Source of the DNA: Bdellovibrio sp.
GTDB taxonomy: Bacteria; Bdellovibrionota; Bacteriovoracia; Bacteriovoracales; Bacteriovoracaceae
DNA length: 64,000 nucleotides
Assembly (NCBI GenBank): GCA_016187935.1
Contig: JACPIU010000026.1
Span: 310,001 to 374,000 of the forward strand
Reading direction: 5' to 3'
Part shown: one piece after another, positions 1 through 64,000 of the stretch
How the letters are laid out: each line of letters begins with the position of its first letter
Numbering within the stretch: position 1 is the first letter of the stretch
The notes under the pieces: model-generated
Seen by the model: the letters and a program-made list of their open reading frames with translations, nothing else
Told to the model about the DNA's origin: nothing
Databases searched by the model: none
Made by a program: the position numbers and the translations under genes

Positions 1-981
1 GGTGTAATTTAATCCACTGCCGCTAGAACTCTTGAATACGATGCCATCGTACCCCTTCTGTTTAATGTATTCTGATACAAACTGCGTTGGCAGATAGTCT
101 AGGTATGAACTTTTTGGGTTGATAGGTTTTGAGATATCTTTACCGAATTCATTTAAAAAATTCTTATATCTATATATCATGGGAAAGCTTTTACCCCATT
201 TAAATGGCGACCCAATATATTCAGATGTCAACTCGACAAACCTGCATTCGCGGACGATTTTAAATGTGCCTATGCTCACCTCACTCGTGGTGTCTGGTCT
301 AATTTCAGAAACACATGTTTCAGGATTATCTGATAGATACAAATAAGCAATTCCCTGAGGATTTAGTCTGCCAAATACTGCATCTTTTGGTGGAGGTGGG
401 CCCATTTTGTTAGTCGTGTAAGGTTTATTTTCTTGTTGAGTCCTCGCCCTGTATAATATCGTGCCGACTTCGACTGCAATCTGGTTGGCTTCGATTATTT
501 TGTCTATTATTTCATTGGCAAAGGTTTTCGGGGCAAATCTGTTGACGTGCCTGATTTCATAACAAAAATCACTCCACAAATTTGCCTTCGTCGAAAATTC
601 TTCATACCAATCATCTTCTATGTCAACTGCGTCATTCATGAAATCGTAGAAAGTTCCATCTCTGGGGTCGTCTTCATAGATAGAGGATAAAATGCTCTCT
701 CCTACACTGGGATCATCAAAAATGCCCCAATCGTGGGTAAGCTTATCCCAGATCATGTTCTCGCTATTGTCTTGCTCCTTTAATATTTCCATCGGATAAA
801 AATTTGTAATGGCAGTGTAGAGATTTATGACTGGTGTCACTAAGGATTTAAATTCCGTTAGCTCTATGGCCATAACATCTTCTGCGCCACAGAAAGAGCA
901 TTCATCAATTTGCTCACCCTTCGTTTTAATATGGTCTATCATCCATTCATCTTGAAAACAGTTTATACAACAGTGATTCAT
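1..981 (-). CDS. HEPN/RES-type toxin-like protein (3' part cut by window edge)
   Basis: This reading frame is open over 327 codons from an ATG at 981 to the window edge, with no stop seen. The N-terminus has two CxxC pairs (C5/C8 and C28/C31), suggesting a zinc ribbon. The second half matches the RES domain: LYRAR near residue 177-180, then GRLNP, IAYLYL and SEIRP (E226), and a C-terminal YDGIVFKSS segment ending in SGLNY. RES toxins are known to consume NAD+ and are named after conserved Arg, Glu and Ser. The larger form with an N-terminal HEPN/RES-N region is a recognised variant. The gene lies about 70 bases downstream of a Xre-like gene on the same strand, the usual antitoxin-toxin order. 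No ATG, GTG or TTG lies between 981 and the upstream stop, so the start is fairly secure. The last residues are missing. Confidence 0.8.
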   Translation of the reverse strand, partial: MNHCCINCFQDEWMIDHIKTKGEQIDECSFCGAEDVMAIELTEFKSLVTPVINLYTAITNFYPMEILKEQDNSENMIWDKLTHDWGIFDDPSVGESILSSIYEDDPRDGTFYDFMNDAVDIEDDWYEEFSTKANLWSDFCYEIRHVNRFAPKTFANEIIDKIIEANQIAVEVGTILYRARTQQENKPYTTNKMGPPPPKDAVFGRLNPQGIAYLYLSDNPETCVSEIRPDTTSEVSIGTFKIVRECRFVELTSEYIGSPFKWGKSFPMIYRYKNFLNEFGKDISKPINPKSSYLDYLPTQFVSEYIKQKGYDGIVFKSSSGSGLNYT

Positions 982-1051
982 AATTATGCCTACGAATAAC
1001 TCACAGAGATTGAGTTCGATATAATTAGAAAGGTCAATCCGAGTGACAAAT

Positions 1052-1447
1052 TCACGCAGCTTGAGATTTGCTCGGAAAACTCTTGCTGCGGAAGTATTCT
1101 TTTATCATTGGTTCGAGATATTCCAAAATTTTTCTTCTTCTATCAAGACCAAATTCTTTTTTCCCGCTCTCGAAATTTGAAAGATCGCCCTGGTCTATTC
1201 GCGTGTGTTCGTATAGCTCACCCTGCGTGATGTCTAACTTGTCCCTACATGTTGCCAGCCAGCTTTTGAAGAGTGGGCTGCCAATTTCTGGAGGGATTAA
1301 CGCTGAATCCTCAAGAAATTGCTCGATAATTGCTGGACTCAGGTAGGTCGCAAAGTATCTAAATATGGCTTTATCAACCATAATTGCATTTCTGGTCTTG
1401 CTTTCTAGTATGGTGGTTAACATATTGAATACGTTGTGCTCGTCCAT
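1052..1447 (-). CDS. Xre-like HTH protein, probable partner or antitoxin of the RES protein
   Basis: A 131-residue protein with a Xre/Cro-like helix-turn-helix at about residues 68-112 (LDITQGELYEHTRIDQGDLS followed by a DRRRKILEYL helix). The N-terminal 60 residues are mostly helical and have no match I recognise. It precedes the RES-domain gene on the same strand. In known Xre-RES modules the Xre protein binds the toxin and represses the operon. The HTH here is not the classic DUF2384-type antitoxin, so the assignment rests on order and spacing. It diverges from the small gene at 1643, leaving about 195 bases for divergent promoters. Confidence 0.65.
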   Translation of the reverse strand: MDEHNVFNMLTTILESKTRNAIMVDKAIFRYFATYLSPAIIEQFLEDSALIPPEIGSPLFKSWLATCRDKLDITQGELYEHTRIDQGDLSNFESGKKEFGLDRRRKILEYLEPMIKEYFRSKSFPSKSQAA

Positions 1448-1642
1448 TGGATTGCTCTTTTACGTTGTTTCTGGTTTCTTGCTTATCGGTAGAAAATATG
1501 GTCTATTTAGCCATGCTGGTGAGATTTATCCCCTATTGGGGCATCCCAGTTTGATATAAAATAGAATTGCTGGTACAAGACGCACATGAATACAGTGTCA
1601 TATTCTTGTTCTGGCCAGCATAGACAGACTACCGGGAGGGGT

Positions 1643-1918
1643 ATGACTACTCAAACTGGAATAGGACGGAAAAAATTAAATGAACTCCCCAGTGAAGTAG
1701 CGAGGCTTGTAAACAGCGGAGTGTATTCGCTTTATGGTTTAAAAGACCATGCTGAGGCGAGTTTTGTTTTGATAACTGATATGGGGAAAATATATCTTGT
1801 CAGTGCAACTGGATGCATATTTTCAGAAATTAAATCTCTTACTGGCCTTGAAATTACAACCCCGGTTTTCGTTGAAGAGCAGAAGGTTTCATCTATGTTA
1901 AAAGTTAACTATGCTTGA
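1643..1918 (+). CDS. small hypothetical protein upstream of caspase-like peptidase gene
   Basis: 91 residues from the ATG at 1643, which is preceded by a strong purine-rich ribosome site (GGGAGGGG at 1634-1641). An in-frame ATG at 1586 is possible but lacks such a site. The sequence looks like a compact alpha/beta fold with a basic N-terminus and alternating hydrophobic strands (FVLITDMGKIYLVSA). I do not recognise the family. It ends 31 bases before the caspase-like peptidase gene and probably shares its transcript, so it could be an inhibitor, sensor or substrate of that enzyme. That role is inference from position only. Confidence 0.6.
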   Translation: MTTQTGIGRKKLNELPSEVARLVNSGVYSLYGLKDHAEASFVLITDMGKIYLVSATGCIFSEIKSLTGLEITTPVFVEEQKVSSMLKVNYA

Positions 1919-1949
1919 CTGATACAGTCGTCTTGTTCATTCTAGCTTC

Positions 1950-2843
1950 ATGCCACCAATTTATCCAACTTGCCAAGTAACTCCTGTAAACACCTGTTGG
2001 GTTTTTATTGATGGATCTGTTGAGCCCAGATTCCTCTATGATATAATTTTGGGTGTTGATTCATTAAGAAAGATTGGAGTGAGCGATAAAAACATTTATT
2101 GTTTTAACGATCAACCGCAGGCGGCACTTTATCTCGCCCCTGTAGGAATTACTCAAAATACATTTTCCACCGATCAATTATCTAATGAGCTTGCAAAAAT
2201 CTCTGGTTTTGAACAGGTTTTTGTCATTGTTACAGGGCACGGCTCTATTTCGGGTATTGATACAAAACATGGTCACATTTCGCCCGACGCCTTGGGAAGG
2301 GCGGTCAGGGGTATTAATGGAATTAAGGGCGGATTTATTGCTTTCGGACAATGTTTTGCCGGCGTCTTTAATTTTATTGAAGCATCCAGTGCCCCTCCTT
2401 TGGTCTATATTGGTGCAACAAACTTAAACCCAAGCTTAAGTAGGACCATACAATTGAGTCAGCCTATAAATACTGTAGCGGGCGCTCCCTTTGTTGATTC
2501 ATGGATGGCAAATGTTTTCTTGTTATATCTATTTGAGTGGATCAAATCACCGCTAGATGTCGATGGCGATGGTAGCTGTACTATTATGGATCTATTCAAG
2601 TATGCAGGAACTCGCTCAAATGACCTTTTAAGAAAAATAAAATCTGAATTGTTTTTTGAAATTGATGCACAAAAAGCGCAGCAACTCAGTTTTCTTGTAA
2701 AGACCCATGGTAACAGTGATCCCGCAATTCAGGTTCACATAGCTTCTCAACAGAGGGGCATTAATGATTTGTTAGAAAGTTTGCATCTTCACCAAGAACC
2801 ATGGTTGTTAAATTCAAATTTTGCCAGACAAATAATTTTTTAA
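1950..2843 (+). CDS. caspase/legumain-like (clan CD) cysteine peptidase
   Basis: 297 residues with the two marks of clan CD peptidases: a hydrophobic strand ending in TGHG (FVIVTGHGS, His97) and a second strand ending in QC (FIAFGQCFAG, Cys135). The spacing of about 38 residues is normal for this clan. A further strand (LVYIGATNLN) follows, as in C13/caspase folds. At 203-214 the sequence DVDGDGSCTIMD fits a 12-residue EF-hand-type calcium loop, and comparable acidic loops occur in bacterial C13-like proteins. There is no signal peptide or membrane segment, so it is probably cytoplasmic. The gene follows a 91-residue gene and sits in the cargo part of the island, which fits a defence or cell-death protease, but the substrate is unknown. 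Confidence 0.7.
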   Translation: MPPIYPTCQVTPVNTCWVFIDGSVEPRFLYDIILGVDSLRKIGVSDKNIYCFNDQPQAALYLAPVGITQNTFSTDQLSNELAKISGFEQVFVIVTGHGSISGIDTKHGHISPDALGRAVRGINGIKGGFIAFGQCFAGVFNFIEASSAPPLVYIGATNLNPSLSRTIQLSQPINTVAGAPFVDSWMANVFLLYLFEWIKSPLDVDGDGSCTIMDLFKYAGTRSNDLLRKIKSELFFEIDAQKAQQLSFLVKTHGNSDPAIQVHIASQQRGINDLLESLHLHQEPWLLNSNFARQIIF

Positions 2844-2990
2844 AGTTTTCAATCTTCAATTCGAATATAGAATTTTTCATCTCAATCATCTTTGGTAGGG
2901 CTGCGTTCAAAGCATCAATCAAAAAGTAAAGACAAAGCGAGGCCAAGATTAAGCTATAGTGGAAATAGTTTTAATGGTAAAATAGAAAGC

Positions 2991-3149
2991 ATGAATAAGC
3001 TCGAAGAAGATTTTTACGATCACTATATTCAAAAACTTCACCACATGAAGCAAACGAAGGATATTAAGACCCTACTTGAGTTACTAATGGCCATTCGAGA
3101 AGCAATGCAAAGCACTTTTATCTTGGCAAAAAGTGAATTGAAAAAATAA
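2991..3149 (+). CDS. small hypothetical helical protein
   Basis: 52 residues from the ATG at 2991. The frame is open back to a TTG at 2892, but that would add a basic, low-complexity leader without a ribosome site. The protein is predicted helical (NKLEEDFYDHYIQKL, then LLELLMAIREAM). It ends 37 bases before the serine recombinase gene on the same strand and may be cotranscribed with it. I do not recognise it. Confidence 0.45.
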   Translation: MNKLEEDFYDHYIQKLHHMKQTKDIKTLLELLMAIREAMQSTFILAKSELKK

Positions 3150-3186
3150 TTCTTGATTGGAAACCAATTAAGAATTACGTTTAGAA

Positions 3187-3792
3187 ATGAAATATGCCTT
3201 ATACGTTAGGGTTAGTACCGAGACGCAAAATCCAGAGATGCAAATCAATGAGCTTAAGGAGTACTGTGACTCCAGAGGCTGGAAAGTTTTTCAAATTTTC
3301 GTAGACAGATTGTCAGGGAAAAATACTAATCGCCCCGAATTCCAAGAAATGAATCGCCTGGCAAGATTAAGAAGATTTCAAGGAATTCTTGTTTATCGTC
3401 TTGATCGGGCCTTCAGGTCACTCGCAGATACAGTCAACCAGATTCAAGAATATAATAATCATGGGATTAAATTCACCTCTTTACATGATCATGGAATGGA
3501 CACAACTACCCCCTCGGGAACTTTGATGTTGCATCTAGTTTCTAGCTTTGCTCAATTTGAAGCCTCAATTATCCAAATGCGCGTTAAGTCCGGGATTGCA
3601 AACGCAAGAAGCAAAGGCATTAAACTTGGACGGCCCAGAAAAATAGACTTGCAAAAAGTAATTCAACTTAAAGAACGTGGGCTACGTTTATCTGAAATCG
3701 CAAAAGAATTGGGCGTGAACAAAAGCACAATCTCACGAGTGTTGCAAAATCCCATCCTAAATTCGAAGAAAAATGAAAACGGAAATGCCTAA
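3187..3792 (+). CDS. serine recombinase, resolvase/invertase family
   Basis: 201 residues with the small serine recombinase layout: the catalytic serine is Ser10 in YVRVST, followed by a VDRLSGKNTNRPEF segment, LVYRLDRAFRS with the conserved Asp and Arg residues, then FTSLHDHGMDTTTPSG and the long E-helix region SSFAQFEASIIQ. The C-terminus carries LGRPRK and a Hin-like helix-turn-helix (LRLSEIAKELGVNKSTISRVL). Such enzymes resolve cointegrates or invert segments by a Ser-linked double-strand exchange. The target site is not evident: I saw no long inverted pair flanking the gene. It is more likely a resolvase or dispersed invertase of the island than the integrase, since a tyrosine integrase is at the tRNA end. 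Confidence 0.92.
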   Translation: MKYALYVRVSTETQNPEMQINELKEYCDSRGWKVFQIFVDRLSGKNTNRPEFQEMNRLARLRRFQGILVYRLDRAFRSLADTVNQIQEYNNHGIKFTSLHDHGMDTTTPSGTLMLHLVSSFAQFEASIIQMRVKSGIANARSKGIKLGRPRKIDLQKVIQLKERGLRLSEIAKELGVNKSTISRVLQNPILNSKKNENGNA

Positions 3793-3889
3793 TAACACTA
3801 ATCTCTAAAAATCAAAACTGACTGATGCAAAAACAACTATTTTTGCAACACAAATACAACAGATCTGAATGTTTGTGCCTTCAACGTTT

Positions 3890-3906
3890 TGTGAAATCAT
3901 TTCACA
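3890..3906. promoter_or_regulatory. perfect palindrome TGTGAAAT-C-ATTTCACA, candidate operator
   Basis: Two perfect 8-base arms separated by one base, 123 bases upstream of the Xre-like regulator gene start. The same arms recur at 8585-8602 in front of the replication gene with a 2-base centre. A shared symmetric site near a helix-turn-helix regulator and near rep suggests an operator. Nearby at 3827-3846 is a second perfect inverted repeat, GCAAAAA and TTTTTGC, with a 6-base loop. Confidence 0.5.
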
Positions 3907-4028
3907 TTGGAGTTTATTCGTCAGGATTGATATTTGTCTATGAAGATAGATGGCAATTGCCTTAGGTCTATTGATGTCACTAGCAAGTCAAATAACCAAC
4001 ATGAACACTGTGTCCATGCTCGTAGAAT

Positions 4029-4394
4029 ATGTTTTGTTATAAAGAATTTGCCCTAGATAATCACACCGTGAATAAGCAAATCAAATTTAACAAAGTTCTT
4101 CTCGAACTTATGGAGAAAGAAGGGATTACTTTGCGAAAACTCGCAAAAATGACAGCAATTCCTCTTTCAACTCTTGGTTCGTATACATCTGGAAAAAAAT
4201 CAAGCTATTCCCCAGAGCATCTCGTAAAGCTTTCAGACGTCTTCGATGTCTCGGTTGACTATTTACTTTTAGGAACAGAACGAAAGTCAATAAACCTAAA
4301 CAACCTAAAGCTTGAAGAACTTTTTGCTGGCTTTGTTAAATTGAAAATTGAAAGGGTTATACCTGAGGACAAAATCAAATCTAAGGACGACTGA
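4029..4394 (+). CDS. Xre/CI-like transcriptional regulator of the island
   Basis: 121 residues from the first ATG. A GTG at 4068 is an equally plausible start because homology-like sequence begins there (NKQIKFNKVLLELMEKEG). The helix-turn-helix is at about residues 34-60 (ITLRKLAKMTAIPLSTLGSY), followed by the SGKK and SPEHLVKLSDVFDVSVDYLLLG signature common in CI-like Xre regulators. A short C-terminal tail (LEELFAGFVKLKIERV) may mediate dimerisation or ligand contact. No RecA-cleavable protease domain is present. It ends just before a secreted-protein gene and follows a 236-base gap with palindromes, so it probably governs its own promoter and perhaps rep. Confidence 0.8.
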   Translation: MFCYKEFALDNHTVNKQIKFNKVLLELMEKEGITLRKLAKMTAIPLSTLGSYTSGKKSSYSPEHLVKLSDVFDVSVDYLLLGTERKSINLNNLKLEELFAGFVKLKIERVIPEDKIKSKDD

Positions 4395-4396
4395 AT

Positions 4397-4714
4397 ATGA
4401 AATCAATCTATTTTATTACACTGATGGCAATATTTTTAGTTGCTAATTCTTTATTGGCTTCCGAGGCCGGCAAAGATTTTTTTAGTGGGATAGACATTTT
4501 CAAGGGAGTCACCAAAGAGCAATCAATTGAGACCTACAGAGAAGTCGAGTGCTACCAAAGAGGTGCTTATAAAAGATGCCCGACAAAAATCTGTCAGAAG
4601 ATCTGGTTGAATCAAGGTCTTAAGCTGATGAGTACTTATAAAAACAAGTATGGCCAAGAAGCGTTCATTGAAGCCACTGGTGGTAAAAGTGGTCAAAAGA
4701 TTTCATGCAAGTAA
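4397..4714 (+). CDS. small secreted cysteine-containing protein
   Basis: 105 residues with a clear signal peptide (hydrophobic core FITLMAIFLVANSLLA, likely cleavage after LLA-S-E around residue 21-23). The mature part has four cysteines (near residues 52, 61, 65 and 104) that could form two disulfides in the periplasm. I do not recognise the family. It starts 2 bases after the stop of the Xre gene and is followed 36 bases later by a membrane protein, so these three genes likely form one transcript. Confidence 0.65.
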   Translation: MKSIYFITLMAIFLVANSLLASEAGKDFFSGIDIFKGVTKEQSIETYREVECYQRGAYKRCPTKICQKIWLNQGLKLMSTYKNKYGQEAFIEATGGKSGQKISCK

Positions 4715-4750
4715 CCGTTCGTTCATTTCATTATCACAGAAGGTGGGTGT

Positions 4751-5758
4751 GTGAATCCAAGAATGATAAAAATACTAAAATGGAGCTTAGCTAGCTTAGG
4801 CATCCTACTCGGACTGAGTATACTATTTAAGGATCATGGGCCAAAATTATTAAATTTCGCGATACTTCTTTTTACCATCAATCTTGTTGCTTTCGTTGTT
4901 GGAATGATAAGGCCCACCACAATATTAAAAGATGAAAAAGCAAATCGTAAGAGCGTCCTTCTTAAAATTGGAATCCCCCTCATTGCATCCTTTATGTGGG
5001 CGAGAAGTATCGGTGATTCGCATAGAAACAATCAAACATTCTCAAAAGAAGCAGCACTTAGCGTCATTTCGAAGCAATGCTCTTTTGATCGAGGTGAGGC
5101 CGAGGTCGTAGGAGAGGTTCAAAATATTAGCTCCAAACCAATTGAACAACTTGCAGTAAGCGCCAACTTTCGCGATAGCAAGGGAGCCATCGTTGACAGC
5201 GCCATTGGTGGCGTCGATCTGCGACCACTCAATCCAGGAGAAAAGTCGGCATTTTCAGCACATTTATCGAAGGCCATTGGCGTTACGAACTGTGAAGTGG
5301 CATTTAAGATTTTCGGTGGAGATCGGGTTGCTCATGTTGACAACAGTCAATCAGCAACAGCAGTGCAAATAGCCCCAGATGCCGGTGCTCCGCCAGTAAC
5401 TCCCTGGGACCTAGTTCAGCAATCCATTGAACAAGCCTATAAGGAAAAACTCTGTCTCCGTTGCGGTGGTTTTTCATTTACACTCTATAGCGAGGGGATC
5501 ACCAACAAGAATTTGGCCAGAATTTATCTCGTAAATTACGTTGAAATTTATCCAGGAGATCATCGTACCAAACACAAGAAATGCTCATATGCACATGTCG
5601 CATACGATCAAGATTTCAAATCTACTGCAGATTTATTTGTATCCTTCTCTGACAAATCTGTTTGCAGCGGTTCGGATCAAATTTATGCTGGTGCAGGTGC
5701 AATGACATTCAAGCAGAGGGCCAACGAATTTAAGTATTCGGGGCTAATCCCAGATTAA
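4751..5758 (+). CDS. membrane protein with FxLYD-like domain
   Basis: 335 residues starting with GTG; a GGTGGG stretch just upstream is the ribosome site. Two or three hydrophobic segments at the N-terminus (about residues 12-25, 30-52 and 70-86) anchor it. The following part, about residues 105-190, looks like an FxLYD beta-sandwich (a variant of EVQNIS...IEQLAVSANFRDSKG...LNPGEKSAF), a fold found in surface-exposed or periplasmic domains. The C-terminal 120 residues have a CLRCGG motif and more cysteines and are unrecognised. With the adjacent secreted protein this resembles an envelope-modifying cargo pair, possibly for exclusion or superinfection immunity. That is speculation. Confidence 0.6.
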   Translation: MNPRMIKILKWSLASLGILLGLSILFKDHGPKLLNFAILLFTINLVAFVVGMIRPTTILKDEKANRKSVLLKIGIPLIASFMWARSIGDSHRNNQTFSKEAALSVISKQCSFDRGEAEVVGEVQNISSKPIEQLAVSANFRDSKGAIVDSAIGGVDLRPLNPGEKSAFSAHLSKAIGVTNCEVAFKIFGGDRVAHVDNSQSATAVQIAPDAGAPPVTPWDLVQQSIEQAYKEKLCLRCGGFSFTLYSEGITNKNLARIYLVNYVEIYPGDHRTKHKKCSYAHVAYDQDFKSTADLFVSFSDKSVCSGSDQIYAGAGAMTFKQRANEFKYSGLIPD

Positions 5759-5778
5759 AAATCCAGCATTATTTTCTA

Positions 5779-5834
5779 TAACAGTTACAAGCAATACAAA
5801 TCATTACTTGTTGGAGATTCATAACTGTTACAAG
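5779..5834. repeat. twin TAACNGTTACAAG sites
   Basis: TAACAGTTACAAG at 5779-5791 and TAACTGTTACAAG at 5822-5834 are direct repeats differing at one base, 43 bases apart (about four helical turns). Each contains a symmetric TAAC-N-GTTA core, so the pair also forms a perfect 9-base inverted repeat. Between them CAAGCAAT and ATTACTTG form an imperfect inner dyad. This looks like two dimeric-protein sites on one face of the helix. Confidence 0.5.
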
Positions 5835-6046
5835 AAATAGCTAACGCAAAATCAATAGACTGGCATCTCACTTTAGACCAATTAACCTATCGAATAAAAT
5901 AATAACCCCCATTACAGTAACCTTATTTCATATTCAGAATATTGCTATCTAATTGATAAAACAAGGATTAGCTTTGCAGTGCTATCAAAGCAAAATGAAT
6001 TTTTCCACGAATTATAAATTTGATCCTTAGAATTAAATATTTTTAC

Positions 6047-6123
6047 TTCCCGCCCCTCGTTCGCTCACCTTAATAAAACGAGAGGGGGGAAATTGGATAT
6101 CGTGTCAGTTTTCCTGCCAATTT
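6047..6123. repeat. tandem hairpins, one GC-rich with 15-base arms
   Basis: Arms 6047-6061 and 6077-6091 pair over 15 bases with one mismatch around a 15-base loop. They include CCCCTCGTT against AACGAGAGGGG. A second perfect inverted repeat, AAATTGG (6090-6096) and CCAATTT (6117-6123), starts where the first ends. There is no T-run after either, which argues against a simple terminator. Confidence 0.6.
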
Positions 6124-6181
6124 AGACTCAGCATCAGACATTATTTTGTTTTTAATGAAAAAAATCTCTTTACTGCGTTCT

Positions 6182-6235
6182 GATATGACCTCTTAGAATT
6201 TCCATAACAAAACCATATCAACATTACGGAGGTCA
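6182..6235 (+). promoter_or_regulatory. possible RBS-sequestering switch
   Basis: TGACCTC at 6186-6192 is perfectly complementary to GAGGTCA at 6229-6235, which is the ribosome binding site of the ORF at 6237. An alternative hairpin, GATATG (6182-6187) with CATATC (6214-6219), would compete with it and free the site. The mutually exclusive pairing could regulate translation; it could equally be a DNA operator. Confidence 0.4.
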
Positions 6236-6236
6236 C

Positions 6237-6494
6237 ATGGAACAAGAAAAAAAGATTGAACCAAAAACGGTCAATCTCACCAAACTGAAATCGCTTAATA
6301 ATCAACAATTAGAAGAGAGGATTAAGGAAATCCCAATCAAGATCAAAAACAAGCAAGATTACTACTCAAAAATGCACCAAACCAATCTGGAAAGACTGAA
6401 GATTTACGTGGCCTATAAACGTGAAGAGGAGGCCGCGTGCAAGAAGATGCTGGCGGACCGACAAAGGCCCACGACTGAAAAAAAAGTCAACTAG
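6237..6494 (+). CDS. 85-residue charged helical protein; N-terminal part of a putative frameshift product
   Basis: The start is secure: a GGAGGTC ribosome site lies directly upstream of the ATG. The protein is rich in Lys, Glu and Gln and predicted to be one or two long helices or a coiled coil (residues 12-70, LNNQQLEERIKEIPIKIKNKQ...). I recognise no family. It ends in the frame GAA AAA AAA GTC AAC TAG, where the run of eight A (6478-6485) can slip into the -1 frame and continue into the 361 codons that follow. If no shift occurs the 85-residue form is released. Confidence 0.7.
   Translation: MEQEKKIEPKTVNLTKLKSLNNQQLEERIKEIPIKIKNKQDYYSKMHQTNLERLKIYVAYKREEEAACKKMLADRQRPTTEKKVN
6463..6494 (+). 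promoter_or_regulatory. candidate -1 ribosomal frameshift site (A8 run)
   Basis: Eight A bases at 6478-6485 give the zero-frame codons AAA AAA (6480-6485), which can re-pair one base back. An internal Shine-Dalgarno-like AAAGG lies at 6463-6467, 10 bases before the run, the spacing that stimulates slippage in dnaX. The zero frame stops 6 bases after the run (TAG 6492-6494). A hairpin GTGGTC (6507-6512) with GGCCAC (6522-6527) is 21 bases beyond the run, farther than usual. Confidence 0.5.
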
Positions 6495-7570
6495 ACCTAT
6501 TTGATGGTGGTCATCCTAGGCGGCCACACTTAAAGGAAGAGAGAGAGATTCCCAGGTTAGTATTAGTTCAAGACGAAGACCTTTCAATAAAAGAGGTCGA
6601 TCTCATATCTGCTAGATGTTCGTGCGCAAGTTTCTTACATAATGGCCCAAGTGAGCATCTTAAACTGGCTGGTGATATTTACATTAACAAGGGAAGGAAA
6701 TACCGCTTCTTAATCTATAGTGCATTCCACAAAGAGGTGCGGCGGGGAAATCTCCTTTTGGGTACAAGCTGGGCGGAAATTATTCAAGTCATAAGTGGTG
6801 AATCTGGTCTGATTAAGTATTGCCACAAAATTGTTTTTGAAGAGACCAGGAACATTGAACTTTATTACGACCTTATCTCTACATCAAAATCAGCGTTACA
6901 ACTGGCCCAAAGTTTAATTTTGAGCATTAAAAAGTGGGAATTAAAATGCCTCCCTAATCACACAAAAAACTGGATCGATGGCCACGAGAGTTATCTGGTA
7001 AAACCAGATTTAACAAATGAAGACTTTCTTAGCGCCTCCACACTAACAGAGGCCTATCGCTCTTGGTTTTTCTTTAAAAAACACAAAATCCGACGGGAAG
7101 AACTAAAGGAACTGTTTCAAAGAAAGCATAATCAAAATAACAAACTGACAACCTTTCTAAGGCATTCGGGAACATCTGGTTACGATTTTATGGTGGCTTT
7201 AGAGCTGTCACTCGATGTCCTCGATTGGAATGAAATTAATCGGCTGAAGGTTAGAAACGTTCCTACAGAGACAGGTTTTATACCAAGATTCGAAAGATAT
7301 GTTTATGACTGCCATACATGGGCCGGGAAAGCACTGCTGAAAAAGCACTTTGATAAATTTATTCGCGATGACGACTTGGAAGGTGTCGGACTTGATTTGA
7401 GGTTTAGCGGGTTGATTACTGCCCTGTACAAGCGGGAGAAGGCTTTTGAAATCGGAGAGCAGGAGTGGATTTGGGATAAGGTAAAAATTGAGGCGACGAA
7501 ATTAAAAGGAGTTATGAACCTAGAAAGACTGTTTTACTCATCGATTTTTTCACAATCTAGGAAAAATTGA
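6479..7570 (+). CDS. unassigned protein lacking its own start; C-terminal part of a putative frameshift fusion
   Basis: The frame is open from just after a TGA at 6476-6478 to a stop at 7568-7570. It has no ATG, GTG or TTG until a GTG at 6737, yet the stretch before that GTG reads as good protein (IPRLVLVQDEDLSIKEVDLI, then LAGDIYINKGRKYRFLIYSAF). The likeliest explanation is entry by -1 frameshift from the upstream ORF, giving 83 + 361 = 444 residues. The first residues after the shift are SQLDLFDGG; QLDLF matches the beta-clamp binding consensus QL(S/D)LF. The rest is mixed alpha/beta with no motif I can name. Alternatives are a disrupted gene or translation from GTG 6737 (277 residues). 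Confidence 0.6.
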   Translation, partial: KKSQLDLFDGGHPRRPHLKEEREIPRLVLVQDEDLSIKEVDLISARCSCASFLHNGPSEHLKLAGDIYINKGRKYRFLIYSAFHKEVRRGNLLLGTSWAEIIQVISGESGLIKYCHKIVFEETRNIELYYDLISTSKSALQLAQSLILSIKKWELKCLPNHTKNWIDGHESYLVKPDLTNEDFLSASTLTEAYRSWFFFKKHKIRREELKELFQRKHNQNNKLTTFLRHSGTSGYDFMVALELSLDVLDWNEINRLKVRNVPTETGFIPRFERYVYDCHTWAGKALLKKHFDKFIRDDDLEGVGLDLRFSGLITALYKREKAFEIGEQEWIWDKVKIEATKLKGVMNLERLFYSSIFSQSRKN

Positions 7571-7609
7571 GTTTTAAGATTCGGCTTAAAATTGTCCGAT
7601 AAGCTTGCT

Positions 7610-8572
7610 ATGAAAAGAAATTTTCAAGAGATGTTAAATAGAATTGAAGATGAAGAGGATAATAATTTTCTCGACCAGATATTTAAGTATCAAGAAGAAT
7701 GTTTGGATGCAGCGAATATTCTTTCTGAAGATTATATTGAATGCAATGAAGGTAATTTATCTGATGTTGAAGAATTGATTCGTAAGATACCTCAAAAGGT
7801 ATTTGTCGCTGACATGAATATTGTTTTTGATTTTATCTTTGTTTTCGCTAAATTTTATGTAGAAATTAAAAAAGATATACCTCGAAATGTAAGAAGTTCT
7901 GTTATCGACAATTTCTTGCAGCTAAACCCGAGTGATATTTTTGTTGTAATGAATGAATTGGCTTTTTTTAGCAAAATTACAGGTGCATTGGGAAATGAAG
8001 ACCCATTTAGCGAAATTGATTTTTTCAAAGACGTACCGCTAGAATTGAGAAGCTCTTGGATAGTTGAAAAACAAATAGATAGTATGATTGAAAATGGTCT
8101 GATTTTAAAAACTCAAGAGTTGGAGGAAGAGATTGAACATTGTATTGATTTTTTAACTTATTGCTCAACTATGCATGGCGTATCCAAGAAAAATGTAGCC
8201 GAAATTAGAAAGAATTTCAATAATTACATTAGCTTTGGTAGTGATTCCAGCCGTGAGCTTACCTCCCAACTAAAAAGTAAGAAGATTAATTTTAAATGCA
8301 ATAATGAAATGTTCTTTATTCTCTATTTTTCAAGTGTCTTTGAGTTAGTCTATGGAATGCGTCGAAACGAATCTTATGAATTGATGTCAGCCCTTTATGA
8401 TTTAATTATTAATCCCAATGACCCACTTGTGGATTCCGAAAATAAAGAAGAATTAATTAAAAAAAGGATCAAGAGAACTTTTGGCCCAAAAGCGATGTCG
8501 GGAAATTCTGATGTAAAGAAGATAAGGGCTATCGCAAAGATTCGAGTGAGATCACTAAAGCTCATAAAATGA
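7610..8572 (+). CDS. unassigned acidic helical protein
   Basis: 320 residues from the ATG at 7610; a TTG at 7592 is an alternative start, and neither has a good ribosome site. The protein is acidic and mostly helical in its first two thirds, with a strongly basic C-terminus (KKRIKRTFGPKA..., VKKIRAIAKIRVRSLKLIK) that could bind nucleic acid. No catalytic motif is visible and I do not recognise the family. It follows the putative frameshift gene by about 40 bases and precedes the replication gene, so it may belong to the replication or maintenance module of the island. Confidence 0.6.
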   Translation: MKRNFQEMLNRIEDEEDNNFLDQIFKYQEECLDAANILSEDYIECNEGNLSDVEELIRKIPQKVFVADMNIVFDFIFVFAKFYVEIKKDIPRNVRSSVIDNFLQLNPSDIFVVMNELAFFSKITGALGNEDPFSEIDFFKDVPLELRSSWIVEKQIDSMIENGLILKTQELEEEIEHCIDFLTYCSTMHGVSKKNVAEIRKNFNNYISFGSDSSRELTSQLKSKKINFKCNNEMFFILYFSSVFELVYGMRRNESYELMSALYDLIINPNDPLVDSENKEELIKKRIKRTFGPKAMSGNSDVKKIRAIAKIRVRSLKLIK

Positions 8573-8578
8573 AATTAA

Positions 8579-8616
8579 GGGGACTGTGAAATCAATTTCA
8601 CAAAGACTTTGTCCCC
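8579..8616. promoter_or_regulatory. nested hairpin with TGTGAAAT/ATTTCACA palindrome upstream of rep
   Basis: An outer dyad GGGGAC (8579-8584) and GTCCCC (8611-8616) encloses a perfect palindrome, TGTGAAAT at 8585-8592 and ATTTCACA at 8595-8602. The inner arms are identical to those at 3890-3906. The element lies between an unassigned gene and rep, about 185 bases before the rep start, and could be a replication origin, an operator, or both. Confidence 0.5.
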
Positions 8617-8800
8617 CAAATTAGCGGGACCGTTTTATCCAAAAATAAAAAACTTTGGACCTGTTGTTTATTCCTAGAAATCGCTATGAATAGAAAATTA
8701 CTTTGGTAGTAATGCTCTATAAGAGCAAGCGTACTTTTGATAAGTGAATTGGACCCGTATTGGATACGAAATAGGAAGAACTGCATACAATGGAGGAAAT

Positions 8801-9868
8801 ATGATAGATACGATTGAGATAGAAGGGGTCGCGCCGAGAGCAGTCATTGATCAATTGCAGATGGCGATGCTTGAACACGATGGTGATGAGGGTGCCGTTG
8901 TCAAAATGAAACAATGGCGATTCCATGGAAACTGCAAAAAAGTGCAGACGATTAATCAAGAGGGCAAATTCCTAGAGATCAGGTTTAATAACGAAGGGGA
9001 AGTCCCTCCAGAATTTGAAAACTGTCTTATTATTCGCACCCACCTAAGTCAGTTTAAAACATTTAATAATTTTTTAAACTGGGCTGAACGGTTCCGACCA
9101 CAAGAGAATTGGATATGGTTATTTAATAATTTCAAAATAAAAAGGATGGATTTGGCTATCGATATTCCTTTTAGATGCGAAACAGTTGCAAAATCATTGC
9201 ATAGGCCAGGTGTAAGAATTGTTGAACGTTTTAAAGGAAAACAAAAAAGCAAAAAATTTAGCAAACGTAACAGAGACCATGAATATGCATTCCCTCCTGA
9301 AGATATTAGACCAGGATTTACTTACTACTGGGGCTGTCGCCCTGAGGTCATGCTGTGTTATGAAAGAGAACTTGAGATTCTAGATGTAGATGGACGTGTT
9401 AAAAGAATATTAGGCTGTAGAATTGAAATGAGATATACAAAACCGTCCAAGGTTCCAGTTAAGAACTTTTTCGATGTTGAAGCGTATCTGAACTTTAATC
9501 CGTATTCAAAAATTACAACCAATGAAATGAAGCTAACACAGCTGTATCCTGCAAAGCCGGCAATTCAGAGACTCATTAATGGATTCATCGCAAGAGTTGA
9601 CGAGATAGGTTTTAGTCAGGCGAGAAAAGAATATAGCGTCGATAGCACATACATAAAAAAGATTGGTCCATACTTTGGAACTGTTGAATCGATTGATCTC
9701 AAGGGTATGTATGACCAAAGCATATTGAATTTTTTTGGAGATACACCCTTTATTCCTATTCATTGTGATTCAGTGCGAATCGAAAACCCGGATAAAGATG
9801 ATTCAGCATGGAGACCTTTAATGATGGGAGCGGATGAGGGATATTCGTTTCCTGGGCAAAATTTATAG
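8801..9868 (+). CDS. replication initiation protein, Rep_trans/RstA-like
   Basis: 355 residues from the ATG at 8801, which is preceded by GGAGGAAAT; the frame continues upstream to 8744 but without a ribosome site. The architecture resembles the Rep_trans family (phage CTX RstA, Gram-positive plasmid Rep and ICE initiators): an N-terminal beta-rich part, the signature IKRMDLAIDIP at about residues 114-124, a YYWGCRPEVMLCYERE segment and an IEMRYTK strand. Such initiators nick the double-strand origin with a tyrosine and start rolling-circle replication. Tyrosines in the central region are candidates, but I cannot say which. The presence of rep in an integrated element implies replication after excision. 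Confidence 0.7.
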   Translation: MIDTIEIEGVAPRAVIDQLQMAMLEHDGDEGAVVKMKQWRFHGNCKKVQTINQEGKFLEIRFNNEGEVPPEFENCLIIRTHLSQFKTFNNFLNWAERFRPQENWIWLFNNFKIKRMDLAIDIPFRCETVAKSLHRPGVRIVERFKGKQKSKKFSKRNRDHEYAFPPEDIRPGFTYYWGCRPEVMLCYERELEILDVDGRVKRILGCRIEMRYTKPSKVPVKNFFDVEAYLNFNPYSKITTNEMKLTQLYPAKPAIQRLINGFIARVDEIGFSQARKEYSVDSTYIKKIGPYFGTVESIDLKGMYDQSILNFFGDTPFIPIHCDSVRIENPDKDDSAWRPLMMGADEGYSFPGQNL

Positions 9869-10043
9869 ATGCTATAAGATTAATATTTTTGTTTAAAGTT
9901 TACCAACAAGCAAATTTCATACGAACCATCCTTCTTCGTCTTTAAAATGTTTTACGGCTGGTTTAAGAAATATCTACGTTTGGTTGTATTGGGAATTTAA
10001 ATACTTTTTTGTTTTAGTCATAACCGATGACATTGGACGCTCT

Positions 10044-10289
10044 ATGAAAAATATATCTTTCCTTAGCAATACCTTGAGCGGTTTGAATAATAGTGATAGA
10101 CAGCTGAAGCTCTTTTATAGTCAACAAATATGGCGCATCGAAGAAGTCGCCGAGTTTCTGCGTGTTTCCGTTGGACATGTGTACAACTTGGCTTCAAGAC
10201 GAGAAATCCCGTTTAGAAAGAAAGGTGGCAAGTTGTTCTTTTTTCCCTCTGAAATTCTGAAATGGATCGATGAAGGAGTTAAAGAATGA
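10044..10289 (+). CDS. excisionase-like HTH protein
   Basis: 81 residues from the ATG at 10044; a TTG at 9984 would add 20 hydrophobic residues that do not fit the family. The C-terminal half is a MerR/excisionase-type HTH (WRIEEVAEFLRVSVGHVYNL, then REIPFRKKGGKLFFFPSEILKWID), the helix_turn_helix_17 or DNA-binding excisionase layout. It overlaps the integrase start by 4 bases (ATGA), indicating translational coupling. Its likely role is directing the integrase toward excision, or repressing it. Confidence 0.8.
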   Translation: MKNISFLSNTLSGLNNSDRQLKLFYSQQIWRIEEVAEFLRVSVGHVYNLASRREIPFRKKGGKLFFFPSEILKWIDEGVKE

Positions 10290-11518
10290 AAGAGAAATCA
10301 CAGCGTTATCTTACGCTTAAGCACCACCCAGGTATCCGAAAGGATACAACAAGCAATTCATACGTTGTCACGAAAAGTTTTAAAGGTAAGCGTTACTATG
10401 AATCCTTTGATGGCCTTCGTGATGCGGCTGAATGGAAAAATAGTTTTAACCCAAATGTGCCAGCGTTTAAATTAACTCATGGCCTTAACACTAGAGTGAT
10501 TGAATTGAATGGGCGAGATCGTGGTATGAATTTTGAGAAAGCTTGGCTTTTGTATCTACAAATCAAAGTCGCGACTCTTGAGCAATCTACTATCGATTTC
10601 ATAAAAAAATATACTGAGTTTTTTTTCACGCTTGGCCCAATGAATATGGCTCACATTTTTCCAGAGATTATTGATGAGGTTGTGAATAGCAAAAAGCAAA
10701 AGGCGATTCTGACTAATAGTAGGCGGATGAACTTTGACCACCCTCTTACCCAGCTCAGAGCATTTTTTAATTGGTATCAGGAAAATTACGATTTCAGTTT
10801 TAGAAACCCAGTACTCAAACGTCATTTCTCCATGGGGATGATCAAGAAACCGGTCGAGCGAAATAAAAAGATGATGCCAGATGAGGTAAATCTTTTCTTC
10901 TCTGCACTTCCTGATTTCTACCGAGATTTTGCTATAGTTCAATTCTACTTAGCTAGTCGGGTATCAGAAGTGGCCGGGCTTCAATTCTCAAGCATTGATT
11001 TTAAAAATAGCTCAATTCTTGTGATGCATGTAGTTGTCTGGGATCACTGTAAACGATTCATGCAGCTCAGGCCTTACACAAAAAATAAGGCGGTTCGGTA
11101 CTGCCACATGAATGAAACCCTTGAGACAATACTCAGGCGGCGTTTAACGGCCAAAGCAAGCGGTTCTGATTACGTTTTTCATGACGATGGTGGCGCACTG
11201 TCATATAGATCAATTCAGCACGCCTATAACAGGGCGCTAAAGAAATGCGGTTTGTCTGATAAGTATTCAAGCACCCACATCATGCGACACACAATGGCAA
11301 CCATCACGCGACTTGTAACAGGTAGCTTAGATGCCACTCAAGCTGTCACTGGCCACAAGGATTCAAAACTTGTTCAGCACTATGCAAGCGTTCCAGAAGG
11401 GGCGCAGAAAAATGCGGTGATACAAGTGGAGGCATACATGAAAAAATCTCAGGCGTGCGAGCAACTGCGAGCAAATCAAAATTTTCAGGAAGGAAATTTT
11501 GTAGTTTCAGGAAGATAG
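10286..11518 (+). CDS. tyrosine recombinase integrase of the island
   Basis: 410 residues. The catalytic domain shows Arg in YLASRVSEVAGLQ (about residue 223), the HxxR box in STHIMRHTMAT (about 328-334), the conserved His in TGHKDSKLVQ (about 356) and the nucleophile Tyr in QHYASVPEGA (about 365). An N-terminal arm-binding region and a SAM-like core-binding domain precede it (EKAWLLYLQIK...). The gene points at, and stops 9 bases from, the tRNA-Ser 3' end, the standard arrangement for an integrase that uses that tRNA gene as attB. The C-terminal tail after the tyrosine is about 45 residues long. Confidence 0.93.
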   Translation: MKEKSQRYLTLKHHPGIRKDTTSNSYVVTKSFKGKRYYESFDGLRDAAEWKNSFNPNVPAFKLTHGLNTRVIELNGRDRGMNFEKAWLLYLQIKVATLEQSTIDFIKKYTEFFFTLGPMNMAHIFPEIIDEVVNSKKQKAILTNSRRMNFDHPLTQLRAFFNWYQENYDFSFRNPVLKRHFSMGMIKKPVERNKKMMPDEVNLFFSALPDFYRDFAIVQFYLASRVSEVAGLQFSSIDFKNSSILVMHVVVWDHCKRFMQLRPYTKNKAVRYCHMNETLETILRRRLTAKASGSDYVFHDDGGALSYRSIQHAYNRALKKCGLSDKYSSTHIMRHTMATITRLVTGSLDATQAVTGHKDSKLVQHYASVPEGAQKNAVIQVEAYMKKSQACEQLRANQNFQEGNFVVSGR

Positions 11519-11526
11519 AGATTAAA

Positions 11527-11575
11527 TGGCGGAGAACAAGGGATTCGAACCCTCGAACGGTTGCCCGTTACATGC
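11527..11575. other. probable attachment site (right end) within tRNA-Ser 3' half
   Basis: Tyrosine integrases encoded next to a tRNA gene usually recombine within its 3' half or T-loop, restoring an intact tRNA. Here the integrase side of the junction is the CCA end at 11527. The exact core cannot be defined without the left end. Confidence 0.45.
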
Positions 11576-11614
11576 TTTCCAAGCATGCGCCTTCGACCAC
11601 TCGGCCAATTCTCC
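11527..11614 (-). tRNA. tRNA-Ser (GGA)
   Basis: 88 bases on the minus strand. The acceptor stem GGAGAAT pairs with GTTCTCC, the anticodon stem is CATGC/GCATG with loop TTGGAAA (anticodon GGA), a long variable arm follows (AACGGGCAACCGTT), and the T-arm is AGGGTTCGAATCCCT. The discriminator G and CCA are encoded. A long variable arm and GGA anticodon identify tRNA-Ser reading UCC/UCU. It is the integration target of the neighbouring island. Confidence 0.96.
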
Positions 11615-11686
11615 GCATTTTAGAAACTTAAATAGCTCAACAAAGTATCATAGGAACAAATGTGAGTCTAGGTAACGTGAGTGATA

Positions 11687-12148
11687 CTAACGATAAAAAT
11701 TACGTTGTTCCCGAAAAAAACGGCTGAGAATTTTAGAGCAATCAAATTCCAATAGACCACCTTTCACAGCGAAGCGATGATTCAATCTTGTATCATTATG
11801 CACATGATACCCGAGTCCTAAGGCGCCGCCCTTCGGATCATAGGCGCCAAAGACAAGTTGTGCTATTCGGGCCTGTCCCATGGCTGCCAGACACATTGCG
11901 CAAGGCTCCAGTGTTACATAAACTGTAGAGCCCATAAGACGCCAAGCTTTTTCGCATTGGGCGGCTTCTCTGATGGCCAATATTTCAGCATGACCGCACG
12001 GGTCAAAATCCTGCTCTTTTGTATTGTAGCGTGAACTGAGAATTTTCCCTTCCGCTGAAACGACTAGAGCACCAACGGGAACTTCATTGAATCTGTAGGC
12101 GATCTCCGCTTGTTCTAGGGCGAGTTTCATAAACCAAATATCATCCAT
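11687..12148 (-). CDS. tadA: tRNA-specific adenosine deaminase TadA
   Basis: 153 residues, the normal length. The zinc-dependent deaminase signature is complete: HAE at residues 53-55 (His ligand and proton-shuttling Glu) and PCAMC at 82-86 (Cys83, Cys86). TadA converts A34 to inosine in tRNA-Arg(ACG), allowing it to read CGU, CGC and CGA. It overlaps the preceding PilZ-like gene by 8 bases, so translation is coupled. The substrate tRNA-Arg(ACG) gene lies 770 bases upstream on the same strand. Confidence 0.96.
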   Translation of the reverse strand: MDDIWFMKLALEQAEIAYRFNEVPVGALVVSAEGKILSSRYNTKEQDFDPCGHAEILAIREAAQCEKAWRLMGSTVYVTLEPCAMCLAAMGQARIAQLVFGAYDPKGGALGLGYHVHNDTRLNHRFAVKGGLLEFDCSKILSRFFREQRNFYR

Positions 12149-12857
12149 TCAAAACCTTCTTAAACTTATGTTCATTTTTCAATTGTGCTGTCTGTTTCCA
12201 GAATCGCCGGATTTCTTGATATATGGGAAACGCATTTTGTGGAAACTGAACTCCGTAGATGGATGGTCTTCCTGGAATGCCTTGGCGATTAGAAATAATT
12301 TTAACAGTACTTTTGACCGCCTTATCAGCAAGATCGATTTCGAGATTGAATTCAGAACCGGTCTGAAAATTTGCAAAACTATGGACGCAAGCAGCTTTTC
12401 TTCGAATGTCTGCAATTCGACACTCAATAAGAGTTCCGTCTTCGAGAATAATTTTACCCTTGAGATCAGTTCGATAGCGAAAATCATACTCCCACCAATT
12501 TACGCGAGGGTAATATATAGGCGAAGCTAAGAAATAATTAACAATTAAGAAAGCAATCAATAACAAGAGACCCATAATTCCAAGCCATGGTTTCATCCAG
12601 AAAGCTGTAAGAACATCAATCAAAATAAGTGCAAAAAAAATAAGTCCAAAAGTCCAGTAAGTGTAATAGAGCTTTTTAAGTGTCAGATGGCAGAAGATAG
12701 CGATTATTGACAGGAGATAGAATCTGAAAAATGGAAATCCGTTGGTGTGAACGATAATTCCTTTGATGAGCATAAAAATGAGCAGACCCAGCAGAAGGCC
12801 ATTGATGAATCTTTTTAGATATACAATATTTTCGTCGCGCTTAATTTTTTGCAACAT
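12141..12857 (-). CDS. membrane protein with PilZ-like C-terminal domain
   Basis: 238 residues with four hydrophobic segments in the first 115 (for example INGLLLGLLIFMLIKGIIV and WLGIMGLLLLIAFLIVNYFL). The cytoplasmic tail, about residues 125-225, resembles a PilZ domain: it starts with YDFRYRTDLKGKI, has DIRRKAACVH where cyclic-di-GMP-binding PilZ proteins carry D/NxSxxG, and ends with a YGVQFP strand. The second motif is degenerate, so nucleotide binding is doubtful. It sits upstream of and overlapping tadA. Confidence 0.65.
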   Translation of the reverse strand: MLQKIKRDENIVYLKRFINGLLLGLLIFMLIKGIIVHTNGFPFFRFYLLSIIAIFCHLTLKKLYYTYWTFGLIFFALILIDVLTAFWMKPWLGIMGLLLLIAFLIVNYFLASPIYYPRVNWWEYDFRYRTDLKGKIILEDGTLIECRIADIRRKAACVHSFANFQTGSEFNLEIDLADKAVKSTVKIISNRQGIPGRPSIYGVQFPQNAFPIYQEIRRFWKQTAQLKNEHKFKKVLNG

Positions 12858-12917
12858 GGGACCTCTTTAATTTAAGTCTAAATGAAAATTGAATGTATTA
12901 AAAAGAATAAAAAGAAG

Positions 12918-12994
12918 TGGCGCAACCGACAGGAGTCGAACCTGTGACCTCTTGATTCGTAGTCAAGTGCTCTATCCAGCTGAGCTACGATTGC
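12918..12994 (-). tRNA. tRNA-Arg (ACG)
   Basis: 77 bases on the minus strand. The acceptor stem GCAATCG pairs with CGGTTGC, the D-arm region is AGCTCAGCTGGATAGAGC, the anticodon stem is CTTGA/TCAAG with loop CTACGAA (anticodon ACG), and the T-arm is ACAGGTTCGACTCCTGT. CCA is encoded. This is the tRNA whose A34 is the substrate of TadA, encoded nearby. Confidence 0.96.
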
Positions 12995-13089
12995 GTGTAC
13001 TTAACCAATATGAACATATTATTAGATAAAAAGTTAAAGAAACACAAGAAGAGATCTTCCATGAGATGATTTGCGGCGCGTTATTGAGA

Positions 13090-14154
13090 CTAAGTTGGGC
13101 GATACTCCCTCTGTATTTTCTCAGCGTATGGATAAAGAAAGAGACCCTTTTCGGTTATTAGTCCCGAAACGAGGTGATGAGGAGTGACATCAAATGCAGG
13201 ATTGCGGACTTTCATTTTTTCAGGTGCCGTCCTTCGGTTCCCAAAGTGGCAGACTTCCTCTGGACCTCTTTCTTCAATTTTGATTTCCTTACCTGTCGGA
13301 GTAGTTAAGTCTATCGTTGAGAAAGGACATGCAACATAGAAAGGTATATTAAAATATTTGGCCAAAATCGCGACTCCAAGAGTTCCAATTTTATTTGCAA
13401 CATCACCATTAGCAGCGACTCGGTCAGCGCCAACAATTGCCATGTCAATAAGGCCCTGACTCATGATATGTGCAGCCATATTGTCTGTAATAAGAGTCAC
13501 ATCCACTCCCGCCTGCATCAATTCCCATGAGGTTAAGCGTGATCCTTGCAATAGTGGTCTTGTTTCGTCGGAATACACCTGAAGCTTGATTCCTTGCTCG
13601 TGAGCGAGATAAATGGGTGCCAGAGCTGTGCCTAATTCACTAACAGCTAACGCGCCGGCATTACAGTGAGTTAAAATGCCCATTCCGCTTTTAATTAAAG
13701 AAAGACCATTTTCACCGATATTTCTACACAATTTTTTGTCTTCCTCGTGAATCAAAATCGCTTCCTTTTCCAATAAGCTACATAGAGTAGAAACATTTTT
13801 TTCAGTGCTTTTGATGGCAGCATCAAGCATGCGCTTAAGGGCCCATTTTAAGTTCACAGCAGTAGGTCGCGAGCTATCTAAATAGTCTGCCAATTTAGTG
13901 AGTTCAAGGATAAAATTTTCATGGGTGATCTTTGTCTTTCTATTTAAAATATTTCTTGCACCTACGAAAAGTCCATAGGCTCCTGCAACGCCTATGGCTG
14001 GAGCCCCACGTACTTTTAACATTTTTATAGAATGCCATACTTGCTCAACAGTCGTTTGCTCTTCAAATACGATTTCATTTGGCAATTGTGTTTGATCAAG
14101 AAAAATCAATCGGCCATTCTCATATGACACACTTCTGGGAATATTGCGATTCAT
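13090..14154 (-). CDS. mtnA: S-methyl-5-thioribose-1-phosphate isomerase
   Basis: 354 residues, the normal length. Family marks are VRGAPAIG at 48-55, the catalytic Cys164 in GILTHCNAGALA, DNMAAHIM, and GADRVAANGDVANKIGT with Asp244. The enzyme converts methylthioribose-1-phosphate to the ribulose form in methionine salvage. No other salvage gene is adjacent. The start follows an AGAGGA ribosome site. It diverges from the SulP gene with about 90 bases between starts. Relation to eIF2B-alpha proteins is general to the fold; the catalytic residues favour MtnA. Confidence 0.95.
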   Translation of the reverse strand: MNRNIPRSVSYENGRLIFLDQTQLPNEIVFEEQTTVEQVWHSIKMLKVRGAPAIGVAGAYGLFVGARNILNRKTKITHENFILELTKLADYLDSSRPTAVNLKWALKRMLDAAIKSTEKNVSTLCSLLEKEAILIHEEDKKLCRNIGENGLSLIKSGMGILTHCNAGALAVSELGTALAPIYLAHEQGIKLQVYSDETRPLLQGSRLTSWELMQAGVDVTLITDNMAAHIMSQGLIDMAIVGADRVAANGDVANKIGTLGVAILAKYFNIPFYVACPFSTIDLTTPTGKEIKIEERGPEEVCHFGNRRTAPEKMKVRNPAFDVTPHHLVSGLITEKGLFLYPYAEKIQREYRPT

Positions 14155-14244
14155 AACTATCCTCTAGAAAAAATTTTCCAAATTTTCCTATAGCTCTGTA
14201 TACTGGAGACCATTAGGATAGAAAAGCAATTTTGCGATAAAGCT

Positions 14245-16452
14245 ATGAATATAAAATCCATTTTTTCTTCCCAAGGATTGGTGGGAGATGTTTTAGGCGG
14301 TCTTTCGTCCATGTTGGTTGCACTTCCGGCCGCTATAGCTTTCGGATTGGTCATCTATGCTCCTCTTGGATCTGCGTACACTTCTTTTGGTGCTTTGGCA
14401 GGTATATTGGGGACTATTGCTTTGGGGCTAATCACTTCCTTGATTGGGGGTACTGCTGGCCTTATTTCTGCTCCCTGCGCTCCAGCAGCGGCAGTTCTCG
14501 CCGCTTTCGTTGCCAACATTGTTAAAACCGAGGGTATTGCACCAGAATTAGTGTCTGCTTATCTTGCAATCGTTATTCTTTTCGCCGGATTATTGCAAAC
14601 TCTGTTTTCTGTGTTAGGTGGAGGAAAGTTTATCAAATATATTCCCTACTCCGTTGTGACTGGATATTTAAGCGGTGTAGGAATACTTATTTTTTTAGGC
14701 CAACTGCCAAAATTATTGGGAGTTCCAAAGGAAAAAATCTTAAATGCCCTAATAAGCCCCACGATGTGGAATTATCCGGGACTGACAGTTGGCGCAGTCA
14801 CAATGGCAACTATGTTTTTGGCCCCTCGATTTATCAAGAAAATCCCTGGAGCAATTTTGGCCTTGATAATGGGAATGCTGACCTATGGTATCTTGACCAT
14901 ATGGTTACCTTCTCTAAGGACTCTTGAAAATAACGGTTTAGTAGTTGGATTAATTCAAATAGGTGAAAGTGCTTCCATTTTTTCATTGGCCTTAAATAGC
15001 TTCAACAAACTTCAACTAATTCAATTGAATCATCTTCCGATACTCGCATCTACAGCATTAACCCTGGCCGTTTTGCTTTCAATTGATACCCTTAAAACTT
15101 GTGTGGTACTGGATGTTCTCACACGCTCGCGACATAACTCCAATCGTGAATTATTTGGTCAAGGAATAGGAAATCTCGCCGCTTCAATTTTGTTTGGGAT
15201 GCCAGGTGCTGGCACATCAGGAGCAACACTTGTTAATATTAATAGCGGTGGAAAAGCTCCACGAGCTGGTTTTTTTCTTGGCATTTTTTCTCTGATCAGC
15301 TTTTATGCCTTTCTATCATACATTGCGTGGGTACCTGTCGCAGCTTTGGCCGGAATTCTTATTGTCATTGCCTTTAGAATGATAGATTTTAAAAGTTTTC
15401 ATCTGGCCACACAGCGTTCAACTATATTTGATTTTAGCGTGATTTTGGCCGTAATTATCACGGCACTTGTCACCAATCTTATTGCTGCGGCAGGAGTTGG
15501 TGTTGCCTTGTCCATTCTTTTGTTTGTACGCGACCAAATACATGGCACGATTATTCGAAGAAAATCGTTCGGCAATGCTATGTTTTCGAAAAAACAACGT
15601 AGTTCGGACGAGTTCAAAATGCTGCATGAAAAAGGTGACTGCACAGCTATCTTCGAGTTGCAAGGCTCACTCTTCTTTGGAACTACAGATCAGTTTTACT
15701 CAGAGATAAGACCGATTATTCCAAAGGTGAAGTATGTAATTCTAGACTTTGATAGGGTTCGTTCGGTGGATTATACCGCCTGTAATATCTTAAAGCAGAT
15801 AGCGACCCAGATTGAGGAAGGCGGAGGGATATTTATTCTTTCATCCATCCCCGAGAAAAAACCAGGAAGGCAAAACGTACAGCGTTATTTTAAGGAAGTT
15901 GGGCCATTCCATGATATTAAGAAAAAACTTGAATTTGCGACACTGGATGAAGCCTTAGAATCAGTAGAGGACCTGATTTTAAAAGAGGTAGGCCTGATCA
16001 CACTGGAAACAGTCCTCGATTTGTCGGAAATCAAAGTTTTTAAAACTGCCGATGGTGCAATTGTCGATGCTTTAAAGAGTGTTATGCGCGAGGTCCATTA
16101 CAATGATGGGGAGAAGATTTTCAATAGTGGTGACCAAAGCGATGAAATTTATTTTATTCGCCACGGGAATGTCCGTATTCAACTCCTTTTACCAGACGGA
16201 GGATTGCATTCTCTATCGACATTTAAGAAAGGTGATTTTTTTGGTGATATGTCATTTCTTGATCATGCGGTTCGTTCTGCCAATGCGGTAGCATCAGGAG
16301 ATGTCTCCCTTTATGTGTTATCACGTGCAGAATTTGATAAATGTGTCGCTCAACGAAAAGATATTGCAGCGGTTTTGTTTGAAGGCTTATCCAAGGCGAT
16401 TTCTCATCGCTTGCGACAAAACAATATCGAACTCCGCTCGTTACGTCTTTAA
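14245..16452 (+). CDS. SulP/SLC26 anion transporter with STAS and cyclic-nucleotide-binding domains
   Basis: 735 residues. About residues 10-420 are the SulP membrane part (start GLVGDVLGGLSSMLVALPAAIAFG; SAPCAPAAAVLAAF; DTLKTCVVLDVLTRSRH with GIGNLAASILFGMPGAG). A STAS domain follows at about 465-575 (AIFELQGSLFFGTTDQFY, YVILDFDRVRSVDYTA). The last 130 residues are a cNMP-binding beta-barrel (YNDGEKIFNSGDQSDEIYFI, GDFFGDMSFLDHAVRSANAVA), which keeps the phosphate-binding-cassette FGDMSFLD and R-S/A. The substrate may be sulfate, bicarbonate or another anion. The fused sensor suggests gating by a cyclic nucleotide or other ligand. Confidence 0.9.
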   Translation: MNIKSIFSSQGLVGDVLGGLSSMLVALPAAIAFGLVIYAPLGSAYTSFGALAGILGTIALGLITSLIGGTAGLISAPCAPAAAVLAAFVANIVKTEGIAPELVSAYLAIVILFAGLLQTLFSVLGGGKFIKYIPYSVVTGYLSGVGILIFLGQLPKLLGVPKEKILNALISPTMWNYPGLTVGAVTMATMFLAPRFIKKIPGAILALIMGMLTYGILTIWLPSLRTLENNGLVVGLIQIGESASIFSLALNSFNKLQLIQLNHLPILASTALTLAVLLSIDTLKTCVVLDVLTRSRHNSNRELFGQGIGNLAASILFGMPGAGTSGATLVNINSGGKAPRAGFFLGIFSLISFYAFLSYIAWVPVAALAGILIVIAFRMIDFKSFHLATQRSTIFDFSVILAVIITALVTNLIAAAGVGVALSILLFVRDQIHGTIIRRKSFGNAMFSKKQRSSDEFKMLHEKGDCTAIFELQGSLFFGTTDQFYSEIRPIIPKVKYVILDFDRVRSVDYTACNILKQIATQIEEGGGIFILSSIPEKKPGRQNVQRYFKEVGPFHDIKKKLEFATLDEALESVEDLILKEVGLITLETVLDLSEIKVFKTADGAIVDALKSVMREVHYNDGEKIFNSGDQSDEIYFIRHGNVRIQLLLPDGGLHSLSTFKKGDFFGDMSFLDHAVRSANAVASGDVSLYVLSRAEFDKCVAQRKDIAAVLFEGLSKAISHRLRQNNIELRSLRL

Positions 16453-16529
16453 GAAGAAATTTATGGCGAAGATTGTCAAGAATCCATATGAATGATACTC
16501 TCACTACAGTTTTTGGATTATTTTAATGG

Positions 16530-17336
16530 ATGCCTATGGAAACAAATGAACAACAGATTAAAGATAATTTACTCCCTCCAGCCAACGCCGACCAACCGCC
16601 GAAAATACCGCTGACTAGAAAACAAAAAATTGTCAAAGAAATAAAATCATTAACGATTTTGGTTGTAATTATTTTGATTTTCCGGTCCATTTTTTTTGAA
16701 CCGTTTAGAATTCCTTCAGGCTCAATGATTCCCACGTTGATGATCGGTGATTTTATTCTCGTTAATAAAATGGCTTTCGGATTTAAACTACCTTTTTCTG
16801 ATTTCTTTGGAGATCCCATCTATCTTTTTGGGAAAAGTAATCCAAAAAGGGGTGATGTCGTTGTTTTTAAATATCCCAAAGATCCAAGTGTAAATTACAT
16901 AAAAAGAGTGATTGGTTTACCTGGTGATACGATAGAAATCAAAAATAAGATCATTTATATTAATGGAGCACCGATTGATGTGAAGGATATCACCAGCACA
17001 GAGCAAGGTAAGAAAATCCTTGATGATATGGATGATAAATTTAAAGGCCATAACTTAAAATTGCTGGAAACGAAAACCGGAGAACATTCTCATATTATTC
17101 AGCAGGATAATGATAACTTTTATAAAGTTGATTATGAAAAATTAACTGTTCCGGATGGTAAATTTTTTGCCATGGGTGATAATCGGGATTTTTCCTATGA
17201 CTCTCGTTTTTGGGGATTTGTTCCACACGAATACATCAAGGGTAAGGCCTTATTTGTTTGGTTTAGCTTCATACTTCCATTTAGCGATAACGAGGTTAAG
17301 TTCCGTCCATGGCGTATTGGCACCGGGATTGATTAG
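16530..17336 (+). CDS. lepB: signal peptidase I
   Basis: 268 residues. One N-terminal membrane segment (LTILVVIILIFRSIFF, about 41-56) precedes box B with the catalytic Ser65 (PSGSMIPTL) and box D with the general-base Lys125 (NYIKRVIGLPGD). Box E is present as MGDNRDFSYDSRFWGFV. It cleaves type I signal peptides of exported preproteins at the inner membrane. An in-frame ATG at 16536 is an alternative start. It is followed 12 bases later by the NFACT gene. Confidence 0.95.
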   Translation: MPMETNEQQIKDNLLPPANADQPPKIPLTRKQKIVKEIKSLTILVVIILIFRSIFFEPFRIPSGSMIPTLMIGDFILVNKMAFGFKLPFSDFFGDPIYLFGKSNPKRGDVVVFKYPKDPSVNYIKRVIGLPGDTIEIKNKIIYINGAPIDVKDITSTEQGKKILDDMDDKFKGHNLKLLETKTGEHSHIIQQDNDNFYKVDYEKLTVPDGKFFAMGDNRDFSYDSRFWGFVPHEYIKGKALFVWFSFILPFSDNEVKFRPWRIGTGID

Positions 17337-17348
17337 AAATCACAAATT

Positions 17349-18644
17349 ATGCTTTCTGATTCTCTCTCCAAAGATCTAATTGTTCTTAATCAAAATCTTG
17401 AAAATTGCCTCATTAAACAAGTCTTTTCCTATCCGCACTATCTGGTCCTGAGTTTATACGTGCGAGGAAGGAAGCAGTATTTGTATCTCTCGCGTGGAAA
17501 GCAAGCTCCAGCAATTTTGTTGGATATGGAAAGAATTGAGACGATAACCAAATTGGATGATAAATATGTTCATATTTTTCGGTCTTTTCTGAAGGGACAG
17601 TTCATAAAGAGAGTTTCAATTGATGAAAAGTTGGGAATGATTGTCATTGAGACCGAAAAGGGTTCATGTCGATCAGTGATAGACTTATTTTATAAGAATA
17701 GCGGCATGTATTTTCTGCTGAGCACTTCTTTGCCAAATTATTCAAAATATTTTGCTTCTTGGCAGGGAACCGTTAATGAATACTCATCTCAAAATGGGAT
17801 AGATTCACCCATTCACACCGCTCTTCTTGAATTAGGAAAAATATCTGATAGAGGTTTAAAACTTTCAGTACAATTGTCAAATGCCTTATACCAGGATATG
17901 TGGCAAAAACTATTGAGCCGAGAAGCAAATCGAAAAGTGAAAAAACTGGAATTAAAGAAAGATAAAATCAAGGCCGATATACTTCATTTGCAACAAGCTA
18001 TTACAAAAATGGAAACAGATTTAGCAAATTCAAAGGAGATAGAATTTGGTGAATTCTATGAATGCGCAGGGTACAGGGTGAAATTTCCCGCGCAGTTAAA
18101 TTCGTGGAAAAAAAGGGAGATGCTATTCAATAAATTAAAGTCATTAAAAAAGGGATATAGTATACAAAAGCAACGTTTGGATGCGCTCAAATCTGGTCCT
18201 GGCCTTTCAAAGTTTGTGCCAGACATTCGACCATGGAACCCAACTTGGGGAAAACAGGCCGGCAAAAAAGAAACAACGGTGACAGAAAAATGCAGTAATA
18301 AGGATGTAATAGAATTTAATTCAGACAGTAATGCTCTAGTTAAAATTGGAAGAAATGAAAATGGCAATGACTATTTACTTACGACTTGGTCAAAGGCGAG
18401 TGACATTTGGGTTCATTTGCATGAACATCCTAGCGCACACGCGATAATTCGTTTCACAGACTCAAAGAGAGAGCAACTCTTTGAATTGCTTGACGATATT
18501 TCGTTACTTCTCAAAGATTTATCAGGAATGACAAAAGAAAGGGTTTCACTCATATATACAGAACGAAGATGGGTGAAGCCAATAAAGAATGATAAAGGGA
18601 AAGTTAAATTGTCGAAATTTCATATCTATCTTCCTCGTAAGTAG
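17349..18644 (+). CDS. NFACT family protein, RqcH-like
   Basis: 431 residues, shorter than the 550-580 usual for bacterial RqcH. The N-terminus is the FbpA/NFACT-N type (YLVLSLYVRGRKQYLYLSR). The middle is a coiled coil (about 190-245, KKLELKKDKIKADILHLQQA). The C-terminus is an NFACT-R domain (VKIGRNENGNDYLLTTWSKA, SDIWVHLHEHPSAHAII). RqcH binds obstructed 50S subunits and adds C-terminal Ala tails during ribosome rescue. The shortness affects mainly the HhH/coiled-coil region, so the tailing activity is not assured from sequence. Confidence 0.85.
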   Translation: MLSDSLSKDLIVLNQNLENCLIKQVFSYPHYLVLSLYVRGRKQYLYLSRGKQAPAILLDMERIETITKLDDKYVHIFRSFLKGQFIKRVSIDEKLGMIVIETEKGSCRSVIDLFYKNSGMYFLLSTSLPNYSKYFASWQGTVNEYSSQNGIDSPIHTALLELGKISDRGLKLSVQLSNALYQDMWQKLLSREANRKVKKLELKKDKIKADILHLQQAITKMETDLANSKEIEFGEFYECAGYRVKFPAQLNSWKKREMLFNKLKSLKKGYSIQKQRLDALKSGPGLSKFVPDIRPWNPTWGKQAGKKETTVTEKCSNKDVIEFNSDSNALVKIGRNENGNDYLLTTWSKASDIWVHLHEHPSAHAIIRFTDSKREQLFELLDDISLLLKDLSGMTKERVSLIYTERRWVKPIKNDKGKVKLSKFHIYLPRK

Positions 18645-18688
18645 AAAATCGGTAATTTTTTCGCTGACATATTTATGTCGTAACTTGT

Positions 18689-18694
18689 TATAAA
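18689..18694 (+). promoter_or_regulatory. extended -10 promoter
   Basis: TGTTATAAA (TG at 18686-18687, hexamer TATAAA at 18689-18694) lies about 9 bases before the start at 18703, so the 5' leader would be nearly absent. The same TGTTATAMT form precedes pilA and pilQ. A small inverted repeat GACAT-ATTT-ATGTC lies just upstream. Confidence 0.45.
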
Positions 18695-18702
18695 ATTTCT
18701 GT

Positions 18703-19476
18703 ATGTTGCGGGTGGTGTTTTCCTTCTTTTTGGCCGTTTATTTTATATCGATTGATGTAAAGGCCGAATATCTTGAATTGGCAGAAACAAGATTATTTTA
18801 TCCTCAACGCGTAGGTTTAACTAATTTAAGTTTTAAGTTGAGGATAAACGGACTAGATGAGTATCTCAAAGCTTCAACATCACTTGAGAAAATCAATGAC
18901 GTGCATTTTGATGTTTTTTGGCAAGCCCCAGGTAAAGTTACCATTAAAATTGTAGGCGTTAATGAAAAATATAAGCAACTCGTTGAGCATTTAATTATGC
19001 AGGCCCATCAACGATTATCACTCATTTTTCCTATTCCACTAAGTAGCATGTTGAGGTCATATAAAATTTCAGAGGCAAAAAGTGCTAATCGAATCAAGAT
19101 TAAAGGTTTGGATGAAACCTATTCAAGAGATATCAATGCTATCGAAGTTGTTACAGATGAAAATGGCAAGCTTCTTGAATCAACCCTGAATTATCCATCT
19201 TCCCAAAAAAAATCTACCTTTAAAACATCGATGAAAGGATGGTCGCAAGGAAAATTTGTCATTGACGAAATATTAACACATACACGGACGTCAAATGCTG
19301 AGACATATGAAAAAGTAATGTTTGATTATATTGTGGTGGGAGGAATCGGTCTACCAGAGAAGATTGAAATTCAATATCAGCAAGGCTTGAATAGCGCAAA
19401 GGAAAGGAAGGAAGTTGTTGCGAAGGAAGAAATATATTTTTGGAATTACAAATTGAACACGAATATTAGACCATGA
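18703..19476 (+). CDS. exported protein of unknown function
   Basis: 257 residues with a signal peptide (VVFSFFLAVYFISIDVKA, cleavage likely after VKA around residue 21). The mature part is beta-rich, with alternating strands and a YSRDINAIEVVTDENGKLLESTLNYPS segment that loosely recalls LolA/LolB-type or outer-membrane lipoprotein-sorting folds, but I cannot make a firm assignment. It ends 9 bases before the giant lipoprotein gene and is probably in the same operon. Confidence 0.7.
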   Translation: MLRVVFSFFLAVYFISIDVKAEYLELAETRLFYPQRVGLTNLSFKLRINGLDEYLKASTSLEKINDVHFDVFWQAPGKVTIKIVGVNEKYKQLVEHLIMQAHQRLSLIFPIPLSSMLRSYKISEAKSANRIKIKGLDETYSRDINAIEVVTDENGKLLESTLNYPSSQKKSTFKTSMKGWSQGKFVIDEILTHTRTSNAETYEKVMFDYIVVGGIGLPEKIEIQYQQGLNSAKERKEVVAKEEIYFWNYKLNTNIRP

Positions 19477-19485
19477 GATAAATTC

Positions 19486-22400
19486 ATGAAGAAAAAAAGT
19501 ATCAGTTTTTTGCTTATGGTGATGTGTCTGTTCTTGATAACGCAAAGTTGCCAAAAACAAAGTCCTCCCGGAATTACAGTCGAATATGGTCGAGATGATT
19601 TAGAGCGCGTAGAAGAATGTAAAAAAGTCTCATTAGTTAAGCACCTACTTTATCAAGAAAATACCTTAAGTTTATTTAAATGTTTAAGATGGGATGCAGA
19701 ATTCCCTGAATTGTTCAAAGGAATTAGCAAGGTCAAACGAGAGAATTGGAATCACATAATGGCGCCCATTAGTGATGTAGTCCTTGATAATTTGGTGATT
19801 AGGGACAAATTGATTGCCCTCATTAAAAGATTAGACGAGCGTGGTGCACTTGATGATCTCAGTCAGGTCATAACAGCTTTAAATGATACCAATTTTTTTG
19901 ATGGACTAAACGAGATGTTTATTTGTGCGCGTGAGAACAACATTGATTGTACGCGCAAGGACAGAGCACTTTCCAAAAAACAAATTAAAAATTTGCTAAA
20001 AGTTTTGACTGTTGAGACACCGACAGTGGATGCACTCCATGATCTTTTCGTGTTTGTGATAGATAACTTTTTAGACGGTGCGGACAGCTTTAAGAGCGAA
20101 GTCAGAAAGTTTTATAAAAATCCAATGTTTAAACAAGGCCGTGTTGATCTTGTTACGGTAGTCAGTGATATTTTGATTAAACATCCAGATTTTGCCCGGG
20201 ATCAAGAATTTATTCGTGGTCTTCTAACCACTCGAGTGCAGGAATCAAATAAACTGAAAATTATTGAGACTCTCGATTCGGAAAATTTTGATCTGTCGGC
20301 GTATAAAAATCTTGTGCATTTTCCCTTGTCCGGAAACCTAGATCTCGATCGTAAGTTTAAAGTGCTCAAGCTGCTCAAGGACGAAACTATCGAATGTGAC
20401 GAGTATGAGAATATGGCTGCGATTCAACCAGGACCTTGCCTTGAACAGACTTTGCAAAATCAAGTTCAACTTTCCAAGGAACAGTTTTTTCGTGCGCTCT
20501 TAGACGTTGGTATGGAAATGAAAACAGCAATATCCTTTTGCAAGAAGCTTGAAGTTCTGAAGAAAAAGATTACTTTTCGTGAAATTAAGCAAAATGAGGT
20601 AACTGAGAAAGATCATGATCAAGAACTTAAACTTATCGAGTTTTTAAAAGATTATGGACGTTATCTTGGTGACAATTCGACTTTTGATTTAATGAAGTTA
20701 CTGATCCAAGTTGCATTGGAGAAACCAACGATTGGTTCTATGTATTTGATCGATGTTGCATCTAGCGACACAGTATCAGCTGGACTGCGACTGTCAAAAG
20801 TCATAAAAGAATCTCAAGCGGACATAGATACTCATATTTTTAAAATAATAAAAAATATAAAAGAACCGCAGATCTCAAGTTCCCTACTTTTATCAGATAA
20901 ATTTTTTAATCAAAAAGACATTCTTGTGGATTTTGCACGCCTCTGGAAATTTTACAGTTTTGAAGAGAAAAATATTATTTTCCATTATCTTGATAAGCAC
21001 TTTGAAGAAGACGTGAATTATGTTGAATTAATCAAGTTTTATCTTGATATATTTAGTGTTACCAAAAACCTTTACCCGACGATTTCTTCAGCTTGGTTGT
21101 CTAATGAAGAAAAGCATGAGGCAAGCTACATTGCGGTTGAAGATTTTGTAACCCATTTATCAGGTCATGATGCGCTCAGAGACTTTAAAAAATTTTTAAG
21201 CCCTGATTACATTATGAAAATCATTGAAATTTTATCCAAAGGAATTACGCAGAACGGTGACGCTTTGGCTGAACTCAATGCGACACCAAAGTCCCGACTC
21301 TATATTGCCCCTCCTCTCTTGATAGAGCGTACATTTTCACAGTCTTCAACTAACCCATATCTAAAATGCCTAGTTGATATTGAAGATAGCGGCTTGAGGA
21401 TTTGGGAATATCTTCAAAATCCACCTGAAAGTTGCAAAATAATGATCTCTCCGCCTCCCATAGTCGCCACGATTAATCTCTTAGCGGAAATTGAGAAAGG
21501 TTATACTGCGGTGATGAATGGAATTCCGGCAATGGCATCCAGTGCGCATAATCTTCTTGATGAGGATGGACTATTCGCCAAATCCAATATTAATAGTGCC
21601 GTTGTCCTTATGGACCTTCTCGATGATACACTCCGGGATCAAAAAAAAGGAGTAAATGGTATAAGTGAATTGTTGAATATCTTGAAATATTACTATTACG
21701 ATTTTGATTTTGCTAAAGGTCAAAGATTGGAGAGTGTTCTTAAAAAGGGCCTTTCCTACTTAGTAGAAATTTTTGATAAAGAGCCAGTTCTAGGCATTAA
21801 ATCGAGAGAGAAAATTGTCGAATATATTGTCGGCCGACATAAGTCGCAGCAATTGTCACCTCTATTTTCCAATATTGGAAAGATCTTAAAAGATTATTCA
21901 CAATTTAATGCAAGAGTTGCATCGACAAATCCAAAAGTGTTTAATTTTTTATGTCGAACTGAACTTAACCAATCATTGGGAGAAAATCCATGTCCCGCAC
22001 CCAGTGTCATAAAAGCGGAATTAAATAAATCGCTTGGTCTACTGGTTCAAAAACAACATCCAGATATCCCAACAGCATTATCGCTGTTGCTGAAGGCCCT
22101 TATTCCACAGCAAGGCTTGGAGATACCATACGAAAAGACGAATCGCATATATAGGCTCACGCTTAAGGAAACAATGGAGATTATGTACGAAATGAGCGAC
22201 AAATCATATGTAAAAACCATTAACGGTCACGTCGATCAAGTGAATAAGCGACCGATGATTTATTTAGAGCCAAACAAAACTAAGGAAGAGAACGAAATTG
22301 CCAAAATTGTCACCACTGCTGAGAGGATTGAAACAGTTATTCGCGATATAAGGTTTGATCATAATTATTTGGGTGCCCATTATAAAAATGCAGTTGCGAA

Positions 22401-23787
22401 GGCCGAAGATTACAATCAAACAGTTAGCATTAAATATGCATTGATGAAGTTTTGTGTTGGGCTTGGTTTTTGTGGGAAATTTTTCAGCAAAGATGAAAAG
22501 CGCATGGCCAAAAATAGTATAGCTTCCTACCCTAGCCTATTGGAATCAAACACAATCTTTGGGCGAGGAGATTGGATGCAGACCCTCTTGCAAATTTTTG
22601 TCGCTTCATCAGATCCTGCTGCTCAGAAGAGTGCCTTGGTTAGATTTGGCAGCTTCGAAGTTCCGATGCTTCAAAGTAAAGAGCAATTGCAAAAGCATAA
22701 TGGTCAGGTCGTGACTTCTCTTTCTATGCTTGCTATTTTTAGCAATGGGGGAAGATATTTTCGAGATAGAATTGGAAAGTTTAAAAACTTGGCAGAAAAT
22801 AAAAAAGAATTTTATAACTATATTAATGGGCGAGAAATGGGGGCGATTGATCGTGCTTTTTTTGATCATGTCGCATTTGATCAAGTTGCATCTTCAGCAG
22901 ATAAAATGTTGAAGTCTTTTCTAAACAGGAGAATTCCTGATGGGCGTAATCTTATTGAGGTTGGAGTTGACTGGTTTGTTTCACTTAAGGATGATGATCT
23001 TATTCGGGCCGAAAAAGCGCTATCAAAATTGCTCTATTTGACAACATTCATTGGGACACCGGATGATATTAAAACGCGATTCAAATTACAAAAATTCAAC
23101 TCCAGCAAGGCCAGTATTGATACGCTTAATGACCATTTTAAAAATAATAATCTCACAAGTCTATTTCATGTCTTAGGTGAGCTTGCAGAAAAATGGCCAG
23201 TGATTTATAAGGCCAGTGGAGATGCGAAATTTTTAGATCTTTTGATCGAGAATGATGATTTGCTTTCGTTGTTTATTGAGGGTCTTGAAAAAAATATCGA
23301 TAATCTTTCAGAAAATTATTATTACACTACGCTTAATGAACTTTATGGAATGATAAATTATTTAAACTCTGGCGCAGGTGTGAATATTGCAAAAATAATT
23401 ATTGCCAATTTAAGCGATCAATCCAAAGTTAATCAATATTTTACCAATTTGAGACATATCTACGCATTTGTGTCTGAGCTGCGCTCCGGCCCAGAGGGAA
23501 AAAAGAGAATGTTGAAATTGGGCGACACTGTTATGAAGATACTTAATGATCGGAAATATGATATCTCACCCTTTATTTCATATCTAGACTGGACAAAGCC
23601 GGAATCGATTGGAAGAGAGAGAAATTTCCATTATGATGAACCATTTAAATTTCTCAAGGTTCTAATAAAGGAAGAATATTTTTATTATGAAAAAATAATA
23701 ACTCATGTTTTTAAAACATTTTTTGAGGACCTCAAGACGACGCTCAAGGAAATGTTTGCCAGCATCTTAGTTTTATCCAAAAGATAA
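19486..23787 (+). CDS. giant helical lipoprotein of unknown function
   Basis: 1433 residues with a lipoprotein-type signal: basic N-terminus, hydrophobic stretch LLMVMCLFLI and a lipobox-like ITQSC (Cys22). The mature protein is almost entirely alpha-helical with many Leu/Phe/Asp repeats such as LLxxLxDxxF, resembling a long helical-repeat solenoid. I do not recognise a named family; very long helical lipoproteins of this kind are frequent in Bdellovibrionota. It is likely anchored in the outer membrane, facing the periplasm or the cell surface. It is followed two bases later by the methyltransferase gene. Confidence 0.75.
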   Translation: MKKKSISFLLMVMCLFLITQSCQKQSPPGITVEYGRDDLERVEECKKVSLVKHLLYQENTLSLFKCLRWDAEFPELFKGISKVKRENWNHIMAPISDVVLDNLVIRDKLIALIKRLDERGALDDLSQVITALNDTNFFDGLNEMFICARENNIDCTRKDRALSKKQIKNLLKVLTVETPTVDALHDLFVFVIDNFLDGADSFKSEVRKFYKNPMFKQGRVDLVTVVSDILIKHPDFARDQEFIRGLLTTRVQESNKLKIIETLDSENFDLSAYKNLVHFPLSGNLDLDRKFKVLKLLKDETIECDEYENMAAIQPGPCLEQTLQNQVQLSKEQFFRALLDVGMEMKTAISFCKKLEVLKKKITFREIKQNEVTEKDHDQELKLIEFLKDYGRYLGDNSTFDLMKLLIQVALEKPTIGSMYLIDVASSDTVSAGLRLSKVIKESQADIDTHIFKIIKNIKEPQISSSLLLSDKFFNQKDILVDFARLWKFYSFEEKNIIFHYLDKHFEEDVNYVELIKFYLDIFSVTKNLYPTISSAWLSNEEKHEASYIAVEDFVTHLSGHDALRDFKKFLSPDYIMKIIEILSKGITQNGDALAELNATPKSRLYIAPPLLIERTFSQSSTNPYLKCLVDIEDSGLRIWEYLQNPPESCKIMISPPPIVATINLLAEIEKGYTAVMNGIPAMASSAHNLLDEDGLFAKSNINSAVVLMDLLDDTLRDQKKGVNGISELLNILKYYYYDFDFAKGQRLESVLKKGLSYLVEIFDKEPVLGIKSREKIVEYIVGRHKSQQLSPLFSNIGKILKDYSQFNARVASTNPKVFNFLCRTELNQSLGENPCPAPSVIKAELNKSLGLLVQKQHPDIPTALSLLLKALIPQQGLEIPYEKTNRIYRLTLKETMEIMYEMSDKSYVKTINGHVDQVNKRPMIYLEPNKTKEENEIAKIVTTAERIETVIRDIRFDHNYLGAHYKNAVAKAEDYNQTVSIKYALMKFCVGLGFCGKFFSKDEKRMAKNSIASYPSLLESNTIFGRGDWMQTLLQIFVASSDPAAQKSALVRFGSFEVPMLQSKEQLQKHNGQVVTSLSMLAIFSNGGRYFRDRIGKFKNLAENKKEFYNYINGREMGAIDRAFFDHVAFDQVASSADKMLKSFLNRRIPDGRNLIEVGVDWFVSLKDDDLIRAEKALSKLLYLTTFIGTPDDIKTRFKLQKFNSSKASIDTLNDHFKNNNLTSLFHVLGELAEKWPVIYKASGDAKFLDLLIENDDLLSLFIEGLEKNIDNLSENYYYTTLNELYGMINYLNSGAGVNIAKIIIANLSDQSKVNQYFTNLRHIYAFVSELRSGPEGKKRMLKLGDTVMKILNDRKYDISPFISYLDWTKPESIGRERNFHYDEPFKFLKVLIKEEYFYYEKIITHVFKTFFEDLKTTLKEMFASILVLSKR

Positions 23788-23788
23788 A

Positions 23789-24991
23789 ATGAAACTTATC
23801 AAACTTGTAAGCAAAATAAAGATTCTAGAACTTCCAATCGCGTTAAACCAAGCAGATATCCGAAATGATTTAAAGTCCTGTACTCCGGGAGAATGGGCAA
23901 TTTTTCAATTGAATCAGGGAGTACAAAATTATATAGGGTTTGCAAATCCATTTGCGGAAAACAAGAAAATATTGAGACTAGTAAAAGAGGTGAAATCTGA
24001 TGTTTCAGAAATGGAAGATGAGGATGTTATTAAAAATATTCTTGAAGAATATATGGCCGAGGCCTTCAAAAAGCGTGACTTTTATAAGGGTATTATAGGG
24101 GTATGTTGCCGTATGTTTTATGGCGATCAGGATGGACTTCCCGGTTTGATAATAGATAGATATTGCAATGCCATAGTGCTGCAAATAAACACCGCTGGAA
24201 TTGATCGCTATGAAAAAATTGTTAGCAATTATCTGAAAAAATATTTTAATTTGCCAATTCTATATTTTGAGAATTCATTCTTGCGTAAAATTGAATCATT
24301 ACCATCGTTTTTGCGATCATCAGAAAAATTGCAATTTCTTGAGGTTAATGACAATCAAGTCATAATTAGGATTCCAATCGTTGATTTACAGAAAGCAGGT
24401 TTTTACTTTGATCACTCTTACAATCGACTCAAGTTTTTGCATCTTTTGCGTGATTTGAAATTGGGAGATTTGCAAGTGCTTGATCTTTTCTGTTACGCTG
24501 GAGCATGGGGGATGGGACTATTAAAGCACGACTGTGCCAGATATGTGCATTTTGTGGATCAAGGTGACTTTGATAAGACATTGATCGATACTGCTAACCT
24601 CAACTCCATTTCAAAGGAAAAGTATGAGTTTAAGCGTATGGATGTATTTGAGTTTTTTGAAAACAACACTGACAAATATGATGTAGTAATTTGTGATCCA
24701 CCTGCGTTTGCAAAAGATACAAATAAAATTCCTCAGGCGCTTGAAGGATATAGGAAGCTTTTTTTTCAATGTTTAGCGCATGTAAAAAAGAATGGTTTTA
24801 TGGTTGCTGCGAGTTGCACGCATGGAGTTTCATTGGAAGAATTGTCCAAGCTGATTGGTTTTGAAGCAATAAGGGCAAACCGTACCCTCGCAATTCTTGA
24901 CTTAGGAACTCAAAGAATAGACCATCCAATATCTTCTTTATCAGGTAGCGCATTTTACTTAAAATATATCTGCTATCATATAACTAACTAA
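23789..24991 (+). CDS. RlmI/RlmK-like 23S rRNA cytosine methyltransferase
   Basis: 400 residues with a PUA-like N-terminus, a GDQDGLPGLIIDRY segment, QKAGFYFDHSYNR, motif I region VLDLFCYAGAWGMGLL and the catalytic-type DPPAFAK motif around residue 306. These are the marks of the RlmI branch of class I SAM methyltransferases, which modify C1962 of 23S rRNA in Escherichia coli. The last segment (ASCTHGVSLEEL, then DHPISSLSGSAFYLKY) also fits. The exact target base is inferred from family. Confidence 0.85.
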   Translation: MKLIKLVSKIKILELPIALNQADIRNDLKSCTPGEWAIFQLNQGVQNYIGFANPFAENKKILRLVKEVKSDVSEMEDEDVIKNILEEYMAEAFKKRDFYKGIIGVCCRMFYGDQDGLPGLIIDRYCNAIVLQINTAGIDRYEKIVSNYLKKYFNLPILYFENSFLRKIESLPSFLRSSEKLQFLEVNDNQVIIRIPIVDLQKAGFYFDHSYNRLKFLHLLRDLKLGDLQVLDLFCYAGAWGMGLLKHDCARYVHFVDQGDFDKTLIDTANLNSISKEKYEFKRMDVFEFFENNTDKYDVVICDPPAFAKDTNKIPQALEGYRKLFFQCLAHVKKNGFMVAASCTHGVSLEELSKLIGFEAIRANRTLAILDLGTQRIDHPISSLSGSAFYLKYICYHITN

Positions 24992-25001
24992 TGGACGAAT
25001 T

Positions 25002-25955
25002 ATGTCGAGTCAAAAAGCAAGAGAAAAAATAGCTCAGTGTATAGGCAGGGCCAAGACGGTTATTTTCGGCCAGGATGAACTGCTTGAAGCTATCATCATC
25101 GCGATGACATGCGAAGGTCATTTATTAATTGAGGGGATGCCGGGACTTGGAAAAACTTTGAGTGTGGCCACTATGGCAAGACTCTGCGATCTTTCATTTA
25201 AGAGGATTCAGTTTACTCCAGATTTACTCCCTTCAGATTTGATTGGAACAATTATCTATAATCAGCAAAAAAATGAATTTTATACTAAGTTCGGACCACT
25301 CTTTACACAACTCTTACTCGCTGATGAAATTAACCGCTCACCGGCCAAAGTTCAATCTGCTTTGTTAGAAGCAATGGCCGAAAAGCAAGTGACGATTGGT
25401 GATGACACACACAAGTTAACAGCGCCCTTTGTAGTTTTGGCTACACAAAACCCGATAGAGCAGGAAGGTACCTATCAGTTACCTGAAGCTCAATTAGATC
25501 GCTTCATGATGAAGGTAAATGTGAATTATCCAAATTTTGAGGAGGAGAAAAAAATTCTAACCCACTCGAAATCCCCTCTCGACAAACTCGTGCCGGTTCT
25601 ATCCACCGACGACATTATCAATATCCAAGAGGAATTGGACAATATGTACGTGGATGAAAAGATTAAAAATCTCATATTGAAAATTGTAACTGCAACAAGA
25701 CCAGGAGCTGATTTTTTTCCCAAAAAATATGCTGGTATCATTACAATAGGGGCATCGCCGAGAGCATGTATCTGGTTGCATAAAATTTCCAAATATTATG
25801 CCATGATGGCGGGAAGAGACTTTGTAACGCCAGAAGATGTATTGAGAGTTGTACCTCAAGTGATAGGACATAGAATTATTTTATCTTATGAGGCGACAGT
25901 TGATCAGATATCTTCGAACACGATAGCACTTGAAGTAGCTAAGTTGATGCTATGA
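25002..25955 (+). CDS. MoxR-type AAA+ ATPase
   Basis: 317 residues. Walker A is GMPGLGKT at 45-52; Walker B LLADEINRS is near 108, followed by AKVQSALLEAMAEKQVTIG and ATQNPIEQEGTYQLPEAQLDRF, which is the MoxR sensor region. MoxR ATPases act as chaperones for VWA-domain partners. The gene begins a chain of overlapping genes (25002-31940) coding DUF58, two VWA proteins and BatD, and its stop overlaps the DUF58 start (ATGA). Confidence 0.95.
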   Translation: MSSQKAREKIAQCIGRAKTVIFGQDELLEAIIIAMTCEGHLLIEGMPGLGKTLSVATMARLCDLSFKRIQFTPDLLPSDLIGTIIYNQQKNEFYTKFGPLFTQLLLADEINRSPAKVQSALLEAMAEKQVTIGDDTHKLTAPFVVLATQNPIEQEGTYQLPEAQLDRFMMKVNVNYPNFEEEKKILTHSKSPLDKLVPVLSTDDIINIQEELDNMYVDEKIKNLILKIVTATRPGADFFPKKYAGIITIGASPRACIWLHKISKYYAMMAGRDFVTPEDVLRVVPQVIGHRIILSYEATVDQISSNTIALEVAKLML

Positions 25956-26797
25956 ATCTTGAGCAAGTTCACAAGGTTGTTGCAAGTATCAAAGCCAATC
26001 TTTTCAAGCGGTCCAATTCTTATTCAATAGGGAAGCTCAAATCTAATGTGCGTGGAACCGGGCTGCAGTTTAAAGACTATCAAGTTTATTGCCAGGGAGA
26101 TGATATCCGTTTTATAGATTGGAAATTGCTGGCAAGAACCGGCCATGCATATGTAAAGCTATATGAGGAAGAACGCAACGTTGAGGTTGTTATTGTTATT
26201 GATTTTGTTCCATCCATGTTGATTGGAAGCAAGGGAATTCTAAAAATCCAAGCGATTCTTGAAATTTGTTTTTTATTATGCCTTCTTTTTAAAGAGACTG
26301 GTGATAAAGCTCGTCTTATTCTTCTTTGTAAAAACCCAGTGAATCTTTACCCTCTTCGTGGTGAAGAAGGGATATCAAAAATTATTTTGGAGTTAGAAAA
26401 GCGTGGCATTTTGACACAAGATGGGAAAATTAATCTTGATTATGAATTTTCAAGCATGCTTCTTCAACAAGACAAAATCAATTATTTCTATAAATATCTA
26501 AAAAAAAATAAAGAGATCATTCTTTTCTCGGAGTTCGATGATGAGGATAACTTCCATAAATTACATGAATTTTTAAAAAATAAAAGATCGCACCTTTTTA
26601 AATTATGGTCAAAAATTGACGAGGGAGAAAAAATACCATTCTCTATCTTTGGAAGAACACTTAGAGGGACAAAATTTAGAGACGGATATTTCTCAATAGG
26701 TCAGGCAGAAGTTGAAAAGAATTTAAAGTTAAAGAAAATAACCAAGATTGATATTGATGAAAAATACCTGGAAGTTTTTATAAAAAAATTCTTATGA
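25952..26797 (+). CDS. DUF58 VWA-like protein
   Basis: 281 residues. The DUF58 signature is at about 29-62: VRGTGLQFKDYQVYCQGDDI, then IDWKLLARTG and VKLYEEERN. The vWA-like core that follows (VVIVIDFVPSMLIG) has DFVPSM where a MIDAS DxSxS would be, and is slightly degenerate. It is the standard partner encoded between moxR and batA. Start overlaps the previous stop, and it overlaps the next gene by 4 bases. Confidence 0.92.
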   Translation: MNLEQVHKVVASIKANLFKRSNSYSIGKLKSNVRGTGLQFKDYQVYCQGDDIRFIDWKLLARTGHAYVKLYEEERNVEVVIVIDFVPSMLIGSKGILKIQAILEICFLLCLLFKETGDKARLILLCKNPVNLYPLRGEEGISKIILELEKRGILTQDGKINLDYEFSSMLLQQDKINYFYKYLKKNKEIILFSEFDDEDNFHKLHEFLKNKRSHLFKLWSKIDEGEKIPFSIFGRTLRGTKFRDGYFSIGQAEVEKNLKLKKITKIDIDEKYLEVFIKKFL

Positions 26798-27561
26798 TGA
26801 GACTTTATATTTTAATCTTTTGTACCGTTCTTTTGTCCAGTGCTTCACGAGCTGAGGATTCATTTAACGGGCAAATTGAATTTAGCGAGACCTCGATAGC
26901 TGTTGGTGCGCCGATAGCTTTTAAGGCCGAGATTACGCTTAAGGGAGAGAATTATGAAAAAGAGATTCGTACAGTAAAAGAATTATTGAAGAAAAATGAT
27001 GTCATAAACTTTAGAATATTTGGAATTGAAAAGATTGCACAAAATCCTAATAATGCGGATATCTTAGAAGTGGCCGGTGGGATCGTCTTTCTTGATACAT
27101 CAAAAAATGAGAGTCAAGTTGTATCAATTGGTAATGGACAATCTCTAATGGCCCTTAAGCATGCATCACTACAGATAACAGAAACTAACACCATCGAAAG
27201 GCCGGAAGTTTTTCAGATCCTGCTAAAAAAGGATTATCTAGTGTATTTTATCGGCATTGGCTTCGTCTTGATTACACCCTGCTACTTTTTTTTAAAGAGG
27301 AGAAAGCAAAGCAAGAAAAATCCTTCAAAACAATTTGGTCCCAAGATACAAAGTAAAGCAGATGTTGAACTTCTATATTCTTATCTGGTTACAGAAGTGA
27401 GATCCCAAGAAATGCCCATGTCACAAAGAATGAAATATAATGAACTAATTAAAAATATAGATGAAGTTCAATATAAAAAAAACATTACAACTGAAGAATT
27501 CGGGAGTCTTGAAATCAGACTGTTAGAAATCCAGAAAGAAGAGAATGGAAATAGAATATAA
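26794..27561 (+). CDS. Bat-operon membrane-anchored protein of unknown function
   Basis: 255 residues: signal peptide (LYILIFCTVLLSSASRAED), a periplasmic beta-type domain of about 130 residues, one transmembrane segment near 152-170 (YLVYFIGIGFVLITPCYFFL) and a basic cytoplasmic tail of about 80 residues. The layout resembles the DUF4381/BatD-like protein that stands between DUF58 and BatA in many Bat operons, but the sequence is too diverged for a name. It overlaps the batA gene by 17 bases. Confidence 0.65.
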   Translation: MMRLYILIFCTVLLSSASRAEDSFNGQIEFSETSIAVGAPIAFKAEITLKGENYEKEIRTVKELLKKNDVINFRIFGIEKIAQNPNNADILEVAGGIVFLDTSKNESQVVSIGNGQSLMALKHASLQITETNTIERPEVFQILLKKDYLVYFIGIGFVLITPCYFFLKRRKQSKKNPSKQFGPKIQSKADVELLYSYLVTEVRSQEMPMSQRMKYNELIKNIDEVQYKKNITTEEFGSLEIRLLEIQKEENGNRI

Positions 27562-28513
27562 CGGCGCAAGCTGGTTTATTGTTGGGTTAATAGGCCTGTT
27601 GATATGGGTTTACTATTTTTTTCCAATTCTAAAAATTAAAGAGCTTTTTTTACCTTCAACTGCCAGGAAAGGATTTCGTGTCTATCTACGCTCAATTGCA
27701 TGTCTGATAGGGATAGTTGGATGGAGCTACGTGAGTTATTCTCTTACACTGCCAAGGATACCCCTTGGAAAATCAGAATCAAGAATTGAAGTTAATGATA
27801 TTTTTATGGTGATGGACTGCTCACGATCTATGCTGGCCGATGATTTTAGGCCGAACAGATTTGAAGTTGCAAAGAAGAAAATCATTGAGTTTGTTGAGAT
27901 GCGACCCAAAGACAGAATTGGTATTATTACTTTTGCTGAAAAAATATTTACAGTTTTGCCACTTACGACAGATATTGAATTAGTCAAAAGAGTCGTTCCT
28001 GATATCAATATGGGAATACTGGGTAACGGAACCAACATTGGAGATGCTTTAGGACTGGCAGTGGCGAGACTCACCCTTTCCCCAACAAAAAATAAAATTG
28101 TGATTCTTCTTACAGATGGTGTGAGTAACGTTGGAAATCTTACGCCATTGCAGGCCGCAGAGGAAGCTAAGGCACAGAATATTAGGATCTATACGATAGG
28201 TATAGGGACAGACCAAAATGCACGTATTCCCTCATATCGACCTGGTCAATTCCAAAATATCCCCGGAGGTAGTATTGATATAGAAACGCTGACTGAAATT
28301 TCTAACATGACCGGCGCAAAATTTTATTATGCAAAAGATGATTCATCATTAGCAGAAGTCTTGGCAGATATTAACAATCTAGAGAGGACAGAAATCAGAA
28401 AATCCGGAATAGTTCTATATAAGGAGCTATATTATAAGTACCTCATGATTGGATTTATTTTATTATTGATTAGTGAAATATCGCGTAGGGCACTGATCAG
28501 GGATCCAGTATGA
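27545..28513 (+). CDS. batA: BatA-like VWA membrane protein
   Basis: 322 residues with membrane segments near the N-terminus (12-30 and 47-66) and at the C-terminus (YLMIGFILLLISEI), enclosing a von Willebrand A domain. The MIDAS is intact: DCSRS with Asp91, Ser93 and Ser95, the TNIGDALGLA Thr, and LLTDGVSNVG with the Asp. GIITFAEKIFTVLPLTTD is typical of BatA. The Bat proteins were named for Bacteroides aerotolerance and act with MoxR, probably in envelope stress. Overlaps both neighbours. Confidence 0.92.
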   Translation: MEIEYNGASWFIVGLIGLLIWVYYFFPILKIKELFLPSTARKGFRVYLRSIACLIGIVGWSYVSYSLTLPRIPLGKSESRIEVNDIFMVMDCSRSMLADDFRPNRFEVAKKKIIEFVEMRPKDRIGIITFAEKIFTVLPLTTDIELVKRVVPDINMGILGNGTNIGDALGLAVARLTLSPTKNKIVILLTDGVSNVGNLTPLQAAEEAKAQNIRIYTIGIGTDQNARIPSYRPGQFQNIPGGSIDIETLTEISNMTGAKFYYAKDDSSLAEVLADINNLERTEIRKSGIVLYKELYYKYLMIGFILLLISEISRRALIRDPV

Positions 28514-30234
28514 AACTAATGCACTCTGACATTGCTGTGATAATATTGATTGTCTTTGCGATTTATGCCGTCTTTTTTTTGATATTCAGAAAGAGTTACT
28601 TCAAATTTATTAACAATCATTGGCTTAGAAAAAATACATTCTTGGATAAGGCCCATTTGTTTTGTTACATGCTTTTCTGGGCAGCCATGATCAGTGCATT
28701 GGCCGATATTCGAGGGCCCGAACAAAAAGTTGATGTAGAAATCCCTGATCAGAAAACAATAATTTTGATAGACACTTCTCTTAGTATGTTAGTGGAAGAT
28801 ATTCGTCCTTCGAGATTTGAAAAATCACTTATGATAGCACGTCATTTCGTAAAAAATACGTTTAGTGGCCAGATAAGCATTGTTCTTTTTTCTGATATAC
28901 AAAAAAAATATATTCCTTTTACTGATGACACTGATTTGCTTGAATCAAGGCTGTCTGTACTAAGCGATGGAAGACTGGTAGGTGGAGGCTCAAATATTAA
29001 ACAGGCCATAATGGAATCGATAGGATATTTAAAGGAATTTAGCAATGGTCCCCCAATGGGGAATTTATTGGTATTAACCGATGGGGAAGATCATGAAGAA
29101 TTTCCTCTTGATGAAGCTTACGATAATATTGCAGTGGCGGTTGTCGGAATTGGAACGCTTGTAGGTGATCCGATTCCTCTTAGGGATGAGAAGCAAAGAT
29201 TCATCGAATATAAGGAGAGCCATGGCGAGAAAATAATCAGTAAACTTAACGAAAATTCTATTAAGGAATTAGGAAAAAACTTTAGATCGTTTCATTATTG
29301 GATTGCAACATCGTATTCTTTGCCAACAGATGAGATAAATGCATTCTTTAATAATCATCTTCAGCAACATCTCAAAGATGACTCCATAGCCATGAGACCA
29401 ATTTATTCCCACTACATAGTCATTCTTGCTGTTTGTTTTCTATTTTTGTCGGTAGTATTTTTTAACGCAAGAACCTTTAAGGCCATTCTTGGCATTACAA
29501 TTCTTCTTATTTCTTGCCACTCTGTAAGTGATGCGAATGATCAGCTGATTGATAAATTTAAAAAGAAAAATCTTTCCCGAGAAGAAAAAGTCGCATTGGC
29601 AAGTGATCTTTTGGAAAAGGATGATTTCAAAAATGCGCGAATTATTTATGATGAAATGGGAATAGACTTTGAGAAGGATTCATTTAAAAACATCTACAAC
29701 TATGGCATAAGCCTGATGGGTAATAAGGAAACAGAGAGGGGGCTTGCTGTCTTAAGAGCGCTCGAGCAACAAGAAAGATCGAAGGGTAATACTGAATTAG
29801 TAGATAAAATAAATCGCAATGTTTTATTCTTCTTGGCCGAAGAACTTAAGCAGAAAGATAAGGAAAAGCAGGACGAAAGAGGGAAAGAAAATAGTAATAA
29901 TGAACAATCCAGTGATGGCGAGAACCAAAAACAGTGTAAAGATGGGAATCAAAGTGAACAGGCCAAGAATGAAAAGCAAGGAACATCATTAAACGATGAC
30001 AGAAAAGATGACGACAGACAAAGACAGGTTGATGATGGCAACGAGAAGAAGCAGCCCTCGTCTTCACCCGAGACATTGCAAGATAAACACACAAAAGAGC
30101 GTCAAAGGCGCACTCAAATAAAAATTCCTGGTCTTTTGAAACAATTATTGAGTGATGATAAGAATCTGCAAAAAAAAATGTTTAGCACGATTAGTTCCCA
30201 GAAAGGGAGCACTCAAGGGAGTAAAGACTGGTGA
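28510..30234 (+). CDS. batB: BatB VWA protein fused to a BatC-like TPR region
   Basis: 574 residues. Two N-terminal membrane segments (9-26 and 50-66) precede a VWA domain with MIDAS DTSLS (Asp88, Ser90, Ser92) and LVLTDGEDHEE. After a third membrane segment (about 302-320) comes a region like BatC: a TPR-type stretch (about 355-450, LLEKDDFKNARIIYDEMG) and a highly charged Lys/Glu/Gln/Asp-rich tail (about 455-545). BatC is normally a separate gene between batB and batD, so this looks like a natural fusion. The start overlaps batA by 4 bases and its end overlaps batD. Confidence 0.9.
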   Translation: MKLMHSDIAVIILIVFAIYAVFFLIFRKSYFKFINNHWLRKNTFLDKAHLFCYMLFWAAMISALADIRGPEQKVDVEIPDQKTIILIDTSLSMLVEDIRPSRFEKSLMIARHFVKNTFSGQISIVLFSDIQKKYIPFTDDTDLLESRLSVLSDGRLVGGGSNIKQAIMESIGYLKEFSNGPPMGNLLVLTDGEDHEEFPLDEAYDNIAVAVVGIGTLVGDPIPLRDEKQRFIEYKESHGEKIISKLNENSIKELGKNFRSFHYWIATSYSLPTDEINAFFNNHLQQHLKDDSIAMRPIYSHYIVILAVCFLFLSVVFFNARTFKAILGITILLISCHSVSDANDQLIDKFKKKNLSREEKVALASDLLEKDDFKNARIIYDEMGIDFEKDSFKNIYNYGISLMGNKETERGLAVLRALEQQERSKGNTELVDKINRNVLFFLAEELKQKDKEKQDERGKENSNNEQSSDGENQKQCKDGNQSEQAKNEKQGTSLNDDRKDDDRQRQVDDGNEKKQPSSSPETLQDKHTKERQRRTQIKIPGLLKQLLSDDKNLQKKMFSTISSQKGSTQGSKDW

Positions 30235-31940
30235 AATTTTTGATATATTTATGTTGGATATTGATCACCATGATCCAAGTTGTGAAAGCTGCCAACGTCG
30301 TGGTTAAAGTGCACCCAGAGAATCCTATTGCAGGAGAGGTTTTTGAATTGCGCTTTGAAATTGAGGGAACTTTTGATTCGGAGCCCTTTATTTCTTTTGA
30401 TAAATCTTCAGCGGAAGTGCTTGGGAAAGAAGAGCATGAGCCTTCATTATCTACAACGATTATTAATGGCAGAATTTCAACAAAGAAAATTGCCAGATAT
30501 TTTTATACGTTGAGGGTTGATCGTCCAGGAACTTTCAGGATTCATAATATAAAAACGATTGTAGACAATGAGGAAATTAAAAGCAGTGATATTTTAGTGA
30601 ATGTTCTTCAAACAAAAAAGGAGCCAGATGATATTTTTCTGCGGGCCGAAGTTTCCAAAGATCAGGTCTTTGTGGGAGAAGCTGTTCGGGTGGATTATTA
30701 TCTTTATTATCGGGTCTTTGTTCGCTCACCAGAGGTGCGAGAATTTCCCAAATTGAACGGATTTATCAAACGGTTTTATATGCCAAATGAAACACCTGTG
30801 CGAGTTGAGCACGATGGTGAAATATATCAAAAATCTGCAAAATATTCGGCCCTTTTATTTCCTGAAAAAGAGGGAGAACTCACGATAGATTCTTTGAAGT
30901 TAAATGTCGAGTATGAATATAAGAGAGGTAATGCACAGATTTTTGGACCATTCGGATTTGCCAACGGCTCGTTTCGACAAAAAATCATATCGAGTGAAAA
31001 AATTAAAATTAAAACAGTACCTCTGCCGATTGATAAGATGCCTAAGAATTTCACAGGTCTGGTCGGGGATCACAAATTTAATTTTAAAATGGAAAAGACA
31101 AAATTTCTTATCAATGAACCTATAGAATTTTCACTGGAGGTAGAAGGTAATGGCGCCTTAGAGAAAATGGATGAGCCAGTTTTCTACCACAATAATAGCT
31201 TAGAGAAATTTGATACTAAATCGGACTTGATCGAGATTACTCAGGGGATTTCGCGGAAAGTATTTGGTTATACATATTTGGGACGTGGGCCAATAAAAAT
31301 TGAAGAGACAAGTATATCCCTAAGCTATTTTGATCCAAAGCAATTAGCGTATATTGACGTCACCTTAAAATTACCGGGGCTAGAGGTTGTGGGCACCAGT
31401 GCGCCTTTTGATGTTAATCATATTCCAGAAGAGGCGCAAAAGGAGATTGAGACGACCAAGCCGGAAACCTCGCATACGCCGAAACCTCCAAATGCTCCCC
31501 ATGCAGTGATTTTAGCGCCTATTTTTTCAGAAACATTTTCTAATAAACTGCAGAATATCTCTTTTTTCAATAAAGGTTTGATTTTTCTGCATGCGATAGT
31601 AATTTTATTGATTATTTATTCGCACAGAGGAAAATTGATCGGCCGCTCGACAGAGTTTGACGTCTTGATTGGAAAATTGAAAAATGGAAAAATCACCTAT
31701 AACCAGTTTATGATCTTTATGGATTTTTTCAGGTCTGAACCCAATGAGTCATTGGAGGAAATAATCAATAAAATGGAGATCACCCAGGAAGCCAGAAATT
31801 ATATAAGAGGATATTTAAAAAAAGTGGAAAAGAATTTTTATGATCTTAATGCACCAAATAGTTCGGTGAAGTTTGAAAAAAAATATATTGGTGAAATAAA
31901 AAAAATAGGGCCAATGGATGGATATATTGCACGGTCTTGA
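30231..31940 (+). CDS. batD: BatD-like oxygen-tolerance protein
   Basis: 569 residues starting with GTG. Signal peptide, then repeated immunoglobulin-like beta domains (NVVVKVHPENPIAGEVFELR; FLRAEVSKDQVFVGEAVRVD; KFNFKMEKTKFLINEPIEFS), each starting with the strand pattern of BatD. One membrane segment near 447-463 and a short cytoplasmic tail follow. The stop overlaps ribF by 23 bases, so the Bat operon may extend into ribF and aroE. Confidence 0.88.
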   Translation: MKFLIYLCWILITMIQVVKAANVVVKVHPENPIAGEVFELRFEIEGTFDSEPFISFDKSSAEVLGKEEHEPSLSTTIINGRISTKKIARYFYTLRVDRPGTFRIHNIKTIVDNEEIKSSDILVNVLQTKKEPDDIFLRAEVSKDQVFVGEAVRVDYYLYYRVFVRSPEVREFPKLNGFIKRFYMPNETPVRVEHDGEIYQKSAKYSALLFPEKEGELTIDSLKLNVEYEYKRGNAQIFGPFGFANGSFRQKIISSEKIKIKTVPLPIDKMPKNFTGLVGDHKFNFKMEKTKFLINEPIEFSLEVEGNGALEKMDEPVFYHNNSLEKFDTKSDLIEITQGISRKVFGYTYLGRGPIKIEETSISLSYFDPKQLAYIDVTLKLPGLEVVGTSAPFDVNHIPEEAQKEIETTKPETSHTPKPPNAPHAVILAPIFSETFSNKLQNISFFNKGLIFLHAIVILLIIYSHRGKLIGRSTEFDVLIGKLKNGKITYNQFMIFMDFFRSEPNESLEEIINKMEITQEARNYIRGYLKKVEKNFYDLNAPNSSVKFEKKYIGEIKKIGPMDGYIARS

Positions 31941-32844
31941 ATGCTTGCGAGGCCAAAGTATTGCTTTGACAATTGGAAATTTCGATGGTGTTCATTTGGG
32001 GCATCGAGAATTTATTCAAACAGCTCTCGATGAAAGCAATAAATCCCAATTGCCTCTTGTTGTTCTTACTTTTTCTCCACATCCTGTTTCAATTCTAAAG
32101 GGGAGAAATCATTTTCTGATCAACAGCTATGATGATAGACGGAAGCTTCTTGGAAATCTTGGCATTGAAAACCTTGTTGAACTAAAGTTTGATCGCGATT
32201 TGAGCACCCTTACTCCTGAGCAATTTCTCGATCAATATGTTCTTCAATTTTGCAATGTAGATAAATTGTTTGTTGGTCATGATTTTGCTTTTGGAGCTAA
32301 TAAAGTAGGAACAGCACCTTATTTAAAAAAATTATGCAATAAGTTGAAAATTGATTTCACCCAGGGACTTCCTTTTAAGATCGGAGGGAAGGCCATTTCT
32401 TCGTCCCATATTAGGGAGTTGATTGCAACAGGGCAAATCTCGAATGCCAATCTGTGCCTTGGACGCGATTTTTTTCTGTCGGGCAGAGTAATAAAGGGAG
32501 ATGGGAGAGGACGACAAATAGGCTTTCCTACTGCTAATTTATTAATCTCAGATGAGCGCATTTTGCCCTCTAGAGGGGTCTATGCCACCATCACGAAAAG
32601 TAAAGGAATGAAGTTCCAGTCTATTACTAATGTCGGAAATAACCCCACATTTCTCACCACCAATGAATTATTTGTTGAATCTCATATTTTTGACTTTTCA
32701 AATGAGATATATGGTGAGCAGTTGGAAATATTTTTTCTTGAGAAGATTCGAGATGAAAAAAAGTTTTCAAATGTGAATGAACTTGTAGCACAAATTAGAA
32801 AAGATATAGACAAATCTATGAATTTACGTGGAGTGAAATGCTAG
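31918..32844 (+). CDS. ribF: bifunctional riboflavin kinase/FAD synthetase
   Basis: 308 residues. The nucleotidyl-transferase half has GNFDGVHLGH (about residues 19-28) and SSSHIRELI, while the riboflavin kinase half has GDGRGRQIGFPTANL (about 195-209) and TNVGNNPTF. It makes FMN and then FAD. An ATG in the BatD frame is just upstream, but the RibF frame starts cleanly at 31918. It overlaps aroE by 7 bases. Confidence 0.96.
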   Translation: MDILHGLECLRGQSIALTIGNFDGVHLGHREFIQTALDESNKSQLPLVVLTFSPHPVSILKGRNHFLINSYDDRRKLLGNLGIENLVELKFDRDLSTLTPEQFLDQYVLQFCNVDKLFVGHDFAFGANKVGTAPYLKKLCNKLKIDFTQGLPFKIGGKAISSSHIRELIATGQISNANLCLGRDFFLSGRVIKGDGRGRQIGFPTANLLISDERILPSRGVYATITKSKGMKFQSITNVGNNPTFLTTNELFVESHIFDFSNEIYGEQLEIFFLEKIRDEKKFSNVNELVAQIRKDIDKSMNLRGVKC

Positions 32845-33530
32845 CCCTTGGTCTTGCCGGGAGAAATATCTCCCACTCAAAATCGCAAATAGTTTACGAA
32901 AAACTTCTTGGTCGCAAGATTAACTACTATCTATTTGATTATCAAACGGATACGGAAATTCCCAATCTGCCAGATATTTTTAAGGTTGTCTCAGGATTAA
33001 GTATCACGAGCCCCTACAAGCGTCATTTTTTACCTCAGATCAGTGCAATTCTCGATGTCCCAATTAAAGATTCCATCAATTGCATCAAGTATGAGTCCGG
33101 AAAGTTTTATGGGACAAATACGGACTATTTGGCGATTCGTGAAATTATTCCAAGGCTGATCAAGGAATATAATCCTGCGAAAGTGATTGTTCTTGGATCA
33201 GGGCCTATGGCATATATTACAAAAGAGATTCTATCAACAATCACGAAGATTCCTTTTGCGCTTATTTCTCGGAAGACATCCAACACTTTCTATAGTTATG
33301 ATTATTCACAAGATGCAACAATTAATTTCCAAATTCTCATTATTAATGCTTGTTCTCGCGATTTTATTTTTAATAATCCGATTAATGAACATTGTATTTT
33401 TTGGGATTTTAATTACGCCCACATCCACCACCAAGCAAAGTTGGCCAAGAATGTCGGAAAGTACATTGATGGGAGTGAGATGCTAGAGTTACAGGCGAGT
33501 TTTGCGGTCAAGTTTTGGAACATTGGCTAA
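32838..33530 (+). CDS. aroE: compact shikimate dehydrogenase
   Basis: 230 residues, versus about 270 usual. Substrate-binding motifs are retained: SHSKS near residue 12, SITSPYKRHF (catalytic Lys near 57), GTNTDYLA (catalytic Asp near 93), and the C-terminal MLELQASFAVKFW with the conserved Gln. The nucleotide-binding motif is a short GSGPMAYIT rather than GAGGA, and the NADP domain is reduced. It should catalyse the dehydroshikimate/shikimate step. aroQ, another shikimate-pathway gene, is at 50835. Confidence 0.85.
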   Translation: MLALGLAGRNISHSKSQIVYEKLLGRKINYYLFDYQTDTEIPNLPDIFKVVSGLSITSPYKRHFLPQISAILDVPIKDSINCIKYESGKFYGTNTDYLAIREIIPRLIKEYNPAKVIVLGSGPMAYITKEILSTITKIPFALISRKTSNTFYSYDYSQDATINFQILIINACSRDFIFNNPINEHCIFWDFNYAHIHHQAKLAKNVGKYIDGSEMLELQASFAVKFWNIG

Positions 33531-33616
33531 TTTAATGATTTTAGGTATGAATTCTTAAGGTCTTCATCACGATTTGCCGATAACTTACAAGTAAAATCAA
33601 AAAAAATTGCAGAGTT

Positions 33617-35296
33617 ATGTTTAGAAAAGAATTTGTAGACGTTATTAGTCAAACCGGGATGGTTCCAGTAAAGGACCTGCGCCCCTTACTGAACAATAAA
33701 ACTGAAGCGGAAATTACGGAACTCAAACTTCTTGAATTTGAATTTTTTGATGATGTGAGATTCGCAAAGGTAGTTGCGGAAAAATATAATCTTACATTCA
33801 TCGATCTTGCAAATGCCAAAATGAGCGATAGTGTTCTATCTTTGATAAAGAAGAGTGATGCAATAAAATATCGAGCTATTCCTATACAAAAAACAGCAAA
33901 AGCCGTTACGGTTGCGGTTTATGATCCATCAATTGCAAAAATTAAAACGGAACTGCAAACACTTTTTCAGCATAATGTTGAATTGATTTTAACCAATATC
34001 GGAAGTTGGTCGAAAATATTTTCACGACTGACGGATTCGATAGACGATATCCTAGAGACTGTGCGCGAAATTCGTCCTGAATCTGAGGCCGATGAGAAAC
34101 ATGACACAAAAAGCGAAGAAATTGGTGAAGATATTATTAGACTCGTCAATCGAATTTTGGCAGAAGCCTTTATAAAAAAGGCCAGTGATATTCACATTGA
34201 ACCTTATGAACATGTGTTTCGCATCAGATTTCGCGTTGATGGTTCATTACAAGAAGTTATGAAGCCAAATAAAAAGCTCATGCTTCCTATCGTTTCACGC
34301 CTAAAGATTTTGTCTTCAATGGATATTTCAGAAAAGAGAAAGCCTCAAGACGGGAGAATCAAATTGGAGGTGGGAGGCAAGGCCATTGACTATCGTGTTT
34401 CTTCACTTCCCTGTTTGTTCGGAGAAAAAGTTTGTTTGCGGCTGTTGGATAAATCAAATCTCCAGCTTGATATGATGAAGCTGGGTTTTGAAAAAAAGCA
34501 AATTGCGATTTTTCAGGAAGGAATTCATCAACCTTTTGGTATGTGCTTAGTGACCGGACCTACGGGCTCGGGAAAAACGACAACCCTTTATTCTGCTTTG
34601 GCCGAGCTAAATACCATAGATGTGAATGTTTCGACGGCTGAAGACCCGTGTGAATATAATTTAGAGGGGATTAATCAGGTAAATGTAAAAAAAGAAGTAG
34701 GACTTACTTTTGCGACGGCACTAAAGGCCTTTCTTCGCCAAGATCCTGATATAATCATGGTGGGGGAAATCCGTGATTTTGAAACAGGAGAAATTGCTGT
34801 CGAAGCTGCTCTAACAGGACATATGGTGTTGTCCACTTTGCACACTAATGATGCCCCTTCAACAATCGCACGACTTTTGAATATGGGAATTGAGCCATTT
34901 CTCGTAACAGGTGCTTTAAATGTTGTTGTTGCCCAGAGACTTTGCCGTAAAATCTGTGAAGGATGCAAGGAAGAGCACTCGGTACCTATTGAAGATCTCG
35001 TCGCATGCGGAATTGCCGAGAGTTCTGCCATGAAAATGAAAACGTATAAGGGCAAGGGTTGTGGAATCTGCAACGGAACAGGCTATAAGGGACGTGTTGC
35101 AATTTATGAAGTCTTAGCACTTTCTCCTATAATTAAAGAAATTATTCTCAAGCATGGAACAGCAGATGATATAAAGAAACAGGCCATAAAGGAAGGCATG
35201 AAAACTTTGCGTATGGCCGCTTTAACTAAGGTTGCTCAAGGATTCACGACACTTGATGAAGCCGTTTCAAATTCAGGCTCAGATAAGTTTTCATAG
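33617..35296 (+). CDS. pilB: type IV pilus assembly ATPase PilB
   Basis: 559 residues. An N-terminal T2SSE_N-like domain is followed by the secretion ATPase with Walker A GPTGSGKTT (about 314-322), Asp box, Walker B IIMVGEIRDFETGEIA and the His box. The tetracysteine CRKICEGC...CGICNGTGY (about 442-486) is characteristic of PilB/GspE rather than PilT. It drives pilus extension at the inner membrane. It begins a pilB-pilT-pilC run and is followed 8 bases later by pilT. Confidence 0.97.
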   Translation: MFRKEFVDVISQTGMVPVKDLRPLLNNKTEAEITELKLLEFEFFDDVRFAKVVAEKYNLTFIDLANAKMSDSVLSLIKKSDAIKYRAIPIQKTAKAVTVAVYDPSIAKIKTELQTLFQHNVELILTNIGSWSKIFSRLTDSIDDILETVREIRPESEADEKHDTKSEEIGEDIIRLVNRILAEAFIKKASDIHIEPYEHVFRIRFRVDGSLQEVMKPNKKLMLPIVSRLKILSSMDISEKRKPQDGRIKLEVGGKAIDYRVSSLPCLFGEKVCLRLLDKSNLQLDMMKLGFEKKQIAIFQEGIHQPFGMCLVTGPTGSGKTTTLYSALAELNTIDVNVSTAEDPCEYNLEGINQVNVKKEVGLTFATALKAFLRQDPDIIMVGEIRDFETGEIAVEAALTGHMVLSTLHTNDAPSTIARLLNMGIEPFLVTGALNVVVAQRLCRKICEGCKEEHSVPIEDLVACGIAESSAMKMKTYKGKGCGICNGTGYKGRVAIYEVLALSPIIKEIILKHGTADDIKKQAIKEGMKTLRMAALTKVAQGFTTLDEAVSNSGSDKFS

Positions 35297-35304
35297 AGGT
35301 ATGT

Positions 35305-36456
35305 ATGAATGATGCAGTTAAAAGAAAAGATGGAAGTTTAACTCGAACTAAAGAAGCTGGAATTGGGGAATCCGTTAAGATTCAACAGCTCTTTAAGTTA
35401 ATGGTGGACAATGGTGCATCAGACTTGCATATCACTTCAGGGTCTTCTCCAGGTATGCGCGTTCACGGTGAGATCGTAAGGGTTAAAACACCACCTTTGA
35501 CTGCTCAAGATACCAAGAGACTTGTCTATCAGGTTCTAACTGAAGATCAAAAAAATGATTTTGAAAAAAATCTTGAAATCGACTTCTCTTTTGGAATTAA
35601 AGGTTTAGCGCGCTTTCGATCTAACGTCTTTTATTCAAAAGGAGCAGTTGCGGCAGTGTTTCGTCAAATTCCGACAATTATTCCGGACTTTAAGGCACTA
35701 AATTTACCTAATACATTATTGACCATTACCGATGTATCAAACGGATTAATTCTTGTTACTGGGCCGACAGGTTCTGGAAAATCAACAACCTTGGCATCGA
35801 TGATTGATCGATTAAATGAAAATGAAGCTGGTCATATTATCACTCTTGAAGACCCGGTTGAATTTGTTCACAATCATAAAAATTGCGTTGTAAACCAGCG
35901 CGAAATTGGTACCGATAGCACCGACTTTCACCATGCTCTAAAGTCGCTTTTGCGGCAAGACCCGGATATCGTACTTGTGGGTGAATTACGGGACACGGAG
36001 ACTATTGAAGCGGCCCTGACCATTGCTGAAACTGGACACTTAGTTTTTGGAACCCTTCACACCAATTCTTGCGTGCAAACGATCAATCGTATTGTGAACG
36101 TATTTCCGGCGCATCAACAAGATCAAATACGAACCTTGCTCTCCTTTGTTTTGCAAGGAGTTGTTGCTCAACAACTGTTACCGAAATCCTTTGAGCCAGG
36201 TCGATTCGCCGCTATTGAATTGCTCGTACCAACACCCGCTATTCGAAATCTTATCCGTGAAGACAAAGTACATCAAATCTATTCTCAAATGCAGATAGGT
36301 CAGGATAAAACAGGCATGGTTACCATGAACCAAAGTTTGCGGAATGCGGTTGAGAAAGGTCTTATCGATACGGATACGGCCATGAGTTATTCAACGGCAC
36401 CAGAGGAATTGCAAAATATGCTGGGCCTGAAAGGTAAAGATGTTAAGTCGAAATAA
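35305..36456 (+). CDS. pilT: twitching motility retraction ATPase PilT
   Basis: 383 residues. Starts with the PAS-like part GASDLHITSGSSPGMRVHGEI, then Walker A GPTGSGKST at 153-161, Walker B VLVGELRDTETIEAA, and the PilT-specific AIRNLIRED near residue 312. No tetracysteine. It powers pilus retraction. About 30 residues of N-terminal extension precede the usual PilT start, and the C-terminus is normal. Confidence 0.97.
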   Translation: MNDAVKRKDGSLTRTKEAGIGESVKIQQLFKLMVDNGASDLHITSGSSPGMRVHGEIVRVKTPPLTAQDTKRLVYQVLTEDQKNDFEKNLEIDFSFGIKGLARFRSNVFYSKGAVAAVFRQIPTIIPDFKALNLPNTLLTITDVSNGLILVTGPTGSGKSTTLASMIDRLNENEAGHIITLEDPVEFVHNHKNCVVNQREIGTDSTDFHHALKSLLRQDPDIVLVGELRDTETIEAALTIAETGHLVFGTLHTNSCVQTINRIVNVFPAHQQDQIRTLLSFVLQGVVAQQLLPKSFEPGRFAAIELLVPTPAIRNLIREDKVHQIYSQMQIGQDKTGMVTMNQSLRNAVEKGLIDTDTAMSYSTAPEELQNMLGLKGKDVKSK

Positions 36457-36474
36457 GTAGCGTGAGGTCTATTT

Positions 36475-37695
36475 ATGGCAAAGTGGAAATGGGAGGGCTT
36501 AGATAAGGCAGGAAAGCGCGCACGCGGTGCCATTGATGCTGCTACCCAACGCGAGGCCCGCAAACTTCTGCGCGCTCAAGGTCTTCGTCCAAAACGGATC
36601 ATGGCCCCCTCCATTTTAGAATTTGATCTGGGTTCTTATATGGTTGAAAAGGGGTTTGCGAGTGCCTTTTCTCCCAAGGAACTCATGCAGTTCACCAAGC
36701 AACTGGCGATTATGATCAATGCGGGTGTTCCCATTATGCAAGCTCTTGAAGTGCAATATAAATCAGAGAAAAATGCGGCATTAAAACGAACCATCAAGAA
36801 AGTTGCAGCTGACGTTGGTGAAGGTAAAACAGTTGCAGAGGCCTTAGGAAAACATAAGGGGTTTGATAAACTTTATTGTAATCTAGTTAAAGCGGGAGAG
36901 GCCGGGGGTATTCTTGATACCATTTTAAACAAATTGGCCGGGCATCTTGAAAAACAAGAGAAAACCAAATCACAAATCAAATCTGCCATGACTTACCCTG
37001 GAATTGTGTGTCTTATTGGAGCGGGAGTAATTTGGGGGTTGATGGTTTTTATTGTTCCTAAGTTTCAGGAGATGTTGAAAGATACGGGACAACAAACTCC
37101 CTGGATTACTCAATTTGTGATTGATATTTCACAATTTTTACAGGATTACACTTTGATTTTACTTCCTATTTTTTTTGTGATTATCGCGATGTTGAATGCA
37201 TGGAGAAAAACGGCTGTTGGGAAATTTGTTTTTGATCGTAGCATGATGAAAATGCCTATCTTTGGCGGCATTATTATTAAAGGAAATCTTTGCAATTTTA
37301 CCCGTACTCTCGCCACTCTTTTAAGTTCTGGTGTGTCTTTGATTGATGCACTGGAAATATGCAATGATATTGTCGACAACGGCGTAATTCAGAAAGATCT
37401 TGTGGTCGTCCGCAAGGCGGTAATGGAAGGCAAGACCATTACCGAACCTTTGTCGAAAATAACTTACTTTCCAGATATGGTAAATTCTATGGTTAAAGTC
37501 GGAGAACAGACAGGAAATTTGGATGCTATGTTAGAAAAGATCTCCATTGTTTTTGAGGAAGAAGTGAACGAATTAGTGGGAAACATGACCAAATTGATCG
37601 AACCTCTTATTATTGTAGTCCTAGGTGGAGCAGTGGCAACAGTTCTGGTCGCAATGTATCTGCCAATTTTCATGTCTGCTGGCGGAGGAGAATAG
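36475..37695 (+). CDS. pilC: type IV pilus inner-membrane platform protein PilC
   Basis: 406 residues with the two GspF domains: first FTKQLAIMINAGVPIMQALE (about 68-87) and second FTRTLATLLSSGVSLIDALE (about 279-298), and three membrane segments (IVCLIGAGVIWGLMVFI, LILLPIFFVIIAML, and LIIVVLGGAVATVLVAMYLPI). It connects the ATPases with pilin. The gene ends 9 bases from the stop of the convergent membrane protein at 37705. Confidence 0.97.
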   Translation: MAKWKWEGLDKAGKRARGAIDAATQREARKLLRAQGLRPKRIMAPSILEFDLGSYMVEKGFASAFSPKELMQFTKQLAIMINAGVPIMQALEVQYKSEKNAALKRTIKKVAADVGEGKTVAEALGKHKGFDKLYCNLVKAGEAGGILDTILNKLAGHLEKQEKTKSQIKSAMTYPGIVCLIGAGVIWGLMVFIVPKFQEMLKDTGQQTPWITQFVIDISQFLQDYTLILLPIFFVIIAMLNAWRKTAVGKFVFDRSMMKMPIFGGIIIKGNLCNFTRTLATLLSSGVSLIDALEICNDIVDNGVIQKDLVVVRKAVMEGKTITEPLSKITYFPDMVNSMVKVGEQTGNLDAMLEKISIVFEEEVNELVGNMTKLIEPLIIVVLGGAVATVLVAMYLPIFMSAGGGE

Positions 37696-37704
37696 TGCAC
37701 ATCT

Positions 37705-39219
37705 TCATTGTGATATCAAGAATGAACAGGGATTGGTCGAAGTTTCCGAATGACCAGAAGAAAGCCTTTTAAGATAGTCCGATTTTTGTATTGATTCGAA
37801 CGGAAAGTCATTTAAATATTTAATTTTTTGAATTGAAGAATATTTTTTTGAGCAAAAAACTTTGAGAACATATTTTTGCGACACAGGGAAAAGATCTTTC
37901 AGGGGGTTCACAGTTTCGAACTTAGCAAAATCAAAAATAATCTTTCTGGTTAATTGTGCATCGAAATCCGAATCCCCTTCATTTAATAAAAACTTTACAT
38001 ATTGAAGTGCTGATTCGTGTGAGGGCTGATTTTTATAATCATTTTCCCAAATTGATTTGTTACTTAACCAAATTCGAGATTGCCGATAGGATAATAAGGA
38101 AAACACACATAGTACGATCACCATGATTGCCAATAATGTTTGGGAGTGTATTAGGTTGATGACGGATTTGTAAGACAAATAGAAAAAGACGATAAGAGGT
38201 AAGATTAAATACATATCGCTTACAAAAATTGGGGTAATATTAAAGGTCACAACAATCAAGGGAATAAAATAGAGCACAAGTGGAAGAACCAATGCCAAAA
38301 TTGAAAGTCTTTTTTTTAAAAGCCACAACCACAGCATGAAGAGAATACTGCCAGCAAGATTTTGTACTGAATAAATCTTGTAATATAAAGCCAAATCAAA
38401 AGGAAAAATAATATTTATGAAATATCGGCCATACATTTGAGGGATAAGCTGAAGATTTTCTAGCATAGGATATATTTTTATGGCGTTGGCTTGGTGAAGA
38501 TATTTTCCAGTGTAATATCGGTAGTTAAAATAAAAACAGAGAGAAGCTATCGGCAACAGCAGAACAAGGAGTTGGCGCAACTTCAGACGCATTTTTATTT
38601 GGAAGAAAGATTGAACTAGCGGCAACATTGGCCATAAAACCGTAATAGGCTGAGATAAAATGGACAAAAGATACATTAAAATGATTAAGATAACGGTTGT
38701 TTTTTTGGGTAACTGGCACCATGAGAGATAAAAAATAGTTGTCAAAAGAATAAACAAGACGGAAAGCAGATGTTTTCGTGATGCAATATCAGAAACTACA
38801 TTTGCTCCAACTGGATGAGTCGAAATTAAGAAGACAATTGAGTAGGCATGTTTATGTTGAACCCCAATTTTTAACAATAAGAAATAAGCAAAACTAACAA
38901 TCGCCAGCCATAGGATAAAATTTTGTAAATGAAATGAGGAATAACCCGTTATTCTCTCTTGATATATATCTAGCAAAAGAGACAAATCCCTTATAGGTTG
39001 TAGATCGAAGATTTGTGCTGAGCTAAAATATTTTTCGATACTGTCAACTGTTAGCAATGGGATGATATTGCTTTTGTAATCAAGATCAATATGAGGAGAA
39101 TTCTTTAAGATGGAAAAATAGATAACCATCTGAACACTTAAGATAAGTAGTATGAGTATTGGGGTGTTCCCCCATCCCTTTAAAGATTTCGTGATATGCA
39201 CTTTAAATCCTAGAAACAT
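37705..39219 (-). CDS. polytopic membrane protein, GT-C-like candidate pilin glycosyltransferase
   Basis: 504 residues with about ten membrane segments. It is clearly related to the protein encoded at 40133-41728: shared blocks are LQPIRDLS, RKHLLSVLFILL, YLLS-LS-PIT-LWP, and IIFPFDLALYY matching IVFPIKMAFSY. An acidic pair (residues near DLDYKSN) lies before the first shared block, in the early periplasmic loop where GT-C enzymes carry their catalytic Asp, and the PIRDLS block resembles YRPL-xxLS of TMTC-type O-mannosyltransferases. The C-terminal 90 residues are soluble and helical. It transcribes opposite to pilC and diverges from pilA over a 322-base gap. The function is inferred from this context. 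Confidence 0.65.
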   Translation of the reverse strand: MFLGFKVHITKSLKGWGNTPILILLILSVQMVIYFSILKNSPHIDLDYKSNIIPLLTVDSIEKYFSSAQIFDLQPIRDLSLLLDIYQERITGYSSFHLQNFILWLAIVSFAYFLLLKIGVQHKHAYSIVFLISTHPVGANVVSDIASRKHLLSVLFILLTTIFYLSWCQLPKKTTVILIILMYLLSILSQPITVLWPMLPLVQSFFQIKMRLKLRQLLVLLLPIASLCFYFNYRYYTGKYLHQANAIKIYPMLENLQLIPQMYGRYFINIIFPFDLALYYKIYSVQNLAGSILFMLWLWLLKKRLSILALVLPLVLYFIPLIVVTFNITPIFVSDMYLILPLIVFFYLSYKSVINLIHSQTLLAIMVIVLCVFSLLSYRQSRIWLSNKSIWENDYKNQPSHESALQYVKFLLNEGDSDFDAQLTRKIIFDFAKFETVNPLKDLFPVSQKYVLKVFCSKKYSSIQKIKYLNDFPFESIQKSDYLKRLSSGHSETSTNPCSFLISQ

Positions 39220-39541
39220 TTTAGCTTTTCATTATGGCAGATTTCTCTAGTAGGGTATTATTTCAGCAAAAAAACAAGACATTAAAATTCTGCTCGAGAC
39301 ATCCTATAATGACAACTTTTATGGTCACTTTGCGATCCTTTCTGGCCTCATTTGGAGGAAGTAATAAATATGCTAACTGCTTAAAATAGTATTGGTTGAG
39401 ATTTTATTATTGTTTGGTGTTATACTAATATCAATGCATTCGTGCCTATGGTGCTTGGGGGTCTTAAATTCATCAAGCAGCTACGAGTACGAAATGCCTT
39501 ATTAACTTAGGCCTCTCAAGGGCCGAAAATGAGGAGTGTCT
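39220..39541. promoter_or_regulatory. intergenic control region between the GT-C-like gene and pilA
   Basis: This 322-base gap contains no ORF of note. The clearest pilA promoter candidate is an extended -10, TGTTATACT (TG at 39418-39419, hexamer 39421-39426), with a weak TTGAGA -35 at 39396-39401. The resulting leader would be about 110 bases. A small hairpin GGCC-TCTCAA-GGGCC lies at 39511-39525, just before the ribosome site GAGGAG (39531-39536). I see no cyclic-di-GMP riboswitch consensus. Confidence 0.5.
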
Positions 39542-40093
39542 ATGAAAAGGTTAATTTCTAACCTGGCGGGTTTTACTCTCGTCGAGTTGATGGTGGTTGT
39601 TGCCATCATTGGTGTTCTGTCTGCAGTGGCAATTCCAAACTTTAAGTCGTATCAAGCCAAAGCAAAGACTTCCGAGGCAAAGCTGGCCCTCGCTTCGATC
39701 TATGCTGCCGAAACAACATTGATGTCTGACTACGATGCCTATGCTAGTTGCCTTGCTTTTGCAGGATATTCGCCTACGACAGTGCAAAATTACTATGCCA
39801 CTGGTTTTGCGGCATCTGCCAATACGGGCCCTGTCCTCTCCAACGGCGGAGCAGGATGCACAGGAGCGGGAGATACATTTCAGTGGGGAGCATCTAAGCG
39901 GGTTAATAATGTGACGAGAGCAGCTACCGATGTTACTGCCGGAAATATTCCTGGTCTTTCAGCGCCTACCAGTACTACATTCACGGCAGGTGCAATTGGC
40001 GCTATTGATACTGGGTTCACTGCCGTGGGTGCATCAGATGCTTGGATTATTAATCAAGCGAAAACGTTGACGCCGGCCCGAAAAGGTTATTGA
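39542..40093 (+). CDS. pilA: major type IV pilin PilA
   Basis: 183 residues from the ATG at 39542, preceded by GAGGAG; a GTG at 39536 would lie inside that ribosome site. The class III leader is 10 residues ending in Gly10, and the mature protein starts with Phe and carries the canonical FTLVE with Glu5, then VAIIGVLSAVAIPNF. The mature chain is about 173 residues, rich in Ala, Thr, Ser and Gly, with two cysteines (70 and 106) for a possible disulfide. The Ser/Thr-rich C-terminal half (TSTTFTAGAIG) offers sites for O-glycosylation. It is flanked by two GT-C-like genes and followed directly by a strong terminator. Confidence 0.97.
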   Translation: MKRLISNLAGFTLVELMVVVAIIGVLSAVAIPNFKSYQAKAKTSEAKLALASIYAAETTLMSDYDAYASCLAFAGYSPTTVQNYYATGFAASANTGPVLSNGGAGCTGAGDTFQWGASKRVNNVTRAATDVTAGNIPGLSAPTSTTFTAGAIGAIDTGFTAVGASDAWIINQAKTLTPARKGY

Positions 40094-40120
40094 GTCGATG
40101 GCTTTCTTAGGTCCATGTAT

Positions 40121-40150
40121 AGAGGGGGCTAAATGACCCCCTCTTTTTTT
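40121..40150 (+). terminator. pilA terminator overlapping the next gene's RBS and start
   Basis: AGAGGGGG (40121-40128) pairs perfectly with CCCCCTCT (40137-40144) around an 8-base loop, followed by a run of T. The 5' arm supplies the Shine-Dalgarno sequence GAGGGGG and the loop contains the ATG (40133-40135) of the downstream GT-C-like gene. Confidence 0.85.
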
Positions 40151-41728
40151 GTATCATTTTTGAAGGACAAAAATGATAAATATACCTATGGACTAGTATC
40201 TATTTTGCTTTTTCTTCTTTTCACGGCATATCTTAAACTTTTTGATCATGAAAACTTAGTTCGTTTCGATGAAGCGATTATTACTGAGCCTTTGAAAAAA
40301 ATTATCTCCCTTCCTCAGTACCTCGGAAATATCTGGGGAGGACAGCTTGCCGATCTCCAGCCGATAAGAGATCTTTCATATTTTGCAAACTTTCCCTTCG
40401 AATCATACTTTCCTCAAATTTATCTTTTCAGCAATTTCATCGTTTTTGCATTTATTCTTTGGGTTGCTCAAAAGATTTTTTTTCGCCTCATTGGTGCTCA
40501 TGGGCAAACCTTAATTTGGATGTGTGCTTTTGCTCTACATCCGATTTTTTCTCAAACAGTGCCTTGGATTGCCGCTAGAAAACATCTTCTTTCTGTTCTC
40601 TTTATTCTTTTGGCCCAAGAACAATTGCCTTTATTTGCAAATCACATGCGCCATATTTCGGGGTGGATAAAAATTACGCTCTACTATCTATTATCAACTC
40701 TAAGTAACCCGATTACTCTTTTGTGGCCAGGGAGTAACTTTATTCAATCTTTGATAAAAAAGGAAAAATTAAGAGGATGGATTCCTCTTCTGATAGTAAT
40801 GTTTTTTATAGCAGGAATAAATTATTACTATTATAGCTACGTATTTATTAAACTTTCTCAAACTCAAAAAATTTTAGCTTTCAGTGGAGTGGCACCAATT
40901 CTCAACGCTCTTGGGCGAAATTTCTTTCAAATCGTTTTTCCCATCAAGATGGCCTTTAGTTATGATCCTGAAAGTCTCTGCAATCTGATAGGCATTTCTT
41001 TGCTTGTTTTTTGGCACTCTGTGATCATAAAAAGGTTGGACCAGCAGGAAGTGTGCTTTATATTGGGATTATTTTGGCCTACTCAATTGATTACAAACTT
41101 TATTCCGACTTTTATTTTTGTTTCTGATACATATCTTCTGCTCCCCTTATTTGCATTTTTCTGTTCCTGCATTTTGCTTACAAAGAAAATTCCTTCCCGC
41201 GCAATAATCATAGGTGTATCTTGTCTATCCTTGCTTCTTTTTTGCAAAACATATCCTTCGATCAATCGATGGTCTGATTCAAAAACATTCTGGGAAATGT
41301 CTTATCATGAAGAAGATTCTTGTATTAACCTGATTTGGCATACGAATGAGAAGTGGCGGGCATCTGAAATAACAGAAGCTCTTGCAAAAGGCCGCGAAAT
41401 GTTGGCGAGACGGTGCTATCAGAGTGGAACCGAATACCATCGAACCGCCATGAATATTTATATTTTATGTATTCTCAATGAACCAGGACTAGGTCTTGCA
41501 CAGAAGGAAAATCAACTAAGCAAGATACAGTTATCGGATCAGTGGAGAAAATTTTTCTCACAACTTCTTCGTATTGAAACACTGCGCGATGATAAGTTTC
41601 GAAGTTTGCTGCAAGAAGCAGCTAATCTTAAACTCGCGTATGAGGATCCACTACTTCATAAAGCAAGAGAAAGATGCGTTGGGCCGACCATAAATTTTTC
41701 TTGTCAGCAATTATTTTCAAGTCACTAG
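40133..41728 (+). CDS. polytopic membrane protein, paralog of the gene at 37705; candidate pilin glycosyltransferase
   Basis: 531 residues with about ten membrane segments followed by a soluble helical tail of about 130 residues with TPR-like character. Shared blocks with the protein on the other side of pilA are LADLQPIRDLSYFANF, ALHPIFSQTVPWIAARKHLL, YYLLSTLSNPITLLWP and FFQIVFPIKMAFSYD. HP, RK and the PIRDLS block parallel the TMTC/PMT-like GT-C fold. Its start ATG sits in the loop of the pilA terminator. A TTG at 40160 is an alternative. TfpW and related enzymes that modify pilin in Pseudomonas lie next to pilA in the same way; sequence identity to them is not claimed. Confidence 0.65.
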   Translation: MTPSFFVSFLKDKNDKYTYGLVSILLFLLFTAYLKLFDHENLVRFDEAIITEPLKKIISLPQYLGNIWGGQLADLQPIRDLSYFANFPFESYFPQIYLFSNFIVFAFILWVAQKIFFRLIGAHGQTLIWMCAFALHPIFSQTVPWIAARKHLLSVLFILLAQEQLPLFANHMRHISGWIKITLYYLLSTLSNPITLLWPGSNFIQSLIKKEKLRGWIPLLIVMFFIAGINYYYYSYVFIKLSQTQKILAFSGVAPILNALGRNFFQIVFPIKMAFSYDPESLCNLIGISLLVFWHSVIIKRLDQQEVCFILGLFWPTQLITNFIPTFIFVSDTYLLLPLFAFFCSCILLTKKIPSRAIIIGVSCLSLLLFCKTYPSINRWSDSKTFWEMSYHEEDSCINLIWHTNEKWRASEITEALAKGREMLARRCYQSGTEYHRTAMNIYILCILNEPGLGLAQKENQLSKIQLSDQWRKFFSQLLRIETLRDDKFRSLLQEAANLKLAYEDPLLHKARERCVGPTINFSCQQLFSSH

Positions 41729-42423
41729 TGGTTGTTCAGAGGTATTTGCCCACCTCGTTTTTTGATAGCCTTCAGATAAGCATTTTTTAGAGGGTGTTTA
41801 TCTGGTAGTTCGAGGTAGGCTTGGGTTAAAATTTTCAGAGCATTTTCATCGTCGCCAGAGGAATCGGCATCAATTCTTGCGAGTATTTTTGGCAATAACG
41901 GAAACTTTTTTTGAATATCCGGCACTGTTGAGAGCCTGGTATAAGCAATTTTTGCTTGCGTTAAGTCTTTGGCTTCATAGAGAAAATGGAAGCCAGCGTG
42001 ATAATTGATTGAGTAGTCATTGGGGTATTTTTCCATTGCTTTTCTGTAAAGATAACTGGCTCCGTCTAAATCATCCTTTATGATAGAGAGATATTGTCCA
42101 CCAACAAGATAGGACATGTAAAACTCGGGCTCAAGAGCAATGATTGTTTTGAAACGTAAAAAAAGCCATGAATTTAAGTCTCGTGTTTTATAGTGATCAA
42201 TATCGGCTCCCAAAAGTGTTTGGGACCAGAGGAGAGAAGAGAGTAAGCGTTTTTGACCGAATGAAAATATTTTTGCAAAGTCCGCACGCAGATTGGTGGC
42301 AGTTTCTTGTTTGGATACCTGTAGTGCCGGGAGGTGCAATTTATTATTGGCATTTACAGCGAAAATAAAAAAAAATATACTCAGAACTAAATAGTAAAAT
42401 GTGGTCTTGCTCGTTAACGCCAT
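41725..42423 (-). CDS. membrane-anchored TPR-like protein
   Basis: 232 residues from the ATG at 42423 (a start further upstream, at 42477, would run into the ABC gene). One N-terminal anchor (FYYLVLSIFFFIFAV, about 9-24) is followed by helical repeats with TPR character (ALEPEFYMSYLVGGQYLSI, LYRKAMEKYPNDYSINYHAG). Its stop overlaps the 3' end of the GT-C-like gene by 4 bases in convergent orientation. The function is unknown; TPR proteins in pilus loci often scaffold assembly. Confidence 0.65.
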   Translation of the reverse strand: MALTSKTTFYYLVLSIFFFIFAVNANNKLHLPALQVSKQETATNLRADFAKIFSFGQKRLLSSLLWSQTLLGADIDHYKTRDLNSWLFLRFKTIIALEPEFYMSYLVGGQYLSIIKDDLDGASYLYRKAMEKYPNDYSINYHAGFHFLYEAKDLTQAKIAYTRLSTVPDIQKKFPLLPKILARIDADSSGDDENALKILTQAYLELPDKHPLKNAYLKAIKKRGGQIPLNNH

Positions 42424-42430
42424 AGGGCCA

Positions 42431-42438
42431 ATTATAAT
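42431..42438. promoter_or_regulatory. symmetric ATTATAAT, possible bidirectional -10 element
   Basis: The perfect palindrome ATTATAAT occupies the 19 bases between the divergent starts at 42423 and 42443 and provides TATAAT on both strands. No clear -35 element is seen on either side, and spacing to the ABC start codon is only 4 bases, so the plus-strand use is doubtful. Confidence 0.25.
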
Positions 42439-42442
42439 CAAA

Positions 42443-43345
42443 ATGTTTGACTTTATAAATATTTCCAAGCGTTTCAAGACAGATTTTTGGGTAAAACCGG
42501 TTATTGCCTTAGACAGTGTTTCCTTTAAACTTCAACCTGGCACTATCACCGGATTTTTGGGTGCCAATGGAGCAGGCAAGACTACCTGTTTGAAAATTTT
42601 ATTAGGTTTTATTTCACAAGATAGTGGTCAAATTGAATTTTCTAACCGTTTAGGTTTAGGACTTAAAAAATTCGAGAAAATTGGTTTTTTCCCTGAGCGA
42701 CCCTATTTCTATCCAGACTTAACAGGTCGGGAATTTTTAGAGTTTATGGGACAGATTACTAATGTTGAAAAAACTCGGCGAAATAAGAATATTGGAATGT
42801 GGTCCGCAAAATTAAAAATAGATCAGGCCTTAAATAGAAAAATACGCGCATATTCAAAGGGCATGCTCCAGCGATTGGGTTTGATAGCTGCAATCATTCA
42901 TGATCCAGAGTTAATTATTCTAGATGAACCTATGGCCGGTCTTGATCCAATTGGAAGAAAGGAGTTTAAAGATATTTTTGTACAATTATGGAAAGAAGGG
43001 CGAACAGTTTTTTTTAGTAGTCATATTGTGTCTGATATTGAAGAAATTTGCTCAAAGGTCATTGTGCTAGAAAAAGGTAAAGCTTTATATCAAGGAGATA
43101 TTGATAGACTGCTGCTAAGTGGCCAATCAAATGAAGAAAAATGGGAGTTGAAAACAAATAATTACATCAATTCAATTGGTATTCATAAGCCGATCCAAAT
43201 TTTGGAAAATAAAGCAACGTTTCAATTTAATAAACAAGAGGTAAAAGAAGTTTTAAAATATATCTCTGAAAATAATGTAGAAATTCAATCATTATCGTGC
43301 TTACGCCCATCACTTGAAGAAATAATATATAAAATAAAATCATGA
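42443..43345 (+). CDS. ABC transporter ATP-binding protein
   Basis: 300 residues from the ATG at 42443. Walker A GANGAGKT, signature YSKGMLQRL, Walker B LIILDEPMAGLDP and a switch His in FFSSHIVSDIE are all present. The C-terminal extension (about 90 residues) is common in ABC-2 exporters. It overlaps the permease gene by 4 bases. The substrate cannot be read from sequence. The gene lies inside the pilus locus. Confidence 0.93.
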   Translation: MFDFINISKRFKTDFWVKPVIALDSVSFKLQPGTITGFLGANGAGKTTCLKILLGFISQDSGQIEFSNRLGLGLKKFEKIGFFPERPYFYPDLTGREFLEFMGQITNVEKTRRNKNIGMWSAKLKIDQALNRKIRAYSKGMLQRLGLIAAIIHDPELIILDEPMAGLDPIGRKEFKDIFVQLWKEGRTVFFSSHIVSDIEEICSKVIVLEKGKALYQGDIDRLLLSGQSNEEKWELKTNNYINSIGIHKPIQILENKATFQFNKQEVKEVLKYISENNVEIQSLSCLRPSLEEIIYKIKS

Positions 43346-44118
43346 ATGCTCTTACAAATATCTTCATCGTTTCCAAGTATACTTTTCTTGATCTTCTCAA
43401 GAGTAAAATTTTAATTCTTATTGTCCTCTTGGGGATTGCTTTAATTACAATTGCCTACATCGCAAGTGAGTTGACGTATGGAGTTCCTCAAAAGGTCGCT
43501 CTTGATTTTGGTCTTGGTACTTTAACCCTTGCCTTGACTGGAATAGCCATTTTTATGGGTGCTACTCTTATCACTAAGGAAGTTGAAAATCGAACACTGT
43601 ACATGGTTCTATCTCGACCGGTAAGTCGTGAGATTTTTCTTTTTGGCAAAATGGTTGGATTGCTGGAGCTTCTGAGCTTGGGCACACTTATTTTAGGACT
43701 ACTTTCAGTCTTGATGTATTGGCTTCTCGGTGGTGAAATCAAAGTAACGATCTTTCAGTGTGTTTTTCTAATCTTCGCCGAAGCAACATTAGTTATGGTG
43801 CTTTCAATTTTTTTCTCACTTGTCACAAATAGTGTGGCATCAGTTGTGTATACATTAGCACTTTATTTAGCAGGCCACGCGATAGGTGAAGTCCAAACAT
43901 TTAGTTATGTAGTAGCACGTCCTGGATTGGCCAAATTTATTAACTTTTATAGCTTAGTTTTTCCTAATTTCTCGAAAATTAATTTGAAGGATTATGTTCT
44001 GTACGAAGCCACTTTACCTCAGGATTACATTCAAAATGCTTGTTTCTACAGCATTACTTACTCACTTTCCTTACTATTTATTATTATTGTCCTTTTTAGA
44101 AAAAAGGAACTAGATTGA
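43342..44118 (+). CDS. ABC-2 type permease
   Basis: 258 residues with six membrane segments (ILILIVLLGIALITIAYIA, LALTGIAIFMGATLI and others) and an ABC-2 type layout, including the KEVENRTLYMVLSRPVSR cytoplasmic stretch typical of this family. Forms one exporter with the preceding ATPase. Its stop overlaps the start of the prepilin peptidase gene. Confidence 0.9.
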   Translation: MNALTNIFIVSKYTFLDLLKSKILILIVLLGIALITIAYIASELTYGVPQKVALDFGLGTLTLALTGIAIFMGATLITKEVENRTLYMVLSRPVSREIFLFGKMVGLLELLSLGTLILGLLSVLMYWLLGGEIKVTIFQCVFLIFAEATLVMVLSIFFSLVTNSVASVVYTLALYLAGHAIGEVQTFSYVVARPGLAKFINFYSLVFPNFSKINLKDYVLYEATLPQDYIQNACFYSITYSLSLLFIIIVLFRKKELD

Positions 44119-44876
44119 GTATCCTCTTTGGTATTTTTGGGCTTCTGATTGGTAGCTTTATCAATGTTCTTATTTATCGTCTTCCGCTAAATAAGAATAT
44201 TGTTTTTCCTCGTTCAGCATGTCCCCATTGTCATGCAATTATTCCCTGGTATTTTAATATACCCGTATTAAGCTTTCTCTTTTTGAGGGGAAAGTGTGCT
44301 TACTGTCGTTCTCGAATTTCACTTCAGTATCCACTCGTTGAACTTATAAATGGCATTGTGTACTACCTTTTGGCAAAAAATGTAACAATGCTTTCGTTTG
44401 AATTACTGCCAATCATATTGAAGGCTTTGGTTTTTTCCCTTCTCGTGGCCCATGTTGTAGTTGATCTTCGTCATCAACTGTTACCTGACGGGATCAATAT
44501 CTTTCTGGCAATCTTTTTATTCACTTTGAGTCTATTGAATGGAGAATGGTTGCGTGGACTTTACGGCATGATCTTGGGATTGATTCTTCCACTCATTGTG
44601 ACGTATCTCTTTTACCTAGTTAAAGGAGTCGTTGGGTTAGGGGGGGGGGATATAAAGCTTTTTGGCGCTCTTGGTCTTTTTCTTGGCCCATTGGGGGTGA
44701 TTCAAAATATTTTTGTGAGTTGCTTGTTGGGTTCTGTTGTAGGAATTGTTCTTATTCTGACCAAAACTTTAAAGCGAGATAAACCCATCCCATTCGGACC
44801 ATTTATTATCTTAGTTGCAATAACTCAAATCTATTTTCCCTCACACTTTCAAAGGGCGATGGCGGCGATCTTCTAA
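44115..44876 (+). CDS. pilD: prepilin peptidase/N-methyltransferase
   Basis: 253 residues, starting with TTG overlapping the previous TGA. The N-terminal zinc/methyltransferase part has CPHC and CAYC (about residues 36 and 61), and the peptidase part has the two aspartates in DLRHQLLPD and GLGGGDIKL. It cleaves the leader of PilA and methylates Phe1. The coupling of pilD to an ABC-2 exporter is unusual. Confidence 0.95.
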   Translation: MSILFGIFGLLIGSFINVLIYRLPLNKNIVFPRSACPHCHAIIPWYFNIPVLSFLFLRGKCAYCRSRISLQYPLVELINGIVYYLLAKNVTMLSFELLPIILKALVFSLLVAHVVVDLRHQLLPDGINIFLAIFLFTLSLLNGEWLRGLYGMILGLILPLIVTYLFYLVKGVVGLGGGDIKLFGALGLFLGPLGVIQNIFVSCLLGSVVGIVLILTKTLKRDKPIPFGPFIILVAITQIYFPSHFQRAMAAIF

Positions 44877-44887
44877 GCATTGTTTTC

Positions 44888-44916
44888 TTGAATTTACCAG
44901 TGCTTATCTCTATACT
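44888..44916 (+). promoter_or_regulatory. sigma70-like promoter of pilMNOPQ
   Basis: TTGAAT at 44888-44893 and TATACT at 44911-44916 are separated by 17 bases. The start of pilM (44947) is about 25 bases beyond the predicted transcription start. Confidence 0.6.
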
Positions 44917-44946
44917 GATAGTTAGGAGCATAGCATCGACGAACCT

Positions 44947-46059
44947 ATGGCAGAAAATCTAAAAGAGCAGATTAACAATTTAGTTAACAATCTAAAAGAT
45001 GCATTAAATCTGGTTCCGAAAAATATCATCGGCATTGATATTGGATTAAGTTCTGTCAAAATGGCTGAGGTAAAAAAGTCTGGTAACGAATTTAAGTTGA
45101 TCAATTTCGCCTCGGTTAATTTGGTTGAAGGGTGTTTGATTGAAGATGAAATTCAAAAAGAGGATGAAGTTGTCCGCGCGATAGAGAAAGGACTTTCTGA
45201 ACTTCGTTCAAGCGCACAATTCGCATCTATTGGATTATATGGCCCAAATACAGTTGCTAGAAAACTCCAATTAGCGGGGGGGTCATATGAGGAGATCGAA
45301 GATCAGGTTTCCTGGGAAGCTGAACAATATCTTCCGTTTCCCATTGATAGTTCATCGCTTGCATTTCACGTTTTTGGCGAAAATGAAGGTGGTGGCATTG
45401 ATGTACTTGTGGCAGCAGCAAAAAATACTGTAGTTGAAAGTTTTAAAAATGCTGTGGAAAAAACCAAGCTCAAAGTTAAAATTGTTGATCTACAAATTAC
45501 TGCTATTACAAATGTTTTTGAATATACCATGGGCGATAAATTAAATGATCCGAATTCATCTTGGTTACTAATAGATATAGGGGCGCAAAAAACAGAATTC
45601 ATAATTTATCGACAAGGTTCCATTGCTTTTGGAAAAGAAATGAGCATTGGTGGAGTCATGATTACCGAGGAAATTCAAAGACAGATGGGCGTCAATTATA
45701 TGGAAGCTGAGGATTTGAAGATTACAGGTGATGAAAATGGTAATTTACCGGAAGAAATTATGGAAATTATCGACGACGTTTTGGAAGCTTTTTTTGCAGA
45801 GATAAAGAAAACTGTTGATTTTTATGTTACTTCTTCTTCCGATGATAATATCAAAGAATGCATTATTAGTGGTGGTGGCGCACTAATTCCCGGTCTTGTT
45901 GAAGGATTAGAGACCCTTTTGGGTATTAGTATCAGTATTCTAAATCCATTTGATAAATTCACCTATGACAAAAAAAAATTTGATGAAGATGCAATCCATA
46001 GTATTGCATTTCGTGGAGGCGTGGCCCTTGGCTTGGCCATGAGGCAGATTGGAAAATGA
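44947..46059 (+). CDS. pilM: type IV pilus assembly protein PilM
   Basis: 370 residues, actin/FtsA-like: IIGIDIGLSSVKMAEV (about 25-40) with the phosphate loop, SWLLIDIGAQKTEF and IISGGGALIPGL. It forms the cytoplasmic ring of the alignment complex and binds the INLL tail of PilN. It overlaps pilN by 4 bases. About 20 residues precede the usual family start. Confidence 0.95.
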   Translation: MAENLKEQINNLVNNLKDALNLVPKNIIGIDIGLSSVKMAEVKKSGNEFKLINFASVNLVEGCLIEDEIQKEDEVVRAIEKGLSELRSSAQFASIGLYGPNTVARKLQLAGGSYEEIEDQVSWEAEQYLPFPIDSSSLAFHVFGENEGGGIDVLVAAAKNTVVESFKNAVEKTKLKVKIVDLQITAITNVFEYTMGDKLNDPNSSWLLIDIGAQKTEFIIYRQGSIAFGKEMSIGGVMITEEIQRQMGVNYMEAEDLKITGDENGNLPEEIMEIIDDVLEAFFAEIKKTVDFYVTSSSDDNIKECIISGGGALIPGLVEGLETLLGISISILNPFDKFTYDKKKFDEDAIHSIAFRGGVALGLAMRQIGK

Positions 46060-46667
46060 TAGAAATTAACCTCCTTGAGCAGAAAAAACCCTTCAAACTT
46101 CCAGTGATCATGGGAGTTGATCTTGCCGCTATTAATTATAAGAGTATCCTGTTTGCCATTGTATTAAGCTATGTCCCTGATTGGTTTCTTTATCCAATTT
46201 GGGTAGAGGAATTAGAGAACGTCGGTAGAGAGAAAGAGGTTTTAAACCAGAAACTGCAAAAGCTTGAAGCCGATGTCAGGGGAAATGAGTCTGTTAAAAA
46301 ACAATTGGACTTATTTAATAATCAGGTTACCAAGCTAAAAGAACGTTCCACTCAAGTTGAGCAAATTATCAAACAGAGAACTAATCCAAATAAAATTTTG
46401 GAACGAGTTGCAAGAAATATTCCTGAAGATATGTGGCTTACTGAATTGATTGTTGATGTGGATAGAAAGGTCAGCATTAGAGGGATGTCTACTTCCTATA
46501 AAAGCATAGGTAACTTTATTATTTTACTGAATGAATCTTTGTTTTTTGGTAAATCTCTGACATTAAGTGATTCTAAGACAGAAGAAGATAAAGAAGAAGG
46601 ACAAGGCAAAAGAATTGAGGTTTTTACCATTCAGGGACGTGTTGAGTCCTATGATCCATTGCAGTAG
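46056..46667 (+). CDS. pilN: type IV pilus assembly protein PilN
   Basis: 203 residues. The N-terminal MIEINLLEQKKPF fits the INLLPxR segment that PilM binds. A membrane segment follows at about 30-50, then a coiled coil (LNQKLQKLEADVRGN...) and a ferredoxin-like domain (MWLTELIVDVDRKVSIRGMS). The partner PilO starts 11 bases later. Confidence 0.93.
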   Translation: MIEINLLEQKKPFKLPVIMGVDLAAINYKSILFAIVLSYVPDWFLYPIWVEELENVGREKEVLNQKLQKLEADVRGNESVKKQLDLFNNQVTKLKERSTQVEQIIKQRTNPNKILERVARNIPEDMWLTELIVDVDRKVSIRGMSTSYKSIGNFIILLNESLFFGKSLTLSDSKTEEDKEEGQGKRIEVFTIQGRVESYDPLQ

Positions 46668-46678
46668 TAGTTTAAATT

Positions 46679-47335
46679 ATGACAGCGTTAATTGGAAAAA
46701 TTTGGCTCTTTATCATGCTTTGGACAGGCTATTCTGTGTATACAAAGTATGAAGAACATTCCGAAGCACTTAGGATTGCACAGGATGAATTACCTACCAT
46801 TCATGCACAAATAGTTAAAAAACAAAAAGAGAAAAAAGATCTTGAAAATTATTTTGCTGATATTGAGGAAGCAAAAGAAAAAATAGAAAAAGTAGCGAAT
46901 GAAATAGAACGTCTTCAGCAACAATTTCCTGCGGAAATTTCGGATACTGACAATCTATCTATGATCTCTTCATTGGCAGAAATTTTGAACATTAAGCAAA
47001 TATTTTTAAGCCCCGGAATGGAAGAAGATAAAGGATTTTATTTTACTAAACTTTATAATGTCAAAGCTGCTGGCACTTATCTTCAATTGTTGATTTTTTT
47101 AGAAAAAATAGGTGAAGCAAAAAGACTTTTAAATGTGCATGATATGAAACTCACAAAAATTGAGAAAAAACAAAAAGGAAGGTTTCAGTTAATTAATGTA
47201 GAAATGAATATAGGAGTTTATCGTTATAATCCTAATTATAAAGAATCTCGTGGTATCGACGAGATTGAGAAAGCAAGCAAGGAAAGTACAATCCCAAAAA
47301 GGCGTAACCGCAAGAAAGGTGGAAATGAAGATTAG
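46679..47335 (+). CDS. pilO: type IV pilus assembly protein PilO
   Basis: 218 residues: short hydrophobic N-terminal anchor (IWLFIMLWTGYSVY), coiled coil at about 25-80 (IVKKQKEKKDLENYFADIEE), then an alpha/beta domain (YFTKLYNVKAAGTYLQLLIFLEKIG). PilO heterodimerises with PilN in the periplasm. The basic C-terminal tail (PKRRNRKKGG) is unusual. Overlaps pilP by 11 bases. Confidence 0.92.
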   Translation: MTALIGKIWLFIMLWTGYSVYTKYEEHSEALRIAQDELPTIHAQIVKKQKEKKDLENYFADIEEAKEKIEKVANEIERLQQQFPAEISDTDNLSMISSLAEILNIKQIFLSPGMEEDKGFYFTKLYNVKAAGTYLQLLIFLEKIGEAKRLLNVHDMKLTKIEKKQKGRFQLINVEMNIGVYRYNPNYKESRGIDEIEKASKESTIPKRRNRKKGGNED

Positions 47336-47804
47336 CTTATTGGTGGTGATATTATTTTTTATGTTGTTTGCTGTGTCTGCGAGTTCAGAGGATTTGAGCC
47401 AAAAGCAGTATAATTTTTTTAAGGATCAAAAGACATTTATCAAGAACCCTTTTGAACTCAGGGATCCTTTTCGTCGGCTGATTGATTCCTCAAAAAATTC
47501 CAAGAGAAAGGGATTTAAAACGAACGGGGAAAACAATGTATTTACCAATATTTTGCCTCTTGAGGAAGTAGCTCTTGAGAAAATTAAAATTGTTGGAGTT
47601 TTATTGGGAAAAGATAGGCGGGCGATGGCCCAAGTTGAGGGTAGTAAAGAAACTTTTGTTTTAAAGGAAGGAATGAAATTGGGTGTAGATGGTGCTGAGA
47701 TAAAGGCGATTCTACCTGGCGGAATTGTTTTAGTTGAAAAGATCGTCAATGTGTATGATCAGGAGGAATATCTCGAAACCATCATCCCGATGTCAGATAA
47801 TTGA
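47325..47804 (+). CDS. pilP: type IV pilus assembly protein PilP
   Basis: 159 residues from the ATG at 47325 inside the pilO end. It has a hydrophobic signal (LLVVILFFMLFAVSA) but no lipobox cysteine, unlike PilP of Pseudomonas and Neisseria, which are lipoproteins. The conserved RDPFRRL and the beta domain (KIVGVLLGKDRRAMAQVEG) are present. It bridges PilNO and the secretin PilQ. Confidence 0.9.
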   Translation: MKISLLVVILFFMLFAVSASSEDLSQKQYNFFKDQKTFIKNPFELRDPFRRLIDSSKNSKRKGFKTNGENNVFTNILPLEEVALEKIKIVGVLLGKDRRAMAQVEGSKETFVLKEGMKLGVDGAEIKAILPGGIVLVEKIVNVYDQEEYLETIIPMSDN

Positions 47805-47859
47805 TTTAATTGCTCCATTGTTCGAATTTGTAAACTAATAACCGTTTTTTTGCATACTC

Positions 47860-47868
47860 TGTTATAAT
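47860..47868 (+). promoter_or_regulatory. extended -10 promoter of pilQ
   Basis: TGTTATAAT with the TG at 47860-47861 and a perfect hexamer at 47863-47868, in a 107-base gap before pilQ (47912). No good -35 is seen, which suits an extended -10 promoter. Confidence 0.5.
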
Positions 47869-47911
47869 AAATACGAAATGTACTGTTTCATTTTTACCTT
47901 AAGGATGAGGT

Positions 47912-49741
47912 ATGGCGAAATTACAAATCTCTGTTTTCTTTCTGATGATATTTTGCATGAAATTTGCCTACGGCGTGGAGCTTAAGACGATCAAGTTTTT
48001 TCAGAAAGGTGAAATTTCAAATTTAGAAATGATGGTGGATAACGAAGATTTGAAAGTAAATAAGTTTCATGTTTCAGAGGATAAGCAAATTATTATCGAT
48101 CTGAAGGATACCTCCGCGAATGAGAAAGTTATACGTGCCTTTGATACATCGGAATTTTCTGGTGCAGTTGTTTTTGTTTCTGCTTATAAGAAACCAAATT
48201 CACCAAATGATCTTAGAGTTGCTATACAACTTCGTGAAAATGTTCGTTCAAGGGTAACCAGGAAAGGTAACATGATCACACTTGAGATAGAAAATAGGTT
48301 TGGCGTTTTCAACCAGAGTGAGATTGAGGCCTCACAGTCGTTTGAGGAAAAAATTAATGATAAGGAGTTGGGGAAAATTCACGTACCAAAGTCTGAATCA
48401 GTTGAAGATATTCTCGAAAATTTGACATTCGCTGGGCGCAAAAAATACATAGGTAAGAAAATCACAATTAATGTTAAAGATTTGAGCGTTGAAGATCTTC
48501 TGAAAATTATTGCAGACGCATCAGGTTTTAATATTATTATCTCAGAAGAGGTGAAAAAACTTCCTCCCATGACTCTTTCGCTGACAAATATTGCTTGGGA
48601 TCAGGCGCTTGATACCATTCTAGGTCTCAATAAATTAGTCGCTATGAAGAATGGCATTATTCTTATGGTCACCTCGCTTGAAAAGGCGACAGCAGAAAAA
48701 AAGCTTGAGATCGATGCGAAAAGAATCGTCGAAGCGGAAGAACCTTTAGTAACGAAAATTTTCGGAATTTCTTTTGCCTCCATAGATGATATGTCAAAGA
48801 TTCTATCAGAGTATTTAACCAAAGAACGCGGTAAAATTAGTATGGATTCTCGTACCAACAGTCTAATTGTGAAGGATGTTCCCGATGTGGTTGAGAAGAT
48901 GCGCAAAATTATTGAAGCATTGGATACGCAAACACCTCAAGTATTAATTGAATCAAAGATTGTCGAAGTTCGTGAAGCCTATGCAAAAAGTATCGGATTT
49001 CAAAACGGTCTATCTTTTGGGTATGACCCTATGGGGTCATTGCCTGTAGGTGGGGAAACAGCTATTGGCATTGGAGGCACATTAGCTTCTGGTACAATTG
49101 GACCAAACGCCGGACCAGGATTTACTTTTAGTTCTGCTCCAACTCAAACGACTCCATCGATATTTGGAATTAATATTTCGCGTTTTAACCGTGTTTTTGA
49201 CCTAAGCTTCACTCTTGCAATGATGGAGCAAGAGTCAAAGGGCAAGGTTATTTCAAGCCCGAAAGTTATTACGCAAAATAAAAAGAAAGCGCAGATAAAT
49301 GCCAAAGACACGACAAGTTTTGCTGTAGTAACTGGAGTGGGAGATGCAAGGACAACAACGTTTGAAGAAATTGACGCCAAATTAGTTCTGGAAGTCACCC
49401 CCCAGGTAACCAACGAAGGATCGATTTCGATGGAAATCTCTTTGAGTAAGGAAGAGTTCGGTGACCGGCCTTCTGAAGAGGCACCGCCGAACAAGGCCCA
49501 ACGAGAAGTAAAAACCAATGTCCTCGTTGACAACGGTTCCACGATTGTGATTGGTGGGATATATAACTACTCGAAAACTGAGTCGCATTCGGGAATACCT
49601 TTTTTAAAGGATATTCCCCTTTTGGGATGGCTCTTTAGAACGCCTTATGCACCTATTACAACTAAAAATGAAATGATTATCTTTTTGACACCAAGAATTA
49701 TCAACCAGGAAGAGGCCGGTCTGACTGCCGATCGAACTTAA
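47912..49741 (+). CDS. pilQ: type IV pilus secretin PilQ
   Basis: 609 residues. A signal peptide (LQISVFFLMIFCMKFAYG), an N-terminal AMIN-like beta domain (about 20-125), the STN/N0 region (ITINVKDLSVEDLLKIIADA), one N1 domain (KIFGISFASIDDMSKILSEY), and the C-terminal secretin (VLIESKIVEVREAYAKSIGF, and NVLVDNGSTIVIGGIYNYSK...GIPFLKDIPLLGWLFR). It forms the outer-membrane pore for the pilus. The start follows a GGATGAGG ribosome site. Has its own promoter. Confidence 0.96.
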   Translation: MAKLQISVFFLMIFCMKFAYGVELKTIKFFQKGEISNLEMMVDNEDLKVNKFHVSEDKQIIIDLKDTSANEKVIRAFDTSEFSGAVVFVSAYKKPNSPNDLRVAIQLRENVRSRVTRKGNMITLEIENRFGVFNQSEIEASQSFEEKINDKELGKIHVPKSESVEDILENLTFAGRKKYIGKKITINVKDLSVEDLLKIIADASGFNIIISEEVKKLPPMTLSLTNIAWDQALDTILGLNKLVAMKNGIILMVTSLEKATAEKKLEIDAKRIVEAEEPLVTKIFGISFASIDDMSKILSEYLTKERGKISMDSRTNSLIVKDVPDVVEKMRKIIEALDTQTPQVLIESKIVEVREAYAKSIGFQNGLSFGYDPMGSLPVGGETAIGIGGTLASGTIGPNAGPGFTFSSAPTQTTPSIFGINISRFNRVFDLSFTLAMMEQESKGKVISSPKVITQNKKKAQINAKDTTSFAVVTGVGDARTTTFEEIDAKLVLEVTPQVTNEGSISMEISLSKEEFGDRPSEEAPPNKAQREVKTNVLVDNGSTIVIGGIYNYSKTESHSGIPFLKDIPLLGWLFRTPYAPITTKNEMIIFLTPRIINQEEAGLTADRT

Positions 49742-49746
49742 AGATT

Positions 49747-50742
49747 GTGAAATCCAGGAATGTTAAGACAGAAAGTCGGCTACCACCCATTATACTTAAG
49801 TATGAAAATCAACTTGAGCGAGACCCCAATTCTTTAGTGTTTGCCGCCTTGGCAGAAGCCTATCGTAAAAGCGGAAACTTTGAGGGTGCTTTTCAGGTTT
49901 TACGCGATGGAATCAAGAATCATCCTTTGTATAAATTCGCTTATTTTACGCTGGCACATTGTTACTTTGACGTGAACCAATACCAACTTGCCTATACGAC
50001 GTTGCGTCCCTTCGTTGCCAATGAACGGGAAAATTTTCGAGTACAGAATTTATTTGCCGAAATTTGTTTGAAGCTGGGACAAACAGAGGAGGCCCTAGAA
50101 TCCCTCAAATATTGTTTGTTTCTTGCTCCAAAGAATCATGATGTGGCCAAAAAAATTAAAGAAATTGAGCAATCAATATCTCCTACGATAGACACGTTGA
50201 ATGAAATTGCCACGAAGACAGAAATTCCAAATGGCAATGTCCAATTTGAGGTAAAAAATTTAAATCCGGCAGGCCCGAAAGATATCGATATTGATGAGTG
50301 GAAACAGGTTGATCTTTCCTTTAATCCTCATAAGCAACAATCCGGTGAGGAAGAGCAAGCAGGCCGAGATTGGCAAATAGGTCCAATATCAGATGTGGTG
50401 CCTAGTGAACGAGAAACGCCGGATGTGCTTCCTAAGGAAGTACATCCGGACATAGAAGATGAACAGGAATTAAACCCAAAGAACGACGCTCCAATCATTA
50501 CTCATACATTGGTCGATCTTTACTGTGCTCAGGGACTTTATCAAAATGGAATTGAAATTTTGCAAAAGATTTTAGAACTCAATCCGCAAGATCAAAAAAG
50601 TCGTGCCAGGTTACAAGAATTGCGGCAATTGGTTGCAATGCATTCCTCTAAGTCCGATGAAAAACGGGAATTACATTCCAGGCTTGAATCTTTTCTAAAG
50701 GCCATAAAGGAACGGGCGCGTCAAATCGAAAGATCGCCTTGA
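49747..50742 (+). CDS. TPR protein following pilQ
   Basis: 331 residues starting with GTG 5 bases after the pilQ stop. Three or four TPR repeats cover about residues 14-125 (DPNSLVFAALAEAYRKSGNF, NYQLAYTTLRPF-type helices) and another one near 250-290 (YCAQGLYQNGIEILQKILEL). The middle is low-complexity and acidic. No signal peptide. It could be a cytoplasmic scaffold for pilus assembly. It is not PilF, which is a lipoprotein. Confidence 0.75.
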   Translation: MKSRNVKTESRLPPIILKYENQLERDPNSLVFAALAEAYRKSGNFEGAFQVLRDGIKNHPLYKFAYFTLAHCYFDVNQYQLAYTTLRPFVANERENFRVQNLFAEICLKLGQTEEALESLKYCLFLAPKNHDVAKKIKEIEQSISPTIDTLNEIATKTEIPNGNVQFEVKNLNPAGPKDIDIDEWKQVDLSFNPHKQQSGEEEQAGRDWQIGPISDVVPSERETPDVLPKEVHPDIEDEQELNPKNDAPIITHTLVDLYCAQGLYQNGIEILQKILELNPQDQKSRARLQELRQLVAMHSSKSDEKRELHSRLESFLKAIKERARQIERSP

Positions 50743-50834
50743 GGTAACAAATAAAATTAAGAAGAACGATTAACAAGAAAAATTAATTGACATAAGGTTA
50801 TCTGCGTAATTAATTTCAAACTTTTGAAAATAAT

Positions 50835-51287
50835 ATGAATAAAGTTTTGGTCATTAATGGGCCTAATTTGAACCTATTAGGTACTCGCGAGCCAGAGATA
50901 TATGGTAAGCATACGCTTGCCAATATAGAGTCTATTACATTGAAATTACTAAAGAAAAATCAAATATTATGTACTGTTGAATGGTTCCAATCCAATTCTG
51001 AAAGTGAAATTGTTGATAAAATTCAAAGCTTGATGGGAGATAATGTCGATTTATTAGTCATAAACCCCGGAGCATATAGTCATACGAGTGTTGCTATATT
51101 AGATGCTCTGAAAAGTATCTCTATCGCAAAAATAGAAGTCCATCTCTCCCACACGCTCAAAAGAGAGGAATTTAGGCATAAGAAATTAACTGCGCTTGGT
51201 TGTGATGCAGTGATTGAAGGCTTAGGTCCAGTGGGGTATTTTACGGCAATTAGTTCACAGGAATATAAGAAAAAATTTACCAAATAA
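50835..51287 (+). CDS. aroQ: type II 3-dehydroquinate dehydratase
   Basis: 150 residues, the normal length. Motifs: NGPNLNLLGTREPEIYG with catalytic Tyr23, INPGAYSHTSVAILDAL with the active-site Asn and His, and IEVHLSH. It makes 3-dehydroshikimate in the shikimate pathway. Followed 9 bases later by efp. A 92-base AT-rich gap precedes it. Confidence 0.97.
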   Translation: MNKVLVINGPNLNLLGTREPEIYGKHTLANIESITLKLLKKNQILCTVEWFQSNSESEIVDKIQSLMGDNVDLLVINPGAYSHTSVAILDALKSISIAKIEVHLSHTLKREEFRHKKLTALGCDAVIEGLGPVGYFTAISSQEYKKKFTK

Positions 51288-51296
51288 GGGGAATCT

Positions 51297-51866
51297 ATGT
51301 TCGACACCACTGAATTAAAAAAGAACGTCAAAATTGAATTAGAGGGAAAAGTATACATAATTTTGAAAAGTGATTTTACCAATCCCGGTAAAGGTTCTGC
51401 CTTTGTAAGATGCCGCATAAAAAATTTAGAAACTTCTCAAGTAATCGAGCGCACCTTTAAGTCTGGTGTTTCAACAGGATGCACACGTCCTGATTTAGAG
51501 GAGCGTCTCGTTGAATATATGTATGCCGATACGGAAGGTTTTCATTTTATGGATCAGGGTAATTTTGAATCAATCTTCGTCACAAAAGAGCAAGTTGGGG
51601 ATTCGAAATACTATTTACAAGAAGGGATAAAACTCAATGTACTATATTGGAATGGTAAAATTATTGCTATTGATTTACCTTATTTTGTGAACCTCAAAGT
51701 CACTCAAACTGATCCTGGCCTGAAAGGTGACACTGCTTCGGGAGGGATGAAAAAGGCCATTATGGAAACTGGATTACAACTTAATGTCCCTCTTTTCGTT
51801 AAAGAGGGCGAGATTTTAAAAATTGACACCCGAACAGGTGAATATGTTGAAAGGGCCAATAAATAA
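51297..51866 (+). CDS. efp: elongation factor P
   Basis: 189 residues in three KOW/OB-like domains. The modification loop is NPGKGSAF with the acceptor Lys at 32, so the lysyl (EpmA/B-type) or deoxyhypusine-like class is expected, not the Arg class. It rescues ribosomes stalled at polyproline. The run aroQ-efp-accB-accC is a common order. Confidence 0.97.
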   Translation: MFDTTELKKNVKIELEGKVYIILKSDFTNPGKGSAFVRCRIKNLETSQVIERTFKSGVSTGCTRPDLEERLVEYMYADTEGFHFMDQGNFESIFVTKEQVGDSKYYLQEGIKLNVLYWNGKIIAIDLPYFVNLKVTQTDPGLKGDTASGGMKKAIMETGLQLNVPLFVKEGEILKIDTRTGEYVERANK

Positions 51867-51878
51867 CTGGATACTAGT

Positions 51879-52325
51879 ATGGATTTTAAAAAGATCGAAG
51901 AATTTATTCAGCTTGCTAAAAAAAATGATGTAACTAAGTTAACTTATGAAAATGATGGTCTTAGATTGTCTGTTAGCTTCGAGCGAAAGATAATTTCTGA
52001 ATCAGTTACAAATGTGGCACCAAGGGACCAGAATCCTGTTCCAACTCATGGTAAAGCTGCTGAGCCAAAGTTATTACGACCTGATTTAATAGAAATCAAG
52101 TCACCTTTTGTAGGGACTTTTTATCGCACTCCCTCACCTGGAAGTGACCCTTATGTCAAGGTTGGGGATACAATTCGTCCCGGGCAAGTTTTATGCATTG
52201 TCGAGGCAATGAAGATTATGAACGAAATTGAGTCAGAAGTTTCTGGAACTATTGAGGAGATTTGCACCGACAACGAGACCTATGTGGAATTTGGGCAAGT
52301 ATTATACCGAGTGAAAATAAAATAG
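51879..52325 (+). CDS. accB: biotin carboxyl carrier protein of acetyl-CoA carboxylase
   Basis: 148 residues. N-terminal helix (IEEFIQLAKKNDVTKLTYEN), a linker, and the biotinyl domain with EAMKIMNEI (biotin-accepting Lys112). Upstream of accC by 38 bases. Confidence 0.97.
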   Translation: MDFKKIEEFIQLAKKNDVTKLTYENDGLRLSVSFERKIISESVTNVAPRDQNPVPTHGKAAEPKLLRPDLIEIKSPFVGTFYRTPSPGSDPYVKVGDTIRPGQVLCIVEAMKIMNEIESEVSGTIEEICTDNETYVEFGQVLYRVKIK

Positions 52326-52363
52326 AAATCATGCTCGAAGAATGGCCCAGGAGCAACGGCTAA

Positions 52364-53722
52364 ATGGAAGAAGAAACAATTCGTTTCAAAAAAATTCTTA
52401 TAGCGAATAGAGGTGAGATCGCGATACGCATTCTGCGAACATGTAGAGAATTGGGTATTGCGACAGTGAGCGTTCATTCTACAGCTGATGAAAGTTCATT
52501 GCATGTTAAATTGGCCGATGAATCAGTATGCATTGGGCCTGAGAAATCAATACATTCCTATTTAAATATGAGTTCTATTCTATCGGCTGCTGAAATTACT
52601 GGTGCAGATGCGGTTCATCCAGGATTTGGTTTCCTGTCTGAAAATCTTCAATTTGCACGTCTATGTGGTGAATGGAACATCAATTTTATTGGCCCATCAG
52701 TAAGCGCAATAGAGCAAATGGGTGATAAAATTCGATCAAAGGAACTTGCTTCCGCTGCAGGTTTACCCATTCTTACACCCGTTCTTGTGAAAAATCGTAC
52801 TAATGATGAAATTGTTTCTGCCGTAAAAGAAATGGGTTTTCCGGTTTTGATCAAATCTTCCGCAGGTGGTGGCGGGAAAGGTATGAAGCGGATTGATAAT
52901 TTTGATGAACTCGGTCCATCACTTGAAAGACTAGCATCCGAAGCCAAAGCAAGTTTTGGCGATGACACTCTTTTTATTGAGAAATATATTGAACGTCCGA
53001 GACATATAGAAGTTCAAATTTTATCAGATAAATACGGGAACACCCTCCACTTGGGCGAGAGAGATTGCACCATACAACGTCGATTTCAAAAACTGATTGA
53101 GGAATCACCTTGTGCTGTCATAGATGAAAAAACAAGGCGAGCAATTTGCGATGCAGCAGTTAATCTTGCTAAGTTTGTTAAATATGATTCAGTGGGGACA
53201 GTTGAATTTTTATATGACCAAGATACTAAAAAATTCTATTTTATGGAGATGAACACCAGAATTCAGGTCGAGCACCCCGTGACGGAAATGAGAACTGGTC
53301 TTGATCTTATTGCTCAACAAATTAAAGTCGCTCAAGGAGAAAAGCTGGAGATATATCAGGATGATATTATTTTCAGCGGACATTCCATGGAATGCCGAAT
53401 TAACGCAGAAGATTTTGAAACAGGCAGACCATCTCCTGGAAAAATAATCTACTATTACAGGCCCGCTGGAATAGGCGTTCGGGTCGACGACTTCATATAC
53501 TCAGGCTATTCTGTTCCGCCCTTCTATGATTCTATGTGTGCTAAGATTATTACGCATGCTCAAACCCGTGAAGATTGCATATGCCGGATGAAGCGCGCCC
53601 TCAGCGAAATCGTCATCGACGGGATCAAAACAAATATCAATCTCCATAAGAAGATACTCCAGCATTCCGAGTTTATAGGAAATAATTACTCAACTAATTT
53701 TTTATCTAAAAATTCCCTATAA
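52364..53722 (+). CDS. accC: biotin carboxylase of acetyl-CoA carboxylase
   Basis: 452 residues, normal length. ATP-grasp fold: KILIANRGEIAIRILRTCREL at the N-terminus, glycine-rich KSSAGGGGKGMK (about 165-176), ERDCTIQRRFQKLIEESP and MEMNTRIQVEHPVTE. It carboxylates biotin on AccB in the first step of fatty acid synthesis. Confidence 0.97.
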   Translation: MEEETIRFKKILIANRGEIAIRILRTCRELGIATVSVHSTADESSLHVKLADESVCIGPEKSIHSYLNMSSILSAAEITGADAVHPGFGFLSENLQFARLCGEWNINFIGPSVSAIEQMGDKIRSKELASAAGLPILTPVLVKNRTNDEIVSAVKEMGFPVLIKSSAGGGGKGMKRIDNFDELGPSLERLASEAKASFGDDTLFIEKYIERPRHIEVQILSDKYGNTLHLGERDCTIQRRFQKLIEESPCAVIDEKTRRAICDAAVNLAKFVKYDSVGTVEFLYDQDTKKFYFMEMNTRIQVEHPVTEMRTGLDLIAQQIKVAQGEKLEIYQDDIIFSGHSMECRINAEDFETGRPSPGKIIYYYRPAGIGVRVDDFIYSGYSVPPFYDSMCAKIITHAQTREDCICRMKRALSEIVIDGIKTNINLHKKILQHSEFIGNNYSTNFLSKNSL

Positions 53723-53751
53723 TTTCAAGTAAATATACTTTTTCCTGGGAA

Positions 53752-55254
53752 TTGGAAATGGACCAACTTCGGGCGATTCGTCTGCATGTTAATTTGCTTG
53801 AATTTGAAAGTGCCTTTGCTGGAATTTGTGAAATTCTTAAGGCCGAAAAAAATTTTACGAAATCAGAAATTTCCGAAATTGTCGAAGTTTATTTCAAAAT
53901 TCCAAAAGACCTAAAAGTGACTCATCGTGAGCAAATAAAAAAAATATTGAAGATTTTCTTTAAATTCCAAGCCAGTACTTTAAATTTTGTAGATAAAAAA
54001 AGAATTTTGCATGAATTCAAAAGTCTGAATCGACACGATATTTGGTATGCGCAGGAGTATATCGAAGTATGTTTGGCACTCGGAGAAGTAGAAGTTGCAC
54101 GAGAACAGTTCCATGAAATAGTTGATAGAGCATTTTCGTTCAAGAGGATTGGCCTAATTGAGAATTTGTGCAAGAAATTTCATGAGTTAATTGATGAGAG
54201 TGAGCAACATCGAATAATGCTGATGTGTGCTTGTATGCGGCATGACAAAACCCTGGTTGAACAAATGTACAAACAGACATTTACTAGCAATGAGAAAAGA
54301 ATCATATTCAGAAAAGTCATTGAGGAAAGTAGTGAAGCTGCAATAATTACACCAGAAGGATTAGAAATTTCGAACTTAAAGCAGCAGATAAGTAAAAAGA
54401 TCACATTAGATGCTAGAAAAAAAATCGTCAATAAATTGTATGAATTTCTGGCGATGGGGAATAGTAAGCATGAAATTCTTCTTCTATGTGCGGAATATTT
54501 TATTAAAGTGAAAAGAAAAAAAGTGGCACAACAGATAATTGATTTTGCGAATATCTGCTTATCGAATGATTCGAGCTTCGAACCTCGCATCAAAGAGATG
54601 CAAGAGAAAATAAAAAAAGAAAAGGAAGATAAGGAATTTCAACTTGAAAAAGATGAAATTTTTGACCTGGCAGAAGACTTATTTTCAGGAGATTTGGACG
54701 TTTTGTTTGAGGGTGAAAAGAAACACGCTTACACTTTGGATATGAGTCTGATGGAGCGTGATGCGTATCTAATCAGAAAGGGATTAGTTGCTATTGATGA
54801 AATCGCAAATAAAGAGCTAAAAAAATTTCCTGCAGAATCTGAAAATTCAAATCGAAAACTTGAAAAAAGCCTAGTGAATGCCTTTATGGATATTGATTTG
54901 CCAGTAAAGCTTGAACTCTATAGAGATCTGGTTAGTGCGCTCATAATGTTTGAAATGCTCGACCCTGCTCTTAAGCTATGTGAAGAACTCATGCCAGATT
55001 TGTCTGGGATAGAAAATAGAATCTCGATTACATATTTAATCGTGATGATTTATTTCAAAAAAGAAAATTACAATAGAGTCATAGAACTCTGCAATAGCAC
55101 GATTGCTTCTTTGCCACTTTCGGCCTCAGACAAAATCGCTTTCTTAAGATTAATGGCAGCAAGTTTTCAAAAGAAAGGCGAAATTAAAAATTCTATTGGT
55201 GTGAATAAATTAATTGATCAGATTATCAGTGCATCGAACGAGGTACATGAGTGA
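53752..55254 (+). CDS. large helical-repeat protein of unknown function
   Basis: 500 residues, almost all helical, with repeat-like helices (LRLMAASFQKKGE, YRDLVSALIMFEMLDPALKLCEELM) suggestive of TPR. It lacks a signal peptide and is Lys/Glu-rich in the middle (KEKEDKEFQLEKDEIFDLAED). The stop overlaps the start of the TamB-like gene. The function is unknown; position suggests a link to the envelope-assembly genes that follow. Confidence 0.7.
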   Translation: MEMDQLRAIRLHVNLLEFESAFAGICEILKAEKNFTKSEISEIVEVYFKIPKDLKVTHREQIKKILKIFFKFQASTLNFVDKKRILHEFKSLNRHDIWYAQEYIEVCLALGEVEVAREQFHEIVDRAFSFKRIGLIENLCKKFHELIDESEQHRIMLMCACMRHDKTLVEQMYKQTFTSNEKRIIFRKVIEESSEAAIITPEGLEISNLKQQISKKITLDARKKIVNKLYEFLAMGNSKHEILLLCAEYFIKVKRKKVAQQIIDFANICLSNDSSFEPRIKEMQEKIKKEKEDKEFQLEKDEIFDLAEDLFSGDLDVLFEGEKKHAYTLDMSLMERDAYLIRKGLVAIDEIANKELKKFPAESENSNRKLEKSLVNAFMDIDLPVKLELYRDLVSALIMFEMLDPALKLCEELMPDLSGIENRISITYLIVMIYFKKENYNRVIELCNSTIASLPLSASDKIAFLRLMAASFQKKGEIKNSIGVNKLIDQIISASNEVHE

Positions 55255-58200
55255 TTAAAGTTAACAAAATTTTAATCATATTTTTTAGTAGTATCTTTGT
55301 TATTATTTTCGCATTATTTCAGTTCATTGAAACCAAAACCTTTACTAATTATTTATTGAATCCGATTTTAAAGAAAATCACACGTCCGCTTGATATCCAA
55401 ATTTCTGTGGCAAGCGTTGATTTGCAATTTTTTCCACCGGCGACATATTTTGAAAAAGTCGAAATTGAAAAAAAAGATATTTTTAAACTGACACTTGATC
55501 AGGCAGGTGCCGTCTTTAGCCTAAGTAATTTAATGAAGAATGATTTCAATTTGCATTCACTTAAACTTTACGGTGGTATATTGAAAGTCAAAGACGTGCA
55601 GCGCAAAAAAGCAGAATGGACGCTGGATGATATCCGATTCCTTGGAAAAGCGCATCATGATATTTTGAAATTTTGGAATCAGTTTAAGTTAGGAGAAATT
55701 GAAATATCTAAAATAATTGTGCGTACAAATTCCCAATCAGGGATGATTCATTCTGCAATATTGAGAATAGATGAGTCAAAAATCGGATTGATTTTTGAAG
55801 CAGTCGATTTAACCTTCAATGAACATCACTTGGACGGTGTTCGCGCCGATTTAGCGCTTTATGCTGAAAAACTGGAGATTGCATCATTGAAAATAGAAAA
55901 TGATTTCAATTATTTTGCATATAATGGCAAAGTTGGCATTGAGAATACTTCTATCGAAGGGCATATTGATTTCTCAGGTGCCTTATCTCAGATTTCAGAG
56001 CAGTTGCCTGCAATCAAAGAAATGAACGAGATGCAAGGAAACCTCAAAACATCTTTTCTCTTTGAATTGTCGAAGGAGCAGAAAAAAATATCAAATGGGG
56101 AAATAGAATTAACAGATGTCAAATTCCGCTCGAAGGATTTTAAGCGAATAGCTTTTGGATTTGCCGTAATTGATCAGAATATTCATATTAAAAAACTGAA
56201 TTTACAGGACCAAACAGGGGATATTAGCTTTGAGAAAGAAATTAAAGTTTTTAATGTTGAAAGAAAGAGAATTATTCCATTTGTAAGTGAACTAAGAATT
56301 CATAATTTTAATCTGAATTCTATCCTTCCCTTAATTCAGCCAAATCTGGACAGAATGTTTGCACGAATTGATATGACAGCTGTGGTTGGTATTGATAATC
56401 AAGAGCGGATATTTTTAAGAGCAAAACCTGGTGGAAAAGTCAGAGATTTTGTACTCAAGGGAACCAGTGGAAAGAAAATTCTTGCAATTCCCAATTTTGA
56501 CTTTGGTGCTTTTTTGTTGTCAATTCATCAAGGCCCCTTGCTGCATTTCAATTACGATCTGGTCTTTAAGACAGGAAATATCAAAGGAAATGGATATATT
56601 GATGCAAAGTCCCTCAATTTCGATGCCAGTGTTTCAAATTTTGAATTACGTGAATTTGGTCCAATTTCAGATGTTGAGATTACTGGAAAAGCAAATTTAA
56701 TTCTTAAGATCTCTGGCCTGATAGAAAAAGTTGCGATTAATTTTATTGGAAAAGCTGATGAATTTGGAGTTGTTGGGCTAAAGTTAGGCTTACTTGATTT
56801 GAACTTGAGACTTGATTTGGATAATCCGCGACTTCGCATTAATCAAGCTGTCGGTAAATATAAGGCAACCCTGTATAATGGAAGCGGTATGCTTGACTTC
56901 ACCAAGAATGGAGGGCCGGCTTTAAAGATCAATCTTCTAGATGGCAGGATTGAGGATATTGTTGAAATGTGTTTTACAGACCTAGCCATTGCAAAAACAC
57001 TACAAAGGAGTGCAAGAGGTAATCTAAAGGGGCATATTGAGATTGGGGGAACTTTCAGTGCAACAGGATTAAATGTCTCCGGAAACGTGAACATACCTCG
57101 CCTTTATATCTATGAGGAATGGTTTGAAAAAGGTGAAGCCAGTTTTAATTATTCAAACAAGACATTGCAAATAAAGAAAACAAAATTAAAAAAAGGTAAC
57201 GGCATTTTAAGAATCTCATTCATGTATGATACTAATACGAGCTACATGGAGTATGATGCCACCGTTGAAGGTGTCATGTTAGATGATTTTTATTATTATC
57301 GATTATTAAATCTAGGTCTCCAAGGTGAACTTTCAGTAGATCTTTTTGGAAGTGGAATCCTTGAAGACTTATCAACTAAAAATATTATTAAAATAAGTAA
57401 ATCAAAGATTAAAGACAAATATTTACGAGATTCCGTTTTGAAGATTTATAACAACGGAGTTGATGTCTTTGTAGATGCAGTTTTGGGAGGAGATCTTTTT
57501 ACGTTTGCGAGCTATGTGAATTTAAAAGGGATGGTCAATAAAAATTCAAACTATGCTTTTAAAATCAAAACTGATGACATAAAAAATTTTCTTGGCCTGA
57601 TCAGTGTTCATAATATCGATAGAAAGGATATCGATGGAAAAGTTGATATTGAAGGAAAAGGATCTTTCAATATTAATGATTGGCGAAACATGGATGCTGA
57701 GTTAGCTGTGAACGGTTTTATCTTACAGCAAGGTAAAATTTATTTGAAGGCCGCAGAAAATTCCCACATACAAATCATAAAGGGTTTAATTAGATCATGG
57801 AGCGTTGAGTTTACTGGTGCTCCATATTATTTGAAATCCCACGCATTGGGATCGTTGAAGTCGGGATTTAAAATTACGCAAGCATTTAATTTACCTTTTC
57901 AACTTATAGAATTGCTTACTCCAAAAGTTTCTTTTTCGAAGGGAAATATGAAAGGCTTGTCAGTTGCAAAGATCATTGACGACAAATTTTTATATTCTTT
58001 TGATTTAGATGGCACTGATATTGGTATTCGGACAGCTTTTACACCTCTGGCCGTCGATGATGGAAAATTTAGTGTCAACGTTTCGGGAAATGAAATTTTA
58101 ATTGAAAAATTCGAGGGTTCGCTAGGCAAGGGTCGGCTACGCGGCAATGGGAAAATAAAGATTCATTTTCCCTTCCCTGAAGTTGAACTGTATTTGGATT

Positions 58201-59243
58201 TTAGCAAAACCTTGATACCTTTTTTCAAGCAATCGTCCTTAGTTTTTTCAGGAAATTCAAACATCCAAGGTGTAAAACCTCCGTACAGGATAAAAGCCAA
58301 TGTGTACTTGGTGAGAGGAGAAATTAAGGATGATTTGAATTTTATCCGTGAAACCATTACACGTGGAGGCAGTAGCTATAAATTGACTGGCGCTGAGAGA
58401 ATCGGACAACAATCACTGGTAGATTACAATGTTAACTTGAGCTTTCTTTCACCGCTCGTGTTGCGCAATCAATTAATGGAATTTTACGTAATGGGTAATT
58501 CAAATATTTGGGGGTCAGAATTTACAATAAATATGCAATCAAAAATCGACATCGTGCCAGGTCAAAGTAAGGTCTTTTTTAAAGGCCATGAGTTTGTCAT
58601 TAGTAAGGGAACTATCGAATTTGATAAAGTTAACGGAGTAAAGAACCCATTAATTAATATTCGTGGGAGTACACGTATTTCTGGTTATAATATTATTTTC
58701 GATGGTAGCGGATTTTTGGATAATCTGACTGTGAATTTTCATTCAGAGCCTATGCTTGCACAGGAGGACATTCTATCACTTTTAACGATTGGGGTTACAA
58801 GCCAAGTATCTAAAAACCTACAGTCAAGTGACTTGGAAGCGGTGACATCTATGAGTTTGGGTAGTATTTTAATGGATCAGTTTGGGGTAAGTGAAAATCT
58901 AAATAAATCCGTAGGTGTGAAACTATCTGTCTTGCCCGAGCTTGGCCAAGACGACATTAATCCGATGCAGGGCCGTGCAGGTACTGCGGAGCCAGGAGCA
59001 AGTAAAATGAAAAGCGCCACAAAAATAAAAATACAAAAGAAAGTGAAGGAATTTGATTTGTCGTTTAGTTCGACTTTTGGCGGCTCACTTCAGCAAAAGC
59101 AGGAAATGAATATTAATTATAATTTAAGGCCGGATGTTTCTGTGCAAGGTGTTTATGAAATGTATTCCACGGATTCAACAAATAACAGAACCTCCCCAGA
59201 CTCTGCAGGAGTGGATTTAATTTGGAAAAAAACCTTTAAATGA
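55251..59243 (+). CDS. TamB-like translocation and assembly module protein
   Basis: 1330 residues starting with GTG. An N-terminal signal anchor (ILIIFFSSIFVIIFALF) is followed by over 1200 residues of repeating beta-strands as in AsmA/TamB/YhdP bridge proteins. The C-terminal part (about 1090-1200) is DUF490-like: KVFFKGHEFVISKGTIEFDK, NIIFDGSGFLDNLTVNF and EDILSLLTIGVTSQ. TamB spans the periplasm and works with an Omp85 protein, in lipid or outer-membrane protein transport. The overlapping gene downstream is such an Omp85 protein. Confidence 0.88.
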   Translation: MIKVNKILIIFFSSIFVIIFALFQFIETKTFTNYLLNPILKKITRPLDIQISVASVDLQFFPPATYFEKVEIEKKDIFKLTLDQAGAVFSLSNLMKNDFNLHSLKLYGGILKVKDVQRKKAEWTLDDIRFLGKAHHDILKFWNQFKLGEIEISKIIVRTNSQSGMIHSAILRIDESKIGLIFEAVDLTFNEHHLDGVRADLALYAEKLEIASLKIENDFNYFAYNGKVGIENTSIEGHIDFSGALSQISEQLPAIKEMNEMQGNLKTSFLFELSKEQKKISNGEIELTDVKFRSKDFKRIAFGFAVIDQNIHIKKLNLQDQTGDISFEKEIKVFNVERKRIIPFVSELRIHNFNLNSILPLIQPNLDRMFARIDMTAVVGIDNQERIFLRAKPGGKVRDFVLKGTSGKKILAIPNFDFGAFLLSIHQGPLLHFNYDLVFKTGNIKGNGYIDAKSLNFDASVSNFELREFGPISDVEITGKANLILKISGLIEKVAINFIGKADEFGVVGLKLGLLDLNLRLDLDNPRLRINQAVGKYKATLYNGSGMLDFTKNGGPALKINLLDGRIEDIVEMCFTDLAIAKTLQRSARGNLKGHIEIGGTFSATGLNVSGNVNIPRLYIYEEWFEKGEASFNYSNKTLQIKKTKLKKGNGILRISFMYDTNTSYMEYDATVEGVMLDDFYYYRLLNLGLQGELSVDLFGSGILEDLSTKNIIKISKSKIKDKYLRDSVLKIYNNGVDVFVDAVLGGDLFTFASYVNLKGMVNKNSNYAFKIKTDDIKNFLGLISVHNIDRKDIDGKVDIEGKGSFNINDWRNMDAELAVNGFILQQGKIYLKAAENSHIQIIKGLIRSWSVEFTGAPYYLKSHALGSLKSGFKITQAFNLPFQLIELLTPKVSFSKGNMKGLSVAKIIDDKFLYSFDLDGTDIGIRTAFTPLAVDDGKFSVNVSGNEILIEKFEGSLGKGRLRGNGKIKIHFPFPEVELYLDFSKTLIPFFKQSSLVFSGNSNIQGVKPPYRIKANVYLVRGEIKDDLNFIRETITRGGSSYKLTGAERIGQQSLVDYNVNLSFLSPLVLRNQLMEFYVMGNSNIWGSEFTINMQSKIDIVPGQSKVFFKGHEFVISKGTIEFDKVNGVKNPLINIRGSTRISGYNIIFDGSGFLDNLTVNFHSEPMLAQEDILSLLTIGVTSQVSKNLQSSDLEAVTSMSLGSILMDQFGVSENLNKSVGVKLSVLPELGQDDINPMQGRAGTAEPGASKMKSATKIKIQKKVKEFDLSFSSTFGGSLQQKQEMNINYNLRPDVSVQGVYEMYSTDSTNNRTSPDSAGVDLIWKKTFK

Positions 59244-62116
59244 AATATTTACTTTCTATTCTTATATTTTGTTGCTTGATTTCTGACTTTGCATGGAGTT
59301 CGTTGGATAACATTATAAAAATTTCAAATGTAAAGATTGATTGCGAAGGGAATCATGAGCTTTGTAAACAGTTCCAGGAAAATTTCAAGATAAATCCTGA
59401 TAAAATGTTTACTGAAACTGGACTTTATAATTTTTTAGGAATTTCCTTTCAAGAAGGATTCATTAAAAATGCAAAATTTCAAATTATTAAAGAGCAGGAT
59501 ATTTATCGCATCAGAATTATTCTTCAAACAAAAATTAAATTGAAGAACATAGAATACAAAATTTTACATAACTCAAAGCCAGTGGAATTCACACCTCAAG
59601 GGTTTTCACATATTGAATATTTTGAAGATTTAAACTTGGATGATTTGAGCCAGAGCATATTGGACGATCTTGAATCAAGGGGAATGATTGCTGATGAGGT
59701 TGAAGTTGATACAGATAATTTATTTAACGACGGCAATATTAAAATTTTTGTTAATGTTCGTGATATTCTTTATGTTAATGCTATGGAGTACATTGCGCCT
59801 GGAAGTTATCTTCCTTTTTTGCGCGAAAAGTTTCAGCGTTTTGTCGGTAAACAGTGGAATAAAGTAGATTTTGAAATTGCGCTTGATAATTTTTCGCGTG
59901 ATTTGTTTTATGAGGGATATTTTTTTTCCGAGGTTAAATACACTGCTGATGTGACAGATAAAAAGTATTTAAAAATAAAACTGAATTTAATGCTTGGCGT
60001 GCGTTACAATATAGCTCCAAATGGAAATAAAATATTTTCTCGCAATGAGATTCTATCATTTATCCATAATTTTATTAGGAACAGGAGTGGATTATTTGAT
60101 GCCGAGCAAATTAAAAATGAGCTTTTGCTCAAATATCAAGAGCGTGGTCTTTACGGAACCTCGATTGTTATTCGTACACAAAACGGCAAAGATCGCCTTG
60201 GTCAACAATTGCAGGTGTATTATTTTGACATCCATGAGGGGCATAAAGTTGAAGTTGTAAATTATGAATTTGCTGGAATCACTTTTTTCAGTAAGGAACG
60301 GATACTTTCTTGGTTAAAAAAATTAAATTCATCTCTTGTCGATAGAGGGTACCTTGATGAGACGGCTCATTATAAGTTTTCTCAGGTGATTAAAAATGAG
60401 TATTTAAAAAACGGGTTTTTTGATATTGAGATACATGGACCATTCTTTGAATTTGCACAAGCAAATACTGCCGGTATCGTTTATAAACTTCATGAGGGAA
60501 AGCAATATTATGTCAGAAGTATCAAGATACAGGGCCTTGATGCTAAGAATCAGCAAGAGATATTGGCACAAATGCATAATACTGTTGGTGGTGTCACTAA
60601 TTTTCTTGAGTTGGATGCAGATGTCAGGCGTGTCGTTTCTTCATTGAACATTAACGGTTATATCTTTGCATTTCTTAAAAATCAAAACGATCCTGATTTA
60701 TTGAGAATTGATGTAAATAATTCTTTTGTTGACTTCAATTTTGATTTTGAGTTGGGAAAAAAAGTTTTTTATGAAGATTACAAGATAATCGGTAATAACA
60801 AAACTAAACCTGAAGTCATTTCCCGCGAAATTGATCTCGCTCATAAACAGCTAATTACACCTGCCCTTCTCAAGGATTTGACTGATAAATTACTAGCACT
60901 TGGACTATTTAGCGCGGTCACAATTACTCCAATAATTACTACGGATTTAGGAGAAGATGCAGCTTCAGCTACTCTTTTGATTAGTGTTCAAGAAAAAGAT
61001 TCTATTCAAGTTAAAATTGCGCCGGGATTCAGAACGGATTTAGGTCTTAAAACATCGGCAACTTTAAACTTTGATAACCTCTTTGGCAGTAATAAATCTT
61101 TGGGCATCAATGCCCAAGCTAATAGGCGTTTTGATTTGAGCGGGTTAGATTCACGTAGGCGAAGTGAGAGTAAGAATTTCATCGAATGGGCCACAAGTGT
61201 TGATTATGCTCATCCATATTTATTTAATACGAAATTTAAATTTGATGCTTCGTCTGCGGCATCTCGTAAGCGATTCTATGGCTTTGATGCCGAAATATTC
61301 GAGAACTCAGTACAGCTTTCTCGAGATATATATAGTTTTCTGAGTATTGGTGCGATGTACCAGCTTGAAGTAATTAATCAATATGATGCGAGTAAAGAAA
61401 TTGACTCCGGATATTTCCGCATTGGGAGCTTGAGTCCCTCAATAACTTTCGATTTTAGAGATAACGCACTTATACCACATAAAGGTTTTTTAACTTCGTT
61501 CACTTATGAAGTGGCCAATCCAGCACTCAATTCATTAGATCGGGAAGATATTGAAATTAATTATTACAAACTGATCTGGCGTAACAAAGTTTACTTGCCA
61601 ATAAATGATTCTGTCACTTTTGCTACGTCATTAGTGATGGGAATGGAAGAAAATTTAGCTAAAGAAATAAGGCACGACGCTTCTGGGAATGTGATCTTAA
61701 ATGCAAATGGCATTCCACAGACCAAAGGCTATATCCCAAGCATCAAAGTCTTTCGTTTAGATGGATTTGATACCGTTCGTGGCTATTCGGATACGGAAAT
61801 TAATCGTTTGCAAAGAGGGCCTGATATCAACGAAATGATTATTCAAGATCGGGCATATTTTTTAAATTTAAAATTGGAGCCACGCATATACATAGACGAT
61901 AGTATGATGTTGGGAGTTTTTCTTGATGCAGGGCGCGTCTATGTGCAAGAAATGGAACCAGAGGAATTGCGGTTTGGAGCGGGTACAAGTCTCAAACTAG
62001 TAACCCCGGTTGGGACCCTGGATTTTAACTACGGCATTAAATTGAAAAGGGGGCGAGATGTGAACAATAATAAAGAATCCTTTGGCCGTTTTCATATCTC
62101 TATAGGCTATTTCTAG
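59240..62116 (+). CDS. Omp85/TamA-like outer-membrane protein
   Basis: 958 residues, longer than TamA (about 580) and BamA (about 800). A signal peptide (YLLSILIFCCLISDFAWS) is followed by several POTRA-like modules up to about residue 590 and the C-terminal surface-antigen barrel. The barrel starts near SIQVKIAPGFRTDLG, has VRGYSD (the conserved VRGY motif) and ends with a terminal aromatic (HISIGYF). It overlaps the TamB-like gene by 4 bases, so it is best seen as the TamA partner with an enlarged POTRA array. Confidence 0.9.
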   Translation: MKYLLSILIFCCLISDFAWSSLDNIIKISNVKIDCEGNHELCKQFQENFKINPDKMFTETGLYNFLGISFQEGFIKNAKFQIIKEQDIYRIRIILQTKIKLKNIEYKILHNSKPVEFTPQGFSHIEYFEDLNLDDLSQSILDDLESRGMIADEVEVDTDNLFNDGNIKIFVNVRDILYVNAMEYIAPGSYLPFLREKFQRFVGKQWNKVDFEIALDNFSRDLFYEGYFFSEVKYTADVTDKKYLKIKLNLMLGVRYNIAPNGNKIFSRNEILSFIHNFIRNRSGLFDAEQIKNELLLKYQERGLYGTSIVIRTQNGKDRLGQQLQVYYFDIHEGHKVEVVNYEFAGITFFSKERILSWLKKLNSSLVDRGYLDETAHYKFSQVIKNEYLKNGFFDIEIHGPFFEFAQANTAGIVYKLHEGKQYYVRSIKIQGLDAKNQQEILAQMHNTVGGVTNFLELDADVRRVVSSLNINGYIFAFLKNQNDPDLLRIDVNNSFVDFNFDFELGKKVFYEDYKIIGNNKTKPEVISREIDLAHKQLITPALLKDLTDKLLALGLFSAVTITPIITTDLGEDAASATLLISVQEKDSIQVKIAPGFRTDLGLKTSATLNFDNLFGSNKSLGINAQANRRFDLSGLDSRRRSESKNFIEWATSVDYAHPYLFNTKFKFDASSAASRKRFYGFDAEIFENSVQLSRDIYSFLSIGAMYQLEVINQYDASKEIDSGYFRIGSLSPSITFDFRDNALIPHKGFLTSFTYEVANPALNSLDREDIEINYYKLIWRNKVYLPINDSVTFATSLVMGMEENLAKEIRHDASGNVILNANGIPQTKGYIPSIKVFRLDGFDTVRGYSDTEINRLQRGPDINEMIIQDRAYFLNLKLEPRIYIDDSMMLGVFLDAGRVYVQEMEPEELRFGAGTSLKLVTPVGTLDFNYGIKLKRGRDVNNNKESFGRFHISIGYF

Positions 62117-62156
62117 CCATGACGCTTTTTATAGAGGCAAGGCACTGAATATATTC

Positions 62157-62186
62157 TTGACTTCATGATGGGGGCCCCTATATAAG
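62157..62186 (+). promoter_or_regulatory. promoter of rplM-rpsI
   Basis: TTGACT at 62157-62162 and TATATA at 62179-62184 (16 bases apart) or TATAAG at 62181-62186 (18 bases). GGGGCCCC between them is a perfect palindrome. The leader of about 75 bases may carry the autoregulatory site usual for L13 operons. Confidence 0.6.
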
Positions 62187-62264
62187 AAGAAGCATTTCTC
62201 TCAGCTCTACCAATATTTAATTTGGTTTTGTGTTAATTTTACGATTGATTTGAGGAATTTTTTT

Positions 62265-62705
62265 ATGCGTAAGCAACAGAGATCGTTCATTCTTAAACCG
62301 GCCGATGCTGATAAAAAATGGTATGTAGTTGATGCTACTGACCAGGTTGTAGGGCGTTTTGCTTCAGAAATAGCTAAGGTTCTAAAAGGAAAAACAAATC
62401 CTAAGTACACACCCAATACAGATTCTGGTGATTACGTAATCATAATTAATGCCGAAAAAGTTAAATTCACTGGTAAAAAATGGGATAAGAAAAATTATTA
62501 CTGGCATACAAACCACATCGGCGGAATCAAGCAAAGAACAGCTCGAGAACAATTAGAAAAGCATCCAGAATTGATTCTTTACAATGCAATTTTTGGAATG
62601 TTGCCAAAAACATCTTTGGGCAGAAAGCAATTAACCAAGTTAAAAGTATTTACTGGACCTTCACATAACTTAGAAGCGCAAAAACCGGCTGAACTTAAAT
62701 TTTAA
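62265..62705 (+). CDS. rplM: 50S ribosomal protein L13
   Basis: 146 residues from the ATG at 62265, the normal family start. A TTG at 62250 adds five residues and is less likely, although AGGAATTTTTTT before the ATG is a poor ribosome site. Motifs: KWYVVDATDQVVGRFASEIA, YTPNTDSGDYVIIINAEKV and FGMLPKTSLGRKQLTKLKVF. Followed 19 bases later by rpsI. Confidence 0.97.
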   Translation: MRKQQRSFILKPADADKKWYVVDATDQVVGRFASEIAKVLKGKTNPKYTPNTDSGDYVIIINAEKVKFTGKKWDKKNYYWHTNHIGGIKQRTAREQLEKHPELILYNAIFGMLPKTSLGRKQLTKLKVFTGPSHNLEAQKPAELKF

Positions 62706-62724
62706 TATTTCATAGGGAAAAAGT

Positions 62725-63129
62725 ATGGCAACTAAAGGTAAAGTTTACGACACATACACAGTGGGAAGAAGAAAAACATCAGTGGCACGGGTTTATGCCA
62801 CAGCTGGGACAGGTAAAGTCGTAATTAATAAGAGAGATTTGCGATCTTATTTCGGTAAAGAAACTGATCTCTATGTGGTGAATCAACCCTTGGAACTTCT
62901 CAAGCTTAAAGATCGCTACGATTGGGTTATCAATGTAAGAGGTGGTGGGACAACCGGTCAATCGGGTGCTATCCGTTTGGGAATTGCTAGGGCATTACTT
63001 AGGTTGAATCCAACTTTGCGTGGAGATCTAAAAAAGGCCGGATTCCTAACTCGTGATTCGCGAAAAGTAGAAAGACAAAAATCTGGTATGCGAGGAGCTC
63101 GAGCGCGTTATCAATTTTCAAAAAGATAA
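62725..63129 (+). CDS. rpsI: 30S ribosomal protein S9
   Basis: 134 residues. [40 protein letters not shown] and the C-terminal [11 protein letters not shown] with the conserved basic tail that reaches the P-site tRNA. Second gene of the L13 operon, followed by a terminator. Confidence 0.98.
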
Positions 63130-63161
63130 TCTTAGTTCGTTTGTGGAATTTCAAATTGCAT

Positions 63162-63190
63162 CGAATGCCCCTTTTGGGGCATTCGTTTTT
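63162..63190 (+). terminator. rpsI terminator
   Basis: A perfect 10-base stem, CGAATGCCCC (63162-63171) and GGGGCATTCG (63176-63185), with a TTTT loop and a following run of five T. Confidence 0.93.
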
Positions 63191-63402
63191 CTGGGACACT
63201 TCTTCGCAATTGCCATGAAAGATGGGCACAGGCAGACCTGGAATTTTTAAAAACATTATTTATTGTATAGTCATTTTAATAAATCATCGTTGCAATAACG
63301 TAAAAACAGATAGTTACTGGAAAGCTCATCTAGAAAACTCTCCTTAAGAATTCAGAAATAATACCCGATCAATAACGTATAGTTAAAGTAGGGGGATGAG
63401 AG

Positions 63403-64000
63403 ATGATGACCTTCCGAAAAATTCTTCATCACGGCATTGTTTTAGGGGTTCTTCTCTTTATTATTTCGCCTTCAAATGCGACCACCTTTTTACCAACTCC
63501 ACTTGAGCAGCAGTTAGAAAGCGTCCATGCGGTTATCCGTGGGGAATACCTTGGTTCAATAAGCAAAAGATCACCGGGAGGGGATGTGGTGACAGAGCTT
63601 TCTTTCAAGCTGAAGTCCCAAGCGGGGCTTTTGCCGAGAGAAATATTGAATCCTAATAATTTTAAAGTTCTCGTTCCTGGTGGGACACTTGATGGCATCG
63701 TCTATTTTGTTCAGGGTGCACCGCAATTTAGCATGAACGAAGAAGCAATAATATTTTTAATGAAGGGGCCATATGGACTTCATATTTACAATCTTGGATT
63801 GGGAAAATACAGCATTGTAAAAGAAGCTGGAAATATGATGATTCGATCTGACATTTTCCCAACACACGGAGAACTTGGAAATATTTCATTCCAGCAATTA
63901 GATATACAGTTGAATAAACGCTTTGGACAATCACTTAAAAATGTTCAATTAAGCTATTCTGGAGAACCGACAGAGGTGGCTCCTGTGCAGCTAAAAAGGG
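63403..64000 (+). CDS. exported protein of unknown function (3' end beyond window)
   Basis: The frame opens at ATG 63403 (or 63406), with the purine-rich GGGGGATGAGAG just before it, and runs to the window edge for 199 codons. The N-terminus is a signal peptide (GIVLGVLLFIISPSNA, cleavage likely after SNA). The visible mature part is beta-rich, with VHAVIRGEYLGSISKR and FKVLVPGGTLDGIVYFVQG, a pattern that reminds me of uncharacterised secreted proteins of deltaproteobacterial predators and myxobacteria. No firm assignment. Confidence 0.7.
   Translation, partial: MMTFRKILHHGIVLGVLLFIISPSNATTFLPTPLEQQLESVHAVIRGEYLGSISKRSPGGDVVTELSFKLKSQAGLLPREILNPNNFKVLVPGGTLDGIVYFVQGAPQFSMNEEAIIFLMKGPYGLHIYNLGLGKYSIVKEAGNMMIRSDIFPTHGELGNISFQQLDIQLNKRFGQSLKNVQLSYSGEPTEVAPVQLKR

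What the first reader, a model, noticed from the sequence alone, without database searches (positions are those of the whole stretch)
6237..7570. Putative programmed -1 frameshift joining an 85-codon ORF to a startless 361-codon frame
The frame at 6479-7567 is open and protein-like but has no ATG, GTG or TTG in its first 258 bases. It begins right after a TGA that touches an A8 run (6478-6485), where the well-started upstream ORF is 6 bases from its own stop. A slip on AAA AAA enters that frame exactly and gives a 444-residue product. An AAAGG lies 10 bases before the run, the spacing of the dnaX stimulator. Alternatives are a recent one-base deletion in a homopolymer or a sequencing error.
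Basis: partly seen in the sequence, partly recalled or inferred. Interest (0 to 1): 0.8.

Follow-up and report, generated by a model that had tools for sequence, protein, structure and literature searches.

The report
Possible frameshift-made fusion protein
In a mobile DNA element of a Bdellovibrio-like bacterium, a small gene runs into a larger one that lacks a normal start codon, and a run of eight A's where they overlap could let the ribosome slip one base and make a fused, replication-type protein; this is plausible and has one supporting distant relative, but it is not proven.

Summary
Both frames are real genes with homologs, in a ~13-kb integrative element at tRNA-Ser. Gene 2 is distantly related to the RarA/MgsA C-terminal domain. 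The evidence is split. For a -1 slip: the only other locus with an ORF1 homolog plus gene 2 (L011) also has an in-frame A_AAA_AAG whose -1 slip enters gene 2 without a stop (about 3% by chance, Lys-matched). The stretch after the A-run encodes QLDLF, the best beta-clamp-binding motif (chance about 2e-4, noticed post hoc), and similar motifs sit at RarA N-termini in this phylum. Against: no homolog is fused, L011 gene 2 has an overlapping GTG, L010 and L002 gene 2 start on their own, and no RNA structure or SD-like stimulator stands out. ATT 6548, with an SD and placed where L010 gene 2 starts, is a non-frameshift alternative; this genome's infC also lacks a usual start. Slip fusion leads (~0.45), ahead of a non-canonical start (~0.25) and a broken frame or sequence error (~0.2).

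The parts
6237..6494 (+). ORF1, 85 aa, Lys/Glu-rich, probably coiled coil
   Evidence: Strong SD; homologs in L011 (35% over 68 aa, pairwise E=1e-12) and L033 (38% over 69 aa)
6478..6485 (+). A8 run; slippery heptamer A_AAA_AAA at 6479-6485 in ORF1's frame
   Evidence: Sequence; A_AAA_AAG at the corresponding overlap in L011 1336-1342
6476..6478 (+). TGA in gene 2's frame that abuts the run
   Evidence: Sequence
6437..6439 (+). GTG in gene 2's frame with SD GAGGAGG; cut off by TGA 6476
   Evidence: SD -12.0 kcal/mol
6479..7570 (+). Gene 2 frame (363 codons plus stop), RarA-C-like protein
   Evidence: Homologs L010, L011, L002, phages; hhalign to RarA E=1.9e-7
6488..6502 (+). QLDLF, candidate beta-clamp-binding motif
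   Evidence: Fits QLxLF (PMC11139829); 3 strict matches in 244,707 six-frame residues
6548..6550 (+). ATT, candidate non-canonical start of gene 2 (SD AAGGA at 6533-6537)
   Evidence: SD -5.6, as good as 13% of internal near-cognate codons; L011 homology begins at 6551; aligns with L010 GTG start
6617..6658 (+). SWIM-like segment CSC..SEH, third Cys replaced by Ser
   Evidence: Alignment A2; pattern only
6701..6853 (+). RarA/MgsA collar-like segment (SAFHKEVRRGN..W..FEETRN)
8744..9868 (+). Rep_trans-like replication gene of the same element
   Evidence: PF02486 E=0.0075, below its cut-off
10286..11518 (+). Tyrosine integrase next to tRNA-Ser 11527-11614
   Evidence: PF00589 1.3e-17

Best explanation
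ORF1 and gene 2 are an overlapping pair in an integrative element. A minority of decoding events slip -1 at A_AAA_AAA (the ribosome, or RNA polymerase adding one A on A8). This makes a 444-residue fusion: ORF1, then a QLDLF clamp-binding motif, then the SWIM-like and RarA-C-like domains. Normal decoding makes the 85-aa ORF1 product alone. Shown: the sequence anatomy, homology of each half, and the L011 heptamer. Inferred: that slipping occurs, that the linker is translated, and that the fusion binds the sliding clamp and serves replication or repair of the element.
For: In-frame heptamer and an open -1 frame in the window. L011, the only other locus with an ORF1 homolog plus gene 2, has in-frame A_AAA_AAG with the same exit frame and no stop; 3.1% of Lys-matched pieces have one. 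QLDLF lies between slip site and domain, chance about 2e-4; RarA N-termini in this phylum carry QIDLF or MDLF, and this genome's own RarA carries QPDLPF. L033, an ORF1 homolog with no gene 2 found nearby, has no heptamer.
Against: No fused homolog in 369 genomes. L010 and L002 gene 2 start on their own. L011 gene 2 has a GTG overlapping ORF1's stop. No downstream structure (z about 0; 8% of random positions as structured) and no SD-like stimulator. L011's linker lacks the clamp motif. Only two pairs are known.
Confidence: 0.45

Rival explanations
1. Two separate genes. Gene 2 starts at ATT 6548 with its own SD (or at an ATG that recently became ATT), perhaps helped by ribosomes ending ORF1 53 nt upstream. 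The A-run is coincidence.
For: Homology with L011 begins at 6551 and the ATT aligns with L010's GTG start. L010 has a similar gap, 48 nt. SD AAGGA, -5.6. The AlphaFold model, poor overall, is disordered to residue 27, i.e. past the ATT codon at residue 24. infC of this genome also lacks ATG/GTG/TTG before its conserved start. Published frame-transition criteria treat homology split at the junction as adjacent genes (PMC3711429).
Against: AUU starts are very rare (infC and one other E. coli gene, PMC1780047). 13% of internal near-cognate codons have as good an SD. It leaves QLDLF and the L011 heptamer as chance.
Confidence: 0.25
2. Broken frame: a one-base indel in the A-run of a formerly fused gene, a nonsense change at TGA 6476 in a gene starting at GTG 6437, or a sequencing error.
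For: A mobile-element gene beside a homopolymer is a usual place for decay (general knowledge). GTG 6437 has the strongest SD tested.
Against: 340 following codons and all neighbouring genes are intact. 24 long A/T runs in the window's ORFs show no break, though broken ORFs would partly escape that count. L011 shows the same one-base offset in another assembly.
Confidence: 0.2
3. UGA readthrough: gene 2 starts at GTG 6437 and UGA 6476 is read as an amino acid.
For: Very strong SD and right frame. L011's gene-2 frame also reads GTG CAA ... TGA AAA AAA.
Against: The SD-like sequence almost touches that GTG in L011, and the shared codons follow from ORF1's conserved Cys-Lys and Glu-Lys-Lys. No other sign of UGA recoding was seen.
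Confidence: 0.05

Closest known systems
dnaX (tau/gamma) and IS-element -1 frameshift genes using A_AAA_AAR
   Same: In-frame A_AAA_AAA or A_AAA_AAG, -1 direction, mobile-element or clamp-loader-like context
   Different: No stimulatory hairpin or SD found; the shift would join two genes that are separate in relatives; not shown experimentally
RarA/MgsA replication-associated AAA+ protein
   Same: Collar-like SAFHKxxRRGN..W segment; clamp-like motif near the N-terminus
   Different: No AAA+ ATPase; an added SWIM-like segment and a different C-terminal region
Rhodobacter phage RcTiptonus gp84 and relatives (hypothetical proteins)
   Same: Same SWIM-like plus RarA-C-like architecture and conserved C-terminal DxHTxxGK
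   Different: Single gene with its own start; no ORF1 found in phage records

Membership tests
-1 programmed frameshift gene | Slippery X_XXY_YYZ heptamer in the 0 frame, -1 frame open beyond it | tested here: met
-1 programmed frameshift gene | Slip site conserved in homologs | tested here: inconclusive
   Present in the one other ORF1+gene-2 locus, L011; L010 and L002 have separate starts
-1 programmed frameshift gene | Stimulatory structure or SD-like element (usual, not obligatory in bacteria) | tested here: not met
-1 programmed frameshift gene | Fusion product made in the cell | not testable with these tools
   Needs reporter or mass spectrometry
RarA/MgsA | AAA+ ATPase with Walker A and B | tested here: not met
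   No Pfam AAA match; only the collar segment aligns
RarA/MgsA | C-terminal collar domain (PF16193) | tested here: inconclusive
   hhalign E=1.9e-7 over 31 columns; single-sequence Pfam hit only E=0.012, in one member
SWIM zinc finger | CxC...CxH | tested here: not met
   Window has CSC..SEH; L010 and L011 keep CxC..CEH; no Pfam match
Translationally coupled adjacent genes | Downstream usual start codon next to the upstream stop | tested here: not met
   No usual start near 6494 in gene 2's frame; met in L011 (GTGA)

The most novel reading that the evidence does not exclude
A family of integrative elements in this bacterial phylum uses a conserved A-run slip to attach an otherwise free coiled-coil protein to a clamp-binding RarA-C-like protein: a dnaX-like two-product switch in a mobile element.
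Probability: 0.35. Interest if true: 0.6.

Novelty: new member of a known kind. Interest (0 to 1): 0.42.

Why it matters
If true, it is a recoding case outside the few well-studied genes and transposons, in a clamp-loader-related gene of a mobile element, and gene callers would miss the clamp motif and split the protein. If false, it shows how a non-canonical start beside an A-run imitates frameshifting.

Tried and rejected
Start at GTG 6737: it would remove the SWIM-like part, cut inside the most conserved motif, and has no SD (-1.6). dnaX-type stimulator: not above background. Codon usage of 6479-6547: uninformative (12% of coding pieces score as low, 27% of wrong-frame pieces as high). L003 (G137) match: an unrelated large ORF. 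No homologs of gene 2 or ORF1 in plasmids; none of ORF1 in viral contigs or phage records; none of gene 2 in genome contigs. A search of genome contigs with the Rep-like protein found nothing. AlphaFold model of gene 2: poor (mean pLDDT 43.5); Foldseek hits are not significant, though RarA C-termini rank near the top.

Full report
Observation. ORF1 ends ACT GAA AAA AAA GTC AAC TAG. The heptamer A_AAA_AAA (6479-6485) is in its frame, and a -1 slip reads AGT CAA CTA GAC CTA TTT GAT, giving 444 residues. The second frame has no ATG, GTG or TTG until 6737.

Setting. The window is G000:C19:310001-374000. The pair lies in an integrative element with a tyrosine integrase, an excisionase-like HTH protein and a Rep-like gene, ending at tRNA-Ser 11527-11614. 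A 20-nt match to the tRNA-Ser end recurs 1.5 and 2.4 kb left of the window, next to genes that read as host dnaX, ybaB and recR (named from their sequence, not searched), so the element spans about 13-14 kb.

Both halves are genes. ORF1 has homologs in two other genomes of the phylum (L011, pairwise E=1e-12; L033). Gene 2 has homologs in L010 (30% over 345 columns), L011 (27% over 365), L002 and several large phages. The family carries a SWIM-like CxC..CxH segment (degenerate in the window) and a segment related to the RarA/MgsA C-terminal collar (hhalign E=1.9e-7 over 31 columns; PDB 3ctd and 3pvs at weak E-values). It has no ATPase domain.

Comparative test of the fusion. No homolog is fused in the 369 phylum genomes searched. 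L002 and L010 gene 2 start on their own; L010 has a strong SD, 48 nt after an upstream small ORF that is not detectably related to ORF1. L011 is the only other ORF1 plus gene-2 pair. Its gene 2 has a GTG overlapping ORF1's stop, with a weak SD (-3.5). Yet L011 ORF1 also contains GCT GAA AAA AAG AAA, an A_AAA_AAG heptamer from which a -1 slip enters gene 2 with no stop. In both loci the gene-2 frame opens right at the run, after an abutting TGA. Among 18-codon pieces of similar GC and Lys content 3.1% hold such a heptamer (5 of 159); without Lys matching, 0.9%. L033, an ORF1 homolog with an IS-type transposase downstream and no gene 2 found nearby, has none. These are small numbers.

The linker. 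Between the slip site and the domain, the frame encodes QLDLF, which fits QLxLF, the highest-affinity clamp-binding consensus (PMC11139829). RarA proteins of the phylum begin with QIDLF or MDLF in some members, and this genome's RarA has QPDLPF near its N-terminus. This suggests that the linker is translated, which an ATT start would not do. It is inference: L011's linker lacks the motif.

Mechanism. I rank a -1 slip (ribosomal; or transcriptional, since runs of eight or more are typical for that, PMC3711429) at about 0.45. A non-canonical ATT start is about 0.25, with homology position, an SD and the infC precedent on its side. A broken or misread frame is about 0.2, UGA readthrough about 0.05, and about 0.05 is left for others. 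The usual stimulators were not found, so any ribosomal slip is expected to be inefficient.

Novelty. Slip-made fusions at A_AAA_AAR are a known kind; if real, this is a new member. Gene 2 itself matched no Pfam family above its curated cut-off and no PHROG convincingly.

Noticed in passing
L037 (G000 C12, ~199 kb): infC of this genome has no ATG/GTG/TTG between the upstream stop and the conserved IF3 start; a near-cognate start (ATA or ATT) is likely.
   Followed up: partly
L038 17552-18490 (about window -2449 to -1511): Two att-like copies of the tRNA-Ser end sequence flank a pair of small minus-strand ORFs that look like a toxin-antitoxin module, just left of the element.
   Followed up: partly
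window 3187-5758; L034, L035, L036: Resolvase, HTH and 335-aa genes recur singly or together in loci of relatives that carry gene 2, suggesting a family of related elements.
   Followed up: partly
L033 ~3345-4560: An IS-type transposase pair begins about 50 nt after the ORF1 homolog; gene 2 was not found in the 9 kb fetched.
   Followed up: partly
window 7592-8572: 326-aa ORF after gene 2, TTG start with weak SD, no family match.
   Followed up: no

Follow-up and report, generated by a model that had tools for sequence, protein, structure and literature searches.

In the 64,000-nucleotide stretch analysed here (the window), an open frame in the −1 register with no start codon of its own near its beginning follows a short gene, opens with a predicted β-clamp-binding peptide, QLDLF, and encodes a protein with remote similarity to the C-terminal region of RarA. 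Low-level slippage at the run of eight A's (A8) between the two frames, yielding a fusion of 444 residues with a predicted clamp-binding linker that would dock on the host DnaN, is the explanation tentatively put first, at a little under an even chance. A decaying gene is a serious rival, second to slippage, while an AUU start and an assembly error are given lower odds; the confidences expressed below are not exclusive, as the reading of QLDLF as a chance peptide overlaps both the AUU and the decay readings. The features of the pair are as follows.

6237..6494, forward strand: ORF1 (P0002), 85 amino acids, basic and helical, with a strong Shine-Dalgarno sequence (ACGGAGGTCACATG) and stop codon TAG at 6492-6494
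6478..6486, forward strand: A8G run, the proposed −1 slip site, with the in-frame heptamer A_AAA_AAA at 6479-6485
6485..7570, forward strand: ORF2 (P0001), −1 frame, 361 codons plus stop, a SWIM-like plus RarA-C-like protein
6488..6502, forward strand: QLDLF, predicted β-clamp-binding motif, ORF2 residues 2-6
6548..6550, forward strand: AUU, candidate start of ORF2, with AAGGA 10 nt upstream
6617..6658, forward strand: SWIM-like CSC...SEH, the third ligand Cys being Ser in the window copy
6701..6934, forward strand: RarA/MgsA C-terminal-like helical domain (SAFHKEVRRG...), about residues 73-150

The −1 frame opens past the TGA at 6476-6478, is open from 6479 to 7570, and from 6485 reads SQLDLFDGGHPRRP..., with S-Q-L-D-L-F at 6485-6502, exactly as the sequence-only reading had placed it after the slip site. 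The first ATG, GTG or TTG of the frame lies at 6737, within the conserved part and 86 codons in; among the 41 window frames of at least 200 codons, it alone has its first start at least 30 codons in (median 4). ORF1 and the −1 frame overlap at 6479-6494 alone, which includes seven of the eight A's of the run (6478-6485), and passage from one to the other is possible solely in the 17-nt stretch obtained when the first A is counted, a stretch dominated by the A8. An A8 is present in 174 of the 63,983 17-nt windows of the 64 kb (0.27%). The joined frames translate without a stop through the junction ...EKKSQLDLF... (spanning sequence ...TEKKSQLDLFDGG...).

A single base makes the frame continuous, which is also what would be seen if one A had been lost or gained in sequencing or assembly; the true gene would then have A9 (or six A's) and encode, in one unbroken frame, an ordinary fusion of the 444-residue type whose clamp motif is internal. 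The source is a single draft assembly (4.4 Mb, 48 contigs). Against such an error, all 26 other A/T runs of at least 8 in the window, where A8 and A9 runs are common, sit within intact frames, so that such runs were assembled well, and we consider this explanation very unlikely.

The heptamer A_AAA_AAA lies in frame at the frame overlap, as in programmed −1 frameshifting. No Shine-Dalgarno stimulator of the published types, as defined in the portion of PMC4066793 available, was found 6-17 nt upstream of the slip site, and the fold downstream is nothing unusual (z 0.23). A better heptamer, A_AAA_AAG, is in frame at 6248-6254 near the ORF1 start and has no evident use. In the accessible text of PMC1088944, A8 is treated as non-slippery in many genomes, and slippage on A8-A9 is used by insertion sequence (IS) elements in some bacteria, with A8 IS elements in two.

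A bacterial-type profile run over 368 genomes of the phylum identified ORF2 in four: the window's genome, G001, G243 and G301. Relatives of ORF1 precede ORF2 in G243 and G301, where ORF2 begins at a GTG of its own. In G243 this codon overlaps the stop of ORF1, in G301 it lies 48 nt beyond that stop, and neither copy carries the motif. The frameshift layout is thus present in one of the three loci having both ORFs, and the site is not conserved in the two compared with it. The proposal of the sequence-only reading that frameshifting is used and switches clamp recruitment finds no support, and these loci come close to what that reading named as its refutation, homologues of the same layout without a conserved Q-L-x-L-F: they have the ORF1-ORF2 pair and no motif, with ORF2 starting at GTG. 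An in-frame A_AAA_AAG in G243, from which the −1 frame is open into ORF2, may be a chance arrangement and was rejected as a conserved frameshift case because the GTG start of ORF2 overlaps the ORF1 stop. Between ORF1 and ORF2 of G301 (L046:6291-6340), inspection by eye showed a hairpin that has a T-run and resembles a terminator; it would hold ORF2 expression low by another route. Weak HMM matches around model positions 101-136, seen in the majority of 21 of the 368 genomes, were taken as RarA, one of them (L020) having been examined fully. The ORF of G081 (L003) is unrelated.

Homopolymer runs are indel hotspots. This, together with a frame-broken layout unique to this genome, the absence of frameshift stimulators and the loss of the third SWIM Cys, suits a decaying gene, in which an ORF2 start before QLDLF (as in the phage JP1 relative) or an in-frame fusion would have been silenced by a recent indel or start loss, leaving QLDLF as the fossil of a real clamp motif. 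Unclustered frame transitions are likewise treated mainly as indels or errors in the part of PMC3711429 available. Yet ORF2 runs over its 361 codons without a stop and retains most family-invariant residues, and the other island ORFs examined look intact; we regard decay as somewhat unlikely in itself.

The family to which ORF2 belongs is uncharacterised and is found in phages and integrated elements. Relatives of ORF2 outside the phylum search come mainly from phages: they are those of Agrobacterium phage JP1, of four Rhodobacter phages, of viral contigs and of a Rickettsiales MAG contig, together with gp90 of Arthrobacter phage DanielleIgnace. No relatives of P0001 were found in the plasmid set by tblastn or with the queries P0004, P0017 and P0018, nor in the viral_contigs set with P0001 or P0004 alone or with the bacterial-type alignment A4. 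JP1_077, Rhodobacter phage RcTiptonus gp84 and DanielleIgnace gp90 are of the same family as ORF2 and, unlike it, are single genes, each annotated with a start of its own; gp84 has no clamp motif, and is not discussed in the available portion of the RcTiptonus paper (PMC8601537).

The family shares, with some departures, a CxC...CxH SWIM-like cluster, SAFHKxxR...EE and DxHTxxGK...DxRxxG. The cluster is absent from gp90, and P0001 departs from the SWIM zinc finger pattern CxCx(n)CxH at the third Cys, which is kept by the other ten rows of alignment A3; the Pfam SWIM match in P0016 reaches only E 0.064. Several comparisons suggest that the SAFHK region is remotely related to the RarA C terminus. 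The family profile hit six PDB sequences, every one of RarA type (E 0.002-0.06), the top rows of a structural alignment (VIA-align) are RarA C-terminal fragments (Z 9.1, the next being 4.1), and P0016 directly matches annotated RarA genes. These profile, structural and tblastn matches to the RarA C-terminal helical domain (SAFHKS.RGSD...) lie below curated cut-offs, as does that of P0016 to the NCBIfam RarA model (E 2.2e-6). The 361 amino acids of P0001 begin with the SWIM-like and C-terminal-type domains, with no AAA+ ATPase bearing Walker motifs and no Pfam AAA match. ORF2 was not filed as RarA because the family-model matches fall below the curated cut-offs and the ATPase is missing. Pfam, PHROGs, NCBIfam and PADLOC gave no family describing P0001 or ORF1, and Foldseek alone returned nothing for P0001 at E 0.001.

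The ORF2 family remotely resembles RarA/MgsA (WRNIP1, Mgs1) in the helical domain of the C-terminal region (SAF/LHKxxR...YW...EE), and differs in having no AAA+ ATPase, in an extra SWIM-like N terminus and a distinct DxHTxxGK...DxRxxG C-terminal part, and in not reaching the Pfam MgsA_C and NCBIfam cut-offs. An AlphaFold model of P0001 from a nine-row alignment is poor overall (mean pLDDT 55), with the RarA-like helices at about 80 and residues 1-55 below 50. Since those residues are predicted to be unstructured, QLDLF is not buried in the model, burial being what the sequence-only reading had named as refuting its proposal; coming from a poor model, this disorder is weak evidence.

QLDLF fits the published clamp-binding consensus QL(S/D)LF / Q-L-x-L-F (PMC9690074 and PMC4549789, in the passages available), in agreement with the sequence-only reading, and as a Q-L-x-L-F peptide lies in a segment that the low-confidence model leaves accessible. 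The genome encodes DnaN. The motif of E. coli UmuC is QLNLF. At the corresponding site the UmuC-like protein of this genome carries HTLGLF, which counts neither for nor against the consensus here. Across the 4.4-Mb genome, a degenerate motif pattern gave 51 matches against 33 in a reversed control, and among the 51, on both strands, strict QLDLF is encoded six times, two of them inside the window. The second window copy, at 46302, sits inside a PilN-like coiled coil (the PilN name being a reading of the sequence). The probability of QLDLF by chance is low in this short stretch and not negligible somewhere in 64 kb. QLDLF was also seen in a type IV coupling protein (L084, G000:C28, frame from 2712; T4SS-DNA_transf E 5.6e-11), a mobile-element protein in which QQQQLDLFTP, a possible clamp motif, lies about 18 codons past the frame opening.

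What lifts QLDLF above chance is that similar motifs recur at protein ends elsewhere in the family. A pattern derived from the available part of PMC4549789, Q..[LMIF]F (position 1 Gln, position 4 hydrophobic or aromatic, position 5 aromatic), was counted in 16 non-redundant family members including the window protein (6,400 residues). Left out were L099 (identical to L098, as are L102 and L103), three further Rhodobacter phages, duplicate entries of L007-L013, and L101, which is treated separately below. The pattern occurs four times, in each case within 10 residues of a terminus; apart from QLDLF the occurrences are as follows.

Agrobacterium phage JP1 protein, residues 2-6: QIDLF, at the N terminus (MQIDLFD)
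Viral contig L098 protein, residues 5-9: QTGFF
Arthrobacter phage DanielleIgnace gp90, five residues from the C terminus: QTELF, the protein ending GGQTELFDVPGE

L101, 73% identical to gp90, retains QQDLF near its end (GGQQDLFEI...), and L007 has a looser QPTLPL. Within 20 residues of an end, 4 of the 16 members have the motif where 0.15 would be expected, a count reached in 0 of 2000 shuffles; omitting the window protein leaves 3 of 15 where 0.12 would be expected (0 of 2000); at 30 or 40 residues, again omitting it, 5 and 4 of 2000 shuffles matched the observation. These figures are indicative, because the pattern was fixed after the sequences had been seen. The conservation that the sequence-only reading had proposed to check is partial: clamp-like motifs are present at a terminus in JP1, L098, gp90 and L101, and 12 of the 16 members do not have the pattern. 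The mixed positions would fit repeated gain, which has been argued for transposases and is recurrent in mobile-element proteins (PMC4549789, in the sections available).

The same 12 members, and the other window QLDLF within its coiled coil, are what would be expected if QLDLF were a chance pentapeptide with no clamp function. With all four family occurrences terminal and one kept in a relative at 73% identity, this appears unlikely, and we consider it probable that QLDLF is a genuine clamp-binding motif, or the descendant of one. If QLDLF is a real family-type motif, 6488-6502 is coding, now or formerly, and its probable reality speaks for the DNA there being translated now or until recently. 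For it to be decoded at present, the only routes seen are a −1 shift and a transcript with A9.

Residues 1-44 of ORF2 align with the JP1 N terminus, the best match among 11 relatives aligned there, with a score of 36 against 19.5 ± 3.8 (1 of 2000 shuffles); residues 1-21, which lie 5′ of the AUU codon, do so more weakly (29 against 18.4; 26 of 2000). This bears on a separate translation of ORF2 from the AUU at 6548, coupled to ORF1 termination, which would place QLDLF outside the product. The AAGGA 10 nt 5′ of the codon would suit such a start, the product would begin where the G301 ORF2 does (IPRLVLVQDED against VSKLVQASDG), and ORF2 is a separate gene in relatives. AUU starts are very rare, however, and this start would leave unexplained QLDLF and the JP1 likeness upstream of the codon, as well as the coincidence of the A8; we consider it quite unlikely.

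The pair lies inside an island of roughly 13-14 kb, whose right side carries an excisionase-like HTH protein, the integrase and the tRNA gene. Inside it are genes for a Rep_trans-like protein, a serine resolvase and a regulator of the XRE type.

8801..9868, forward strand: Rep_trans-like replication initiator, a sub-threshold match (E 0.0067)
10286..11518, forward strand: tyrosine integrase, adjoining tRNA-Ser
11527..11614, reverse strand: tRNA-Ser(GGA), the integration site, its 3′-end sequence being repeated left of the window

The sequence-only description of an island-encoded protein near a Rep gene is upheld for the island, the Rep gene resting on the sub-threshold match; an alignment of Rep across loci was too weak for use. 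The tRNA-Ser 3′-end sequence recurs twice, over 20 and 21 bp, to the left of the window at distances of about 1.5 and 2.4 kb (near L087 7555 and 8466, window −2445 and −1534), which suggests tandem or successive integrations. Between these copies lies an addiction-module antidote-like gene (L087:7780-8368, reverse strand; dnstrm_HI1420 E 1.6e-5, below cut-off) with a small partner that looks RelE/HigB-like by eye and has no Pfam match. In the left part of the island, a RES-domain protein (window 1-981, reverse strand, continuing left; Pfam RES E 1.9e-13) and an adjoining HTH protein (1052-1447, reverse strand) are likely a RES-Xre toxin-antitoxin pair.

Under the favoured reading, slippage at A8, the ORF2 protein would be related to the RarA C-terminal region, would have no ATPase and would come from a family repeatedly bearing a clamp-binding peptide at a terminus; the start of ORF2 itself would have been lost, or never present, in the tRNA-Ser island. 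A minority of ribosomes or transcripts would slip at the ORF1 A8, by −1 on A_AAA_AAA or by the addition of an A to the mRNA, and would produce a minor ORF1-SQLDLF-ORF2 product with QLDLF in a flexible linker. The linker would dock the fusion on host DnaN and bring a RarA-C-like scaffold to forks, most likely those copying the element. Counted for slippage were the A8 in the 17-nt passage, the open ORF2, the terminal motifs, the JP1 likeness, the disorder, DnaN and the IS precedent; counted against it were the missing Shine-Dalgarno and fold signals, the A8 length, the other 26 A/T runs of at least 8 lying in intact frames, the single locus of three with the layout, the 6248 heptamer, the lost SWIM Cys, the post hoc motif pattern, the 12 of 16 members without it, and JP1 being the best of 11. 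The precedent is that of IS OrfA-OrfB transposases (IS1634 clamp binding, PMC4549789; IS slippage, PMC1088944; available text of both), with which the pair shares a mobile-element protein, an A-run between the ORFs, a −1 frame and a QLxLF-type peptide in a segment predicted to be unstructured. Unlike them, ORF2 is not a transposase, its motif is at the junction and not the C terminus, and no frameshift site is conserved across its relatives.

More broadly, and doubtfully, phages and integrated elements may share ATPase-less RarA-like adaptors that repeatedly gain a terminal clamp peptide with which to capture or divert the host replisome, gated here by slippage such that an abundant short product would be without clamp binding and a rare fusion would have it. 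Judged by titles and the openings of abstracts, none of the matches listed in the literature on RarA, SWIM, phage, clamp and frameshift describes the family or a frameshift-gated clamp motif. RarA/WRNIP1 is widely conserved. Its molecular function is still described as obscure (PMC8735627, in the part available). A family that keeps the RarA C-terminal-like domain, minus the ATPase and plus a clamp peptide, would separate scaffold from motor and would point to sites occupied by clamps as the place where this domain works; were the motif gated by slippage, recoding in mobile elements would reach beyond transposases to replisome adaptors.
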